Positions 1 to 64,000 of a stretch of DNA of 64,000 nucleotides are shown piece by piece. A program made the position numbers and the translations under genes. Every line of letters starts with the position of its first letter. Positions within the stretch are counted from its first letter, which is position 1. The notes under the pieces were generated by a model, which had not been told where the DNA came from, made no database searches, and saw only the letters and a program-made list of their open reading frames with translations. Source of the stretch: Calvatia gigantea (lineage: Eukaryota; Basidiomycota; Agaricomycetes; Agaricales; Lycoperdaceae); assembly GCA_025093985.1 (NCBI GenBank), contig JACAAK010000005.1, positions 1-64,000 on the forward strand, read 5' to 3'.

Positions 1-354
1 TCCAGACTTCAGGCGTTGCAATTAAGTAAATATCCCTGACAAGTTATTCGTTAAGGACAAGGATCCGTGTCAGGTTAGGGTAGGGGGTGAAGGGTTGGTA
101 GGTTTTGGGTTGGGGAAGGGTTAGTTGGTTGATCAGGAGCTAGTCGTGTAAGCACCTAACCCCTAACCCCTAACCCTAACCCCTAACCCTAACCCCTAAC
201 CCCTAACCCCTAACCCCTAACCCTAACCCTAACCCCTAACCCCCTAACCCCCTAACCCCTGAACCAGCGGACGTCCTTGTCCTTAAATCAGAATATAACT
301 TGTCATGGGATTTATTTAACGTTCAAACGTTGGCAGACAGCCTGAAGTCTGGAT
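1..354. repeat. Inverted duplication flanking a head-to-head telomere-like array
   Basis: Bases 1 to about 75, reverse-complemented, align with about 262-354. Both share a block reading CCTTGTCCTTAA, then ATAACTTGTCA, then CCTGAAGTCTGGA, with scattered mismatches and indels. Between the arms lie degenerate G-rich telomere-like repeats (about 75-125, TTAGGG-like) followed by C-rich repeats (about 150-262, mixed CCCTAA and CCCCTAA). The order G-rich then C-rich on one strand is that of two chromosome ends joined head to head. The arms have clearly diverged, so the event is not recent, or two related but different subtelomeres were joined. Confidence 0.7.
150..262 (-). repeat. Telomere-like repeat array (TTAGGGG/TTAGGG mixture)
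   Basis: About 16 units of CCCTAA, CCCCTAA and CCCCCTAA in direct tandem; read on the minus strand these are TTAGGG and TTAGGGG. The mixed unit length is visible directly. Short pieces of the same repeat recur at 1382-1410, 18213-18236, 61322-61352 and about 61890-61905, in several cases at the edge of the ribozyme-bearing element. Confidence 0.85.
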
Positions 355-755
355 GGATAGTGGCATTACGCACATTATCCTTCGGTAATACCCCGGAGAA
401 ATCAGAACTCTCCGCGGAAATACTCGCAACCAAGCCGGAACTTACTGAAACTCGTCGGGGAGGGCGATTACATTGGGGTGGTGAAGATCCGCTTTGGCGG
501 GTTGACGCTCATTCTAGTGTAGTTGCTAAGTCTCTGGTGGGCAGAGGTGAGTATCTACGCCTGGATAAACTTGGACTTCTTGATCGGCGGTTGATCGTCA
601 GTAAGCGACGAACGAAACAACTTATTGATCTCGCTGCTTCTTGGCGGCGGGCTGTCTTAGAAAGACGTGATCTAGGTAGTTTTCCAGATCTCAATAGAGA
701 TCAACGTACTGACTTGCGTCAGACTACCTTGGATGGTTGGTTAGCTGAAGCTTGA
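300..755 (+). CDS. Hypothetical ORF, 151 aa, end of a repeated element
   Basis: An open frame starting just inside the telomere-like array. I do not recognise the protein. It is rich in Arg, Leu and Asp, with no visible membrane segment. The last 26 codons (from about 676) recur at 60616-60694 with the same stop codon and mostly silent or single-residue changes, so this may be the C-terminal end of a longer element-encoded protein that is truncated here. The start near 303 is only the first ATG after the repeats; the real N-terminus could lie elsewhere. Confidence 0.3.
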   Translation: MSWDLFNVQTLADSLKSGWIVALRTLSFGNTPEKSELSAEILATKPELTETRRGGRLHWGGEDPLWRVDAHSSVVAKSLVGRGEYLRLDKLGLLDRRLIVSKRRTKQLIDLAASWRRAVLERRDLGSFPDLNRDQRTDLRQTTLDGWLAEA

Positions 756-1381
756 GCTTCACTAGTACCTCTTGTCCGCGGGCGTTCTTTTAGACGCCTG
801 GCGAAAACTTCTTCTGAATTCTCGGTCGAAACGAAATCCCAGTTACGATTCTGGGTGACTTCGGTCTAATCAAAAATCTCCTGACCCGACGGGGCCTTCT
901 GGCTCCAACTCCTTTGATACCTGGCATGCCTTCGAGTATGCGATGCGAGTAGTGATCCACTACGCAGTGTGCGTTACGCCAAGCATGTCAGGTTGGACTC
1001 ATCTTAGGTAAAGTGCGCTTTCTATGGGCGCGTGAGCGGGATAGATACGTTGGGCAACCTATATTGACGTTCACACAACCAATATGAAGGGAGTCTAGAC
1101 CTAATGCTTAACCTGGTGTGGCAGGTAATAGGCAGGATGAAGGAATGAAGCCAGTAGTCAGTGTCGTTTGAGAGTTCGTACTGTGGCTTGACGAACGTGT
1201 TCTTGAGTGAACGCTTTTACCAGTAGTTATACGCCGGGGAGGTGATGGCCCCGGTCGGGATAGTGAAAGACCAACAACATCGCATTGGATCACCAACGTT
1301 TTCCTTGCAGGTGTGCCATATGGAACACTTTGCGGTAAGTACATCCGTGTACGCAATCTTGGACTACTACTAATACGTAGG
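676..1381 (+). repeat. Structured repeated segment, copy 1 (copy 2 at 60614-61320)
   Basis: This 0.7 kb block is almost identical to 60614-61320, with differences mostly C/T or G/A. It is full of short hairpins. At 676-729 an outer stem GGTAGT/ACTACC encloses a GATCTC/GAGATC hairpin and a CTGAC/GTCAG hairpin, giving a cloverleaf-like layout. Next come TGAAGCT/AGCTTCA, then GGCGT/ACGCC, CCCAG/CTGGG and GTAGTG/CACTAC. It ends in a short telomere-like stretch. The ORFs in it (for example minus 1108-1356) are short, and I do not believe they are coding. It may be a non-coding structured RNA region of a retroelement. Confidence 0.55.
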
Positions 1382-1399
1382 AACCCCCTAACCCCTAAC

Positions 1400-1935
1400 C
1401 TCCCCTAACAATGGTGAGTGGAACCGGCCTTGTCTCGTGATGCGCAGGCTGATAGATGGACTAAGGGATTGTCCGAGCTGGACTGTTGCGTATATAACCT
1501 GCCACGGTATGTACCCCGCCTTCAGTTGTCAAGCTGATGACATCGTTAGGTACTTGGTACGTTCATCTCATTATTTCAGTAATGTTCGTATTTAAGTGCG
1601 TGGGCGCTTAATGGGCGCCCCGCATATGGGCGCTACACGGGCGCTTAAGTACAAGTTTTTCCTTTACTTTTCTTTCCTGACGATAAATTAAGCGCCCACA
1701 AGCGCTTGATTTTATGGGCGCTTTTTAAGCGCTCGCTGACATTTATCAGCTGTTCCATGGATCGAGCTATTTACGCTCGTCCCCAATAATAACGCGAACG
1801 ATCGCGTTCTATTGGTCTGGTAGGTACTGATGGATAATCAGAGCGCCTGATGAGTCTGTCATAAGACGAAACAGGTGGCTGGGGTAGCTCCCCAGCCTGT
1901 TGCGCTGTCTCCTCCATCGGACAACTCAACGGTTT
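1400..1935 (+). repeat. Hammerhead-bearing repeat unit, tandem copy 1
   Basis: The unit starts near AATGGTGAGTGGAACCGG and ends with CAACTCAACGGTTTTTAGG plus a short AT-poor tail. It contains a structured stretch of GGCGCT/AGCGCC-type inverted repeats (about 1600-1735) and then the hammerhead ribozyme. The next copy follows immediately, so the two ribozyme cleavage sites are 549 nt apart. Copies at 61352-61885 and, partial, at 63185-63565 show C-to-T and G-to-A decay. Confidence 0.8.
1829..1918 (+). ncRNA. Type I hammerhead ribozyme, copy 1 (intact core)
   Basis: All conserved parts are present in order. The outer stem I strand GATGGA is at 1829-1834 and the inner strand AGCGC at 1842-1846. 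The core CTGATGA is at 1847-1853. Stem II GTCT/AGAC (1854-1857 with 1864-1867) closes a GTCATA loop. The core GAAA is at 1868-1871. Stem III pairs ACAG with CTGT and extends through GCTGGGG/CCCCAGC with a short loop. The cleavage triplet is GTT (1899-1901). Stem I closes with GCGCT (1902-1906) and TCCATC (1913-1918). Stem I is open-ended, which makes it type I. The predicted cut is between 1901 and 1902. Activity is inferred from the motif, not tested. Confidence 0.9.
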
Positions 1936-1948
1936 TTAGGTATCACCT

Positions 1949-2497
1949 CCTCTCCTAACAATAGTGAGTGGAACCGGCCTTGTCTCGTGATGCGCAGGCT
2001 GATAGATGGACTAAGGGACTGTCCGAGCTGGACTGTTGCGTAAATAACCTGCCACGGTATGTACCCCGCCTTCAGTTGTCAAGCTGATGACATCGTTAGG
2101 TACTTGGTACGTTCATTTTATTATTTCAAGAATGTTCGTATTTAAGTGCGTGGGCGCTTAATGGGCGCCCCGCATTTGGGCGCTACGCGGGCGCTTAAGT
2201 ACAAGTTTTCCTTACTTTGTATTTTCCTGACGATAACTTAAGCGCCCACAAGCGCTAAGTTCTTGGGCGCTATTTTAGCGCTCGTTGACATTTGTCAACT
2301 GTTCCATGGATCGAGTTAATTATACTCATCCCCAAGTATAGCGCGATCGTACGCGTTCTATTGGTTTGGTAGGTACTGATGGATAATCAGAGCACCTGAT
2401 GAGTCTGTCATAAGACGAAACAGGTGGCTGGGGTAGCTCCCCAGCCTGTTGCGCTGTCTCTTCCATCGGACAACTCAACGGTTTTTAGGAATCACCT
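1949..2497 (+). repeat. Hammerhead-bearing repeat unit, tandem copy 2
   Basis: Direct tandem copy of 1400-1935, including the inverted-repeat stretch and the ribozyme. Its 3' end at about 2497 abuts a truncated LTR retroelement. The tandem dimer arrangement, with one ribozyme per unit, is that expected for a source of unit-length RNA with self-cleaved ends. Confidence 0.8.
2378..2467 (+). ncRNA. Type I hammerhead ribozyme, copy 2 (core intact, one stem I mismatch)
   Basis: Same architecture as the upstream copy: CTGATGA at 2396-2402, stem II GTCT/AGAC, GAAA, stem III with the GCTGGGG/CCCCAGC extension, and predicted cleavage after 2450. The inner stem I strand reads AGCAC opposite GCGCT, so one G-C pair is now A-C. 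The catalytic core is unchanged. It is probably weaker than copy 1 but could still be active. Confidence 0.85.
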
Positions 2498-3779
2498 CCT
2501 ATCCGTAGAAAGAGTAAAGCGGAGGTCGAATAGACGTGGAAGGGGTAAAGCGTTGAAGCCTGAAGCAAAGGAACGAACGGCGGACTTCTCAAAGATATTT
2601 TCTATATCCCAGCTTTATTTAATTAAGCGGGCCTTAGCGGCTTATAGCTGCCAGCTTAAGTGGGTCAAATAGCTCAGGTATATGCTCGTGGTGTGTTATT
2701 CTACTCAAGGCGGGACTTGCCCAGTCGTCTTGAAACACAAGAACACAAGACTTATAATTTGCCTGACACTGCGGTATTTATTGCGGTCACAAAGACCAGC
2801 TAATTTACCAGCAAAGCGGAGTGTAATGCTCAGCGTAGATGATACATCATATAGTAAATTACTGAGGTGGATCTGAAGAGAATCCCAAAAAGCCCAAAGC
2901 GTTGTCGTCGATCAGAGAGGATACCAGAACAGAGGTGGAGCAACCAGAGCGGAACAGTTCTGCTACAACCCAGAATGGGGAGCGGACCTAGAGCGGTCGA
3001 ACCAGACCGGAGATGACGGTTTGCCAGATCAAAAACCAAGAACGGGTAACAACGTGTCAGCATCATGTAGGACTGCTGTGCGTAGTGCACGCGTTCACAA
3101 CATGGGTCAGACAGGGTATCAAGTGGACCAAAGGCACCACTGTCTCCCAGGTTGAAAGCGACCGTAGCCTCCTCAAACTCTACCAGCGTTGCTAACGCGG
3201 TCCGAGTGAGCGGCGGTCGGGGCCCATAACCTGTTGAGAGAACGAGTAGACATCCCAATATAAGTTCACACTACCTTAGCGTGTAGGCGTCAGCGGTGGA
3301 GGGTAGTCGTATTCATCCGGGAGACGGTCCAGTAGGAGAGATGCATGGTAGCGGACATAGTCCTGCTTATACCAGCGTACTCAGAGAGTCTTGAGGAGAA
3401 GGGAAGCGATGCTTAAAGAAGCTTAGCGTAGAGGATAGAAGACATATAGTCTTACGCCAAAGGGCGTATCCAAAGGGATTACATACAGGGAATCTACATA
3501 GGTATTATATACTAATAGTCCCTGGTCTGTGCACTCTTAAACCCTTATACGGGTGAGGTCTAACTACCAGTAGCATAATGTGAGCATACTGTGCACGTCC
3601 GCATGTACTAGAAGGTTCCATGCGTAGTATCTACCTGCTACCTATAGTGCGGTGTAACTACGTGCGTAGTCCATCAATAGATGTCCGTTATTATCGACCC
3701 TCTGAAGGTGAAATACTCGAACCCCGTTTCAGCTATAAATAGACTGAACCAACGTAGTGGTACGGAGCGAGATTCAACA
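2498..3779 (-). mobile_element. Truncated LTR retroelement (one LTR plus about 0.74 kb of internal region)
   Basis: This is the reverse complement of about 44196-45480. The LTR (minus strand, about 3779 to 3240) starts TGTTGAATCTCGC and ends CTCTCAACA, as in the complete element, but has more indels and substitutions, so it belongs to an older subfamily or insertion. Internal sequence follows down to 2498, where it breaks against the ribozyme-bearing repeat. No second LTR is present. Confidence 0.8.
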
Positions 3780-6700
3780 GTGCACACTGATTCGTCCAAG
3801 ACGAATGGGTGTGCATCAGACCTCACTAGACCGTGAGAAAATTAGAGTGGTGCACATACCAATCCGTCCAAGACGAATCTGTGTGCATAAGTTTCCAGAA
3901 CATTGAATAAAGAATAACAATGGAATAACTCCACCAAAAATGATCAGATCCACTCCGTCTTTTTTTTATCTTGTTCGGATTTGCAGAGGCTTTCTATCGA
4001 CTCCAGATACGGGCCGATACGTTCCTTTGTTGCGGCACTATTTCAAAGACCCACATTTCTAATGATACTGCTACAACTCACTTGATATTGAAGCGATCAT
4101 TTCGGTCTAAATGTCGTTGGATAGTACTCATTTAACGGATTCTAACGAGTCCAGATACATTATATTCCGATAAGTCCTTGTGCCTCTACTCCATTCCTAA
4201 TCTTTCCTATAAAATATATAATGTATTCTATAACAATTCAACCAGTCCACGTATTGACTCGGTCTCTTTCAGAGATTGATTCATATAGCAGCTGCATTTC
4301 ATTATGGTATTGGGGATCTCATTTCAATGCTTATATATCATGCTAACCCCTGCATGTTGCACACTTTCCACTGACATACTCAACAGTTTTGTTTTCACAT
4401 CCCACCATATAATTAATGTCCCCAATGCTTCATTGGAGAGTGGCTATAAATCCGAAGTCAATACCTGCAGACATTAAAGAGCTATTGAATATTTTGTCTA
4501 CCTAGGTGGAAATACTCTGAAGACAGTAGAAAACCAACGCATCATTGTAATATAATGTGCCGGGCATCGTTGGAATCGGTTTAATGAGTACTATTTAATG
4601 GCGGTCAGATTATACAGAACGCTTCAGTATCTGAGAATTTATAACACTATCTTTTATAATGATACTATGTAAGGTGGCGCAAGGGGTATTGAACGTATCA
4701 ACCCGCTTTTGGACTCGTTGGAAAGCATTTTTAGACCCGAGCAAATTAAAAAAAGACCGCACCAATCCGGTCATTTTCCATGAAGTTATTGCTGTATCTT
4801 TCTAAATTCACTTCTCTATGCTGCCAGAAATTGTTCTTGACAATCAAATTCCTGGTACTATAGTATACCTATAGTGAACCTCATATCATGGATTGGTTGA
4901 ACATCATATTTTAGTACTAGTGAGCCCCTTGTACAATAGGAGATTTGTGGCATGCACTGTCCCCACAATATCCCAGCAGAATAGTAATACATCATCCAAA
5001 TGTAATGTATTGGGGCTCGTTAGAATCACCTGAATGAGTACTATTTAATGGTAGTTAGACCGCAAAGAATGGTCCAGTGTCTAAATAGATATAACACTAT
5101 CTGTTATGATAATAGTATGTGAAATAGCGCAGCAAATACTGAACGTACCAGCCCGGTTTTAGGCTCGTTGGAAAGGGCTTTGGCATTGGAGCTATTTAAG
5201 AAAAAGACGGCATTGATCCGTTCATTTTCTATGGAGTTATTGCTGTATCTTCGTATATTGAATTATCTATACTCATCAGAGTAGCATCCCCAATACCTGG
5301 TTAAAATGCGGCTGCATTTCCGATGGATTCACAAAAAGGACAGAGCCAATAGCTGCAGCCACTGAATTGCTATATAATATTTTGTACATTTTATAGAAAA
5401 TACTGGGAATAGAACAGAAGGTGAATGCCTGACCGGAATATAATATATTTATGGTCGTTGAAATCCACTCAATGAGGACTATCCAACGCACTTTAGACCG
5501 TGGTGATGGCCTCAATAGTGATTGAGTTATAATATCATGATTGAAAGTGGATATTTTTGGCATAGCATCAGAACTACGGAGCGTATCGGCCCGCATTTTG
5601 GTGCGTTCGAAAGCTGCTAGAAATCCGAACAATTCAAAAAAAAAGAGCAAGTGAATCCATCGAGTTTGTGTGAAGTTATTTCCTTATCATTGTTTGATTA
5701 GTGTTCTGGGGATTCATTCACAGACTCGTCTTGGACGAATTGGTGTGTGCACCACTCTAATTTTCTCACAGTCCAGTGAGGTCTGATGCACATCCATTCG
5801 TCTTGGACGAATGGGCGTGCACCAGTCCAATATTGCCACTGTGAACTGGACTTGGTACACATTCATTCATCCAAGATGAATGTGTGTGAACCACTCCAGT
5901 ATTTCCATAATGAATTGAGGTACCAATGCACACACATTCGTCTTGGACGAATGGTGTGGACCACTCCAATATTCCCACACTCAATTAGTCACTGTCAGTA
6001 ATTGCTGAGCCAGTACTGGGTGCCACTGCAATCCAATCATCATGTATTATACCTCGTTAGAATTGCCTCAGTGAGCTCTGTCCAACGATACCAAGACCGT
6101 AGTAATCTACCCACTTGTTGGCATAATAATTCAACATCTCTGATAAAGGCCAGCTCCATAATATGACATATAGCCATCAGAGTAACATCCTCAATACTCC
6201 GTTAAAATGCGACTGCATTTCCCGTCAATCCACAAAAAAGACTGAGTCAATAGCTGCAGCCATTGAATTGCTATAGAATACTTTGTCCATTTCATAGAAA
6301 TACTAGGAATTAAATAGAAGCTCAATGCCTGATTGGAATATAATTAATTTATACTCATTGAAATCCACTCAACGAGTACTATCCAACGCACTTCAGACTG
6401 TAGTGATTGGCTCAATACTCATTGAATTATAGGATGATCATTAAAAATGCAGGTTTTTGACATAGCACTACAAATACTGAGCGTATCGGCCCGTATATTG
6501 GTGTGTTGGAAACTGGCTAAGAATCCGAAAAGTTCAAAAAAAAGACCAAGTCAATCGGTCCAGTTCTCGTGAGGTTATTTCATTATCATTCTAGAATTAG
6601 TGTTCTGGAGATATGCATGTGGATTCGTCCAAGACGAATTGATGTGTGCACCAGTCAAATATTCCCACAGTAGTTAGCTGAGGTCTGATGCCCACTGATT

Positions 6701-9700
6701 CGCCTTGAACGAATGGTGGTGCACCAGTTGAATATTCCCACTGTAAACTGGACTTGGTACATACATTTGTCCAAGAAGAATGAGTGCCCACCACTCCAAT
6801 ATTTTAATAAATGGAGGTACCAATGCACACACATCCGTCTTGGACGAATGGTGTGGACCACTCCAATATTCCCACGCTCAATCATTCACTGTCAGTAGTT
6901 GTACAGCTCATACAGAGGGCCACTGCTGCCCAATCATGATGTATTATGCATCGTTGTAATCACCTCAATGAGCTCTCTCTAACAGTGCCATGACCGTAAA
7001 AATCCGCCTACTCCCTGCAATAATATTCCAGCATTCCTCTAATAAGATAATGGCCTCACAGCATACCATATAATCTTTGGAGTAATACCCCCAGTATCTC
7101 ATTAAAAGCTGCCTGTTAAATATCATATTACTACAAAAGAGACTGAGCTATTATCTCTGTCCACTGTATTGTTATAGAATTATTTGTGTATTTGGAGGAA
7201 AATACTGGTGAATACAGTAGAAATACAGTACCTCATCGGAATATAACGTATTTAGGCTCGTTGGAATCCGCTCAGTGGGTACTATCTAATGGCATCTACA
7301 CCTAGATGATTGCTTCAGTGTCCGGTGAGTTATAGCAATAACATGAGAAACATGTGTTTTTAAAATAGCGCTGCAGTAAATGAACGTATCAGCCCGTATC
7401 CGATGTCGATAGAAAGCGGCTGCAAATTCGGACAGGTTAAAAAAAAGATTGAGTGGATCCGCTCATTTTTGGTGGAGTTATTCCAGTACCATTCAATATT
7501 TAATGCTCTGAGGACTCATGCACACCAATTCGTCCAAGACGAATTGATGTGTGCACCACTCTGATTTTCCCACAGTCCAGTGGGGTCTAATGCACATCCA
7601 TTCGTCTTGGACGAATGGGCGTGCACCAGTCCAATATTGCCACTGTGAACTGGACTTGGTACACACCCATTCATCTTGGATGAATGGGTGTGCACCACTC
7701 CAGTATTTGCATAATAAATTGAGGTACCAGTGCACACACATTCGTCCAAGACAAATGGTGTGGACCACTCCAATATTCCCACACTCAACAGTTGCTGTCA
7801 GTGCTGTTGAGCCAGTACTGGTAGCCCCTGCAATCCAATTTCCATGTATTGTACCTCGTTGGAATCGCCTCAATGAGCTCTTTCCAACGGTACAGATACC
7901 GTAGAAATCCGCCTATTCTCTGGCATAATATTCCAGCATTTCTCTAATAACAAAGTGGCTCCATAGTACGCCATGTAACTATTGTAGCAACATCACCAGT
8001 ATCTCATTGAAGGCCTCCTGTACATCCGGTAAATCTAAAAAAGAGACCAAGCTATTATCTGCAGTTGTTGTATTGTTATAGAATTATTTGTCTATTTATG
8101 GGTAAATACAATGAATACAGTAGAAATGCAATGCCTCAACAGAATCAAATGTATTTAGCCTCGTTGGAATACCCTCAATGAGTACTATCCAACGACATTT
8201 AGACCGAAGTGATCGCTTTAGTATCCAGTGAGGTATAGTAATATCATTAGAAATGTGGGTTTTTGAAATAGCGCCACAATAAATGAACGTATCAGCCCGT
8301 ATATGGGGTCGCTGAAAAGCTGCTAGACATCCGAACAAAATAAAACAAAGACCAAGTGGATCCGCTCATTTTCGGTGGAGTTATTCTATTATCATTCTAT
8401 ATTCCATGTTCTGAGGACTCATGTACACCAATTCGTCTTGGATGAATTGGTGTGTGCACCACTCTAATTGTTCCACACTCCAGTGAGGTCTAATGCACAT
8501 CCATTCATCCAAGACAAATGGGCATGCACCAGTCCAATATTCCCACTGCAAACTGGACTTGGTGTACCCCAATTCATCCAAGACAAATGGATGTGCACTA
8601 CTCCAATATTAATGAATTGAGGTACCAATGCACACACATTCATCCAAGACGAATGGCGTGCACCACTCCAATATTCACACACTCAATCATTCACTGTCAG
8701 TAGTTGTAAGGCTCATACAGGTGGCCACTGCAATCCAATCATCATGTATTGTACCTCGTTAGAATCGCCCCAACAATCTCTTTTCAGTGGTACCAAGACC
8801 ATAGAAATCTGTTCACCCATTAGTCTAATAATCCAACATCTCTGTGATAAAGGCCAGTTCCATAGCATGATATAACCATCGGAGCAGTATTCTCAATATT
8901 TCGTTGAAATGCGGCTGCAATTCCGGTTAATATACAAAAATGACCGAGTCAATAGCTTCAGTCATTGAATTGTTATAGAATACTTTGTATATTTAACAAG
9001 AAACACTAAGCATGGAGTAGAATCATGACAACTTGACGGAACATAATGTATTTGGGCTCGTTGGAATCCGCTTAATAAGGGCTATCCAACACAATCCAGG
9101 CCGTAGTGATCGCTAAAATACCCATTGAGTTATAGCATGATCATTAGATATACTGAGTACTTAAGTAGCAGCACAGCTACCGCGCGTATCGGCCCGTATT
9201 TAGACGCGTTGAAAAGCGGCTGAAAATCCGATCATTTTGAAAAAAAGACTGAGCAAATCGGTTGAGTTTCTGTGAAGTTATTTCATTATCATTCTTTCAT
9301 TAGTGTTCTGGAGATTCATGCACACAGATTCGTCCAAGACGAATTGATGTGTTCACCACTCTAATTTTCCCACAGTCCAGTGAGGTTTGATGCACATCCA
9401 TTCGTCCAAGATGAACGGGTGTGCACCAGTCGAATATTCCCACTGTGAACTGGACTTGGTACACATCCATTCATCCAAGACGAATGTGTGTGAACCACTC
9501 CAGTATTCCCATAATGAATTGAGGTACCAATGCACACACATTTGTCCAAGACGAATGGTCTGCACTATCCCAATTTTTCCCACACTCAATCAGTCAATGT
9601 CAACAATTGCTGAGCCAGTACTGGTAGCCCCTGCAATCCAATCACCATGTATTATACCTCGTTAGAACCGCCTCAGAGAGCTCTTTCCAACGGTATTGAG

Positions 9701-10290
9701 ACCGTAGAAATTCGCCTACTCTCTGCCATAATATTTTAGCATTTCTTTAATAACAAGGTGGCTCCACAGCACTCCAGGTAGTTATTGAAGCAACATCCCC
9801 AGTATCTCATCAGGGGATTCCTGTAAATGTGAGTAATCTACAAAAGGGACCGAGTAATTATCTGCAGCCGTTGTATTGTTATAGAATTATGTGTCTATTT
9901 TGGGGTAAATACTATGAATACAGTAGAAATACAGAGCCTGAATGAAATATAATGTATTTGGGCTTGTTGGAATTAGCTCAATGAGTACTATTCAACGGAA
10001 TTTAGACCGAAATGATCGCTTTAGTATCCAGTGAGTTATACCAATAACACCATAAATGCGAGTTTTTGAAATAGTGCTGCAATGAATGAACATATTGGCC
10101 TGTATCTGGAGTCGCTGAAAAGCCACTGTCAATCCGAACAAAATGAAAAAAAGTATGAGTAGATCTGCTCATTTTTGGTGGAGTTATTCCAGTATCATTC
10201 TATATTTAATGTTCTGAGGACTCATGCACACCAATTCATCTTGGATGAATTGGTGTGCACCACTCTGATTTTCCCACAGTTGGCTGAGGT
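3780..10290 (+). repeat. Tandem satellite, about 902-bp period, with an orientation switch near 4.2-4.6 kb
   Basis: The landmark TGTTCTGG or TGCTCTGAGG followed by ATTCATG/ACTCATG recurs at about 5699, 6600, 7502, 8406, 9302 and 10208, giving periods of 896-906 bp. Each unit has about four copies of the ATTCGTC-CNN-GACGAAT palindrome in its first 300 bp, then two diverged half-units each containing a GTTGGAA..TTCCAAC-type inverted repeat. The part at about 3780-4200 is the same family in the opposite orientation. ORFs across it translate the palindromes into HSSWTNG-like repeats and are not genes. One further unit lies at 61905-62745. Confidence 0.85.
5796..5812. repeat. Example of the ATTCGTC-CNN-GACGAAT palindrome
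   Basis: ATTCGTCTTGGACGAAT: two 7-base complementary arms around a 3-base centre. Dozens of relatives are present in the window (3.8-10.3, 25.8-27.8, 30.0-31.2, 34.5-34.95, 37.4-37.7, 40.55, 59.2-60.1 and 61.9-62.75 kb). Confidence 0.85.
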
Positions 10291-10349
10291 GTGATGGACA
10301 TCCATTTGTCTTGGACAAATGGGTGTGCACAACTCCAATATCACCCCCA

Positions 10350-10700
10350 GTCCATTCCCCCATCCCCAGTCTGTTCTCTACCCATTTCTCCTCATCCCCC
10401 TCCTCATCCCCTCCTTATTCTTACTCATCCCCTATGAGCCTGCCCACCTCCAGCCTGTCCCCAGCTGTCCCCTGCCCATTCCCTATCCATTCCCTGTCCA
10501 TTTCCTGCCCATTCCCTGCCCACCCCCAGCCTGTCCCCAGCTGTCCCCAGCCCATTCCCTGCCCACCCCTACTCATTCCCTGCCCATCCCCTGCCCACCC
10601 CTACTCATCTCCAGCCCATCCCCTGCCCACCCCTACTCATCCCCTGCCTATCCCCTTCCAATAATTTTTGACCCCTATGACCCCTAATGTCCAACTCACC
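10350..10700 (+). repeat. C-rich minisatellite (CCCTGCCCATTC-like units)
   Basis: Irregular short tandem units of the type CCCATCCCCTGCC and CTGTCCCCAGCC. It ends in GACCCCTAATGTCCAACTCACCTAG, which is shared with the copy ending near 63178. The Pro/Ser-rich ORFs across it are translation artefacts. It joins directly to the 3' side of the RPA1-like gene. Confidence 0.85.
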
Positions 10701-10856
10701 TAGATAACCCAGTGGTTTTACCGCGAGGTGGAAGGCTTGTTGGCGTCCACAAAGATATTACTTGCATTTTCAAGTATTCTAATGCGTTAAGTATGATCCT
10801 AGAGACTGGCCTGTGCGACATAAACTCTGGCGGCAAGAAGTTTTTGGCAGAACGCG

Positions 10857-12283
10857 TCATCGGGCAGCTGATTCGGATAGGGAATCGCAATGGGCGAAAC
10901 ATCTTGTACGAGCTTTATACCAGTCGCATATTACGTCCGCCCCCTTTATCTGAGGCTCGGTATGAACCGTGCTTGTACTGAGAACCGATAAAGACGGCAC
11001 TGGAAAGACACGTTTGATAGCCATTGAGGATATGAACGTGAAATGCAGACCTTCTTCCCCATCATCCACTTTGGCACGCCGGAAGGCGACGACCGTTCCT
11101 TCAGGTGTGTCGAATTCTTCAGCACGTCTCGCCCATAGGGTTGCCTCGACATGTATACCGGACTGGTCAACAATTGTAATGGTGCGCTTGGCAAGCTAGC
11201 ATGCCGAATTTAAATACAGTAGCGAACCGGAGGAAAAAGGAAATGTGACATACATCCTGGCCGGTTCTACGATTTAGCGTATATTGGAGTGGATCGATAC
11301 GCGCAACAACGCCAATCACATCTGAAGCCAAATCCATGAGGAAGCCTTCGAGAGGTGAATGTCCGACGTACCGCAGATAACACGAGTCTGGGTTTTGAGG
11401 ATCCGTGCCAGCGACATGAAATCAAATCTGAGTGTGGGGAGGTTGGCGGTCTCACAACACTGGGTGCCGAAGTCAGATAGCTTAACGTTTCGGAAATCAG
11501 CTAGCTCACCTCTTCGACCACGGTCCTCCTCGTCAGAATCAACTTGAAGCGATGGGTCAGATTTTGAAAGGGGCAGTAGTTATTGTAGGCGACACCAATG
11601 TTATGGATGTAATACACATTTCCCTCTTCGAAACGATCGTAGAACTCACGAGCGACTCCAGCGTTTGCATGCGCTCGGATCTCGCCTGTTTCATCCAGGA
11701 GGTGAACCATAAAGAAGGGCGGGTCTCCGTGGTTGATTTCTTCGTAAAGTTCAGAGTTGTATGTGACAAGTGCTCTGATGGGCGAGAAGCAAGCAAATTC
11801 CCAACTGTAATGCAAGCGAGCAATGGGGAAATGTCGACCCGGGTCTGATTGTGCCGTGAACGGGGATTAGGTGAAATGATAACCTGAGTGCACGCACCGA
11901 CTTCGAGCGTTAACTCCTCTGGATCACCAATGATATGTTGAGGACCACCATCTTGAAGGACAGTCCCGTCGTCAACAAAAACGGTTCTAGAGGACATGAA
12001 TATCTCAAAATCTGTGACGAAGAAAAACGTACCCCAAACTTTTATAAAAGCATGCCCTGGTAATCGTAATGATCTGGGGGGGTTCGAGGTGCCCGCTCCA
12101 TTCGCAGAGAAAGTCATATTTGAAAATGACAGACACCCAGTTTATTCCATCGGACACGGCGTATCGGTGCCAGGGGCAGATTTTCTCTTTGAACTGCATT
12201 CTAAGTTGAATGTATTGGGGTTCATGCGGAAGGGCTATGAGAGCGGTGGCAGCCCCCGGAGAAAGCTGGTGGCCGTCGGCCAT
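10857..12283 (-). CDS. RPA1-like single-strand DNA-binding protein, 3'-truncated
   Basis: Minus strand, ATG at 12283, at least five exons with introns near 50-60 nt. The order of recognisable segments matches replication protein A large subunit. An N-terminal RPA-N fold contains LSPGA and RYAVSDGINW. DBD-A contains LLDETGEIRA and EGNVYYI. A linker contains TANLPTLRFDF. DBD-B contains DVIGVVARIDPL, ITIVDQSG, ATLW and SLSVLSTSTV. The DBD-A to linker splice (donor near 11513, acceptor near 11454) and the ICG/DVIGVV splice both restore frame. After DBD-B the frame ends at 10857 and the zinc-bearing DBD-C needed for the RPA trimer is absent; repeat DNA starts 150 bp further on. The N-terminal exon borders are uncertain. 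It is a truncated paralogue or an early pseudogene. Confidence 0.65.
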
Positions 12284-12640
12284 ATTCACAGTTGGTAGCG
12301 TTGACGGTTAGTCTGTGACGGTGCACATAGGACAATGGCCGCGTAGTCTGGGCGTAGCCCTAGGGTAGGCCTTGCTCATTTAGACCCTAAAGTGTGGGTG
12401 GGACCCGTCATGTAACCTGTAGGAAGACATGCAGACGACGAGAGTGGTGTCATGTGTGACTGAACGAAACCTGATGATGTTCCCTCCGCCCAGTTAGAAA
12501 CTGAGAGTAGTCATCCTGCGGGCCTAACTATCCATCGCGTAAGCTGGAAAAGAACCTGAAGGCCTGATGTTTGGAATCAGCGTCATCGACGACGACATCA
12601 TCTTTCCCACGGCATCAATTACTCGTCAACGTCAACATCC
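12284..12640. promoter_or_regulatory. Divergent intergenic region between RPA1-like and cis-prenyltransferase genes
   Basis: About 350 bp separate the two divergently oriented start codons. It must hold both promoters if both genes are expressed. I see no clear TATA box or known binding site. Confidence 0.4.
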
Positions 12641-13720
12641 ATGGTCGTCCTACGTGGCCTCCAATGGATCTACAACAAACTCCTCGCAAAGGCTCAAAAG
12701 TGTTTTCTGGCTGTTCTCGCCGCAGGCCCAGTACCAAGGCACATTGCATTCGTGATGGATGGGAACCGGCGATTTGCACGGACACGCAACAGGAAGGTGC
12801 AGCAGGGCCATGTTGCTGGATTTGATGCCCTCCATCGAGTACGCGCTCATAATTTTTTATTTGGCGCTGTAAGACTGACCGCTCCCCGTTTAGATGCTGG
12901 AGGTGTGCCTCCAGATGAATATTCACTGCGTTTCGGCGTACGCATTTTCAATTGAGAATTTCAAACGGTCTCCCGAGGAAGTGGACGCACTCATGACCCT
13001 CGCCGAGGAAAAACTTCTGGACCTCTGTAATAAAGGGTACGTTGGCTCCATCTTATTTCTTGAGTGAATTGTAAACTCATAGTCGTGCTAATAGGGACCT
13101 TCTGGACAAGTATGGTGTCCGCCTAAATATCATTGGCAGGATAGAACTCTTGCCTAAAAATGTGCAGAATGCAGCACGGAAAGCGGAACGACTAACGCGA
13201 CATAATAATAGGTATGCTCACCCGCGCACTTTGGCATCGCCCTTATTGAATATCTATGGCAGAGCGATTCTCAATTTGTGTATGCCCTATGCATCTCGCG
13301 ACGAGATCACTGCCGCTGTGGAAGAGTGCGTGCAAATTGGATTAAGAGACAACGTTGATCCGGACACGTACGTTTCCGCGTTCTCCATCTCTCCTGCTCA
13401 CAAACAATGGTTCCAATAGGTATTTTACCAAGGAAGAAATCGAAAAACATCTCATGACGACTGTGAGAGGCAGCCCTCCACTCGACATCCTCATAAGAAC
13501 AAGTGGTGTCAAACGCCTCAGTGACTTCCTCCTCTGGCAGGTCCGTTCACCCTTTGTGCTTACGATTATATTTGGTACTTCGCTGACGCCCCGGTAGTGT
13601 TGTGAGAATACACGGATCCAGTTCACTTCGACATATTGGCCAAACTTCGGGCTTTGGGACTTTATACCTATCATCCTGGACTATCAACGCAAAATATGGA
13701 GCAAACGGATATCTGCATAG
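12641..13720 (+). CDS. RER2: cis-Prenyltransferase (dehydrodolichyl diphosphate synthase, RER2/SRT1 type)
   Basis: Six exons (12641-12838, 12894-13036, 13095-13211, 13263-13367, 13420-13540, 13598-13720) join in frame to 268 aa, the family's normal size. The family makes the long polyprenyl diphosphate precursor of dolichol at the ER membrane. Motifs are in order: [11 protein letters not shown] (substrate-binding Asp) then [43 protein letters not shown]; and [19 protein letters not shown], with the eukaryotic SGV variant. All five introns are 51-58 nt with GT..AG ends. The ATG at 12641 is the first in frame before the motif. I found no stop or frameshift, which makes it the one apparently intact host gene here. 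Confidence 0.88.
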
Positions 13721-13904
13721 CCCCCTTGTTCTCCCCGTTGCACTCCTTACCTACACCATAGGCTCTTGGACAGTCATCATTTATCATTTAATCCTAACTT
13801 ATTCCTTTCAGGTGAACGACAGGAATGTGTTCGAGTCACGTGACTTCAGCAATGACCACCAGTTCTACATAAACAATGTAGCACTTATCTACTCACAGCT
13901 TCAC

Positions 13905-15304
13905 TGTTCATCAGAACCACTCTCCTCCGAATCCACATCCATATTATCATCCGCCTCTTCCATCCTCATACGCTCAATCCCGCCATATGGTGCCTTATCC
14001 CTTAACCACCTCGCCCGCAGATTATCCACCCTACATAGTCCAGAAGAGGTAGCGGATGCGAGTAATCCACAAGCGGCGAGGCCATTACCATGGCGAGAGC
14101 ACCGTCGCGCGTGGTGACTTGGCCCGGATCATACCATTCGATGTCGCCGGTTGCACCGTACCAAACATCGGCAGCTTCCCAATGTGGATCATCACCGGGG
14201 GAAAAAGTCCTCCCATCTTTGTTGAACTCGTCTGAAAAAATGAGCTCGTAGTCGTTTCCATCGAATCCGGTGCGGGTACGTGCTCCTTCGGGAGTGTCAG
14301 AGTCTATAGGTTCTGGCATCTGGAAAAGCGCAGGTGCTTGGCCTGACACACATAGTCAGCGAAAATGTCGCCCTGTAGTATTATGAAATCATCATGAAAT
14401 GAAAACGCTCACCAGTATTGTTGACGCGGACGTTTCCGTCAATACGTGCATTACGTGCTTGTGTCTGGTAGAATGTCATGACGAGGTAGAAGATAAAGAG
14501 AGTAAGGAGAGGAGGGCGAGGATGAGGAAGATCAGGACGCTGACGTTGAGGATGCCTCTCCAAGGAAAGGCGCCATCGTCTCCGCGGAATCCGCCTTTTG
14601 TTGAGGGATCGTGGAGGAGACCCTCATCATCGGGGGCATTCATTTCATCTTGTGTGGGGTCGTAAGGATAGGCAATGAGCCCATGTTCCGAGCCCACAAA
14701 ACCAGAGGGGTGTTTGGAGTCTGTCAAAAAGGAAATGAGAGAATCGCCTGAATCGGAGATGAGAGAATCGCGGTTTGAAGGGAACTTGGGTGGGACAAGC
14801 AAGCTGTCGCGGTCGCTGCCATTGGGAGAGTGAGAGGTGAGAAGGGCCGAAAATGGGCGGTCTCGATCGTCTGCAAGCCGATAAAGGACCATAGATCCTC
14901 TATTCCCAAGGCCTGCAGGGACGGATGGACCGGTCTAGTGGGGCGGAAGGAATGTATTGTGAGCTGGGTCGTCGTAGGCCATGAACTTGGAGAGGTGGTT
15001 GGTTGGAGGAGCGGGACGCCAGCCATGAAGAGAGGGAGTGGGTGAAAGGATTGGAGACATGAGGAGAAGAGGATGGGTTAAGGGGAGAGGAGACGAAAGA
15101 CGCGGAGGATATGGAGCGGGTCGCAGCTCGTGTCTGGTGCTGTGAGGTGGTGAGGGGTTGAGGGTCCGGCATGAAGGATGGGGAGGATGGTGAGCCAAGC
15201 AGCCGAGACTTCTCCAGGTGGTGTTGAAGAGACGGAGAGTAGCCGAGCTCCTCAGCGTCCGTTCGCTGGGGACGAGTGTTGAATGGATTTTCGTAGTCGC
15301 CCAT
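13905..15304 (-). pseudogene. KRE6: KRE6/SKN1 beta-1,6-glucan synthesis protein, frameshifted and lacking the catalytic domain
   Basis: The minus-strand frame starts at MGDYENPFNT (15304) with a Ser/Pro-rich cytosolic tail. A membrane segment follows (ILNVSVLIFLILALL near 14530-14490), then FYQTQARNARIDGNVRVNN. A clean intron (about 14343-14411) joins NNTG to QAPALFQMPEPIDS, followed by YELIFSDEFNKDGR and the start of the GH16-like SKN1 domain (GDIEWYDPGQVTTRDGAL). Two defects are visible. The frame changes by one base inside the membrane segment. Homology stops near 14060, removing nearly all of the catalytic domain. Beyond that point a different frame ends in an acidic tail (RMRMEEADDNMDVDSEESGSDEQ, split here as residues before the stop near 13908), which looks like the end of another gene joined on. 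Confidence 0.75.
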
Positions 15305-15554
15305 CGCTTGCTGGGGCGGCACATATCACCTCTCCGGACGTTAGCGGCTCAATGGTATCGCCATTGATTGAGCCATTTATGTGCACGGATGCATCCATTG
15401 TTAGATTCTATGGGGGGCAGGGCAGGGGCAGCGGCAGGGATGGGTTGTTTAGCAGTAAAGCTAGGTGTTTTGCTGAAAAGGGGTTACCGGAATGTCGTGG
15501 CCGAGTTGTGTGAAATTTTGGTCGTGAGTGGAGATTGCGTGACATGCGTTGAGC

Positions 15555-16420
15555 AGGAGCGGAGGTGGTGGTCGGCTGGGGCTAGCCCAAAAGGGTACCA
15601 GACCTCGTGCGTGGAGAGTTGGTGGCAACAGCAGTAGCGATACTGACATTCGGTTTTGTCGATGATTCGTCTCGGAGACTAGAGGAAGGCTCCGGCGTGC
15701 GCGGCCGACCAACATCGAGGTCCTCCCGTTTCAGTAGTGCAGCCTCTTGCCCAAGCTGCCGCTCGCGTTCCGATGCCGATCGCGTTGTTGGTCCGACCCA
15801 TCTTCGCGTTCACGTTCAAGATCTATAGGATCTGCACGACTATCATCGATGCCGTCCTCCTCCCCATATTCGATTTCATCCCCACGTTCTTCGTGCTCTT
15901 CAGATTCTCGCTCGAGATCGTACTCGTGTCCGTGCTCCACACAATCCATAGCCGCAACATCCTCCTCATCCTCCTCATCAACAGGCTCAAGTTCATGAGG
16001 AACAATCGTCGAGATACTCCTCGCATGATCCTCACCCACACCATCAACCTCATCCAGCATCCTCATATATTGAATATCGTCATCGTCGCCATGGCCGAAC
16101 CCTCCTCAGTTCCAACAGCCCGTCATCATCCGTTTGGTCATGGTGGTCGCAGAGATGGTGATTGTGGTGGTGATCACCACTCCTCTCATGTTCCTCCTCC
16201 GTGGAATCCATGACGGGATCTCGTTGACGACTTTCCCCCCATTGTCGCAGATCTCGGAGCTCTTTCCTGATGCGCTCTTGGTCCGCGACGACTTCTTCAA
16301 GTGCACGGTCCTTGTTGGCGTGTTCAGCAAGGGAAGCTTGGGTATCGAGGAGTTGGGAGATGACAACAGAGGTGGTGGCGGGGGATGACGAGTGCTGCCG
16401 CGAGTTGTTCCTCGGGTAGG
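15555..16420 (-). pseudogene. Acidic coiled-coil protein pseudogene, copy 1
   Basis: About 70-80% identical in the same orientation to 22695-23575. The minus-strand translation contains a heptad-like stretch (EHANKDRALEEVVADQERIRK) just short of 16320, a His-rich patch (GDHHHNHHLCDHHDQ) and a long Asp/Glu run (PVDEEDEEDVAAMD). The frame is broken several times. I do not recognise the family. It is probably a fragment of a nuclear or cytoskeletal acidic protein. Confidence 0.5.
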
Positions 16421-16619
16421 GAGGACGTGGGTGGTGGCAGTTGCTCGTGGAAATTGATCCAAGGGTGGGGGTGGTGGTGATGTACTTGACGGCGCAGGGT
16501 GAGGTTCTTGTGCTTGAGATGGTAGGGGCTGTCGTAGGGGTCGTACGGGTGACAATGAATGAGGGTAGGGGGGGATATTTGCGGGCTAGAAAGTAGTTGG
16601 TCAGTCAAATCTGGTCCAG

Positions 16620-17520
16620 CGTAAAACTAAATAAAGACAAGAAGATATTTTGCGTACAATGGTACCACCAACGACTTAGTGAATGTCGTTCATTGATCCA
16701 GGGAGAGAGTATTGACACCAAGTCCATGCTTTTGTAGCAACGGAACTTGTATCAAGTGCTTGTCGTGAAGGCGGGAGGCACGCGTGGCAGAACCGGGTGA
16801 TGGAGAAGAGGGATGGATGGAGGGCGGAGGAGCACACACAGTGCCAACAGGATCCCTAGGGACAGAGGAGCCGTGATTCGCATGTTGATCCTGTGGATAG
16901 AGTAACAGTAAGCAAGCGTTAGGATTTTCGAGGGTTACAAAAGACTTACTATAGTCCCAGGTGGTGGCTGGACCACGTTATTATAGGTACCGCCGTCGTT
17001 GAGCTTTGAGTCCGCGGAGCGAACGTGAGAGGGAGATATGAGGGCCTAGGAGAAACTTCGACATTTGCGTGGATGCAGGCCTGGGGGGACTAGGAGAATG
17101 AAGTTGAGGTGCAGTGGCAACGATATTGGTGTTTGGTGACTGTCCTAGACATGATCAAAGATGTTTCTGGTGATTATATTAGTTAAGAGATGTCAAATGA
17201 GGTCAAATCTGACTTAACTTGACAATTTCTATGTCATAGTCTTGATACGAGCAACAAGGACAAGGTACTTGATTGTCCTGTGCATCCCAATGCCGCCGCT
17301 TAGACCTGACGAAACATTAGATATATTTTCAACTTATGAAATAGACTTACAAAAGGTTGGTCATTTCAGACGGGGCATTCTCTTTGTCCCCATATTGCAT
17401 GGTAAGGGTAGAAGGGAGCAGACGAGCATGATAAGATATACCAGAGGGCAGGTTCAACGTGCGATCAACCAACCAACAAGTATTTGTCTATACCTATCGG
17501 GCCAAACATTGATTACATAC
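16620..17520. other. No recognisable gene
   Basis: Unique sequence of mixed composition. The only sizeable frame, plus 17242-17655, resembles nothing I know and runs into the inverted-repeat region. I see no RNA gene here. Confidence 0.4.
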
Positions 17521-18190
17521 GCCCATAGCCAGCGGACGGCTCGAGAAAGGCTTCCGAGTGTTGGGCAAACGGCTCCAGAACTAGCTCTGGAGAATGCCGA
17601 GCAGGTGAGCACAGGCTCCGGAGGGACAGCCGCTAGAGCCTGTGTCCCAATTTAGGGCAGCGCGGAGCTCGGGGACAGGCTCAGGAGCATATACCGGCAA
17701 TTGCCGGAGGCTCCAGAGCCCCGAGTTGAGGCTCTGGTGGGCGCCGCACGTTGGAGGCACTGGCTCCAGAGGCTCCCCGGCAATTGCCAAGAGCCGATCC
17801 TGGAGCCGCTCCCTCTTAGATAATTGAGGGAAAATATTGTTTATTCCATAGAAAGTCAAATACATATCCTCCTGACATGATTTTGGTACCGTTGGAATCG
17901 CCTCATCGAGGGGATTCCAATGGTAGTAAGGTTGTATGCTATTTCACACCAAAGGGCACACGCCTATGGGCTCTGCGGCAATTGCCGAGAGCCTCTCCTG
18001 GAGCCGCCCCTTCTTAGATAATTTATGGAAAATGTTCTTTATTCCGTAGAAAATCAAATACCTATCCGTTTAACATGATTTTGGTACCATTGGAATCCCC
18101 TTGACAAGGCGATTCCAACGGTAGCAACCACGTAAGCGGCTTCACAGCAAATCGCGTATACCCATAGGCTCCAGAGTAGCTAACTCCTGT
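17520..18190. repeat. GC-rich inverted-repeat region with two ~205-bp tandem units
   Basis: 17520-17780 is dense in GGCTCC/GGAGCC and CTCCAGAGC/GCTCTGG inverted pieces. Two units then follow at about 17780-17980 and 17985-18190, each holding GGCAATTGCC, CTTAGATAATT, a near-palindrome GTTGGAATC..GATTCCAA(C/T) bounded by GGTACC/GGTAG, and TAGAAA(A/G)TCAAATAC. Relatives occur at 25370-25640. Confidence 0.75.
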
Positions 18191-18199
18191 AAAGCCTAA

Positions 18200-18240
18200 T
18201 AATGCTAGGATCACCTTCTCCCTAACCCCCTAACCCAGCG
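18200..18240. repeat. Interstitial telomere-like stretch
   Basis: GATCACCTTCTCCC followed by CTAACCCCCTAACCC. GATCACCTTCT is also the 3' end of the ribozyme-bearing element at 61880 and 63555, so this may be a remnant of the same insertion type. Confidence 0.5.
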
Positions 18241-18417
18241 TGGGCGAAAGGTTTCAAAGGAGTGAAGTCAGCATTGAGCTAGTAAAGAGAGGGGTGGTTT
18301 GTGTAAACGTCATCCTTGAAGTGGATATAGCAAGAATGGAGATAAGGTCAAGAAGTACAGGTACATTTGAGCATGCTGTATTATCCGTCCAGTTCTGAGT
18401 AAGTATTCTATTAATGA

Positions 18418-21400
18418 TTAGATTTGTGGGCGCGTGCCGTTGCCGATTCCCATGCCAACTCTAACCAACGTTTCCAGTGAAGAACCCCCATTAACTAACA
18501 AGTCTTCATCCCACTCAAGTACGCCCTTCTCAAACAACACTACAATAGTTGATCCACCTAATGTCATTGTTAGTACTTGAATGAGAGTAGGTCGCGATGG
18601 AACCGGAACACACCGAAAGCAAAGTACCCAAATTCCTGGCCACGTTTGACCTCCTCACCCTCTTCAACCGTCGTGACAATACTGCCGACCATCATAGCGC
18701 CAACACACACGGCCATCACGCGACCAAATTGGGGACTATCAATTGGCACGACCTTGCGCACATTCTCTCCATAAACATCGAGCGCTGTTCTGATCGCTTG
18801 TGGCTAACGAGGTGTCACCAAACCCCTCAGAAAGGTAACAGTCTGAGGCTTACGTTGACTGTGTAGTACTCCCCTGCAATATAGGTCATCTTGCCAATCC
18901 TGCCGTCAACGGGCGAGTGGAAGCGATGGTAATCTTGCGGGGCCAACCTGAAGATACCCAGCGCACCACCAGTATACCTGTCTGCCCGGTCCTTGTATAC
19001 GTCACCTAGTAGTCGACCAACCGAGAATTCACGGCCTTTAATCCACAGACGTGTGGCTTCGGAGATGGTTTCAAAAACCATGAGGCGGGAGTCTGCAGCA
19101 CTAACAAGTCGGTAGGGATTCTCCGGGGCTTCGACGGGGCGAGCAGAAGGCTTGAGTTTTCGATAAAAGAATTCATTGAAATTTTCTATTGTAATGGCGT
19201 TATTGGGCTTTAGTGGCGATCAGTGAAGGATAACGTACTGAACGACTCGAGGGGATCGAGAATTTCTTCTACCTTTAGTTTATGGAATTCGATGAAGGCC
19301 GGGATGTCCTTGGCGGACTCGGGCGAGTCGTACTTGATGCCCTGTTTGATCGAGAGCGATTTGAGGAGTCCACGAGCTAACAATTTTCATCAGCTATATA
19401 GTTCGAGCACGAGTAAGCCGGATACCCACCTCGTGCACCTTCCATACGACCCTTCATACCCTTGTACAGCAGGCGGATACCCAACCTCACGTACACCTGC
19501 ATCTTTTCCTCCTCCAAATGGCCCGTTAGCCTGTTTTGCACAATGATATTGGCCGAGTTCTGGTAATCAACTCATGTCAATGTACACGCCCGTACAAACC
19601 CAAAGCTTGTCATGGTTAGGACTTACCGCACCGAGCTTGTAGTCGCCACTACTCAACTTCGTAATAACCTTCGTATACCACTTCCTCTGCGCCTGACTCG
19701 CGGTAACGAAATTACCCACCACAATCCTGTCCACCCGATTCCAATCCTGAGACGCGCACACGGCAACGTGCGTCATAATATCTACCTCCCCCTTCGAACC
19801 CATTTTCGGACGATGACATAGCGGACAACTCTTGACGTTGATAACACGCTCCACCGAGTCCTCCCTACTACTATCGTCCCCGCCGCTGCTGGCTGCAGAT
19901 ACTTCGCCGATTCCCGTAGATTTCTTGATGACTTTCGGCTTGAGGGACTTGCCCTTTTGTTGAAAGCGGGGAGATTTTTTAGGCGGAGGTGGGTTGATCA
20001 GTGTCACACCCGACGCGGGCACGGAATTGGAGCCATTGGATGGAGGTGGGGAATTGTTGTTGGAGCCTGAAGAAAGGTCCTCCTCGGCATCTTCAGAGCC
20101 TGATTCTGCAGGAGAGGCACTGACGCCACCACCCATGATGGAAGTAATAGGCGCGGCGACCCGTTGGAGTGGGACTTGCATAGGTTCCGTTTTTGTACCA
20201 GGTGGGGCTGGAATTTTGTTGCTAATGTTAATCGTTTCGGGATCGTTGTCAATTCCACCGTGTAAGGTAGCGGGACCCGAAAAATCCAGTTGATCAAGTT
20301 TGAGGACATTTCCTCTCCTATCAGCAACTTGGAGCACGGGCGTCGCGCTGAAACTGGTATCAGCGCTCATATCAGCGCTATCCAATCGCTTCTTTTGGTC
20401 CTCGGGCCTGTTGAGCTCTTCCTCCAAACAGAGTATAACTTCTTCAAAAGATAGTTCGTCTTCGTGAGCCTTTTTGTCGTAACGCGTGAAGAAGTTCGAG
20501 ATCATGGACGAGGAGAGGGTAGAACCGAGCGAGTCGAGCATGGATGTGAGCTCGACGTGGGAGAGGGCCCAGGTGCCATCAGTATCATACTGCTTCATGT
20601 ATTGGCGCCAAAATCGTTGCCGGAGCGCGTCATAAGGTTGATATTTAGCACTATTCCAACAACCTCAGTATATGGAACTAATAAAACAGTTCACCGACCC
20701 ACCGGAATGTGATTGTAGGATTATGTTTTGCCTCCCAAGGCACCTCCTTGGCCGCCACCAACGGCAATTTGTATTCCTTCATGGGATGGTCGCCATTCTC
20801 GTCAGCAGCGTACAACCCATTCGATCCAGGTTGGGGTGCGGAATTGATCAACTCCCTTACGTTGAAGCTAGCATCGCCTATGTGGTCGTTCGAGGAGAGC
20901 TTGTCCCAATCGAGGATAGCGAGTTGAACGTTAAACGACGCCTCGTAGCGCCAAATGTGGAAAAGCAATTTCTCATCCCAAGCGGGATTACGTGATTGGA
21001 CGTATGACGCGCGTCCGGAACACTTTCTTGCCGAATGAGATAACGACGAAGGGGTCCATGTCCTATCCTGTGCGCGTCACTGAACAAAACAGCTGATAAT
21101 GAATTCAGATATAAGGAGGTAGCAATGGTACGTACTGTTCCTGAGGCGCGGAAGGTCATCAGCCCCTTGAATCTCTAGCATCACGATACCCAAAATATCA
21201 TTTCCCCCTTCAAACTTGTACTCCGTCCCTCTCTTCTTCACTGATGGCTCGGAAAGATCGACGAGGGGTTGAGTATCCGTTGTTGCCTTTCTGCCTGCTC
21301 CACGTTTAATTTTCGTATCGAGTACCTCAGGGGTATGGAGGGTGCCTTCGGTCATCGGGGTAGAAGCGGCAGAGGTGGGAGCGGATGTGGAGGAAGAACG

Positions 21401-21963
21401 AGTCACGGATAGCCCCGATAAGCTCCTAGGGAACTTCATACAGGGTATGAAACCAGTTTTCGGGGTTGTCGCTACCGGTGTCTTAACGATGGTCTCTACA
21501 GTCGGCGTAGTGGGAGAGCCGACTGCCGTTGTCAGGGATTTTTGTTCGGTCGCAGTCGGGGGAGGCGTAGGTGAAGTGTAGAGATCAGCAAACGGGCTTG
21601 GAGGGGCGGAAGAGGAGGGTTCTGAAGGTGCATCGACAAAGTCGTCATCGTAGTCATCTTCATCGTCGGATGAAAGGCCACCATCATCTAGGAACCCGAG
21701 ACCTGCTTGATGAGAGCGGACGGTGCCGACACCTTCAGTCTGAGGGGTATCAACGGGTGAAACTGTGAGGATGAGGGGAAATCACGCACGGGGGGAGCAG
21801 ATACAATAGACGGTCTAGATCGTTTATTGAGTTCCTTAAAGACATCAGCGAAAGGGAGGGTGGATTGTGCATTGGGCGGCGCGATGAAGCCAAGTTTAAG
21901 TCGAATTGTTCCAGTCGCTTGTGTATTGGAACGAGTGGAGACGAGGGGAACAGAGAATTGCTG
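18418..21963 (-). pseudogene. PSD2: Phosphatidylserine decarboxylase (C2/EF-hand, PSD2 type), 5'-truncated pseudogene
   Basis: Members of this family convert phosphatidylserine to phosphatidylethanolamine. On the minus strand are: the end of a first C2 domain (GTIRLKLGFIAPPN); an acidic linker; a second C2 domain (GIVMLEIQGADDLPRLRN; DPFVVISFGKKVFRTRV); an EF-hand-like part (YDTDGTWALSHVEL); and the decarboxylase core with SAADSRLMVF, LAPQDYHRFHSPVDG and the self-cleavage site GGSTIV. It stops at 18418-18420. Most introns (46-60 nt) restore frame. Breaks: TAG at 21063-21065 where family members have Trp, a frameshift near 20990 in the same C2 domain, and loss of the start, where dynein sequence lies instead. 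Confidence 0.85.
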
Positions 21964-22029
21964 GATTCAATGTGTCAGTGCACAAGGATGACGAAAGTGA
22001 AGTATGTTAACACACCGTATTATTGGGAT

Positions 22030-22610
22030 CCGCTCGAACGTTTTGTACGGTATATAGGGTAACCTGTGCGATGTCAGAATGGGTAGGAGTTGGTCGTTGA
22101 AGTCTCGAGAGATCGCTTCCACCAGCGGCAAAGCTTTCCTGATCGGATTCGGCGACAATTTAAGTTTGCGATTCACATGCCCAAAAATCGACTGCAAACT
22201 CTCCTGCACCTTCTCCAACTCCGTAGCACTCAAAAGCTCATTCAACGGAAAATCCTTCATAAGCTGATTATACTTATGCACCAAATCCGTCGCATCCTTC
22301 AACCCCGTATCCGCAATAAACTGACTGTCGCATGAAACCTTTTAGCATTCCTTAAAGAATCCATAACCATATTAACTTGTTCGATAATGCAAGTGCAGCA
22401 TCATCCGACCTAGATTCGTCCCTGGCCTCTTCCACGGTCACACACATTAATGTTGGTCGAGACGATAGTGAGAGGCGGGGGGAGACAACAACATCCACAG
22501 TGATCATAATTACCTTCTTAACCATCTTCCGAAGGTCCAACACTTTACTCTCCAACGCCAATTATGTCCTGAGCTGCAGAGCACTGCGCCTCCATACTCG
22601 AGGCCACCTT
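22030..22610 (-). pseudogene. Cytoplasmic dynein heavy chain 1, tail-domain fragment
   Basis: Minus-strand pieces read ALESKVLDLRKMVKK, then EARDESRSDDAALALSNK, then SLRNAKRFHA, QFIADTGLKDA and finally SIFGHVNRKLKLSPNPIRK plus ALPLVEAISRDFNDQLLPIL. This order matches the N-terminal tail of cytoplasmic dynein heavy chain, a protein of over 4000 residues, of which only about 150 remain. One intron (about 22432-22511) is clean. Two one-base shifts, near 22385 and 22335, are needed to follow the homology. It ends directly against the truncated phosphatidylserine decarboxylase. Confidence 0.8.
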
Positions 22611-22694
22611 GACCATCGCTGAAACCTGAGACTAAGCTACAACACCCGCTCCATTACTTCATCACCACTCATCACACTCCCATTCATAGTCGCT

Positions 22695-23575
22695 GAGCGA
22701 AGATGGTGATCGGCTGGGACTAGGGCCCAAAAGGGTACCAGACCTTGTGCGTGGAGAGTTGGTGGTGGCGGTAGTAGTGATGCTAACATTTGGTTTTGTC
22801 GACGATTTATCTCGGAAATCAAAGGAAGGTTCCAGTGCGCGCAGTCGACCAACATCGAGGTCCTCTCATTTCCACAGTGCAGCCTCTTGCTCGAGTTGTT
22901 GCTCGCGCTCCTGATCCCGATTGCTTTGTTGATCTGACTCGTCTTCACGTTCACACTCAGGATCAATAGGATCCACACGACTATCATCGATGCCGCCCTC
23001 CTCCTCCCCATACTCGATTTCATCCCCACGTTCTTCGTGCTCTTCAGATTCTTGCTCGAGATCGTACTTGTGTTCGTGCTCCGCACAATCAACAGCCGCA
23101 ACATCCTCCTCATCCTCCTCATCAACAGGCTTAAGTTCATGAGGAAGATACTCCTCGTGTCATCCTCATCCACACCGTCAACCTCATCCAGCATCCGGAT
23201 ATGTTGGATATCATCGTCGTTGTCATGGTCGAACCCTCCCGCGGGTTCCAACAACCCACCATCATCCGTTTGGTCATGGTGGTCGCAGAAGTGGTGGTGA
23301 CAATGATGATCACCACTCCTCTCATGTTCCGCCTCCATAGATTCCGTAACGAGCTCCCGTTGACGACTTTCCATGAAGTCGTAGATGTCGGAGCTCTTTT
23401 CGAATGCACCCTTGATCCACGATGACCTCCTTGAGCGCGCGGACCTTGTTAGCATATTCAGCGAGGGAGGTCTAGGTATCGAGGAGTTGGGATTGGAGTT
23501 GGGAGATGACGATGGTGAAGGTAGTGGTGGGAGGGGAGGGTGCCGCCGAGGGTTGTTCCTCGGGCAGTCTGGTAT
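22695..23575 (-). pseudogene. Acidic coiled-coil protein pseudogene, copy 2
   Basis: Direct-orientation relative of 15555-16420. It has the segments ANKVRALKEVIVDQG, ESRQRELVTESMEAEHERSGD, a His/Asp-rich patch and a run of PVDEEDEEDVAAVD in another frame. The change of frame near 23160 breaks it. One long open frame (minus 22637-23635) runs through but mixes two true frames. Unknown function. Confidence 0.5.
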
Positions 23576-23661
23576 ATTGTCCATGGATTGTGCTCTGGAG
23601 GTAGTAGTGGAGGCAATGGATGAACAGGGAACCATGGGCTCTTGTTATTGTGAGTAAAGCG

Positions 23662-24840
23662 CTAGGCATGCATAGGAGTGGCAGTTTGTCCAGGACATAA
23701 ATTTTCACGAAGAGACTGCGGCGTGGTATAACAATGGTGGCATGCGGGACATTGATGTGCAGGGATTGGTGGCCGAAGGCCGTACGCAGGTGGCACTTCA
23801 TGCGCCAGCAGGACGGGGCCAGATATGAGGCGGCGGCGGCTTTGATTGGCCTCATTCTGCAGGTCTTGGTCAAGCGAAGTAGGTGCTTGAAGGTCTCTAT
23901 GGTTGTCCAAAAAATGTTGGCGAAAATGCATTGGATTAACGATATTTTGGCAGTCGAGGCAGATAATGACATTGAAGCGAGTATTAATAACAACTCTGTA
24001 CTTGGCTAGAAAGGGCGTCTGGATGGTGTCTTCAGGAAGATTTGGTGCCTGAGTGCTGGGCGTAAAACGAGCATCGACTGTTTCTGCCGACGGGTTCCGT
24101 GTTCTGAGCACCAGTGTGAAGTCCCTGGACCTATCGCTAGGTACTGACATCAGTGTACGCTTGGGGACAGTGTCGGCCGACAACGACAGAAGGGGGGTGG
24201 GTGTCCTTGGTGTGCCTGTACGAGCTAATGGAACCGGCCGCCAAGTTGCAACGGCAGGGGTTACAACGGACAATGGCGCCAGCATTCCTGTTCGCATTAA
24301 CGATGGTGGGTGTGGTTGTGATGGCGCTAGAGTGTTTGAGATCATTGGTAGTGGAGACAGAAGGAATGGTTGTAGCCTTGAGGGCGGGGTACATTGCAGG
24401 CAATGATTCTGGATACAAGTGAGTAAGTAAAATTTGCAATAAGATAATGCGACGCACCACAAGTTCCAAACCCATAAAACATCTGAACGAGCAGTTCGGA
24501 CATCGCAAACTGCTCGTCACAGCGTCCTTCTCCACCCGAACTTGTTCTCCCCCTCGAAGCGTGCAGTCCACAGTGCTGATCGCACATTCGTCGTGGGTTT
24601 TGAGCTGTCCAAGGACAGGGCGTGAGCAAACTGGGCATCTGCATGCAAACCAATGAGTACATAGCCATAACATTGTGTATTGACGTACCAGATTGTATCC
24701 TCCCTGGGTTCCCTTGACTTTTTCGTCCTAAATAAAAATTTAGCAGTGCCAAAAACTTGGCGGTGGCAGTCCTACTACGTGCAGTGGTCGTTCGGGCCCC
24801 TCGGACGATGCACCAGAACGCGCGCGCTTGGACCTGCAAA
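23662..24840 (-). CDS. Zinc-finger protein with OrsD-like domain, gene model partial
   Basis: The minus-strand exon up to about 24450 has CPVC and HDEC, then LRCPNCSFRCFMGLELV. A 49-nt intron (gtgcgtcg...tatccag) joins it in frame to NHCLQCTPPSRL and a Ser/Thr/Pro-rich linker. The next segment is YRVVINTRFNVIICLDCQNIV and FRQHFLDNH, then PPIPAHQCPACHHCYTT, before the stop at 23662. The pattern VIN..x..C..C with a distal H..H and a second CxxC pair is typical of OrsD-like (PF12013-type) domains in fungal proteins, often found in transposon- or telomere-associated families. The N-terminal exon (24840-24450) is uncertain. No DNA-cutting domain is visible. Confidence 0.5.
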
Positions 24841-25049
24841 ATACATCAGTAAAAATTTTCGCGGACTTGCATGTTACTCACAGGTAGGTAAAAAAACATC
24901 CCACCTCCCTGTCATCGTTGTGGTTGAAGAAAAAAGGCCACGCGTTTGTGCCCGATGCCCGCGATCACGACGTCGGTGGGTTCTATTACTCAATGAGAAC
25001 CCATACGAGAATTGACACTCACTGAAGGTCTTTTCTCTCAACCTATGGG

Positions 25050-25640
25050 TGAGTATATGCGGCCATAGCCTGCGGCAGCGCTCCCGCCGTGTATGGAGGG
25101 GAGGGGGACGGAAGGGGATGGGAGGGGATAGGCAGGCGGCAGGCAATGGTCGTGGCCAGGGGGAGAGACTCGCCAGCCAGCCATTCGATCACTGGCTGGA
25201 TTGGGAAACACGATCGGCCTCAATCACTGGCAAGATCGGGAGGGGAGTGGTGGGAGAAATGGCAGGGGGGCGCGCCACTAGGGTGCCAGTGGCAGTGGTT
25301 CACCGTTTTGGGAGGTGTCATCGGATCCCGGCAATTTCCGGAATGGCAATGGCCCCTGGGGGACAATGAAAGAATGGGCCATAGAAAACCAGGATCTCGT
25401 CCGTTCGACGAGATCTTGGTACCGTTGGAATCGCCTTGACGAGTAGATTCCAGCGGTATATTAATCGTATATTTTATCGAAGAATATGCAAATACAGAAC
25501 GTATTTAGCAATGACACGGCTTTTTGGTGGCGACAAAAGAATAGGCCGTAGAAAATCAGGATCTGGTCGGTTCGGCGAGATTTTTTTATGGCTGGAATCG
25601 TCTCGACGAGTAGATTCTGGTGGTATATAAATTGTACCTA
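25050..25640. repeat. Dispersed repeat related to 17.8-18.2 kb, two units
   Basis: Two units near 25350-25470 and 25520-25640 share AGAAT(A/G)GGCC, TAGAAAA(C/T)CAGGATCT, a GATCTCGTC..GACGAGATC hairpin (25393-25415, weaker in the second) and CGTTGGAATCGCC..GATTCCAGCGG. The upstream part is G-rich and simple. Confidence 0.7.
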
Positions 25641-27150
25641 TAGGGTGTAGGGGAACGCCGCCGATCACTGACCGGGCACCAGAGCTCTTATGTTGGTGCC
25701 CCTAAGGCTAGGACGAATGGACTATGTTCCCATGGGCCGCGTGCTCTCCTTCTGGACACGCAGAGATTCACAGCGAACGAGTGGACTGCGTGTTCAAGTG
25801 CTGAATGCGTGCCAATTCGTCCGGGACGAATAAACTGCAGGTTCACAACCAGATTTCGATAGATGCCCATTCCGAGATGAACGAATTGCGCGTTCGCGCC
25901 TTGAATACATACCCCAATTTTTGCGCCGCTTTTGCTACTTTCCATTCCTATTCACGCAAAAATCCTCCAAAACTTAAGGCTGGGTGAAAGTGGCCCATAT
26001 TTATTTCCACTAAGGGTATGCGTAGGAATACGCGCAATGGTTGGGGGGATACCTCCAGTTTAATCCCACTAGTCTAGTTAACCCACCCCCCGTCTTAGAC
26101 AAACATATGTGCAGGACCATCACAAGACCGTACAACCACCATTTATCCTGGAAGAATTGTGTTTGCTGCTCCATGGCTGCACAATCACCGGTCATCTTGG
26201 ACAAATGACAATATCTCAAGCATGACTTTGCAATAATGGTTCTTCCTGAATGAATTGTGTTTGTTCACATGTGGCTTCCAGGGTGAACAGTGATAGTCGT
26301 CGCCACAGGACATCCCAGACCACACACCCAAGCCCAACAAGGAGAAGATCACAAGCAAAAATATGAGAACTTTACGTGAGCAGACATAGATGGCCTTCTC
26401 AAAACCCAGATGCTGAAAACAGTGAACTGAAATGTGGATGTTCGTCCATGACAAAAACCATGAGCACACACTCCACTCATCTGGGAGAACGGCTGCGCTA
26501 TGCTCATTGATAGACATAGAGATCTCATGACTCTGAGATCTCATGACTCCGCCAAGCAACCTGCTTTTACGTTTTGTGAGGACGGCTGCACATGTGGGTA
26601 TGAAGAGGATTAAGAAATATATTGCGGATGCTTATCATTTGTCCTGGATGAATGGGTGCATATTCAATACATGAACACATGACCCATTCATCCTGGACGA
26701 ATTAGCGCATATCCAAGTATGAGCGTGGGCACACAGTCGGTGCATATCCAAGTCCGAGTGCGGACATGCAGCCCATTCGTCCATGATGAACAGGTGAATA
26801 CCCAATACATGAACATGCAGTCTACTCGTCCAGGACGAATAGGTGCATATTCAACTGCGAACACATGACTCATTCGTCCAGGACGAATTGGTGCATATCC
26901 AGGGCACAAACATGCAGTCCATTTGTCCTGGGCAAATGGGTGTATATTCAATACATGACCACATGACCCATTCGTCTATGATAAACAGGTGCATATTCAA
27001 CATGCGAACATGTAGTCCATTCGTCGAGGATGAATGAGTGTGTATTCAACACGCCAACACACAGCCCATTCGTCTAAGACGATTGAGTGAGGTGGCGGTG
27101 CAATCCATTCATCTAGAATAAACAAACGTGAGTATGGGACTGGGCTGCAG
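25640..27150. repeat. Palindrome minisatellite, ~57-bp period at 26640-27090
   Basis: Units of the form CCATTCGTCC-N-GGACGAATGG, then GTGCATATTCAA, then a CATGAACACATG-like spacer repeat about eight to ten times between 26640 and 27090, with looser copies from 25700. Many units keep both arms complementary. The translated ORFs are not genes. Confidence 0.8.
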
Positions 27151-27387
27151 GCCATTCGGCCCGGGTAACTGAGCGGGATTTATACAAGGAAGTAGGTGCT
27201 GGTTCATTGCGGCTCAGAGGGGGTCTACGTAATAACTGCAACTGCACTTTCCAAGAAGCAATGGAAATACAATGAGTATCGCCATACTTACCACATCAGA
27301 AAGGAAGACCAGGACATTTCCATATGCAACTCTGCTCTGATGTACTGCTGTGGCATTCTCATCGAGGATGGTAGCCAGGTTGCTATT

Positions 27388-27999
27388 CTTGTAAGTTCAT
27401 CAACGAACACACCCAAACTCTCAGTCATCCCATTAAACCGCCTCCTTCAACTCCAGAATCTCACCCCTCACATCCACCTCAATCTTCATCAAGTCCCCAC
27501 CCACAACAGTTTGTGTCACCTGCACGATCGACCAAACTTGAATTGTCAAATTCACCACTATCAAATTCACATTATCTGTAAGGACCTTCCACATCCGCTG
27601 TGTGGACACACTCAGACTTGGATACATGCCGATTTGTCCAGGACAAATGGATCATGTGTTCACGCCCTGGATACACACCAATTCGTCCTCAACGAATGGA
27701 CTACATGTTCACGTGTTGAGTATGCACCTGTTCGTTGTGGACAAATGGACTGCGCATGCTCAGACTTGGATACACAAACGTCCGTCACCCAATACATTGT
27801 CTGTACTGACTCCCAGTGAAACAAGCACAACTTCGTTAGCGAGTATGGATAGTTGAGCGACCATAGAGTTGGCGGTGAGTTTGAAATTGAGCATTTCGCC
27901 TCGGACGCTGATGTTGATTTGTTTGCTTAGGCCACTGAGTACGACGGCTTTGGTTACTTCGGAAATAGAGTGGATTTGGTTTGTAAGATTCAATACCAT
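27388..27999 (-). pseudogene. Group III hybrid histidine kinase (Nik1/Os-1 type) HAMP-repeat fragment, interrupted
   Basis: The minus-strand segment 27999-27785 reads NLTNQIHSISEVTKAV, then SKQINISVRGEMLNFKL and SMVAQLSILANEV. After an insertion, 27606-27388 reads [11 protein letters not shown], then [32 protein letters not shown] and, one frame over, NGMTESLGVFVDEL. These are two successive HAMP repeats of the osmosensing hybrid kinase, in the right order. The gene is otherwise absent. Lesions are a ~178-bp palindrome-repeat insertion between the two repeats, a frameshift near 27433 and several substitutions. Confidence 0.8.
27607..27784. repeat. Palindrome-repeat insertion inside the histidine-kinase fragment
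   Basis: Three degenerate palindromes (ATTTGTCCAGGACAAAT, ATTCGTCCTCAACGAAT and a decayed third) lie between coding halves that would otherwise be adjacent. CTCAGACTTGGATACA is present at both ends of the insertion. That repeat may be a target duplication or simply part of the minisatellite unit. Confidence 0.7.
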
Positions 28000-28343
28000 T
28001 TTCTTTGGGGTATGTGCACATTAGATTAAGACGAGAAATTGAGTGGAGGGAGACATATATTGATGCTATGAATGAGATCAGCCCAGGTGCCTTGGATACC
28101 CTCCTGAGTATGTACTCGGTGGGTTTTAGGGCGAGCAGGACCATGCGGGAGAATCCAGTATGGTGGGTTGTCATGGCCGGAGGCGAACTCATTATGCAAG
28201 TGATTTCGCCCAAGACGAAGGCCATGATTTCTGGAGAACAGGGGTGCTCGCCGACTAGGAGTATAACGCAAATGCAATGCTTTTACTGACAAAAGTCTGG
28301 TAGTGGGTGCCTTGAAGAAAGATAGTAGAGGGGAAAAGAGTGG

Positions 28344-28431
28344 TGCCGACGCTAAGTCTGGCAGTCTGCTCCCATTGACTGTCAGTCTAATGAGAATTAT
28401 TAAATGCTCTCGCCGACAACAAGTCTGGCGA
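28344..28431 (+). repeat. Three hairpins with GAC-N5-GTCT core
   Basis: 28344-28363 has arms TGCC/GGCA, 28373-28392 arms CATT/AATG and 28410-28431 arms TCGCC/GGCGA. All are around GAC, five variable bases, and GTCT. The arms differ completely yet are complementary in each copy. Confidence 0.75.
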
Positions 28432-28449
28432 TGAGGTGAAGGAAGTAGA

Positions 28450-30030
28450 AAGGAAGTGATAAACCCCCCCCCCAGCCATTGTATGGCATTAGTTGTCGTC
28501 AGTACATGCAAAAGCGCTTTTGGCGCACCGATCGGTATGTGAAGACCTCCCTTCTCATCATCCCTCACTGCAGTTGGAATCTGACTCAGTGGTTTAGCCA
28601 TCCCATTCGAGCAACTTGCCCTCCCTTTGCCGGCTGGAACGTGAAACTCACATTGAGATCAAATGCGAATGTCACATGTACTTGACCACTCGGGTAGGAG
28701 TCACATTTCCTTCTGTTCAGAGGGGCCTTGGCGGTATCAGTTCATGGATGAGAGGTTAAACATTGTACATAGGAGCGTCCCTTCAGCAGCCACCAAATCT
28801 CAAGCTCGTGTGATCACTAAAGTAAAGCTTCATTCTCCAGCTTGGGCGCCAAGAATGACCACTACTCTGGACTGCCATTGGTGCAAAAGCCTTCGAGGGT
28901 CTATAGGACACGGCAGCCTTACCCTTGATGACAATTAACAAGTGATGGTGCAATTCAGTGCTCAGTCACAGGGTCGGGTAAAGGAACACAAATTTGAGGT
29001 GTCGTACCCCATTTAATCCCCATAATCCTCCTCCAGTTTGCCTCGCAGTCTTCACTGAGCTATCCTGGCAGCGATTTGCTAAATTTAACGATGAGCTGAG
29101 ATTTAAATCAATGGGATTGGACAATAACAGAAAATGATTTCGCACCTAATTATCAGATACTCACTTGTCCTCGATCCCTAACACATCACTTGGAGTGACT
29201 TTCGCTGGCTGGGGTGGTCATATTGCGGGTCTGGAGTTTTCATCTTCGGGAGTACAGGGTCCTCAGCTTCACTTCAGTTTAGCTGTCTCACTGTTCAGGG
29301 GGGGGAGTTCTGAGCCTCGAATCGTGCCATATGAGCCTCACTCTACCTCCTAATTGCAAGTCTGTCATTGCACTGACCATTTTCCTTGTGATTATACTTA
29401 GAGGAGGTGGAACTGGAAGTGGTAAGTGTAGTGGGAGAGAGGTAGTTGTAGTGCATGAGGTGGGCCAAATGACTCTGGTGGCATTTTGGGGCTGTCGGGG
29501 CCGCAAGTGTGCATATCGGTACCCACAAAAAACAAATCGTCTATCAGCATAGAGTCAAACATAGGAAGAAATTGATATATGCAAACACGTACCAGAGGCT
29601 TTGTATTGGGCGTTTGGGCTCCCAAAGCCGAGGCGCACTGAGCCTTGATCGTGTGATAAAGCACATCTCCGCACTTTACTTTTGTCATGTGACCAATAGT
29701 GTGTTGGGGGCTAGGGGGAGACATCTAGTATTGAAGTTCTGAAGGTGAAAGATGGCTCCACCAGGCCACCAGCAGCTCCCTGAATCGATGAGGAATTGGT
29801 TCAAATGCTGTCTTCGGAGGAGGTTATGAATGGGGATGAAGAAGCAGGAGAGAAGGCAAAGCGTCCCAGTGTCTGGAGTACATATATTGTCAACGATGGG
29901 GCGGAAGGAGAAGGACGTGGGTGGAGTACAGGACTTGGGTCAGGTTCACCTAGACAAATGGTATACATGCAACTGGGCTTCCGCCGCCTTGCATGAGTTG
30001 CATACGACAGTCGATACACGTCCAAAGGAG
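28450..30030. other. No recognisable gene
   Basis: Unique, low-feature sequence with only short frames (for example minus 29398-29724) that match nothing I know. I cannot exclude a small intron-rich gene. Confidence 0.35.
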
Positions 30031-30039
30031 CCCTAAGAA

Positions 30040-31160
30040 CATTGGTGTACTACTTTCGTCCGAGACGAAACGTGCGCATACCATTTGTATGCATGCAGGC
30101 TTCTAACATATTCCGTTCTCACAAGATAATAACACTTTTGTCTGGGACGAATTTGTGTAGTAAGAGAAGCCTTGATTCGTGCCATGCATCCGATGCAAAT
30201 GAAGCAACTCCTGACACGCTGCATTCGTCTGGGACAAGGGTATGTGTCCACGGATTTCCTGGATAAACCCTGCTCTGTGTTGCAGTGTGGCCGATCAGTG
30301 TACAATGTGAGCAGGTTAATCTTGCTTGTTTCCTCCCCCCTTGGAGCTCAACCCACCCCCCGTTCTGTTTGTTCCCATATGTACATTAATTGCGAGACAA
30401 TACGATTGGTTTTTGCTCAGCTACCAGTCCAGCAGAACTCATACGCAAGAGGATCCTCACCATTCGTCCCCGACAAAGGGTTTTGTGGTAGAAGTCCACA
30501 TATAGCACTGACATACGCAAGTGCCTGGCCTTCATCCCAGTGCTTTCATGCACTCGCACGGGTGCATAGCATTCCTCGCAGACAATACCGTGGTGTATGG
30601 GGCCCCTCCTGAGTCTACAACATTCGTCCAGGACGAAAACATTGCGTCGGTCCTCTCCTGAATGCATAGCATTCGTCCTGGACGAAAATATTGTGTCAGG
30701 CTCTCCTGAATCCACAACATTCATCCGGGATGAAAACGTTGCATCGGCCCTCTCCTGAATGCATAGCATTCGTCCTGGACGAAAATATTGTGTCAGGCTC
30801 TCCTGAATCCACAACATTCGTCCAAGACGAATATGTTCAGTGCTGGTCCTCTCCTGAATGCCCAGCATTCGTCCTAGATGAAAATATTGTGTCAGGCTCT
30901 CCTGAATCCATAACATTCGTCCAGGACGAATGCGCTGTGTGATATCTATTAGTTAAAAAATATAAAAAATATGGAAAACCTAATAAATCAGTTAATACTC
31001 ACCCGAACCTACAGCATTCATCCCGGATGAAAACATTGTGTGCCAGGCTCTCCTGAACCCACAACATTCATCAAGAATGAATGCATTGCGCATCGGGCCT
31101 CTCCTGAATCCACAGCATTCATCCAGGACGAAAACCTTGTTTATTGAGCCTCTCTTTAAT
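30040..31160. repeat. Palindrome minisatellite, ~59-bp period
   Basis: Units alternate between GGACGAAAATATTGTGTC and ACATTCGTCC forms, with CTCTCCTGAATGCATAGC or CTCTCCTGAATCCACAAC spacers, about ten copies at 30600-31150. The palindrome core is the same as in the left satellite but the spacers are unrelated. Confidence 0.8.
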
Positions 31161-31337
31161 TCTCAGCTTTTGTCTTGAACCAAGAACCCTTCATACGCGC
31201 AGTACTCCAATGGATATTCTGCGTGGCACACCAAGAAAGACGTTTCGTGTTTAGGACGCATTGTATTTTAACAGGAATTGGGGGTCAAGAAGGAACGGAG
31301 GAAGGTAGAGGTGGAAAGAATCGGCATAACAAGACGA

Positions 31338-33660
31338 CTAGTACCCAACCAGACGGACATAAGGAACACAAGGGGCCCTACCAAAATAATTATAGAAAGT
31401 TTGGCAATAATGGTCGGCAGCCAACCTCTCAACCCTTTCCATTTCAGCCTGATTCCAAGTGTCTTGACCGTTTGCAGATGAACGAAATGAAAGGCCAGCA
31501 AGTTGTTGAGGCGTTTGCCCCGGCCAATCCATAATGATTTGGCGAAACGCTTCAACAAAGGGGCACCGAGCTCTCCAGTCAACAGCCGAAATCCCGTCTC
31601 CACATTCCGGCAACTTTGCCACAAGGATGATATCATTTGGCCATAAGGCACTCAATTTGGAATCCCGGGTCGCTGCACCCTCAGGAGTGTCCCAGACATC
31701 GGGTAAAAGGCAGCGGTCTAACGTCAAGAGCTCCAGTTGAAAATTGTGTTTGTGGGCATCCCATATAACGAGCTGGCGCTCGAGAAGGGGGAAGTTGATA
31801 TGGGTACGTCGCCACACAATGTGCTTGTTCCAGAAGATTGTATGAACCATTTCCTTTGATGGGATCTGGATTGTGAAAATATCCTTGGTGATTTCCCTGG
31901 ATTTCATTCCACGGCCCACAGCCTTCTTGGAATTGGTCAAGGGTTTCCGATTATCGGGTCGAGTCAGCTCCAGCCCAAGTGACACATCTCGGAGGTAGTC
32001 TCGCCATTGTTGCGGATTTGGAAGGGGAATGCTGCGCAACTTGTGATCTGCAACACAACCCATCCATGCCCCGCGGATAATGAGCCAACCGAGCATTTGG
32101 TCCAGACCGACCTCGAGATTGTCTCTGCAGAAAAGATGGGCAGGTGGGAATACATAACCTCAGAATGTGCCAAAGTTGGGATGCTGAACGACGTGGCCTG
32201 GACTTGTGTCAACGTTCGTAAGAGCATTTTTCCAGGCGTCGAGGAGCATTGGTGCATATGGCGAGTTTAGAGGCTGGAATAAAGACAGGTTCAATCCCAT
32301 CTGAGGTGTCCTTTGTTCTCCTTGTGAAGCCACTCCCTCAGCCCGGGCATCTATATGCAAAGCAATCCATTAAAAATTCCTCCCAAGCTGCGTCTCAATA
32401 CTCACATGGTGTAGCACGTCTGTGTCCAGCATTAGAACTCCCAGACCCTCTGTTGGCCTGCGAGTTTCGGGCAGGGCGAGGGTTTCGGGTGGAACACGTG
32501 TTTTCGGTGGGGCATGGGTTCTCAATGAGGCGAGGGTTTTCGGCAGTGTGCTGAGAAGTTGAAGCAGTGGTGGAACTTTCGGCGATGGCTGAACTTTCTT
32601 GCTCCGGAGATACTCCTTTCCCGAGGAGCCTGATATCAAGGGCACCGGGTTTCCAATTCTCGATAACGGTTCGCATGTCAGATGAAAGTGGGCCCGCATA
32701 CGAATAGGAGCCAGGCCAGAAAGGTTTTGTTTCAATGCCAACCTGAGCTGGTTTCGTTGTGTACCACTCCTTGACGATGTTGGTGGTGGGAGACAACTGT
32801 GACAAGGACCGCACGAACCACACCAGTACTCCTTTTTCATGCATCTCATAGACATAAGGAATTCGATCAGTTACGCATCCCATGATCGTATTATCTGCCA
32901 GAGGTGTTTCTCCCAAGGGGACTTTCGGATTCCACTTATTGATCTTGTCCAACATAGCTCGCGTCTCCAAACAATGCCGTTGCGCGGCCCCAACTGTGAA
33001 AAGAACACTTGCATATGGCTGAGGAGTGAAACGGAGTGCAGAGGTGCAGGCTTGCATTTTTGACACACTCTGGTGAAGCCTCTGAAAATCCTGCCCTGTT
33101 GGACATTTGCATGCCCGGACCTCCTCCATTAACCTGAGCCGTATCTCGTACAGCTCATCCGAGATATTCTCCATTAGGCGGCCCACGTTAAGCCCTGCTT
33201 CCTGAATGAAGTGATGCTCCTCCATCTTCCACCAAAGGCGACGAAGGGGGTGAGACGGCAGGTCTGCAGGAGGGGGCTTGCGGAGGATATACGCAAAGTG
33301 TTCCTGCCCATCAAAATACCACTGCGGCCACTGAGCCCAATCCTCGGCTCCCCAATGACCATCAACTCGCAGCGTCACAGCTTGACCACAGAGGTTGATA
33401 TGGGGCAAGTAGTTGGCATTTGGAGTGGTGATTACAAGACGCTCTGAGGTTGGGGCACCATTGGAAAGGGGGTCTCTGCTCGGTGCAGATATGTACGTTG
33501 AATCGAGCTGGGCAATATACCGAGCATCCGTAGCCTGTATTTCAACTGGAAACATGAGATCGGTTAAGAATTCCAAAAATAAGCGGATCTTACCATCTCC
33601 CGGGTGCCTGAAAGGCTTGAAGATAACGCGCCCTCGAGCATCGCGCGGCCTTGATGGCAT
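31338..33660 (-). pseudogene. Large uncharacterised agaricomycete protein, one premature stop
   Basis: Three exons (33660-33594, 33545-32406, 32350-31338) join to a 739-codon frame. I do not recognise a domain. Landmarks are FKPFRHPGD, WFVRSLSQLSP, SDMRTVIENWKPGALDIRLLGKG, a Ser/Thr/Asn-rich linker (about residues 350-420), then APMLLDAWKNALTNVDTSPG, MLGWLIIRGAWMG and VWDTPEGAATRDSKL. Similar proteins of unknown function are abundant in Agaricomycetes, from memory. A single in-frame TGA (32160-32162) sits after HVVQHPNFGTF, where continuation with Trp would be natural. Everything downstream stays open. Hairpins with a GAC-N5-GTCT core lie immediately upstream. Confidence 0.7.
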
Positions 33661-33699
33661 TTTAACTGTACTTAGCGAATGTCAGCTGCGAAAGCTTCA

Positions 33700-33940
33700 A
33701 GCAGAGAGCAGAAGAAAAGAGCGACTCTCAGTCTGCTCTACAGATAGGGCGAGTGACTCTCAGTCTGCTCTAAAGATAGCGGGAGCAACTCTTAGTCTGC
33801 TCTAAAGATAGCAAGAGCGACTCTCAGTCTGCTCTAAAGATAGCGAGAGCGACTCTCAGTCTGCTCTCAACTCAAGGAAAAAGAGAGTGACGGCAAGTCT
33901 ACTCTCTATCTCCTCCATGGATGACTGCCAAGTCTATCCT
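33700..33940 (+). promoter_or_regulatory. Tandem GAC-N5-GTCT hairpins upstream of the 33660 start
   Basis: Four near-identical ~36-bp tandem units with arms GAGC/GCTC (first at 33719-33738) are followed by a copy with 7-base arms AGAGAGT/ACTCTCT (33882-33907) and one with GGAT/ATCC (33919-33939). They sit within 280 bp of the minus-strand start codon, in a divergent promoter region. The regulatory role is inferred from position only. Confidence 0.6.
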
Positions 33941-34279
33941 GGAACCTGGGACGAGAAGAATGCGACCACACTTACTTCGGATCTTGGCAGTGACAGGCTG
34001 AATCAGATGGGGCCAGGGGAACTGGAAGAGAGGTCTTTGTTTATTTGTAAGACTTTGCGTTGGCACGAAACGATCGAAGGGCCAGCCAAACACAGACTAG
34101 CCAAATATGCCCCATCAAATCAGTGTTTGGTCCGCACTCGCGTTATCGCCTTTTTCTACTTCCACTTCCCCGCCACCAGACTTTTCGTCAGCGAGAGCAC
34201 TCATTAGACTTGCAGTCGATGAGACCAGACTGCCAGACTTAGCGTCAGCGCCACTCTTTTACTTCCTGCACCACCTGGT

Positions 34280-35757
34280 TTTCGTTAGTGAAAGGATCAT
34301 GTCCTCGTTGGACTTCAAGTCAGCGAGCATTGGAAGTGAGCCTTATCGGCGGCAATTTAAGTAGCTGGCTGATCCCATGCTGGCCGTGGTGGTAAAAAAG
34401 CCCTTAACGCAGAGTTGCCAAGTCAGTATTAATGTTCCCAGAACTTCAGGGCTGAAAGCTTTATTGGCGGAGTGTAGATTGGTGGCCGACAAGTCTAGTG
34501 CGGAAATCCTAGTGCTTTGGCTGCCCCAGACGATGAATACATATCTAGAATGGCTCCTTTCTTACTGCATGTCCGCCCCACCTACTCGTCCAAGAGGAAT
34601 GGAGTGTGAGTTCAATCCCAGGTTCGCCTGGTCAGCAAGTTTTGTCCTAGGCCAAAAATATGGACTGATCAGAGCTGAGGCTTACTTTGTCCTAGGCAAA
34701 TGGTGGCCCCCTAGGATCTAGCCGGTGTATCTAAAGGGCACTTAGGAGTATACTTTAATCGCCAAATTTTTTACTTCTGAACTGCAGGAGGGGCTACTAC
34801 TCGCCCAAGCTGAGTGCAAATCAGGTGATGCAGCAACTCATCCAGGACGAAAAAGTTGATTGATTGCACAATTAAATCGCAAATGAAAGCATGGCTGGAG
34901 TTCTCTGAGTGGAAGTAGAACTCGTCGGGGACGAGTGGTGGGCGGACCATCTTAGGTCCCACGCCAACCGTCTTGGGCGACCAGATCCCTTCCCATCCTG
35001 GCCAACTTCGGTTCGGCTGACCGTGCCCAGAGCCAGCAGGTTCGAAACTGGACCCAAGCTGAGTTCAGAGGCACCCAATTTGGGGCAGCCCTAGTATGCT
35101 GCCTTTCATCTGGGGCGAATGCTGGGAATTTGGGGCTCCCAAAGCGCAACCTCTTCCAGGACATCTGCCGGGCCTCCAAAGGCAGCGAATTAAGCATTGG
35201 AAAACAAGTTTGATTAAACGAACCCGCCAATGCGCGCAAGAAATCATAACTAAAGGGGGTAATCTACTTCTGCCTGTTCACCTCTGGTAATCCTCCCCCT
35301 CTCCACTCAAGTCACTAAACTTCCCCAACCCGGTGCCTGGAAGGCTGGGGCGCGTGCTTCCCTTGAGCAGACGCGTCCTACGCCTAATCTTGGTTCAGAG
35401 GGCCTTCGGGCAATGGGCCGGGCAGCAGAACGAAATTTTCTGGTGCTGGAGATGAGGGGGGAAAACCAGAGGCCGAAACGCAGCTGGGGTGCTGGAGCCA
35501 TCTCCTTGTCGAAGTCAAGTCCTGGATCTAACCAGGGAGTGCTTCGGTTGCAGAGGGAGGCTTTTGCAACCCAACCGGGGCGTGTGGGCAGGGGGAAAAA
35601 GTGAGAGAGGAGGACGAGCAGGCTCTCCTTAAAAGCATGTCTGTCACAGTCGCAGTCACATTTTGCCTCTGTTTGGACTCGCGATGAACCCTTGATCTTG
35701 TGATAATAGGCATTGATCCTTCAATAGTGCACCAACCCTTCTCATCTCACCCCTGCA
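34280..35757. other. Intergenic, upstream of the dioxygenase gene
   Basis: No gene recognised. It contains scattered members of the TTCGTCC palindrome family, including ACTCGTC-GGG-GACGAGT at 34920-34936, where the outer arm bases have changed on both sides together. Confidence 0.5.
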
Positions 35758-37393
35758 ATGCCTCCTGCTGTTCCTCGCCCCCTGCACCAAGCTCCCATCG
35801 ACGGTATGAACAGCGACGGATACCTCCAAACACTCCTTTCAGATCCCAACCCAGCTATACAGGAAGCTCTCATGAAAGAGTTGATTCAGATTGCTGAGAA
35901 CGAGGGAGGGCCGATAGGGGAGGAAATTGCACCTGAGAAACTCATCCGGGAAGCCCTGGTGATATTTAACAATGCAGCAAAACGTGGCGAGGCTTCGCCT
36001 GAGCTTCAAGGTACTCTTGATTATCTTTGGCAGGAAAAGGGCCGCATTCACAACATTCGGCGCAACACAGCCCAGAAACTTGGCCTGAATTGGAATCTCT
36101 AGAAAATCGCTGATTTCAACACTGAAATCGAGACCATCACACTCCTGAAGCTCACCCAGTCATATCCTGCTGCTGGGAACTTCATCTGTGAAAGCGAGGA
36201 TATATATAATAAATGGTGGCACTGGCTTGTCCGCGCTAAACAGGCTGACTTGCGCCTCAAGCAGTGCAAACCAATCCAGGTGGTGGAATCCAGCATTATA
36301 CACACTGTTGAAGCGCATGAAGATATTGTTGTTCATGACGAGTGCACAGACGAAATCGTACTTATGGTTCTTCGAAGCTTTTGCAATGAAATTAGGGTCT
36401 TGGAGTGGCTGGGGAAGATAATTGCAAAAGCAGCTGATCTTTGTGGGGACTCTCACATGCGTTTTTTTTCTTTTCCTAGCTCCAGGTTAGTTTAATTAGA
36501 CTTCCATTTCCAGATGGAGGATCCGGGTTCCCTCCCTATCGTTGGTTTTTCTGCAGGCTCTCGTAGCAAGCCTCAGTCCTACTGGGTCCGGAACCTTCTT
36601 CGCAAAATGTCGGATGAGGCTGCCCTTGACTTCCGGAGGGAGCAAAGCAGTGCTTTTGCTCTCATATGGAACATCCTTCGCAAGCGTCTGCCCCCCGAAA
36701 TTCAGGACGAGTGGGTTGGCTGGTTGAAGGAGGGAAACTTTCCAGTGATGACCCCCGATTGGAAAGATCACGGCGATAACTGAGGAACATATTCTATTTG
36801 CATCGCTGATGAGAACATCAAATTTCATAATGCTGAGCTTGTGCTACCCACTGGTGTAATGGCTCAAAATTACGCCCGGTATGGTACCAGCTGGTCCTCC
36901 CCTTATAATAATCTTGGCTGATGCTACCATTCCAAGAGCAATGCATTTTGAGAACCAGCCTCACAGGTTTGCAGCAGCATTCGCAGCCGTTTGGCGTGGG
37001 AGTGACACCGACGGGGGCCATTTCTACCTTGGCCAGTGCGGTATTCAAGTCAAAGCGAGTAGTAATTCCCTCGTTGTGTGGCGGCCCAACCAGCTTCACG
37101 GGACCAGCCTTCAGAACTGCAAGCCAGAGGACTCTGATCCCTCCTTCCTTCAACAAGGTCTGGCGTTCGTCATGTCGGCCCGCCTTCCGACTGTTTGGGC
37201 TCGGTATTGGGCAAAAGTTGTTGAGGTGAAGGCAAAAGCCGAAGAACAGGCAGCCATTGAAGCCACCACTGCTGCTGTGGAGAAAGAAATTTCCGAAGAT
37301 CATGCAGGCGAAGAAGCAGACGACATTATCTACGGGGAGCCTGGAGACAACGACAGACTTCACAAGGTTCCAGTTGCCAACGCCACTGCTTAG
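35758..37393 (+). pseudogene. JBP/TET-like 2-oxoglutarate dioxygenase family protein, two premature stops
   Basis: The frame opens at MPPAVPRPLHQAPIDGMNSD, then runs through a helical region (EALMKELIQIAENEGG), AGSRSKPQSYWVRNLLRKMSD and IKFHNAELVLPTGVMAQNYAR. A ~59-nt intron joins the dioxygenase-like half: FENQPHRF, then GGHFYLGQCGIQVKASSNSL, VVWRPNQLHGTSL and GLAFVMSARLPTVW. GG.F.....I......N.VVW....HGT is the pattern of the second half of a double-stranded beta-helix dioxygenase with the distal metal-binding His. I link it to fungal JBP/TET relatives, which oxidise 5-methylcytosine, by memory of the family. In-frame TAG (36100-36102) and TGA (36781-36783) interrupt it. The proximal HxD/E is not secure, so activity cannot be claimed. 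Confidence 0.55.
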
Positions 37394-38313
37394 TTGAGTT
37401 CACTTTGCACACATCTTACCATTAAAGCATGCATTCCTTTATCTCAACTCACTAGGTTCAGGCATCAATGGTTCATCCAGGACAAATGAGAAGGTTGGGA
37501 TTGAGGCAGACGAGATCAGTGTGCCTTGTTTCAACAAACGGCGCATTGGAATGTGGAGAATAGTAGTTGTATTTGTGCAGTAGTGTTCATCCCGATTTCA
37601 GAATGAATAGCACGCACCACGGTCAGATTGGTGCCCTGCCATGTTCGTCCTGGATGAACATTGCGCAGCCAAGTGAGATTGATGCACGCAGCAATCTTCC
37701 TTGATGAGCGGGGTGCAGCTGCATAGCTGGATAAGTCCATTACACGACAATTTCCCTGGCATTAGTGCAGAGAGAAAGGTATAGGGTGAGACTGGCGATG
37801 CAGGCTTGGTTCCACTCACCCGAGAGCCCTCCCTCGCATGATTGCACGCCAACTTTTATAATCTGCCTCAGGTGCTCAGTTTATTCCCCGATCTTCAGTT
37901 AGGACGATTATTGAGAGTGTCCAAGCTTGTTGAGGCATTGCACTTGATATCGCATGAATGATGTGAACTTAGCACCTTATTTAATTATTTGTAAACATTC
38001 CCTTGTTCAAGTGTTAAGACCTCGCTCTGCCCTCCTGCCATTCTTCTCAGACAAAGGTGGCATAACAGAGGGGATGCTCGCTGTTTGTCTGCGGCGAGCT
38101 GCGCCCATCCACTAAAATTCACCGGAAATGAACCGTGCGTGATCGTTCAGCACTCCTACCTGTTTCTCGAATTTCATTGGTGCCCAGAGTCCTGCACTCA
38201 AACTACTTGCGTTAGGCCACCTGAGCGGCTTCAGTAGTCTTTCTTCCAAGAAGAAAACCATTTTATACATTCAAGAAAGCAACAAGGTAGGTACAAAATG
38301 GGGGGCCACTAAT
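37394..38313. other. Convergent 3' intergenic region with palindromes
   Basis: Between two convergent genes. It has palindrome family members near 37468 and at 37642-37660 (TGTTCGTC..GATGAACA, arm bases changed on both sides). No gene seen. Confidence 0.5.
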
Positions 38314-39977
38314 TTAAAGTCCTTCTTGAATTCTGAAGGACATGAACATGTCAACAAAGACAGAGTACGCCTGCTCCTCAGTTGGGCATTCAACCATGAA
38401 CTGCTCCAGGGTATCAGCAGCCCTAGTGGCAGTGACCCTGCTACCGATTAGTATGGCCTCCCAAGATCCCAAGGTCGAGCTTCAGACTTACTTGCCAAGA
38501 TAGATGCCAGATCTGGGACCACCCGGAACAATCCACCAAGAGTGTGGAGCTAAGGAGTGAGGCGCACTAGATGCCTTAAGGGGGAATGGAACGTTGACAG
38601 GGACCAACCTCTGGACCCGCCCCCGCATAAAGAGATCGACGAAGATTTCATTGGCTTGGGCGAGACCCCCCGGAGATTCGAGCATCCAAGTTTTGCCAAT
38701 AGGACCGGCATTCCGAGTTGCGGTCGTCCTGAAATTAATGATCAGTAATCAAACACTGCAGTCGCACCGGACGCTTACCTTCCAAGGTAGACTCCTGGGT
38801 TGTTCCCAACACCCACAACCCACCAGCGGGTATCATCATTGGCTGCGGGACTTCCGGCAGTCGAATTTGCGGTGTTTGCCATTTGCGTCCTCCGAGGTGT
38901 CCCAGCCAGTGGAGAACCAAAAAGTGGGCGAGCTGCCAAACCACTCCGAGCGCCAACGAGCTGGGAGTTCAACGAGAGTTGGTGATCGGGAGTTGAAGAA
39001 CCCTTTCCCTGTGGAAAGAAACATCTTTCCCTCTTTTGAGGGGTGGTAGAGGATGGCATTTCGGGCGACTCCGTTCCGCGACGAGGAGTGGATGATGGAG
39101 GTGGAGGAAGGGGGTGGGGAGCCTGCCAGAAAGCAGCATGGGGTTGTGCTTCAGCAGAATTGGGCACCAGTGGGGTTGCGGCTGCAGGAATGACCCCCGT
39201 ATTCTGCGGAGTATTCGGTGGAATAGCGGGGGGGGACGGGGTTGGTGGATTTAGACGAACCTTTTTGCAAGGTGTCCATGGTGGGGCTATAAAAAAGTGA
39301 TCGTCCCACTCAGGGGGGACCGGCCCAAGCAGGTTCTGGGCCTTGGCATATTGGTAGGCATGCGCAGCATCCTCTTCAGAGTGGTAGCCTCTGAACTGCG
39401 CATCAGGAATCTTGATGAGTGGTGCAACGGACGACCTTGTAAGATAGTCTCAGTGGGAATGAGGAGCAAACTAGAAAACCGCGCCCACCATGAAGTAAAC
39501 ACTCCGGTTTTTTTACCGTGGAAAACAACAAACGCTGTCTTTTTGCAGCTGCACATCAAATCAGTTGGTGTGCCTATCCAACCATCACAAGGGTTCTGCC
39601 CGAACTGTTCAGACACGGCTGGGGACGCAGGACTATGAGGGAGGGCTGAAGAACCGAGCGACAAGTCTCCCGAGCCAAACGTGAAGTGGAAAGAACCAGA
39701 TTGAGCCTCCATAGAGTCAACTTCTTCAATCATCTGAGAAGACATGAGCATAAAATCTGAATAATCTTCGGAAAGCATAGAATCTGAAAAACTATATCAG
39801 CAACTGTTCATTTACCCCAATCAGTGGACGTGCCTTGATCTGATGCCTCTGCACTTGCGCCCTGAGGGTCACCCCGAGAGCCTGCTCAACAGTAAGTTAA
39901 ATGACCAAGTATAATCAACCAGAATATGAATTACCAAAAGGGTCTGGGTCTGGCAACTGACTTTGGTTAGAATGCAT
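38314..39977 (-). CDS. Protein with RNase H1 N-terminal (viroplasmin-like) domains
   Basis: Minus strand from ATG 39977 (MHSNQSQLPDPDPFG) with several ~50-nt introns. One domain reads AFVVFHGKKTGVFTSW, then after a 53-nt intron VAPLIKIPDAQFRGYHSEEDAAHAY. This matches the RNase H1 N-terminal/caulimovirus VI fold that binds RNA-DNA hybrids or double-stranded RNA. A Pro/Ser-rich linker leads to two weaker repeats, WWVVGVGNNPGVYLG..QANEIFVDLFMRGRV and WWIVPGGPRSGIYLG..EEQAYSVFVDMFMSFRI, ending EGL and TAA at 38314-38316. No RNase H catalytic domain is present. Splices restore frame and I saw no premature stop. Its job in the cassette is unknown. Confidence 0.65.
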
Positions 39978-41278
39978 GGCTAGCCTTATCCTAAATGAAA
40001 TAAGTCCACCTTCATGGCAGGGGATATGCACAGGCACTTACAACCAGGAGAAAAAGGGGGGAAAGAAGGGGGAAGAAGGGCGAAAGAAAGAAAGAAAGTC
40101 AGACGTAATATGCTCCTCAAAGCCGACTTTTTAACTCTTGGGGGGACATATAGGTGCAAACAACAACATGAGGCCATTTTTAGCCAATCAGAGCTACTTC
40201 CGCGTTTTGGGGGACTTCTCTGGAAGATATTAGGTACGCTTTGTTTTTTTTTTTGTTTATTGGTGCGAGCATACCAGTGTTCATCCCCCTTCTGCGTCGC
40301 GCCCACTGCAATATATTTGATACCTCCATTGCTGCCATTATTTCATCAAGGGCAGACCCTGATCACGTTAAAATGAGTAGACTTACCACTTAAGGAACCC
40401 CTCAGACGTGTTCAACCCCTGTACAAATCCCACCGTGCCGAGAGGTTTGCACCAGGAGGAAGTCGATTGGTCCATGGCAGCATTTGAGAAGAACCAGAAA
40501 AACAATCCTTGTAGCGTAAAGACTAAGTGAAGTATAAGTACACCATTCGTCGGCGACGAACGCAGTGGTAATATCTCACAAAAATTGACTATCTACCCGT
40601 ACCCCGCCTACAACAAAAATGTTGTTGTAGTCGCCATTTTGTTTCAACCCACAGCAGGCTCAGCCTACCATTTGTCTGGAGAAGGAATCACATGGACGGG
40701 TGGGGGAATACGGCAGCTCAATGGAAGGTTGGGAAATCCCACTCTGATAAGGGGTTCGGGAACAAGAAATAGGCCAATAAGGGCACACGATGGTAATGAA
40801 GTAGCAACAACTAATACGCACGCAATGCAGTCCTGAATGTTCAGAGTTCGGGAAAAGAAATACGAGGAGGCCCAAGAAAGTATGCCAAGAGCAACTCATT
40901 CGAGTAGAGATAACATGCGCAGCGAGACTTTACGGCCCTTTCTTCAAAGTTCGCTCACCTTTCAATGCGGCTTTCGGGGGGACGGTGATGTTATTTAGTG
41001 ATCCCGGTTTGTGTGTTGGGGTGGAGTGCCTTGGTGATGCAGCAGCAGGAGCAAACGGATTAGGTTTCCGACTCGATTAAGGAGCACTTGGGTTTGCTGC
41101 AGTTGGTTCTGTCATTGGACATGCGTCGCGTGAGGAAATGAAGCCAGTGGAAAACAACTACACACTTGGGACAGGGCGGGGTTTTGGTAATGGACGTTTA
41201 GTCGACCCCGCTGCCTTCAGCATATTGCCAACTGCTGGTCAAACCCCCAATTCCATTTTAGTATGCTACTCAAGTGGT
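39978..41278. other. Intergenic region upstream of the RNase H1-N gene
   Basis: No gene recognised. It holds a GAAA-type simple repeat (40083-40097) and a perfect palindrome TTCGTCGGCGACGAA at 40546-40560, about 570 bp upstream of the start codon. Confidence 0.5.
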
Positions 41279-44190
41279 TCAGAGCAAATTTATTACCCAT
41301 CTGCTGGTCTGCACCAGAGCCTCCGCCTTGCTCCTGGTGCTTGAGTGAGCTTGTTGCGAGGCTTCCACGAGTTGAAATGTCAGTGAGGTCGCGTCGAGGT
41401 CGTTTTGAAGGAGGGCTGCGGTCAGCCTGGCTTGCAGAGCCACCCGTAGGTGCAGTTGGTCCTGTGGGTACTGCATCACATATGTTATCAGTATGATGCA
41501 ATGAAAGTGTACCGACTTACTCTCATCGTCCAGTGGCGAATTCCATTCACCATTATCGATATTCATCTGGTCGAGATCATCCAGAGGATTTGCACCCGTC
41601 TCACCAACATCCGTGTCATCAAAGCCAGCTGCCAAACCGGTACCATCATCAGTGGCAGGTGCCAACTCATCTAGTAGAACATGTGTTTGAGATGGTTTCT
41701 CAGACATGCAGGGTTTAACTCACCTTTCTCACTTTCCGATTGCAACCCTGATGGTATCTCGGGTTCTGAGGTCGAATCTGGAGTTCAAACATTACCAGCT
41801 ATCAAAAGTGAAACATAGATATATTTTACCATGAATTGAGGGTGCGCTTGAGCTTGTGGCATCACTCAAGTCCCCGCTATTTAACCCTGGCACTGGAGTA
41901 TCGAGTTGGTCGGCTGGAGGCACATCGTCATCGTCGTTGACAACAATTGGCTTGCGAGGACGCTTCTTTTTCTTGGGAGGTGGAGCTTCCTCATCTTTGG
42001 TGATCTCGTTTTCAATCCCTGAAGTCTCCTTGTCAACATCAGCATCCGGAATATGACCTTGCAGTAGCATGCAGAGTTCTGTAAAGGTCTGTTAGATATT
42101 AGGTAGAAGAGTACTTGGTAAAATGCAAACCTTCGTCAGGTTCCTTGTTTACAAACGCGTCAAACATGTTGCGCTTTCCGCATGCTACGCCTTTCATAAG
42201 AAGGTCAGCAGAGTCGCTCGCGAGCAGATGGATGACTTTGACTGTTTTTTCTTGGGGTTGGCGATGTGCACGTCCTCTGATCTGGCGTTCATCCTGAGCT
42301 GACCAGGGTTGGTCCTGGGGTCATTCAATCAGTAGCGGGCAGGCATTAACAGATAAGAACACTCACAAAGAAAATTACGACATCAGCTATGGAAAGATTA
42401 AGACCAGCAGAACCCACACTAGAGAAAATAAGAACCCTGCTGGGGTTCTTATCGTCATAGAGGTCCCTCACGCGGCGGTCCCTTTGGTCGAAAGAAATTT
42501 TTCCATTTATTGCCAGGCTGGAGACGTCATAGAGCTGCAAAACCTGGAGTGCAGGCCGTTAATCATGAGTTCATTTAGTAGAAAGATATACACACATTTT
42601 GGAGAAGTGGAGCCATTGACGGGAACTCTGCATATATTATGATGCGGCGGGTCCTCCGAATTTCGTTCTCAGGGATGACTGGGCCCTTCGGAAAGATGGG
42701 CTCTCCGTCTTCGAACTTAACGTCCTCAACATCGTCGTGCGTGAGATAGTGTGTGCATATTTTGGCGCAGACGTCCATCTTAGTGCTTCTCGCAGGAGCC
42801 CAATCCTCGAGTGAGCTAAATGTTGGCCAAGGGGCAGCGGGATCTTCTTTAGCATATCCCACTGCTGTGTGATATTCGAGGTAAAATTTCTGAAAAGTCC
42901 GTCAGTGGGCAGTTGATGTTGCTATCAACTTGAACACACCTTTGTGTGAATTCGGGCATTACTGCATGATAAAACCCTACTTTACCATGAGAAAATGCAG
43001 AAGGAGACTCATTTGAACCTTACGTGGCTTTAGCAGCTTCTGCTCGCTCTTGAATGACTGTCACCTCCCTGTCTGTGAGGTTTACAACACCGATAATCTC
43101 TACGTATGGAGGAAGGGTTACAAGTGCCGTTCCCTGCCAGTCACGACTTGCAGTCGTTCTGCGCAAAAAGTGGCCTCGACAATACCCTTGGAGGCGCCAG
43201 ACAATCTGGAGTTGTTCTGCGAGCGCAGCCTCTCCGTCATCGTCCAACTTCTTGGCTCTGCGAAGGTTGGAAGCGTCACTCTTTTCTTCAATATATGATG
43301 CATCATCAAAAAAGTGGGGGATGCCCACAAGCCGCGCTAAGGACGCGATATCCTCAAAGTAATTGAGTAAGTGAATCAGGCGCCATTTTTAGAGATTCTT
43401 ACCTTGGGGGCAGTGTGAAGTGGTGTTGCGGTCATAATGATTTTGATCTGCGCTTGTTGTAAAAGGCGAAGGGCAGCGGTATGTTTAGTTCCGACATTCC
43501 GCATGTGGTGGGCCTCGTCGACAATGATGGTGAGATACGATTCAACGAAGATGGTGCCAGTGAGTGCTTGCTTTGCTTCGGGTATATCCCAGGGGCGAGC
43601 ACCCTTCTGCTTCAGTTTTCGGTGCATCTTTTTGAAGTCATTGAAAAGTGCCTTCGCGAGACTGTTAGCAAAATTTAACTGCGAGTAGTAGGGCAGCATA
43701 CGGAATGGCTGGCAACGATGATGCAATTGTGTGCCTCTTGCTTCAAGCGATGTAGGGGGCCAAATGGTCCCCAAAAAAATTTCCCATCAGTTTGGCTATC
43801 GTACGTAAGAATGTCGACACTCTTTGGAAGAAAAAAAACTTTGAGTTCGTGAACCCATTGTGCAATGAGGGTTCCTGGACACAGGATAAGATGTGGCAGG
43901 GATGGGATCTTGTCAGCACCACCAAGAAAAGGCCTATGTGCTAGAATCACGGGGTATTAATAAGAGAGAGACAAGTCGGCATGAAAAGAACTCACTGAGG
44001 ACAAGAGAAATATGCCGGTTGTGACCCAAGATGGACTGGTTCAAAAACGCAATCAGTGCGAGCGCTTGAGCAGTCTTTCCAAGTCCCACTTCGTCTCCGA
44101 TGAGTACACCGGTCGTGTGTGCTGGGTCCTTCTCCTTCATAAACACACTGCGTATTATCGAGTAAACCCCAGCCAATTGGTGCCAATGTA
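41279..44190 (-). pseudogene. SNF2-family helicase, C-terminal part (ATPase core), separated from its N-terminus by an LTR element
   Basis: Continues the frame that starts at 53823. Motifs in order: Walker A region GDEVGLGKTAQALAL; ILCPGTLIAQW; Walker B/DEAH IIVDEAHHMRN; TATPLHTAPK; LVGIPHFFDD; HFLRRT; helicase C lobe RVLIFSSVGSAGLNLS; and motif VI DQPWSAQDERQIRGRAHR followed by VKVIHLLA. An acidic, Lys-rich tail (PPPKKKKRPRKP) follows. It fits a DNA translocase of the SNF2 class, possibly for chromatin or modified-DNA access. Introns are 45-60 nt. Between ASHSV and the next good segment near 43690 the frame does not join cleanly, so a small indel is likely. The last exon's frame is uncertain. 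Confidence 0.85.
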
Positions 44191-44195
44191 ACACC
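44191..44195. repeat. Target site duplication ACACC (left)
   Basis: ACACC immediately before the left LTR; the same five bases follow the right LTR at 52553-52557. Confidence 0.9.
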
Positions 44196-44741
44196 TGTTG
44201 AATCTCGCTCCGTACCACTACGTTGGTTCAGTCTATTTATAGCTGAAACGGGGTTCGAGTATTTCACCTTCAGAGGGTCGATAATAACGGACCATCACGG
44301 ACTACGTACGCAGTAGTTGTACCGCCCTTCTGGTAGTCGGTTATTCACTCCGCATGGAACCTTCTAGTACATGCGTCGTACACAGTATGCTCCACTTATG
44401 CTACTGGTAGTTAGACCTCACCCGTATAAGGGTTTAGAGTGCATAGACCAGGGATATTAGTATATATACCCTTATGTAGCATTGTAGTATGTAGGCCCTT
44501 TCGGGTATGCCTTTTGGCATAAGACACTATGTCTTCCTTCCTCTACGCTAGCTTCTTTAAGCATCGCTTCCCCTCTCCTCAAGACTCTCTGAGTACGCTG
44601 GTATAAGCAGGACTATGTCCGCTACCATGCGCCTCTCCTACTGGACCGTCTCCTGGATGAATACGACTACCCTCCACCGCTGATGCCTACACACTTAGGT
44701 AGTGTGAACTTATATTGGGATGTCTACTCGTTCTCTCAACA
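44196..44741 (+). mobile_element. 5' LTR (546 bp)
   Basis: Begins TGTTGAATC and ends CTCAACA. It contains a TATATATACC box near 44461. The same length as the right LTR; I noted about five differences, all transitions, so the insertion is fairly recent. Confidence 0.9.
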
Positions 44742-45116
44742 GGTTATGGGCCCCGACCGCCGCTCACTTGGACCGCATTAGCAACGCTGGTAGAGTTTGA
44801 GGAGGCTACGGTCACTTTCAACCTGGGAGACAGTGGTGCCTTTGGTCCACTTGATACCCTGTCTGACCCATGTTGTGAACGCGTGCACTACGCACAGCAG
44901 TCCTACATGATGCTGACACGTTGTTACCCGTTCTTGGTTTTTGATCTGGCAAACTATCATCTCCGGTCTGGTTCGACCACTTTAGGTCCACTCCCCATTC
45001 TGGGTTGCAGCAGAACTGTTCCGCTCTGGTTGCTCCACCTCTGTTCTGGTATTCTCTCTCTGATCGACGACAACGCTTTGGGCTTTCTGGGATTCTCTTC
45101 AGATCCGCCTCAGTAA
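44715..45116 (+). CDS. ORF crossing the LTR/internal border, unknown
   Basis: 133 codons starting inside the LTR. The truncated copy at 2830-3258 (minus strand) keeps the same frame open, with a handful of residue changes up to its end, where the frames diverge. No recognised domain; rich in Leu, Cys and Pro. It may be a genuine small element protein or a by-product of a conserved leader sequence. Confidence 0.3.
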   Translation: MGCLLVLSTGYGPRPPLTWTALATLVEFEEATVTFNLGDSGAFGPLDTLSDPCCERVHYAQQSYMMLTRCYPFLVFDLANYHLRSGSTTLGPLPILGCSRTVPLWLLHLCSGILSLIDDNALGFLGFSSDPPQ

Positions 45117-45600
45117 TTTACTATATGATGTATCATCTATGCTGAGCATTACGCTCCGCTTTGCTGGTAAATTAGCTGGTCTTAGTGACCGCAATAATAC
45201 CGCAGTGTCAGGAAAATTATAAGTCTTGTGTTCTTGTGTTTCAAGTCGATTGGGCAAGTCCCGCCTTGAGTAGAATAACACACCACGAGCATACATATAA
45301 CTGAGCTATTTGACCCACTTAAGCTGGCAGCTATAAGCCGCTAAGGCCCGCTTAATCAAATAAAGCTGGGATATAGAAAATATCTTTGAGAAGTCCGCTG
45401 TTTGTTCCTTCACTTCAGGCTTCAACGCTTTACCCCTTCCATGTCTATTTGACTACCACTTTATTCTTTCTATGGATAGCTCATGCGCTTTAAGCACTTT
45501 ATGCCAAGCTAAGGCAGTGGGCCACCGCATTTGCAGCGCTTACGTTGGTATGGTAGACAGCGGCCGCAAGGCTAGCAGCACCAATAAAACCATGGCATTA

Positions 45601-47205
45601 CAGTAAGGGACAAAACCGTTCCAATGTTTTGAACTTCTCAGAAGATCAGCTCATATCTCAAGGACTACTGTGGCTGTGCACTTCCTAATTTAATTGTAGA
45701 TAGTCCAGTATCTTATCTAATCATATGCAAAGTATGATTATGTAATCCTTTGTTTTAGGGGAGTTATTAATTAATTAATATTTTAAGTGCATTGGAACAG
45801 TTTTGTCCCTCTTGAAATTTATATACAAAATGGGTATTCTAGTACCTGGTATAAGCTCCCTTGGCCTGTAAAACTGCCTGGACCCTCCTAGGCATACTCT
45901 CTATCAGATTCTGACACACTTCTGGTTCTATGTCATCCCACTCCTTTTGTATCCTCTCCCATAGGGTATTCATGCTATCAGGAGGAGTATCATACTCTCC
46001 CAGCTTATTCTTGAGGTGAGTCCGGAGATGTTCAATGGGATTAAGGTCTGGAGACTGTGGGGGCCATACCATAACCTCCAATTCAGACTCATCTAGCCAG
46101 TTTGTAGCCTTTTTGCTCTTGTGTTTGGGGTCATTGTCCTGTTGGAAGACCATATCCTCCTCATTCTTCCCATACCACCTGATGCTCCTCTTTAGTTCAT
46201 CCCCCAAAATTTGAACATAAAGGTCAGCATCCATCTTCCCTTCAATTTTAGTGGCAAACCCCACTCCATCCCACAGCATACAACCCCAGATCATCACATT
46301 TCCTCCACCAAACTTGACTGTTCCCTCAACCAATCTATCATTCAGCCCCTCTCCTGCCTTTTTCCATACCCAAACCCTTCCATCTGATCCAAACCGATTG
46401 ATTTTGGACTCATCTGTCCAAATAACCCTCTTCCAGTCCTCCAGGGTCCAGTTAACATGTGCTTCTGCCCACTCCAACCTTTTCCTCCTATGGACAGCAG
46501 TAAGTTTAGGTCGTTTCTGCTTGACTACAGCCTTCATTCCAGCTCCTCTGAGTGCCCTGCGCACTGTTTTGGTGGATACAGGCTGGGCAATAACATTTTG
46601 AAGTGATTTGGTGACTTGGGAGGCATTGTCAGCCTTGCGAGAGGTGATGAGGCGAACAGAATAGTGGATATCAGAGGGAGAAAGTTTAGATGGGCGGCCA
46701 CCAACAGATTTGGAAAGTGTTGATCTATGTTTGGAGCGAATCCTAGAAATAGTACTGACTCCCAGACCAGTAATAGAAGCAATATGATGAGCAGATTTCC
46801 CTTGGTCCAGGTAAGAGAGGACTCTATTGGTCTGAGTAGAGGAAAGAGAGCGCATATAGTTGTAAAGGTATAGTGGGGGAGTTAATTTGCACCTGAGAAT
46901 AAGCACATCCATTTATACATCACCCTACATGGTCACATGATTTTATTTGTATTTATTTGATTGCAATAAACGAAGTCATGTGCTCAGAATTTGAGAGGGA
47001 CAAAACTGTTCCAATGTACTTAAAATATTAATTAATTAATAACTCCCCCAAAACAAAGGATTACATAATCATACTTTGCATATGATTAGATAAGATACTG
47101 GACTATCTACAATTAAATTAGGAAGTGCACAGCCACAGTAGTCCTTGAGTTATGAGCTGATCTTCTGAAAAGTTCAAAACATTGGAACGGTTTTGTCCCT
47201 TACTG
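45601..47205 (-). mobile_element. Tc1/mariner transposon nested in the LTR element
   Basis: 1605 bp, flanked by TA (45599-45600 and 47206-47207). Terminal inverted repeats are about 212 bp (45601-45812 and 46994-47205), starting CAGTAAGGGACAAAACC, with only a few mismatches. Each terminal repeat itself begins and ends with inverted copies of GGGACAAAAC(C/T)GTTCCAATG, an IR/DR-like arrangement giving four putative transposase sites. Confidence 0.95.
45839..46855 (-). CDS. Tc1/mariner transposase (DD34E), apparently intact
   Basis: An uninterrupted frame. I take the start at 46855 (MRSLSSTQTNR), because the preceding codons from 46912 encode a non-conserved hydrophobic stretch; 338 aa is the usual family size. 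The N-terminal paired-like helix-turn-helix includes LDQGKSAHHIASITGLGVST and a GRPS AT-hook-like link. The catalytic acidic residues are in WTDES, QQDNDPKH and SPDLNPIEH, with 34 residues between the second Asp and the Glu. It cuts and pastes DNA at TA sites. Intact motifs plus near-identical terminal repeats suggest recent activity. Confidence 0.95.
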   Translation of the reverse strand: MRSLSSTQTNRVLSYLDQGKSAHHIASITGLGVSTISRIRSKHRSTLSKSVGGRPSKLSPSDIHYSVRLITSRKADNASQVTKSLQNVIAQPVSTKTVRRALRGAGMKAVVKQKRPKLTAVHRRKRLEWAEAHVNWTLEDWKRVIWTDESKINRFGSDGRVWVWKKAGEGLNDRLVEGTVKFGGGNVMIWGCMLWDGVGFATKIEGKMDADLYVQILGDELKRSIRWYGKNEEDMVFQQDNDPKHKSKKATNWLDESELEVMVWPPQSPDLNPIEHLRTHLKNKLGEYDTPPDSMNTLWERIQKEWDDIEPEVCQNLIESMPRRVQAVLQAKGAYTRY

Positions 47206-47207
47206 TA

Positions 47208-50200
47208 CGCCAATAGCAGCAGCACTTGTGGCATTCGCAAAAATATCCAAAGAAGATAGCAAGGAGAAGAACGCTTATCGCGTCCTTGCAGCTGGGAAAT
47301 AAGGGGAGAAGGATAATGAGCTGGTAATACCGCCATTATGTTGTTTCAGGAAATACTTCAGAATATAGTTAAATATGCCGCTGGCTCGAGCAACTGCTGC
47401 CATATACTATTTCTCTTATAGAGGAGCCGCGTCGCTATATATCGCGCCCTGCTTCTAGCATCAACGTTCCTTCACTTGTGTTAAGCGCATGTCCACGCGC
47501 CCAAGTTTGAAGACCTGTTTTAAGTCAGAGCATGGATGAGCACATTAAAATGCTTTGTCCGCCAACTACAGGAAAACAATGATTGCTTTAAGGAAGTTTG
47601 ACTTCATGGAAGTCGCCGTCCACGATTAGGACTTGAGCGCACCATTTAGCAACTATAATTGAGAAAGAGGATGTGTATAGCACCATACGATGCAATATGC
47701 CGACGAATTCCTTAAGAAATCCTTTAGACTGCTCTTTATGGAGCTTGGCGCCGGAGAAGTTCTTGTGTTGCCATCTTCGGATGTCGCTGACCTTGATACC
47801 AATGGAAGGATACACGGTAGTACTTTCGACTTCATACTCCTTGATAAATGCTACGAATAACGGTGTGCTGCGTGAGATGTAAGCGCTGGCTATAAATCCT
47901 TTTCTACGCAACAAGTGAGAAATCCTTACGGATCATATGAAGATGATAGCGGGAGCACGTCGCTCTATTCATTTGAGAAGAATATCCTTTACAGAATCTC
48001 ATGAATCGCATCATTATAAAGAAAGGAAATTACGACACGTCTAGGAATTAGCAGAATAGCTCCCAACGTATAACGGTTGAGCTTCAGTACAATGTCACCA
48101 GAATTAATTCTTAGACCTCGTCACTTTACATTAGGCTTGAGGCAAGAAACTGGAATCCCACAGGAACGACAAGTATCTGAACTGCTTTTATATTCCAGCA
48201 TTCGTCTATGACATTAGGGATAAAGATTTGTAGCGCCACATTAGTGTGCGGCCGATCTATATCAAGAAAATCTTATAACGTATAACCTCGAGTGTAATGC
48301 TTTTGAGGCAATCGTTGAAGGTCACCACCTTTGCAATAAGTCATGCAGAGCTGTTTTCGTTCACCCAATCTCATCGTTGTACACGAACTTGTAATTATAA
48401 GCAAGGAGATGAATGGCTGTTGAACATCACGCCTACTAGACTATATCGTTTGACATCATCGAACAGAACTTCCCATGATTATGCCTTCTTCACTCGTCTT
48501 TACGACTTGTCGAGATGATTGCATCATTTCATCGCCACTCTGGATTATTTCACAAGGGAAACTGCATCAGTACCTTTATCCAGAATTCTTTATACAAATA
48601 TCCTCGTCCTTGAGCGTAATACTCGGATTTGATGGAATTGCTAGTCGTCTATTACAACGCTACTCTATGACTTCTTATCTCATGATGATAGTTGTCCTCC
48701 TTCGAAAGAAGTTATGAGGCTCTAAGATTCATTAGAGAAACCTCTACAGTATAGCTGACAACAGCCAATGTCGCAACTGATTATGGAGGAGAGTTTGTCT
48801 AAACGAGAGTAATAGCAAACATTCGAGGCATGAATAACCCACTTAAACCTCCTACTCCCAATGCTTTAGCAACGGTTGACGTAGAGAGACTGATCCGCAC
48901 TACACTTTGAGAGCCTAAAAGCTTTATGGCAACGGGAATGTCTTACCCGTCTCAGTGGTAGTTTAAGCGTTGACTAGAGCATAATGTGCCAGTCCAAGTG
49001 TTTATAGTGGAAGACACTTAATTGTGTAAATCAAGGGAGAAACCATTAATTTGGTTCTGTACTGTGGGTTTGGCTTTGCGGTGCATCAGTTAACATGATG
49101 ACCGCCCAAACATGATCGCTTATTCGAGATGTAACATACCTCGATCGTTTGATCAACGAGAACTTTTATGTTCAAGCGGCACACAGAAAGGCTTAACGTT
49201 CTACGAACAATCCACACTTGGATGCCTTATTCGATGAGGGAATATACCCTTAAACGTCATGATTCAGCAACTGGATAGCAGTAACCAGTTCATTTGCAAA
49301 GAAGAGAGCAAAACTTGCATGAAGCAAGAGATAGCAATTTCTTTATCCGCCATCTTTAGATGTCGCAGGATATATTCCATTACACTCCATGATCACCTCC
49401 TGATTCCTTTCCATTTCCATTCAAGAAATCTCCACCCACCATATCCTATGTCTTATGCTGACATATTCGCCAATTTGATGCATAATATGCGCATCCTTTA
49501 CAGGATATCTACCGCTTTTGACACACCACACTTCTGTGTCACCACTTATGTGGAACGACCGTTGTGGAGGAGTTATAGAATAAAATGCTGGTTAAAACGC
49601 ATTGTACAATTGAACCTGACTAGGAAAGACCGCACTGTTCATTACGCGGGTCACCTACAGGTAGACTATAATAGATTAGGCGTTCAATTTAAAGAAGAAC
49701 TCGTTTGGACTCACCGACTAGAGTTGGACAAGCATAAGACTTGCTACGCGTTCACGCTAGTGTCTACCAGAAAAGCGCAATAGCTCGGACATATCATCCT
49801 AAAAATATGTGATGGTAATACCTCCATATGAGCTTTCGCCTCGCATAGCTTAACAAACTTGCGAGAAAATTCTTTTATTTCTGGAATTGCATCGATAATG
49901 ATCCGCCATTAACAATGCGCGTTGATATTTAAATCGAAAACACTCGTCGCTGAGGGAGGAGTACAGTAAAACAAGTTCTTAATCGCTGGTGAATAACTGC
50001 ATACGATTAAAGCTTTCAATGGCTACACTTCGCCGGTCCGTCTTAATTGATGTGCACCGCGGTGGTTTGTAACATGATAAACACTTTCTAAGCCCTAAAA
50101 AGCGATATGATTGAGTAACATGTATTAGGAAACTTAACATGCTGAAAAGCATGGAGGAGAACAACGGATACAATATTCTTACTCCAAATCCGATGACCGC

Positions 50201-50600
50201 CTTATCCTGCGCTTAACAGCAAAGGAACTTCATCAAGTTGAAGGCATCGCTTTTGTGATTCAATTCTCCAGTTATCCGCGCATGTGAGAAATGCTTAGCG
50301 TTGATAACAAAACTGCTTTTGCAGACTGGATGAGAAAATACACTGGAATAATCTGATGAGCTTCGGCTTACCAGATAAGAAGAGAGTTTGAATGACACCA
50401 GACGAGCACTATACGTGTTATGTGGAAGGAATCTTCAATCCTTGAATGAGCTGGATTTAATCCGCCTTCATGTGATTATGCTGGATTTTATCCGCATTTT
50501 CCAAAAACCACTTCATCGACCTCGCTTTGGCAATAAAGTCTAACGGCCTTGCAACTAGCTGGCTCGAGCGATTGCCACAACATGATACCAATTCCTACGT
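47208..50600. other. LTR-element internal region, non-coding in appearance
   Basis: Only short frames (longest plus 49259-49783, 174 codons, no recognisable domain). Small inverted repeats of the type GGAT..ATCC and GGAA..TTCC are frequent. Confidence 0.5.
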
Positions 50601-50639
50601 CATTGCGAGCCCTCCTCTTCGGAGTCAATGGGGAAACAC

Positions 50640-51290
50640 AAAGGATATGATATTCCTTTCCGCCTTCTTACGAAGACGCTTGGATAAAAATATTAGGTTC
50701 AGAAATATTCCTTTCCGCCACAGTCGCTGGAAAAATATATTCATAGGACTTTCAATTGTTCCTATCGCCTCTCGCGAGTCGCTGATAAAACAAATGGGGA
50801 GTTATCCCCACCGACGTCTCACGATGAGCGTCTTAGGCAAAAATATGTAACATTAGGAAATTATTCCTTCCTCCTCTAATGAGTTGTAGGAGAAAATATT
50901 ATAAGGTTTATGCTTTTTACCTTTCCACCTCTTACAAGTCGTTGGATAAAATAAATCAGGAACATAATCCTTCATACTCGTCCAAGAGTCGACTGTAAAA
51001 ATATGGCAGGAACTTATTCCTTTCGTAAGATAAAAATATGATAGGGTTTAACGATCCTTTCTCTCTTTTATAAGATTGAGGAAAAACTCCATAGGTTTTG
51101 AATGTAACCTTCCACCTCTTTGTGAGTCTACGGTAAAACATCTACATGGAATTTATCCATCCGCCTCAAACTGAGAGTCCGGAAAAATATATGGGGTCAA
51201 TTTCAAGATCCTTCCACCTCTTCGGAGTTGTATGGAAAAACAAATAAGGGACTTAATCGTTCCTCCCTCCTTTTCGGAGTTGATGGGAAA
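50640..51290 (+). repeat. Degenerate tandem array of ~58-bp units, each with a small hairpin
   Basis: About eleven units share CCTTCCACCTCTT, then GAGTCG, then GGAAAAATAT. In each, the junction forms a short stem whose sequence varies but pairs: ATAGGA/TCCTAT (about 50733), TGGGG/CCCCA (50796), AGGAA/TTCCT (50855), AAGGT/ACCTT (50903) and ATGG/CCAT (51146). Confidence 0.65.
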
Positions 51291-52006
51291 TAACAAAAAG
51301 TGTGTATGCATTCCTTGGGACTGTATCCTTAATCCGCATCGGCCGAAATACCTTTTGCATGGAGAAAAATTGCATGAGACCACTTCCATTTGCAAATCCA
51401 TTAATTTGGAATTTGTTTGAGTTAAATCAGAACGAGGCTTGTAGCATCATTGCTCCGCTGGCTCATAGGACTGCCGTGACTGATTGATCTACATAACCAC
51501 AAAGTGACGGCCTTGGTTACGCTGGCTTAATACTGCTGCTTTCCTGATCTCACAATAATCGCACGCTGGATTTCGCATCAGCAAAAATGGTTTTCATATT
51601 TCACACCTACATGGAAAAACAGATTTGTTAAATGCTTCGAAAGAATTGCTGTTTACAATTTCTGGAGGAGCCTTTTTAGGCTTTCTTACTCCTTACTCTT
51701 AGACGAAAGTCGCAGCGAGTTAGTCGCAGGAGTTCAAAAGTTGAGTTAAAGGACATTTGATAGCTCAAAGCAATTGTCGTTGCATTCTTTATGGCCATCA
51801 TAGCAAACGCTAGCATCAATTCCTCTCCACTATAGGAATGCTTTTCCAACCTTCAAAAGCTGGTTAAATCCGCATGATCGTTAATGACTCCGACATTTGA
51901 CGTACGGCCCTGCCGCTCTTTTGTTGAAGATTCCAATGTCTATGTCTGGTTTTAATACTGCTAGATTATTGAAGCATTAATCTTCCCCCCTTCAAGTGAG
52001 GAGGAG

Positions 52007-52552
52007 TGTTGAATCTCGCTCCATACCACTACGTTGGTTCAGTCTATTTATAGCTGAAACGGGGTTCGAGTATTTCACCTTCAGAGGGTCGATAATAACG
52101 GACCATCACGGACTACGTACGCAGTAGTTGTACCGCCCTTCTGGTAGTCGGTTATTCACTCCGCATGGAACCTTCTAGTACATGCGTCGTACACAGTATG
52201 CTCCACTTATGCTACTGGTAGTTAGACCTCACCCATATAAGGGTTTAGAGTGCACAGACCAGGGATATTAGTATATATACCCTTATGTAGCATTGTAGTA
52301 TGTAGGCCCTTTCGGGTATGCCTTTTGGCATAAGACACTATGTCTTCCTTCCTCTACGCTAGCTTCTTTAAGCATCGCTTCCCCTCTCCTCAAGACTCTC
52401 TGAGTACACTGGTATAAGCAGGACTATGTCCGCTACCATGCGCCTCTCCTACTGGACCGTCTCCTGGATGAATACGACTACCCTCCACCGCTGATGCCTA
52501 CACGCTTAGGTAGTGTGAACTTATATTGGGATGTCTACTCGTTCTCTCAACA
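52007..52552 (+). mobile_element. 3' LTR (546 bp)
   Basis: Near-identical to 44196-44741. Preceded by the purine tract and followed by ACACC. Confidence 0.9.
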
Positions 52553-53823
52553 ACACCAGCCTGCTGAGGCCAACAGGTAAAGGATCTTCTCTGAATAGCG
52601 CAGGATCGTCCCAGGGAGTGATTCCGGATCTGTGGCGGTAGGTGTTGAATTGCGCAGGAAGTCCTGTTGGGAAACCGAACTGGTGGGCGAAGGCTCCCTG
52701 CCCCATGGTTGCCTCCACTTCCATTCTGAAGTCCCCTTCCGCGTTATTGAGTTGTTCTGTCTCAGGTAAGTCGTCGGGAATGGCTGGCTCGTCCTCGTCC
52801 TCAAAATTGGTCTTGAAATATTCGTGGTAGACATATAACAGGTCGGTGACATCTTCCTCCGTTGCTAAGTTTGCGAGTTCAGCTGCGGATATTTTGCATG
52901 TGCCTTTGAGAATAGTGAGTCCCAGTTACCCGACTCGTATGACTTCTGGCGTACCTTTGGCCTGAACATGCTTGTTCTTCGGAATTTTCGCTCCCAAACC
53001 CTCCATTACCACCTGCAGCTCGGCAAGCATCTCGTCGGCCTTGCGCACATTTTCAGCAGTATTGAATAGCTCTGCGCACTCTTTCCATTTTGCGACGGTC
53101 CGGATCGCTCGGTTGACTTTCGCTTTCATCAGCTTTTCAGCCTCTAGATCTAAAAAAAATTCAGCCTCATCGAAGGCATTGAAGTGGAAATGGGTTCAAC
53201 CAACCTTTGAAAGCAGCTATTGCAGTCGCTTCAATCTCGTTTCGGCGACTCTTCATACCAGAAACTTGTTTACGTATAGTATTCCACGACCTCTGAACAA
53301 AGATTTGCAGGGACCTTCGCAAGTCAGTCCGAAGGATTTCAACACCGTCAGGGAAGGCGTCCTTGCCGAACAACTTCATTCCAAGTGTATCAAGGATTTT
53401 GGGGATGTAAAAGTCAGCGGTTGGCCATGGGTCGTTGATGCTGTTTTCGCGAATAAGGATCATCATTGGATGGACCTCGGATTCCTTCAGTTCGCTGACG
53501 ATAACATCATGTGCGCCCCACCGGGGCCACTGTCTGGCGACAAAAGAGTTCCAGATTTTACGGCCTGGATGAGATGAATTACCTTGGGACCTCGTCGCAA
53601 ACTTGATCTTCTTGGCTTCAGTGCCGAGTTCAATATAGGCACGAAAATACGAATAAACGTCGGTGGCGTCCTTGCGGGTCCAGCCCGGGGGTAGATGTTT
53701 GTCGTCGGTGGGAAAAAGACCATGTTGGATTCCCGTGTGCTCTTGCCAGGAAGGCCAATTCCAAGGAGCTCCGTTGAGCTCAAAGAGTTTGATCAACGCA
53801 CTAGCGATGGTATGGCTAGGCAT
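52553..53823 (-). pseudogene. SNF2-family helicase, N-terminal part (separated by the LTR element)
   Basis: ATG at 53823 (MPSHTIASALIKLFELNG). The exons encode TGIQHGLFPTDDKHLPPGW, then a basic/helical region (AEKLMKAKVNRAIRTVAKW), then QGAFAHQFGFPTGLPAQFN and GITPWDDPALFREDPLPVG. The frame runs to VGLSRL at the edge of the right LTR. Removing the LTR element plus one ACACC joins it without a frame change to VLHWHQLAGVY and the ATPase core at 44190, which proves these are two parts of one gene. In basidiomycetes this N-terminal region is not a named domain. Confidence 0.85.
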
Positions 53824-56040
53824 GAAAAAAAGATAGCAAACGAGAGATGGGATACAATGAATTATGTAGTTTTTCTTGCATGGTTTTATAGTACTCGATA
53901 TGACTGAATTTGGGCATGAACTACAATAGATGCATGGGAATGCGAAAAACAGTGGCAGTCTGCAGGGGAGTTTCATGGCAACAATGCTCGCAAATAATAC
54001 CTGAACTTCTTGATATGGGTCATGTGCAAAGCGCTGATGAGAAACCAGGCCTTACCGGTGGTTGAGATTACCAAGTTGCCGCGCGAATACATGTCGGCAG
54101 GCGAATAAGAAAGTACAGGTGTTGTTCATGAAACATTGGTGATGAGCACCAGAAGCCAGGAGGTGCGCATGAAGTGTTAGATACGTACTACAGAACAGTG
54201 GATTCTCTGGGAACCCATGCTGCATATCCATGTATGCTGGTAGAAATGTTCTGTTTTGTGGTAGCGATTGCTAACTTTCCATCTACGACGAAAAATCTTG
54301 CTGGAAGAAGTCTCTATTGGCCTGCGGGCAGTATCTGTGCACAATACATTGTCAGAGGAGAAGCCAGGAAGAAATGAATGCCTCACCAAGAAGCTTAACG
54401 AGGAACGAATGCTTCGTCTATGAGAAGTCGAATCCAGTGTTGAAACAGCCGCCAAACAATTGAGAAGAAAGCGAGGACTTCTGAATCATGGACTTTAATT
54501 AGAGAACAACATTCACATGCGATTGTTCATAACTGACCTTGAGGCATGATGTCACCTGCTGACGGAAAGTCTAGCAGGCGAGATTGGGCACAATGCTGGC
54601 GGAAAGTCTAGCAGGGTGATGGTATCTCACTGACAGGAAGTCTGGCGAGTTGAACAAAGAACGAATGTGCCATCTGTGAGAGGTTAATTTCAGAGAGGCT
54701 CGAAACAACCATTGGACGTGAAATTGAGAAGAGTTCTTACGTGCGGATGTTAGTTGTACAGCTCTAATCATATCCGATCCTCCAAGGCACGATGCCACTG
54801 CTGACACCAAGTCTAGCAGGAAACATCATCCACCCTGCTGACGCCAAGTCTAGCGGATGGTAGTATCTCACCGACAGAAAGTCTAGTGAGATCGTGACGG
54901 GCGACCAGAGGGAGGATGTGGAGGGGCAACGAGTGACCTTGCACTGTGGAATTAGTGGTTGTTGTTTGATGTTTGGCTGGGGCCTTGTCACCTTGGCAAC
55001 GAGCTTGATCGGTGATTAGAGATCACAATGATCTCTGCTACTCGCCTTCCACAACCATCAGCACTCCTCCTCGTACACTCATCTCGCACTCACCTCACCG
55101 AGACCCCGTTTGTTAGACTGAGAGTCAACGAATGGAACTACTGGGCCAGACTTGACGTCGGCATCAGTAATGTGTTAGACTTGTGGTCAATACGGGGCCG
55201 CTCATTATTGTGGTGCACGGAAGACTTTAGTGGACCATCTTCCACTCTATGAAATTTGACGCCTTGCCGGCAAGGATTCTCACCCACAAGTCACTGCTAG
55301 CTGTAATACCACCTTGTTAGATGCAGAGTTAAAAACGGGAGAGCTGCGGGATTGGAGATATTGCCGACTTTGAATACGTGTTAGGGCTACACATGGTAAG
55401 TGCGAGAATCTGATGCTCCTCATTGTAATCCTCGAAAGAACTTGACATTCATATGACTTTTGACGTCTTGCAGACAGGACCCATGTTTTTTCCAACCCTG
55501 GTAATGATTGCTTTGTTAGACTTGAGAGTCAACGATAGTATCGAGCTGCTGGGCCAGACTTGTCATCGGTATCAGTGATGTGTTAGACTCATGGTCAACA
55601 CACGGCTCCGCTACTCATTATTGGGACACAGAAGAACTTGGCGTACTGCCCTTGTTTCCATTTACATGAATTCCGGCCCCTTTTACGCAAAATCCATGGA
55701 CACACCGCAACCGGGTGTTGGCCTGTTTCACCTGTTATGCAGGTCTTGTTCTGCCGCTCCCTCATCCATTAATGAATTAACGACTTCCACTCAGCTGCGG
55801 AGTTTGTATGTTGCAACATCTGGTACATCTGGTACCCCTTGCTTGTCCATGTTTCTGCGGAAAGCCAGACCATTTGGTGCGTATTGTCATAACTTGGTGT
55901 TCATTGACTCAATTGCCGATCTCTAACAGATGTGCTTATTTCGCCAACTGGGTGACCGTAGAGGAGTCGTTGTGGTAGCTGTATAAATACCGACTGTTGA
56001 AATTGTTCTTAAGACCCCACCTTTCACTGTCGCGGTACCC
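53824..56040. promoter_or_regulatory. Divergent promoter region with GAC-N5-GTCT hairpins
   Basis: It lies between the SNF2 start (minus) and the next large gene (plus). Hairpins occur at 54555-54578 (CCTGCT/AGCAGG), about 54587-54607, 54630-54654, 54800-54822, 54833-54855, 54865-54892 (ATCTCAC/GTGAGAT) and, in the opposite orientation, 55145-55162, with a decayed one near 55553. No other gene is recognised. Confidence 0.6.
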
Positions 56041-58929
56041 ATGGCTTTGCTCTACAATGATGCCCCAACTACATCCTACTCTCTTCGGGAATTCAGCTCC
56101 TTTGCTACCCGCTTGTATCAAGACAGAGAATACGACACTTTTATGCGTTTTGTTATCACTGGCGAATACGTCGACCACGATGAGAGCCGGGAACAGGCTT
56201 TCCTTGATCCTATCCGGGGCCCCGTTGATCCTGATCATCCTCTCACCGTTTCGCGTGATTATGATTCAGTGATTGGAATCTCACCAGATGTTTTAGTTGA
56301 CAGTTCGATTACAATCTATGCTGTCCCACACCCCACTTTCGCTCTGAAAAACTCCATCCATATGAAGCGCCATATTATATACGAGGACGTAAGTCTCAAG
56401 AAATCTCTTCTTGCACTGTGGCTCACTAGATTTTCAGGAATCGCACGATGTTGAGTTCCACCGCATCCCCAATTTTGAGCTTGGATTCTTTGGGGCAAGA
56501 CACCAACTCAACATCTTCTTCCCCGGGCTCTGGACCCCTGAACGCTCCAGCTCTGCTCACCCTTACCACCTGACCGAAGCTGAGCGCGCCTCCTGGTACG
56601 AAAAAGGTCTTCGCCCTGCAATCGAACGTCTGCTGGGGGAAGTTGCTACAGAATGGCCTGCTACGTATAGGACTGAGGAAATCCGGGCGGTGAAAAGTGG
56701 AGGGGGCCACTCTTGGGGGACAAAGATAATTCAGCGAGACGTAGTTGACCAACTCATGGAGGAGATCTGCCTCCAGTTTCTTGTGCATGATGACGAGGAA
56801 CTCTATTGGGCTCTTGATGCTTTTGTGATGCATACGATCCGAGGCGTAAAACATACTACCTTCCATCAGGCAGATGCCTTTTCAGCTGAATTTTATCTCA
56901 CGCAATTATTCAAGGATGCTCAAATCGTGGAGGACGCACCCAACCGGGGGGATTGGTTCATCGATGTTGGGATCTAGATTAGTAGCGACCTGGACCAGTG
57001 CGTCCAGTGGAGGACAGCAACCCACCACCTCGTTGCCCAGCAAGCACTGAGGATCTCAGATGCGAATGCTCAGAGGATCACTCAAATCAATTCTAGCAAG
57101 TACCAGCATGATCTCGCCAGCCACCTTACTGCCGTCGGTGGATTCCGCATCGTCCCTGGTGTTCGAGCTGCTGGGGAGTTTAGCGCTGAATACCTCCAAG
57201 CCTATACGACTGACAAGGCTGTGGTCTATAACCCCGATGGTTCTCATCACGCGAAATTTCTCACAACAAGGGAGGCTCTAGGCCTGATACACCCCACTAA
57301 AACCATCGACGGCATCCACGACATCTATGACAAGGCTCGTGGTGTTAACAACTCGAGTGCACGGCTTGAGATCCGGGTTCCACACCGCTTTGCAATGCAA
57401 GCCTTGTTGGAATTCGATCCCACCGTTCTCTGCGACTGCTTATGTTTGTTTCCTTCAGAGGAATGGTGGTAAGTTATATCATGTTCGCTGCGCATTGTCC
57501 CAATACTTACTGCTTTTCTCTTCCGCATAGGAATTTCTGGATCGTTCGGCTCATGGGCTTTAGCCAGGCACTCTCTCTCCAGGTGACTGGGATATCTGCG
57601 AACCGATTCATCCCCGAAGCCCTCACGTTGACTGCTGCATGTGTCTGGTTGATTAATGGACTGCATGCCCGGCCAGATGACGGATCCGTGTCCCGCAACC
57701 TCATGGACGCCGTCCTTCCAATTACGGAGGCAGAGGATGCTAACCTTGAAGTCCTTGCCTATAATACATCTGTCCGGCGCCGCGAGGTCGATAACGATGA
57801 CGATGATGCCGACATCTTGAGGGGCCGTGTTCCTTACAACCCATTCAGCTGCGTTTTTCTTCAGAGGATAATGCTTCCCCAAGTCCCTCGTATGCGCCAC
57901 GGCAGTCCCTCCCTTTCTCCCCCTGCTTTCAAATTCTGGTTCCATGGCATGGATATCGCCCAGATCGCTGCCAAGTACAAGACATCTGGCATTATCGACT
58001 GTCATATTGTCGCAGCTGGCCGTTTCACCACCAACAAAGTCAGAATGCCGTCCTACATCAATATGATGGGTGCACCAGAACCAGATCTATTCAACCTTGC
58101 TGCTCAAGGTTATTCCCTTCCCCTCATTATTGAAGACAACCTCTCCGACATTGAGGACCGAGACACTCCACCCCCTGAGGATGGCCCACAAGACCTCGAC
58201 GCCTGCCTTTCTGCTATCTGGCACCAGTTTGTCTGTGACTTGACTTCCAAGTCTCCGAATCAGTGGGGTTCGGCCAATCTGTCCTATCTCAAAGTCAATA
58301 CCATCCAATGCCGCTCAGGTAGTGACGAGCCGTACAAGCATCTTTGCCTCTCAGAGCTCTTTACTGCCGTATACTACAAAAAGGTTCCGAAGAAGGCTTG
58401 GGCCACATCCTTCAAATGGCTCTTCCCCCCTCTTGGTCACAGGGTGTCGTCGGCTGTTCAGAACTACAAGCAATCGCCATATTATGACCAATGGGCAGCG
58501 TTCCTCGAGAGGAACCAGGAAGATCCACAGCTCATTGAAGATGCCCGAAAGGAGTTTTTTAGGCGGATTAGGATGTGGAGTTGGATGCCGAACGCCCAGG
58601 TTGACAAGATGTGGCCAATGGCAGCTCACCGAGCAACAAGTCGGACGTTCACACGCTGGCCGGCAGCTCCAGGGCACCCTGCTGCACCCCACATCCTCCT
58701 CAAGTCACGCACTGTGCCCGAGTTCCCAGCTCAAGATGACAATGCTGTAGGGGTTTTGATTGAGCCAGAGGTTATTGAGATCGAGATTTCGGACGACGAC
58801 GATGCAGAGGTTGACAATGAGCTAGTGATAATTGAGATTGAGTCGGATGGCGATGAGCCAGTCTTCGTTGAGATTGAGTCGGACAGTGATGAGCCAGTGT
58901 TTATTGAGGTTGAGGATGACAGTGAGTAG
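56041..58929 (+). pseudogene. Large uncharacterised agaricomycete protein (about 925 codons), one premature stop
   Basis: Exons 56041-56388, 56438-57468 and 57531-58929 join in frame through clean GT..AG introns. N-terminal landmarks: SLREFSSFATRLYQDREYDTF, then EYVDHDESREQAFLDPIRGPV and FHRIPNFELGFFG. Middle: TEWPATYRTEEIRA, DAFVMHTIRGVKHTTFH, then RISDANAQRITQINSSKY, LQAYTTDKAVVYNPDG and HHAKFLTTREAL. Late: NRFIPEALTLTAACVWLING, a charged region and a C-terminal acidic repeat (IEIESDGDEPVFVEIESD). I know this as a common family of unknown function in Agaricomycetes. An in-frame TAG at 56975-56977 follows GDWFIDVGI. All else is open. Confidence 0.75.
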
Positions 58930-59214
58930 TCGGTCAGTGCGTAGTCGGTCAGTGCGTTATCTTGGACTTTACTGTATCTGTTTCTTGGACTTTGCCCCCC
59001 CACCTGTTATTTTGGACTCTGCCCCTTGTTGTATCCGTTTCTCGGACTCCGTCTCGCCACCTGTTGTTTTTGACTTCATCTTGCTGCCTGTTATCTTGGA
59101 CTTTACCTTGCTGTTCAACATTGTTTGATTTCCCCTCTCCGAACTTTGCAAATCTTCCATCTTCTGTATATGCTCTCTAAGTTTGAATTCCAGTCAGTTC
59201 TCCCCCTCCCATCA

Positions 59215-60130
59215 CGAAGGCTCGTGACATTCAATCATTCGTCCCAGACAAATATTTTGTATTGTCGCATTGTACGCGTACTTGTTTGTCCAGGATGACA
59301 GAACAAGTAACACAGGCACTTTCATCTGAGATGAATAAACCAAATTGCTGCCTTGTATATGCGCTCGTTCGTCCTGGACAAACAAGTTATTGTCCGAAGG
59401 CCCGCGACATTTGATCACCCCATTTGTCCCAGACAATGGACTGTACCACCGTGCTGTGTGCGTGTTCGTTCGTCCTACCCTCCGAACCCCTGCTGGGCTA
59501 ATGGAGAAGGACAATAACTCGGTAACTCAGTAAGAAGACAGAAAAATTCATTGAGAACACATGTTTATAAGCATAACAGTAGTGCTTTGCTCAAATAACG
59601 TACCGTTCAAAGAACTGCAAGCCCCATTTTATTCCTCAACATCACCGTTTTCTGCAGCTCGGACATCTACCCTTTCCGTCCACCCTGTTCACCTGAGACC
59701 TCCGAATTTCCCCCTCGGCAAGCAGGTAGTTTGAGTGATGCATTCTAGATGGAGGGTGCAATACCTCTCATGCTCCATTCGTCTGGGATGAAGGGAATGT
59801 ATTTGAAGGACCCTAGGCACCCAGGTCTTGAGAATTCACTTGCTGCCATTCGTCCAGGACGAATGGTGTATTGAGATTTCGTCCAGAGGTGTCCCCTCTT
59901 TTCTGAACAAGGACTACACACTGGATCTCTTCTAGTCGCACACTATTCGTCCTGGACGAATGGTGTACATGTTCGGTTCTTATCCAGGCATGCCCCATTC
60001 TCTCTGGGTGAGTACTACACACCAGGGCTCTTCCAAATGCACACTATTTACCCAGGATGAGCAGTGGGTATTGTGATCACCTCCACATGCACAGCACTAT
60101 TCATCCCCAATAAACAGTGTGCCAAAATGT
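59215..60130. repeat. Palindrome array (TTCGTCC family) right of the cassette
   Basis: About ten members, including a perfect 21-bp palindrome at 59846-59866 and TTCATC-TGA-GATGAA near 59325. The spacers are unlike those of the other arrays. Confidence 0.75.
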
Positions 60131-60419
60131 ACTGTATTATCATGAACCTCAGGTTTATTGCAGCAAAGTGTGTGGTCTAACACCACATATGTATGCCCAG
60201 TTTGTCCAAGGTGACTGCATGCAGTACAGTCTCATTTGTTACAAGCAAGTTCATTCTCTCACACTAGCATTATTCTATACCCAGTTCTTCCAAGACAACA
60301 TTTGGTCCCCCCAACCTATAACATTCTATGCATATTCTTTTAGTAAGTAATATCTTCTGCCAGTAGTCCTCAAGTCAATCTATTCTTTTCAGACAAAGCT
60401 CATTCCTGTCCAATTCATT

Positions 60420-60560
60420 CTCAGTCCATCTCCTGTCTATCCCCTGGTCTATCCCCTGGTCTATCCCTGCCCATCCCCTGCCTATCCCCTGTCCATCCTC
60501 TGGTCTATCCCTGCCCATCCCCTGCCTATCCCCTGTCCATCCCCTGGTCCATCCCCTAGT
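60420..60560 (+). repeat. C-rich minisatellite
   Basis: CCATCCCCTGCCTATCCCCTG-like units (broken here to stay short), related to 10350-10700. Confidence 0.75.
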
Positions 60561-60613
60561 AAAAATATTTTAAAACCCTATTAAGTCCCCTAGTACCCCC
60601 CAGATAACCCCTG

Positions 60614-61320
60614 AAGGTAGTTTTCCAGATCTCAACAGAGATCAATGTACTGATTTGCGTCAGACTACCTTGGATGGTTGGTTAGCTGAAGCTTGAGCTT
60701 CACTAGTACCTCTTGTCCACGGGCGTTCTTTTAGACGCCTGGCGAAAACTTCTTCTGAATTCTCAGTCGAAACGAAATCCCAGTTACGATTCTGGGTGAC
60801 TTCGGTCTAACCAAAAATCTCCCGACCCGACGGGGCCTTCTGGCTCCAACTCCTTTGATACCTGGCATGCCTTCGAGTATGCGATGCGAGTAGTGATCCA
60901 CTACACAGTGTGCGTTACACCAAGCATGTCAGGTTGGACTCATCTTAGGTAAAGTGCGCTTTCTATGGGCGCGTGAGCAGGATAGATACGTTGGGCAACC
61001 TATATTGATGTTCACACAACCAATATGAAGGGAGTCTAGACCTAATGCTTAACCTGGTGTGGCAGGTAATAGGCAGGATGAAGGAATGAAGCCAGTAGTC
61101 AGTGTCGTTTGAGAGTTCGTACTGTGGCCTGACGAACGTGTTCTTGAGTGAACACTTTTACCAGTAGTTATACGCCGGGGAGGTGATGGCCCCGGTCGGG
61201 ATAACAAACGACCAACAACATCGCATTGGATCACCAACGTTTTCCTTGCAGGTGTGCCAAATGGAACACTTTGCGGTAAGTACATCCGTGTACGCAATCT
61301 TGGACTACTACTAATACGTA
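60614..61320 (+). repeat. Structured repeated segment, copy 2
   Basis: Near-identical to 676-1381, same orientation, starting abruptly at GGTAGTTTTCC. The hairpins are kept, one with a G-T pair replacing G-C. Confidence 0.85.
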
Positions 61321-61351
61321 GGAACCCCCTAACCCCTAACCTCCCCTAACA

Positions 61352-61885
61352 ATGGTGAGTGGAACCGGCCTTGTCTCGTGATGTGCAGGCTGATAGATGG
61401 ACTAAGGGATTGTCTGAGCTGGACTGTTGCGTAAATAACCTGCCACGGTATGTACCCCACCTTCAGTTGTCAAGCTGATGACATCGTTAGGTACTTGGTA
61501 TGTTCATTTTGTTATTTCAAGAATGTTCGTATTTAAGTGTATGGGCGCTTAATGGGCGCCCCGCATTTGGGTGCTACGCGGGCACTTAAGTACAAGTTTT
61601 CCTTACTTTACATTTTCCTGACGATAACTTAAGTGCCCACAAGCACTAAGTTCTTGGGCGCTATTTTAGCACTCGTTGACATTTGTCAACTGTTCCATGG
61701 ATCGAGTTAATTATACTCATCCCCAAGTATAGCGCGATCGTACGCATTCTATTGGTTTGGTAGGTACTGATGGATAATCAGAGTGTCTGATGAGTCTGTC
61801 ATAAGACAAAACAGGTGGCTGGGGTAGCTCCCCAGCCTGTTGCGCTGTCTCCTCCATCGGACAACTCAACGGTTTTTAAGAATCA
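61352..61885 (+). repeat. Hammerhead-bearing repeat unit, copy 3
   Basis: Copy of 1400-1935 with multiple GC-to-AT transitions. The preceding bases (61322-61352) are telomere-like. Confidence 0.8.
61769..61858 (+). ncRNA. Hammerhead ribozyme, copy 3 (core mutated)
   Basis: CTGATGA is kept, but GAAA reads AAAA (first G lost) and the inner stem I reads AGTGT against GCGCT. Probably inactive. Confidence 0.75.
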
Positions 61886-61904
61886 CCTTCTCCCCCCTAA
61901 CCCC

Positions 61905-63178
61905 TCCAGTATTCCCATAATGAATTGAGGTACCAATGCACACACATTTGTCCAAGATGAATGGTCTGCACTATCCCAATTTTTCCCACACTCAATCAGT
62001 CAATGTCAACAATTGCTGAGCCAGTACTGGTAGCCCCTGCAATCCAATCACCATGTATTATACCTCGTTAGAACCGCCTCAGAGAGCTCTTTCCAATGGT
62101 ATTGAGACCGTAGAAATTCGCCTACTCTCTGCCATAATATTTTAGCATTTCTTTAATAACAAGGTGGCTCCACAGCACTCCAGGTAGTTATTGAAGCAAC
62201 ATCCCCAGTATCTCATTGGAGGCTGCCTGTAAATTTAATTAAGCTACAAAAGGGACCGAGTAATTATCTGCAGCCGTTGTATTGTTATAGAATTATGTGT
62301 CTATTTTGTGGTAAATACTATGAATACAGTAGAAATACAGAGCCGGAATGAAATATAATGTATTTGGGCTTGTTGGAATTAGCTCAATGAGTACTATTCA
62401 ACGGAATTTAGACCGAAATGATCGCTTTAGTATCCAGTGAGTTATACCAATAACACCATAAATGCGAGTTTTTGAAATAGTGCTGCAATGAATGAACATA
62501 TTGGCCTGTATCTGGAGTCGCTGAAAAGCCACTGTCAATCCGAACAAAATAAAAAAAAGTATGAGTAGATCTGCTCATTTTTGGTGGAGTTATTCCAGTA
62601 TCATTCTATATTTAATGTTCTGAGGACTCATGCACACCAATTCATCCAAGATGAATTGGTGTGCACCACTCTGATTTTCCCACAGTTGGCTGAGGTGTGA
62701 TGGACATCCATTTGTCTTGGACAAATGGGTGTGCACAACTCCAATATCACCCCCAGTCCATTCCCCCATCCCCAGTCTGTTCTCTACCCATTTCTCCTCA
62801 TCCCCCTCCTCATCCCCTATGAGCCTGCCCACCTCCAGCCTGTCCCCAGCTGTCCCCTGCCCATTCCCTATCCATTCCCTGTCCATTTCCTGCCCATTCC
62901 CTGCCCACCCCTAGCCTGTCCCCAGCTGTCTCCTGCCCATTTCCTGTCCATTCCCTGTCCATTCCATGCCCATTCCCTGCCCACCCCCAGCCTGTCCCCA
63001 GCTGTCCCCAGCCCATTCCCTGCCCATTTCCTGCCCACCCCTACTCATTCCCTGCCCATCCCCTGCCCACCCCTACTCATCTCCAGCCCATCCCCTGCCC
63101 ACCCCTACTCATCCCCTGCCTATCCCCTTCCAATAATTTTTGACCCCTATGACCCCTAATGTCCAACTCACCTAGATA
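61905..63178 (+). repeat. Duplicate of 9480-10710 (satellite unit plus minisatellite)
   Basis: Same order and orientation as at the left side, ending with the same CCAACTCACCTAGATAAC. Differences are a few transitions, small indels and a different number of C-rich units. The Pro/Ser-rich ORFs in it are artefacts. Confidence 0.85.
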
Positions 63179-63184
63179 ACATAT

Positions 63185-63565
63185 AACATGTAACATGTAT
63201 TCATGTGCGTGGGCACTTAATGGGCGCCCTGCATTTGGGCACTATGCGGGCGCTTAAGTACAAGTTTTTTCCTTTATTTTTCTTTCCTGATGATAATTTA
63301 AGCACCCACAAGCGCTTGAATTTCTGGGTGCTTTTTAAGTGCTCACTGACATTTATCAGCTGTTCCATGGATCGAGCTATTTACACTCGTCCCCAATAAT
63401 AACGCAAACACTCGCATTCTATTGGTTTGGTAGGTACTGATGGATAATCAGAGCACCTCATGAGTCTGTCATAACACAAAACAGGTGGCTGGGGTAGCTC
63501 CCCAGCCTGTTGCACTGTCTCCTCCATCAGACAACTCAACGGTTTTTTAGATCACCTTCTTACTC
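63185..63565 (+). repeat. Hammerhead-bearing repeat unit, copy 4 (5'-truncated)
   Basis: Begins inside the unit at GTGGGCACTTAATGGGCG and continues to its normal 3' end. Strong GC-to-AT decay. Confidence 0.75.
63439..63538 (+). ncRNA. Hammerhead ribozyme, copy 4 (degenerate)
   Basis: The core reads CTCATGA and AAAA, and stem II is broken (GTCT against ACAC). Certainly inactive if the motif rules hold. Confidence 0.7.
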
Positions 63566-63569
63566 AACA

Positions 63570-64000
63570 GTTTTATTTTACACACCTCTCTGAGGATAGT
63601 AAACTTTCTGAACATGACTTATTTTACAATGAGTTTAGAGTATGACATCTAATGTTCTATCCTGACCAACAATCTCTTACATCTAGGTCACCCACCTAGC
63701 TGTCCAAGTGCCCAGCCAAGCATCCATCCAAATCTGTTGAAGCCCAACAAGAACATGATTTTGTGAAACCACCCATTAAGCAGTCAAAGCCTGCTCTGGC
63801 AAATAAACCAACTGGAAACTGGAAAATGCAGGAAACCCTCAAAAAATAGTAGTGGAGTGTGGTTGTTTGTTAATTATTTCATTCCCCATAAATACCCTGA
63901 TCTGAATATGTGTAGCTTTCATCAGAGGAGGGAAGTGGCACAAGTTTGGGGACCATGTCTTTGGAAGTGGTGGTGAAGTAGGATATTGTGTGTTCTCATA
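63570..64000. other. No recognisable feature
   Basis: AT-rich unique sequence. A Lys/Pro-rich open stretch ends at about 63849 but is too short and anonymous to call. Confidence 0.4.

Follow-up and report, generated by a model that had tools for sequence, protein, structure and literature searches.

The source paper for the telomere-associated, endonuclease-deficient group of Penelope-like elements (PLEs) is said to be that of Gladyshev and Arkhipova from 2007, and fungal PLEs reportedly carry hammerhead variants that are active as monomers, a result ascribed to Cervera and de la Pena in 2014. Hammerheads in the pseudo-LTRs of PLEs are already in print, and the available parts of a 2020 review call their role unknown (PMC7761336). 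In the accessible portion of another source, a close link with telomeres is stated for the PLEs of A. bisporus (PMC7473861). In bdelloid rotifers, Terminons have a hammerhead at the 3' ends of telomeric elements (PMC6431247), and an anole element is cleaved only together with protein and inserts independently of cleavage (PMC11167929). The locus described here lies in a window of 64,000 nt, by which the whole stretch of DNA analysed is meant. At a probability of roughly 0.84, we read its 549-nt repeats as the pseudo-LTRs of a telomere-associated PLE with no detected endonuclease domain, each repeat having a predicted type I hammerhead and likely having been added successively to the chromosome end by a telomerase-like reverse transcriptase (RT). 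A telomere-associated PLE with hammerheads in its terminal repeats, which the initial annotation had suggested, is supported.

A pattern search of the window places CTGATGA...GAAA cores at 1847 and 2396, both with the core sequence CTGATGAGTCTGTCATAAGACGAAAC, exactly 549 nt apart and within direct repeats of 550 and 549 nt (Table 1), which bears out the spacing first reported. The short core pattern is uninformative alone, giving 3 matches in the window vs 2.1 expected. A fuller pattern, CTGATGAGN{5,20}CGAAAC, has 48 matches in the 46-Mb genome vs 6 with a reversed control, and the family of hammerhead units supplies 46 of the 48. By the general rules for hammerhead invariant positions and cleavage sites, copy 1 holds the invariant core nucleotides and the three helices of a type I hammerhead. 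Stem I is formed by GCGC/GCGC and an outer GATGG/CCATC, stem II by GTCT/AGAC, and stem III by ACAGG/CCTGT and CTGGGG/CCCCAG with a 3-nt bulge between them; cleavage is predicted after GUU at 1901 and 2450. The initial annotation credited both copies with complete stems, which holds for copy 1 and fails for copy 2, where the inner stem I has one C·A mismatch (GCAC/GCGC). Telomere-like sequence, which it had placed at the unit borders, is clear at 1384-1409 and is reduced to CCTCTCCTAAC between the units.

Table 1. Coordinates of the features in the window
Feature	Positions	Strand	Details
Telomeric repeats (CCCTAA/CCCCTAA), left contig end, fused to 5'-truncated element	155..265		16 copies of 7 nt
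3' end of Penelope-like ORF with stop, 5'-truncated	258..755	+	98% to P0001 residues 1105-1269
3' UTR of the element	756..1380	+	
Telomere-like leader CCCCCTAACCCCTAACCTCCCCTAACAATG, border of 3' UTR and unit 1	1384..1413	+	
Unit 1, 3' pseudo-LTR of 5'-truncated element	1399..1948	+	
52-nt GTGAGT...CTAAG segment, inferred intron	1414..1465	+	exactly absent in 3 ORF-linked 5' pseudo-LTRs
Predicted hammerhead 1, intact	1843..1905	+	predicted cleavage between 1901 and 1902
Hammerhead 1, stem I	1843-1846/1902-1905		
Hammerhead 1, core	1847-1853		
Hammerhead 1, stem II	1854-1857/1864-1867		
Hammerhead 1, GAAA	1868-1871		
Hammerhead 1, stem III	1871-1875/1896-1900 and 1879-1884/1890-1895		
C-rich insertion end of unit 1 (CACCTCCTC)	1944..1952	+	fused to 5' leader of unit 2
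Unit 2, 5'-complete solo pseudo-LTR	1949..2497	+	leader CCTCTCCTAACAATAG
Predicted hammerhead 2	2392..2454	+	layout as hammerhead 1; predicted cleavage between 2450 and 2451
Dispersed-repeat interior	2498..3740	+	distal part missing at 2498
Second 5'-truncated element	60615..61353	+	last 26 codons and 3' UTR
Further unit, linked to 3' UTR of second element	61340..61888	+	hammerhead broken (GAAA to AAAA); CCCCCCTAACCCC after insertion end
5'-truncated unit	63197..63557	+	dead hammerhead (CTCATGA...ACACAAA)

The coding element is laid out on contig C56 (L031) in the order of two units, an ORF, the 3' UTR, two more units, and the beginning of the following ORF. The ORF runs uninterrupted for 1269 aa from its likely first ATG and is the one long ORF of an element of ~5 kb. 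The same repeat precedes the ORF and trails the 3' UTR, in tandem arrays, which is the arrangement of pseudo-LTRs. At least 39 genome matches to the protein (P0001) were obtained, at least 4 of them uninterrupted over the whole query, from the best 37 of 51 candidates scored. Given that window positions 258-1412 match the ORF end and 3' UTR of L031 at 98.4% identity over 1155 nt, unit 1 represents the 3' pseudo-LTR of an element truncated at its 5' end. No reverse transcriptase had been seen at first and the element had been taken for non-autonomous; the former statement is corrected by 258-755, the end of a Penelope-like RT ORF, and the latter is not supported, an uninterrupted ORF lying between such repeats elsewhere in the genome. 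With E up to 0.001, 296 proteins match, those from Agaricus and Leucoagaricus being the best with an organism name, and the predicted structure of residues 560-1269 is closest to telomerase RT. For a phosphatidylserine decarboxylase exon, too, the nearest match with an organism name is from Leucoagaricus, so that the host is likely a mushroom-forming basidiomycete. A scan of P0001 and of 17 relatives detected no GIY-YIG nuclease at E up to 0.01, and in the genome PF01541 occurs just on contigs without listed element copies. Within the ORF, L031:4508-4580 (GTACGT...CCACCAG) has, read by eye, the look of a short intron; if it were spliced, the frame would stop early, within a basic tail rich in glycine, and the first protein would be shorter.

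Unit 2 retains its leader (CTAACAATAG) and ends at 2497, and is thus read as a 5'-complete solo unit. The dispersed repeat beside it has at least 44 matches, itself included, on both strands (best 40 of 560 candidates), and continues across the matching point in 39/39 other listed loci (best 40 of 130 candidates); since its distal part is absent at 2498, unit 2 abuts a broken repeat. The missing part does not reappear across the units, where the element stands, and the simplest reading is that unit 2 was joined by addition to a broken end. The end of unit 1, in turn, is directly joined to the leader of unit 2. As copy 1 ends a truncated element and copy 2 is a solo unit, the apparent dimer most likely represents two successive end-additions rather than a retrozyme, and it is read as two insertions instead of a single, dimeric unit of transcription. 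Copy 2 would have come first, onto the broken dispersed repeat, followed by a longer element, truncated inside its ORF, which would have been added onto the leader of copy 2 with copy 1 as its 3' pseudo-LTR.

Several other features of the window were recorded. At the contig end (1-353), positions 1-124 align at 72% with the reverse complement of 203-353, with telomeric repeats between, and this is probably a noisy fold-back of the contig's own end, an assembly artefact. A Tc1/mariner-like transposase element, named by eye, at 45598-46912 (minus strand) has 630 first-look candidates and at least dozens of matches at ~100% identity, and is therefore probably recently active. Many palindromes of the ATTCGTCC...GGACGAAT type, tandem or dispersed, lie at ~3780-3890, 5710-5960, 26764-27089, and 30606-31154.

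The insertion record is built on 67 unit 3' ends, comprising all anchor-pattern matches in the scanned stretches rather than genome-wide (the scan took in L046, L047, and L051, without a match there, but not L048, L049, L056, or L057). The sense strand runs from contig end to centre in 67/67, the farthest lying 92.5 kb from an end. Five continue into an ORF, and the other 62 are insertion ends, of which 59 break 7-18 nt after TTTTAG, in or beside ACCTCCTCCCC, and 3 earlier by the same measure. The 3' ends are fixed, for the most part 45-56 nt beyond the predicted cleavage site, and the 5' ends are ragged: among 67 aligned copies, 25 start at nt 1, 6 at nt 6, and 36 from 23 to 488, a few of the scattered starts being contig edges or interruptions by other repeats. 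Sorted by pattern, the 62 insertion ends adjoin telomeric repeats in 13 cases, the leader of a 5'-complete copy in 6, a 5'-truncated unit in 14, and other DNA in 29, so that telomeric sequence or a telomere-like leader adjoins 19/62.

Three other kinds of upstream flank were considered as non-autonomous partners with the unit in common and rejected; they also abut 5'-truncated units at varying points and are hence read as later insertions. A flank ending in a GTGCAGCGCTAGCGCTGCAC hairpin and AACTAATGTAGTT and presumably helitron-like, often joins units, frequently just before AGG (L035, L037, L040, L043, L052, and L053). Minisatellites of the TCCCCTGCCCA type occur in the window at 62824-63128, 10439-10656, and 60424-60557 and in L023, L009, and L028; several finish in CACCTAGATAACC beside hammerhead units, suggesting another sequence with a telomere-directed end.

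At the 5' border, the leader is identical in 17/19 UTR-linked units and one base off in the other 2. There are 33 known leaders, 31 found by pattern and 2 with one base changed, one extra pattern match having been left out as chance. The 52-nt segment is kept in 19/19 UTR-linked leaders; 3 of the 14 that are not UTR-linked are without exactly this segment, and all 3 precede an ORF. Spliced leaders make up 3/4 of those linked to an ORF vs 0/29 of the others (Fisher P 0.0007).

A covariance-model check had been set beforehand, and no Rfam hammerhead model scores above its gathering threshold. Thresholds are reached nowhere in the window, where the best hammerhead matches are to RF00008, the Rfam type III model, at 21.0 and 21.2 bits vs a cut-off of 48.5, and the best RF00008 match in the genome has 26.1 bits. 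A blind genome search with this model at E up to 10 listed 47 matches (68 of 8828 first-look candidates scored), 45 of which are hammerhead units and 2 diverged copies (C3:2226163 and C12:4142647), one just upstream of a diverged RT fragment and with an intact core, the other 4.5 kb from a contig end and with a broken core. Because no match lies above the cut-off, the best E-value is 0.05, and sub-threshold matches also occur in 7/14 control genomes, the score alone proves nothing; the evidential weight of the search is in which loci get picked. RF00163 (gathering 34 bits) listed no family copy, with 73 of 7314 candidates scored. The two diverged hammerheads, one at L056:266-361, whose core is intact, with one stem I pair changed on both sides and a stem III that carries a GAAA loop, and one at L057:148-244 (minus strand), which has lost G12, point to an older related subfamily. 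No hammerhead was found, Rfam included, in the diverged elements at C5 and C3:2191905, in the stretch C3:2227400-2229400, or in C1:2450-3881 (L046-L049, L051), and viral contigs have neither relatives of the element protein nor the exact hammerhead core.

With up to 4 substitutions allowed, 58 cores were found in the DNA covered, the full catalytic core being present in 41 and broken in 17; core and every helix are complete in 32. Across 44 distinct sequences, the two diverged ones included, 95.8% of cells pair, and changes on both sides affect 4/19 pairs and 14 cells, one diverged copy having A-U in place of G-C in stem I. Shuffles reach 4 doubly changed pairs in 15/500 and 14 such cells in 0/500, and slid controls have at most 1 such pair; in further pair types, shuffles are not exceeded. 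In the young family alone, a double change is seen in 2/19 pairs, matched by 382/500 shuffles, and in 10 cells, reached by 0/500. Covariation within the young family alone is weak, and the two diverged sequences help.

Folding adds a competing structure. The minimum free energy is -46.3 kcal/mol for copy 1 and -46.6 for copy 2, and neither minimum is the hammerhead, whose best folds with helices enforced reach -41.0 and -36.2 kcal/mol; for L056 the values are -35.2 (free) vs -26.8 (hammerhead). In RNAalifold and ViennaRNA, the hammerhead fold is not favoured. The competing helix pairs CRCCUG, made of the stem I end and core start, with CAGGUG, and might form a mask over the hammerhead core.

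As to the role of the hammerhead, every one of the 62 insertion ends falls on the 3' side of the predicted cut, and 0/62 coincide with it. Of these inserts, 60 run through the predicted cut site, meaning that their template RNAs were uncut there; two short fragments, C7:412771 and C3:4429, begin ~6-13 nt after it and are silent on cleavage. A broken-core lineage, ACACAAA, has 7 copies (4 also with CTCATGA) and seven different 3' flanks, so self-cleavage in cis is not required. With no insertion end at the cut and dead copies that moved, predicted cleavage is probably late, gated, or dispensable or auxiliary. Intact cores are found in 5/5 ORF-linked and 15/16 UTR-linked copies vs 21/37 others (P 0.002), an excess that age alone could explain. 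Variation within the hammerhead is 0.231 at CpG sites vs 0.033 at non-CpG sites. In decayed units, CpG changes are frequent (GCGC to GCAC or GTGC, ACGAAA to ACAAAA; for example, window 61787 and 63457), consistent with methylation of repeats.

It is possible, albeit somewhat unlikely, that the hammerhead has ceased to be a ribozyme and its core is a mere relic, while the hairpin of the long stem III, together with the adjacent C-rich stretch, serves as an RT-binding and priming signal. Dead-core lineages went on inserting, stem III pairs hold in 98.9-100% of cells while 17/58 cores are broken, and the core-masking alternative helix is paired in 97.0% of cells. However, the intact stem III has no CpG, while G12 and some of stem I are within CpG, and the difference between stem III and core could come from decay alone. 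The masking helix, moreover, shows changes on a single side and none on both, and the core is intact in 20/21 coding-linked copies and in a diverged relative with a doubly changed stem I pair.

Very improbable is a retrozyme-like non-autonomous element, whose co-transcribed tandem units would cut themselves into 549-nt RNAs, circularise, and use the RT of another element. One hammerhead per unit, the direct tandem at a spacing of 549, the occurrence of solo full-length units, and the two fragments starting shortly past the predicted cut would suit it. The unit, however, is the pseudo-LTR of a coding element, solo units run from the leader to a fixed C-rich site and neither from nor to the cleavage site, and members of tandem pairs differ in history (UTR-linked beside 5'-complete or truncated). 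No aligned copy (n=67) starts at the predicted cut, the 5' starts closest to unit nt 503 being at 484-488. The retrozyme-style dimer, with self-cleaved 549-nt RNA as the mobile form, which the initial annotation favoured, is rejected on the positions of the insert ends, none of the 62 mapped coinciding with the predicted cut. Still less credit is due to an ordinary satellite of the subtelomeres, spread as chromosome ends recombine with one another, with the core inherited by chance, since, although segment exchange between subtelomeres is known and every mapped copy is subtelomeric and resembles the others (86-100% identity among the matches listed, best 40 of 56 candidates), the fixed 3' and ragged 5' ends, the telomeric repeats at some junctions, the exact loss of one GT...AG segment, and the uninterrupted RT ORF are marks of retrotransposition, and the core pattern has 48 matches vs 6 in the control.

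For the preferred reading, successive addition of a PLE to chromosome ends, the following course can be envisaged. A free 3' chromosome end, be it a telomeric G-overhang or a broken end, would pair with the C-rich ACCUCCUCCCC, a priming site that adjoins the hammerhead at the pseudo-LTR/ORF boundary, and RT would copy upward from this internal site. Full copying, to the telomere-like leader at the 5' end of the RNA (CCCCUAACAAUG), would leave GTTAGGGG at the new end, which may seed telomerase or the next insertion. In all but perhaps two of the 62 inserts, the hammerhead of the RNA would have been uncut as copying passed through it, and a masked or RT-gated fold might cut late, trimming or releasing the RNA, or mainly present the priming site. 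A wider and rather unlikely proposal makes this a form of chromosome-end repair, in which the telomerase-like RT would join hammerhead-tipped RNA to broken or short ends, even to repeat interiors without telomeric sequence; the leader would leave its seed, each complete insertion would re-cap the end, and the hammerhead would act as a masked switch, held inactive by the competing helix until RT copies past.

The insertion record of this family is unusually clear. Contig ends hold numerous similar copies that were inserted separately, and from these the order of events can be read, along with the copying start, the RNA start, splicing, and the uncut hammerhead. Natural intact and dead versions on otherwise similar units make the role of the hammerhead directly testable, and the family may link retroelements to chromosome-end repair in fungi. 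The exact element was not met in the literature surveyed, and no first description is claimed. Nor were the telomere-like spliced leader at the 5' border, the C-rich, non-telomeric start site after the hammerhead, dead-hammerhead lineages that moved, or direct joining to a broken repeat met in the available portions of the surveyed papers, and no priority is claimed for any of them.

Among described systems, retrozymes likewise have a hammerhead in repeated ends and, according to the accessible parts of two accounts (PMC7761336, PMC6155905), are non-autonomous and use a circular-RNA route, unlike the coding element here, whose insert ends are off the cleavage site. The minimal type I hammerheads of PLEs, as far as one of these covers them, have the same kind of core in pseudo-LTRs and usually no helix III, whereas 5 + 6 helix III pairs are predicted here (PMC7761336). 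The anole Penelope/Poseidon shares a pseudo-LTR with a hammerhead whose cleavage is not needed for insertion, and reverse transcription that starts inside the RNA near the pseudo-LTR/ORF junction; in contrast to the present element, it has a GIY-YIG endonuclease, its cuts are made in AT-rich DNA, its hammerhead and the start of its ORF overlap, and its start site for reverse transcription falls within that ORF (PMC11167929). Terminons resemble the present element in the endonuclease-deficient PLE RT, the position of the hammerhead, immediately ahead of the 3' end that abuts chromosome-end DNA, the truncation of 5' ends by telomeric repeats, and head-to-tail arrays, but they are giant and have accessory ORFs, and they have reverse-complement telomeric repeats downstream of the hammerhead, where ACCTCCTCCCC is found here; telomere-like sequence stands instead at the 5' border of the pseudo-LTR (PMC6431247). 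As in the telomere-associated, endonuclease-deficient PLEs, there is a telomerase-like RT, no GIY-YIG was found, and copies lie near contig ends, with the 3' end inward (towards the centromere), 5' truncation, head-to-tail arrays, and telomeric repeats at junctions. Telomeric PLEs with hammerheads are thus a kind already known, of which the element described here is a further member.
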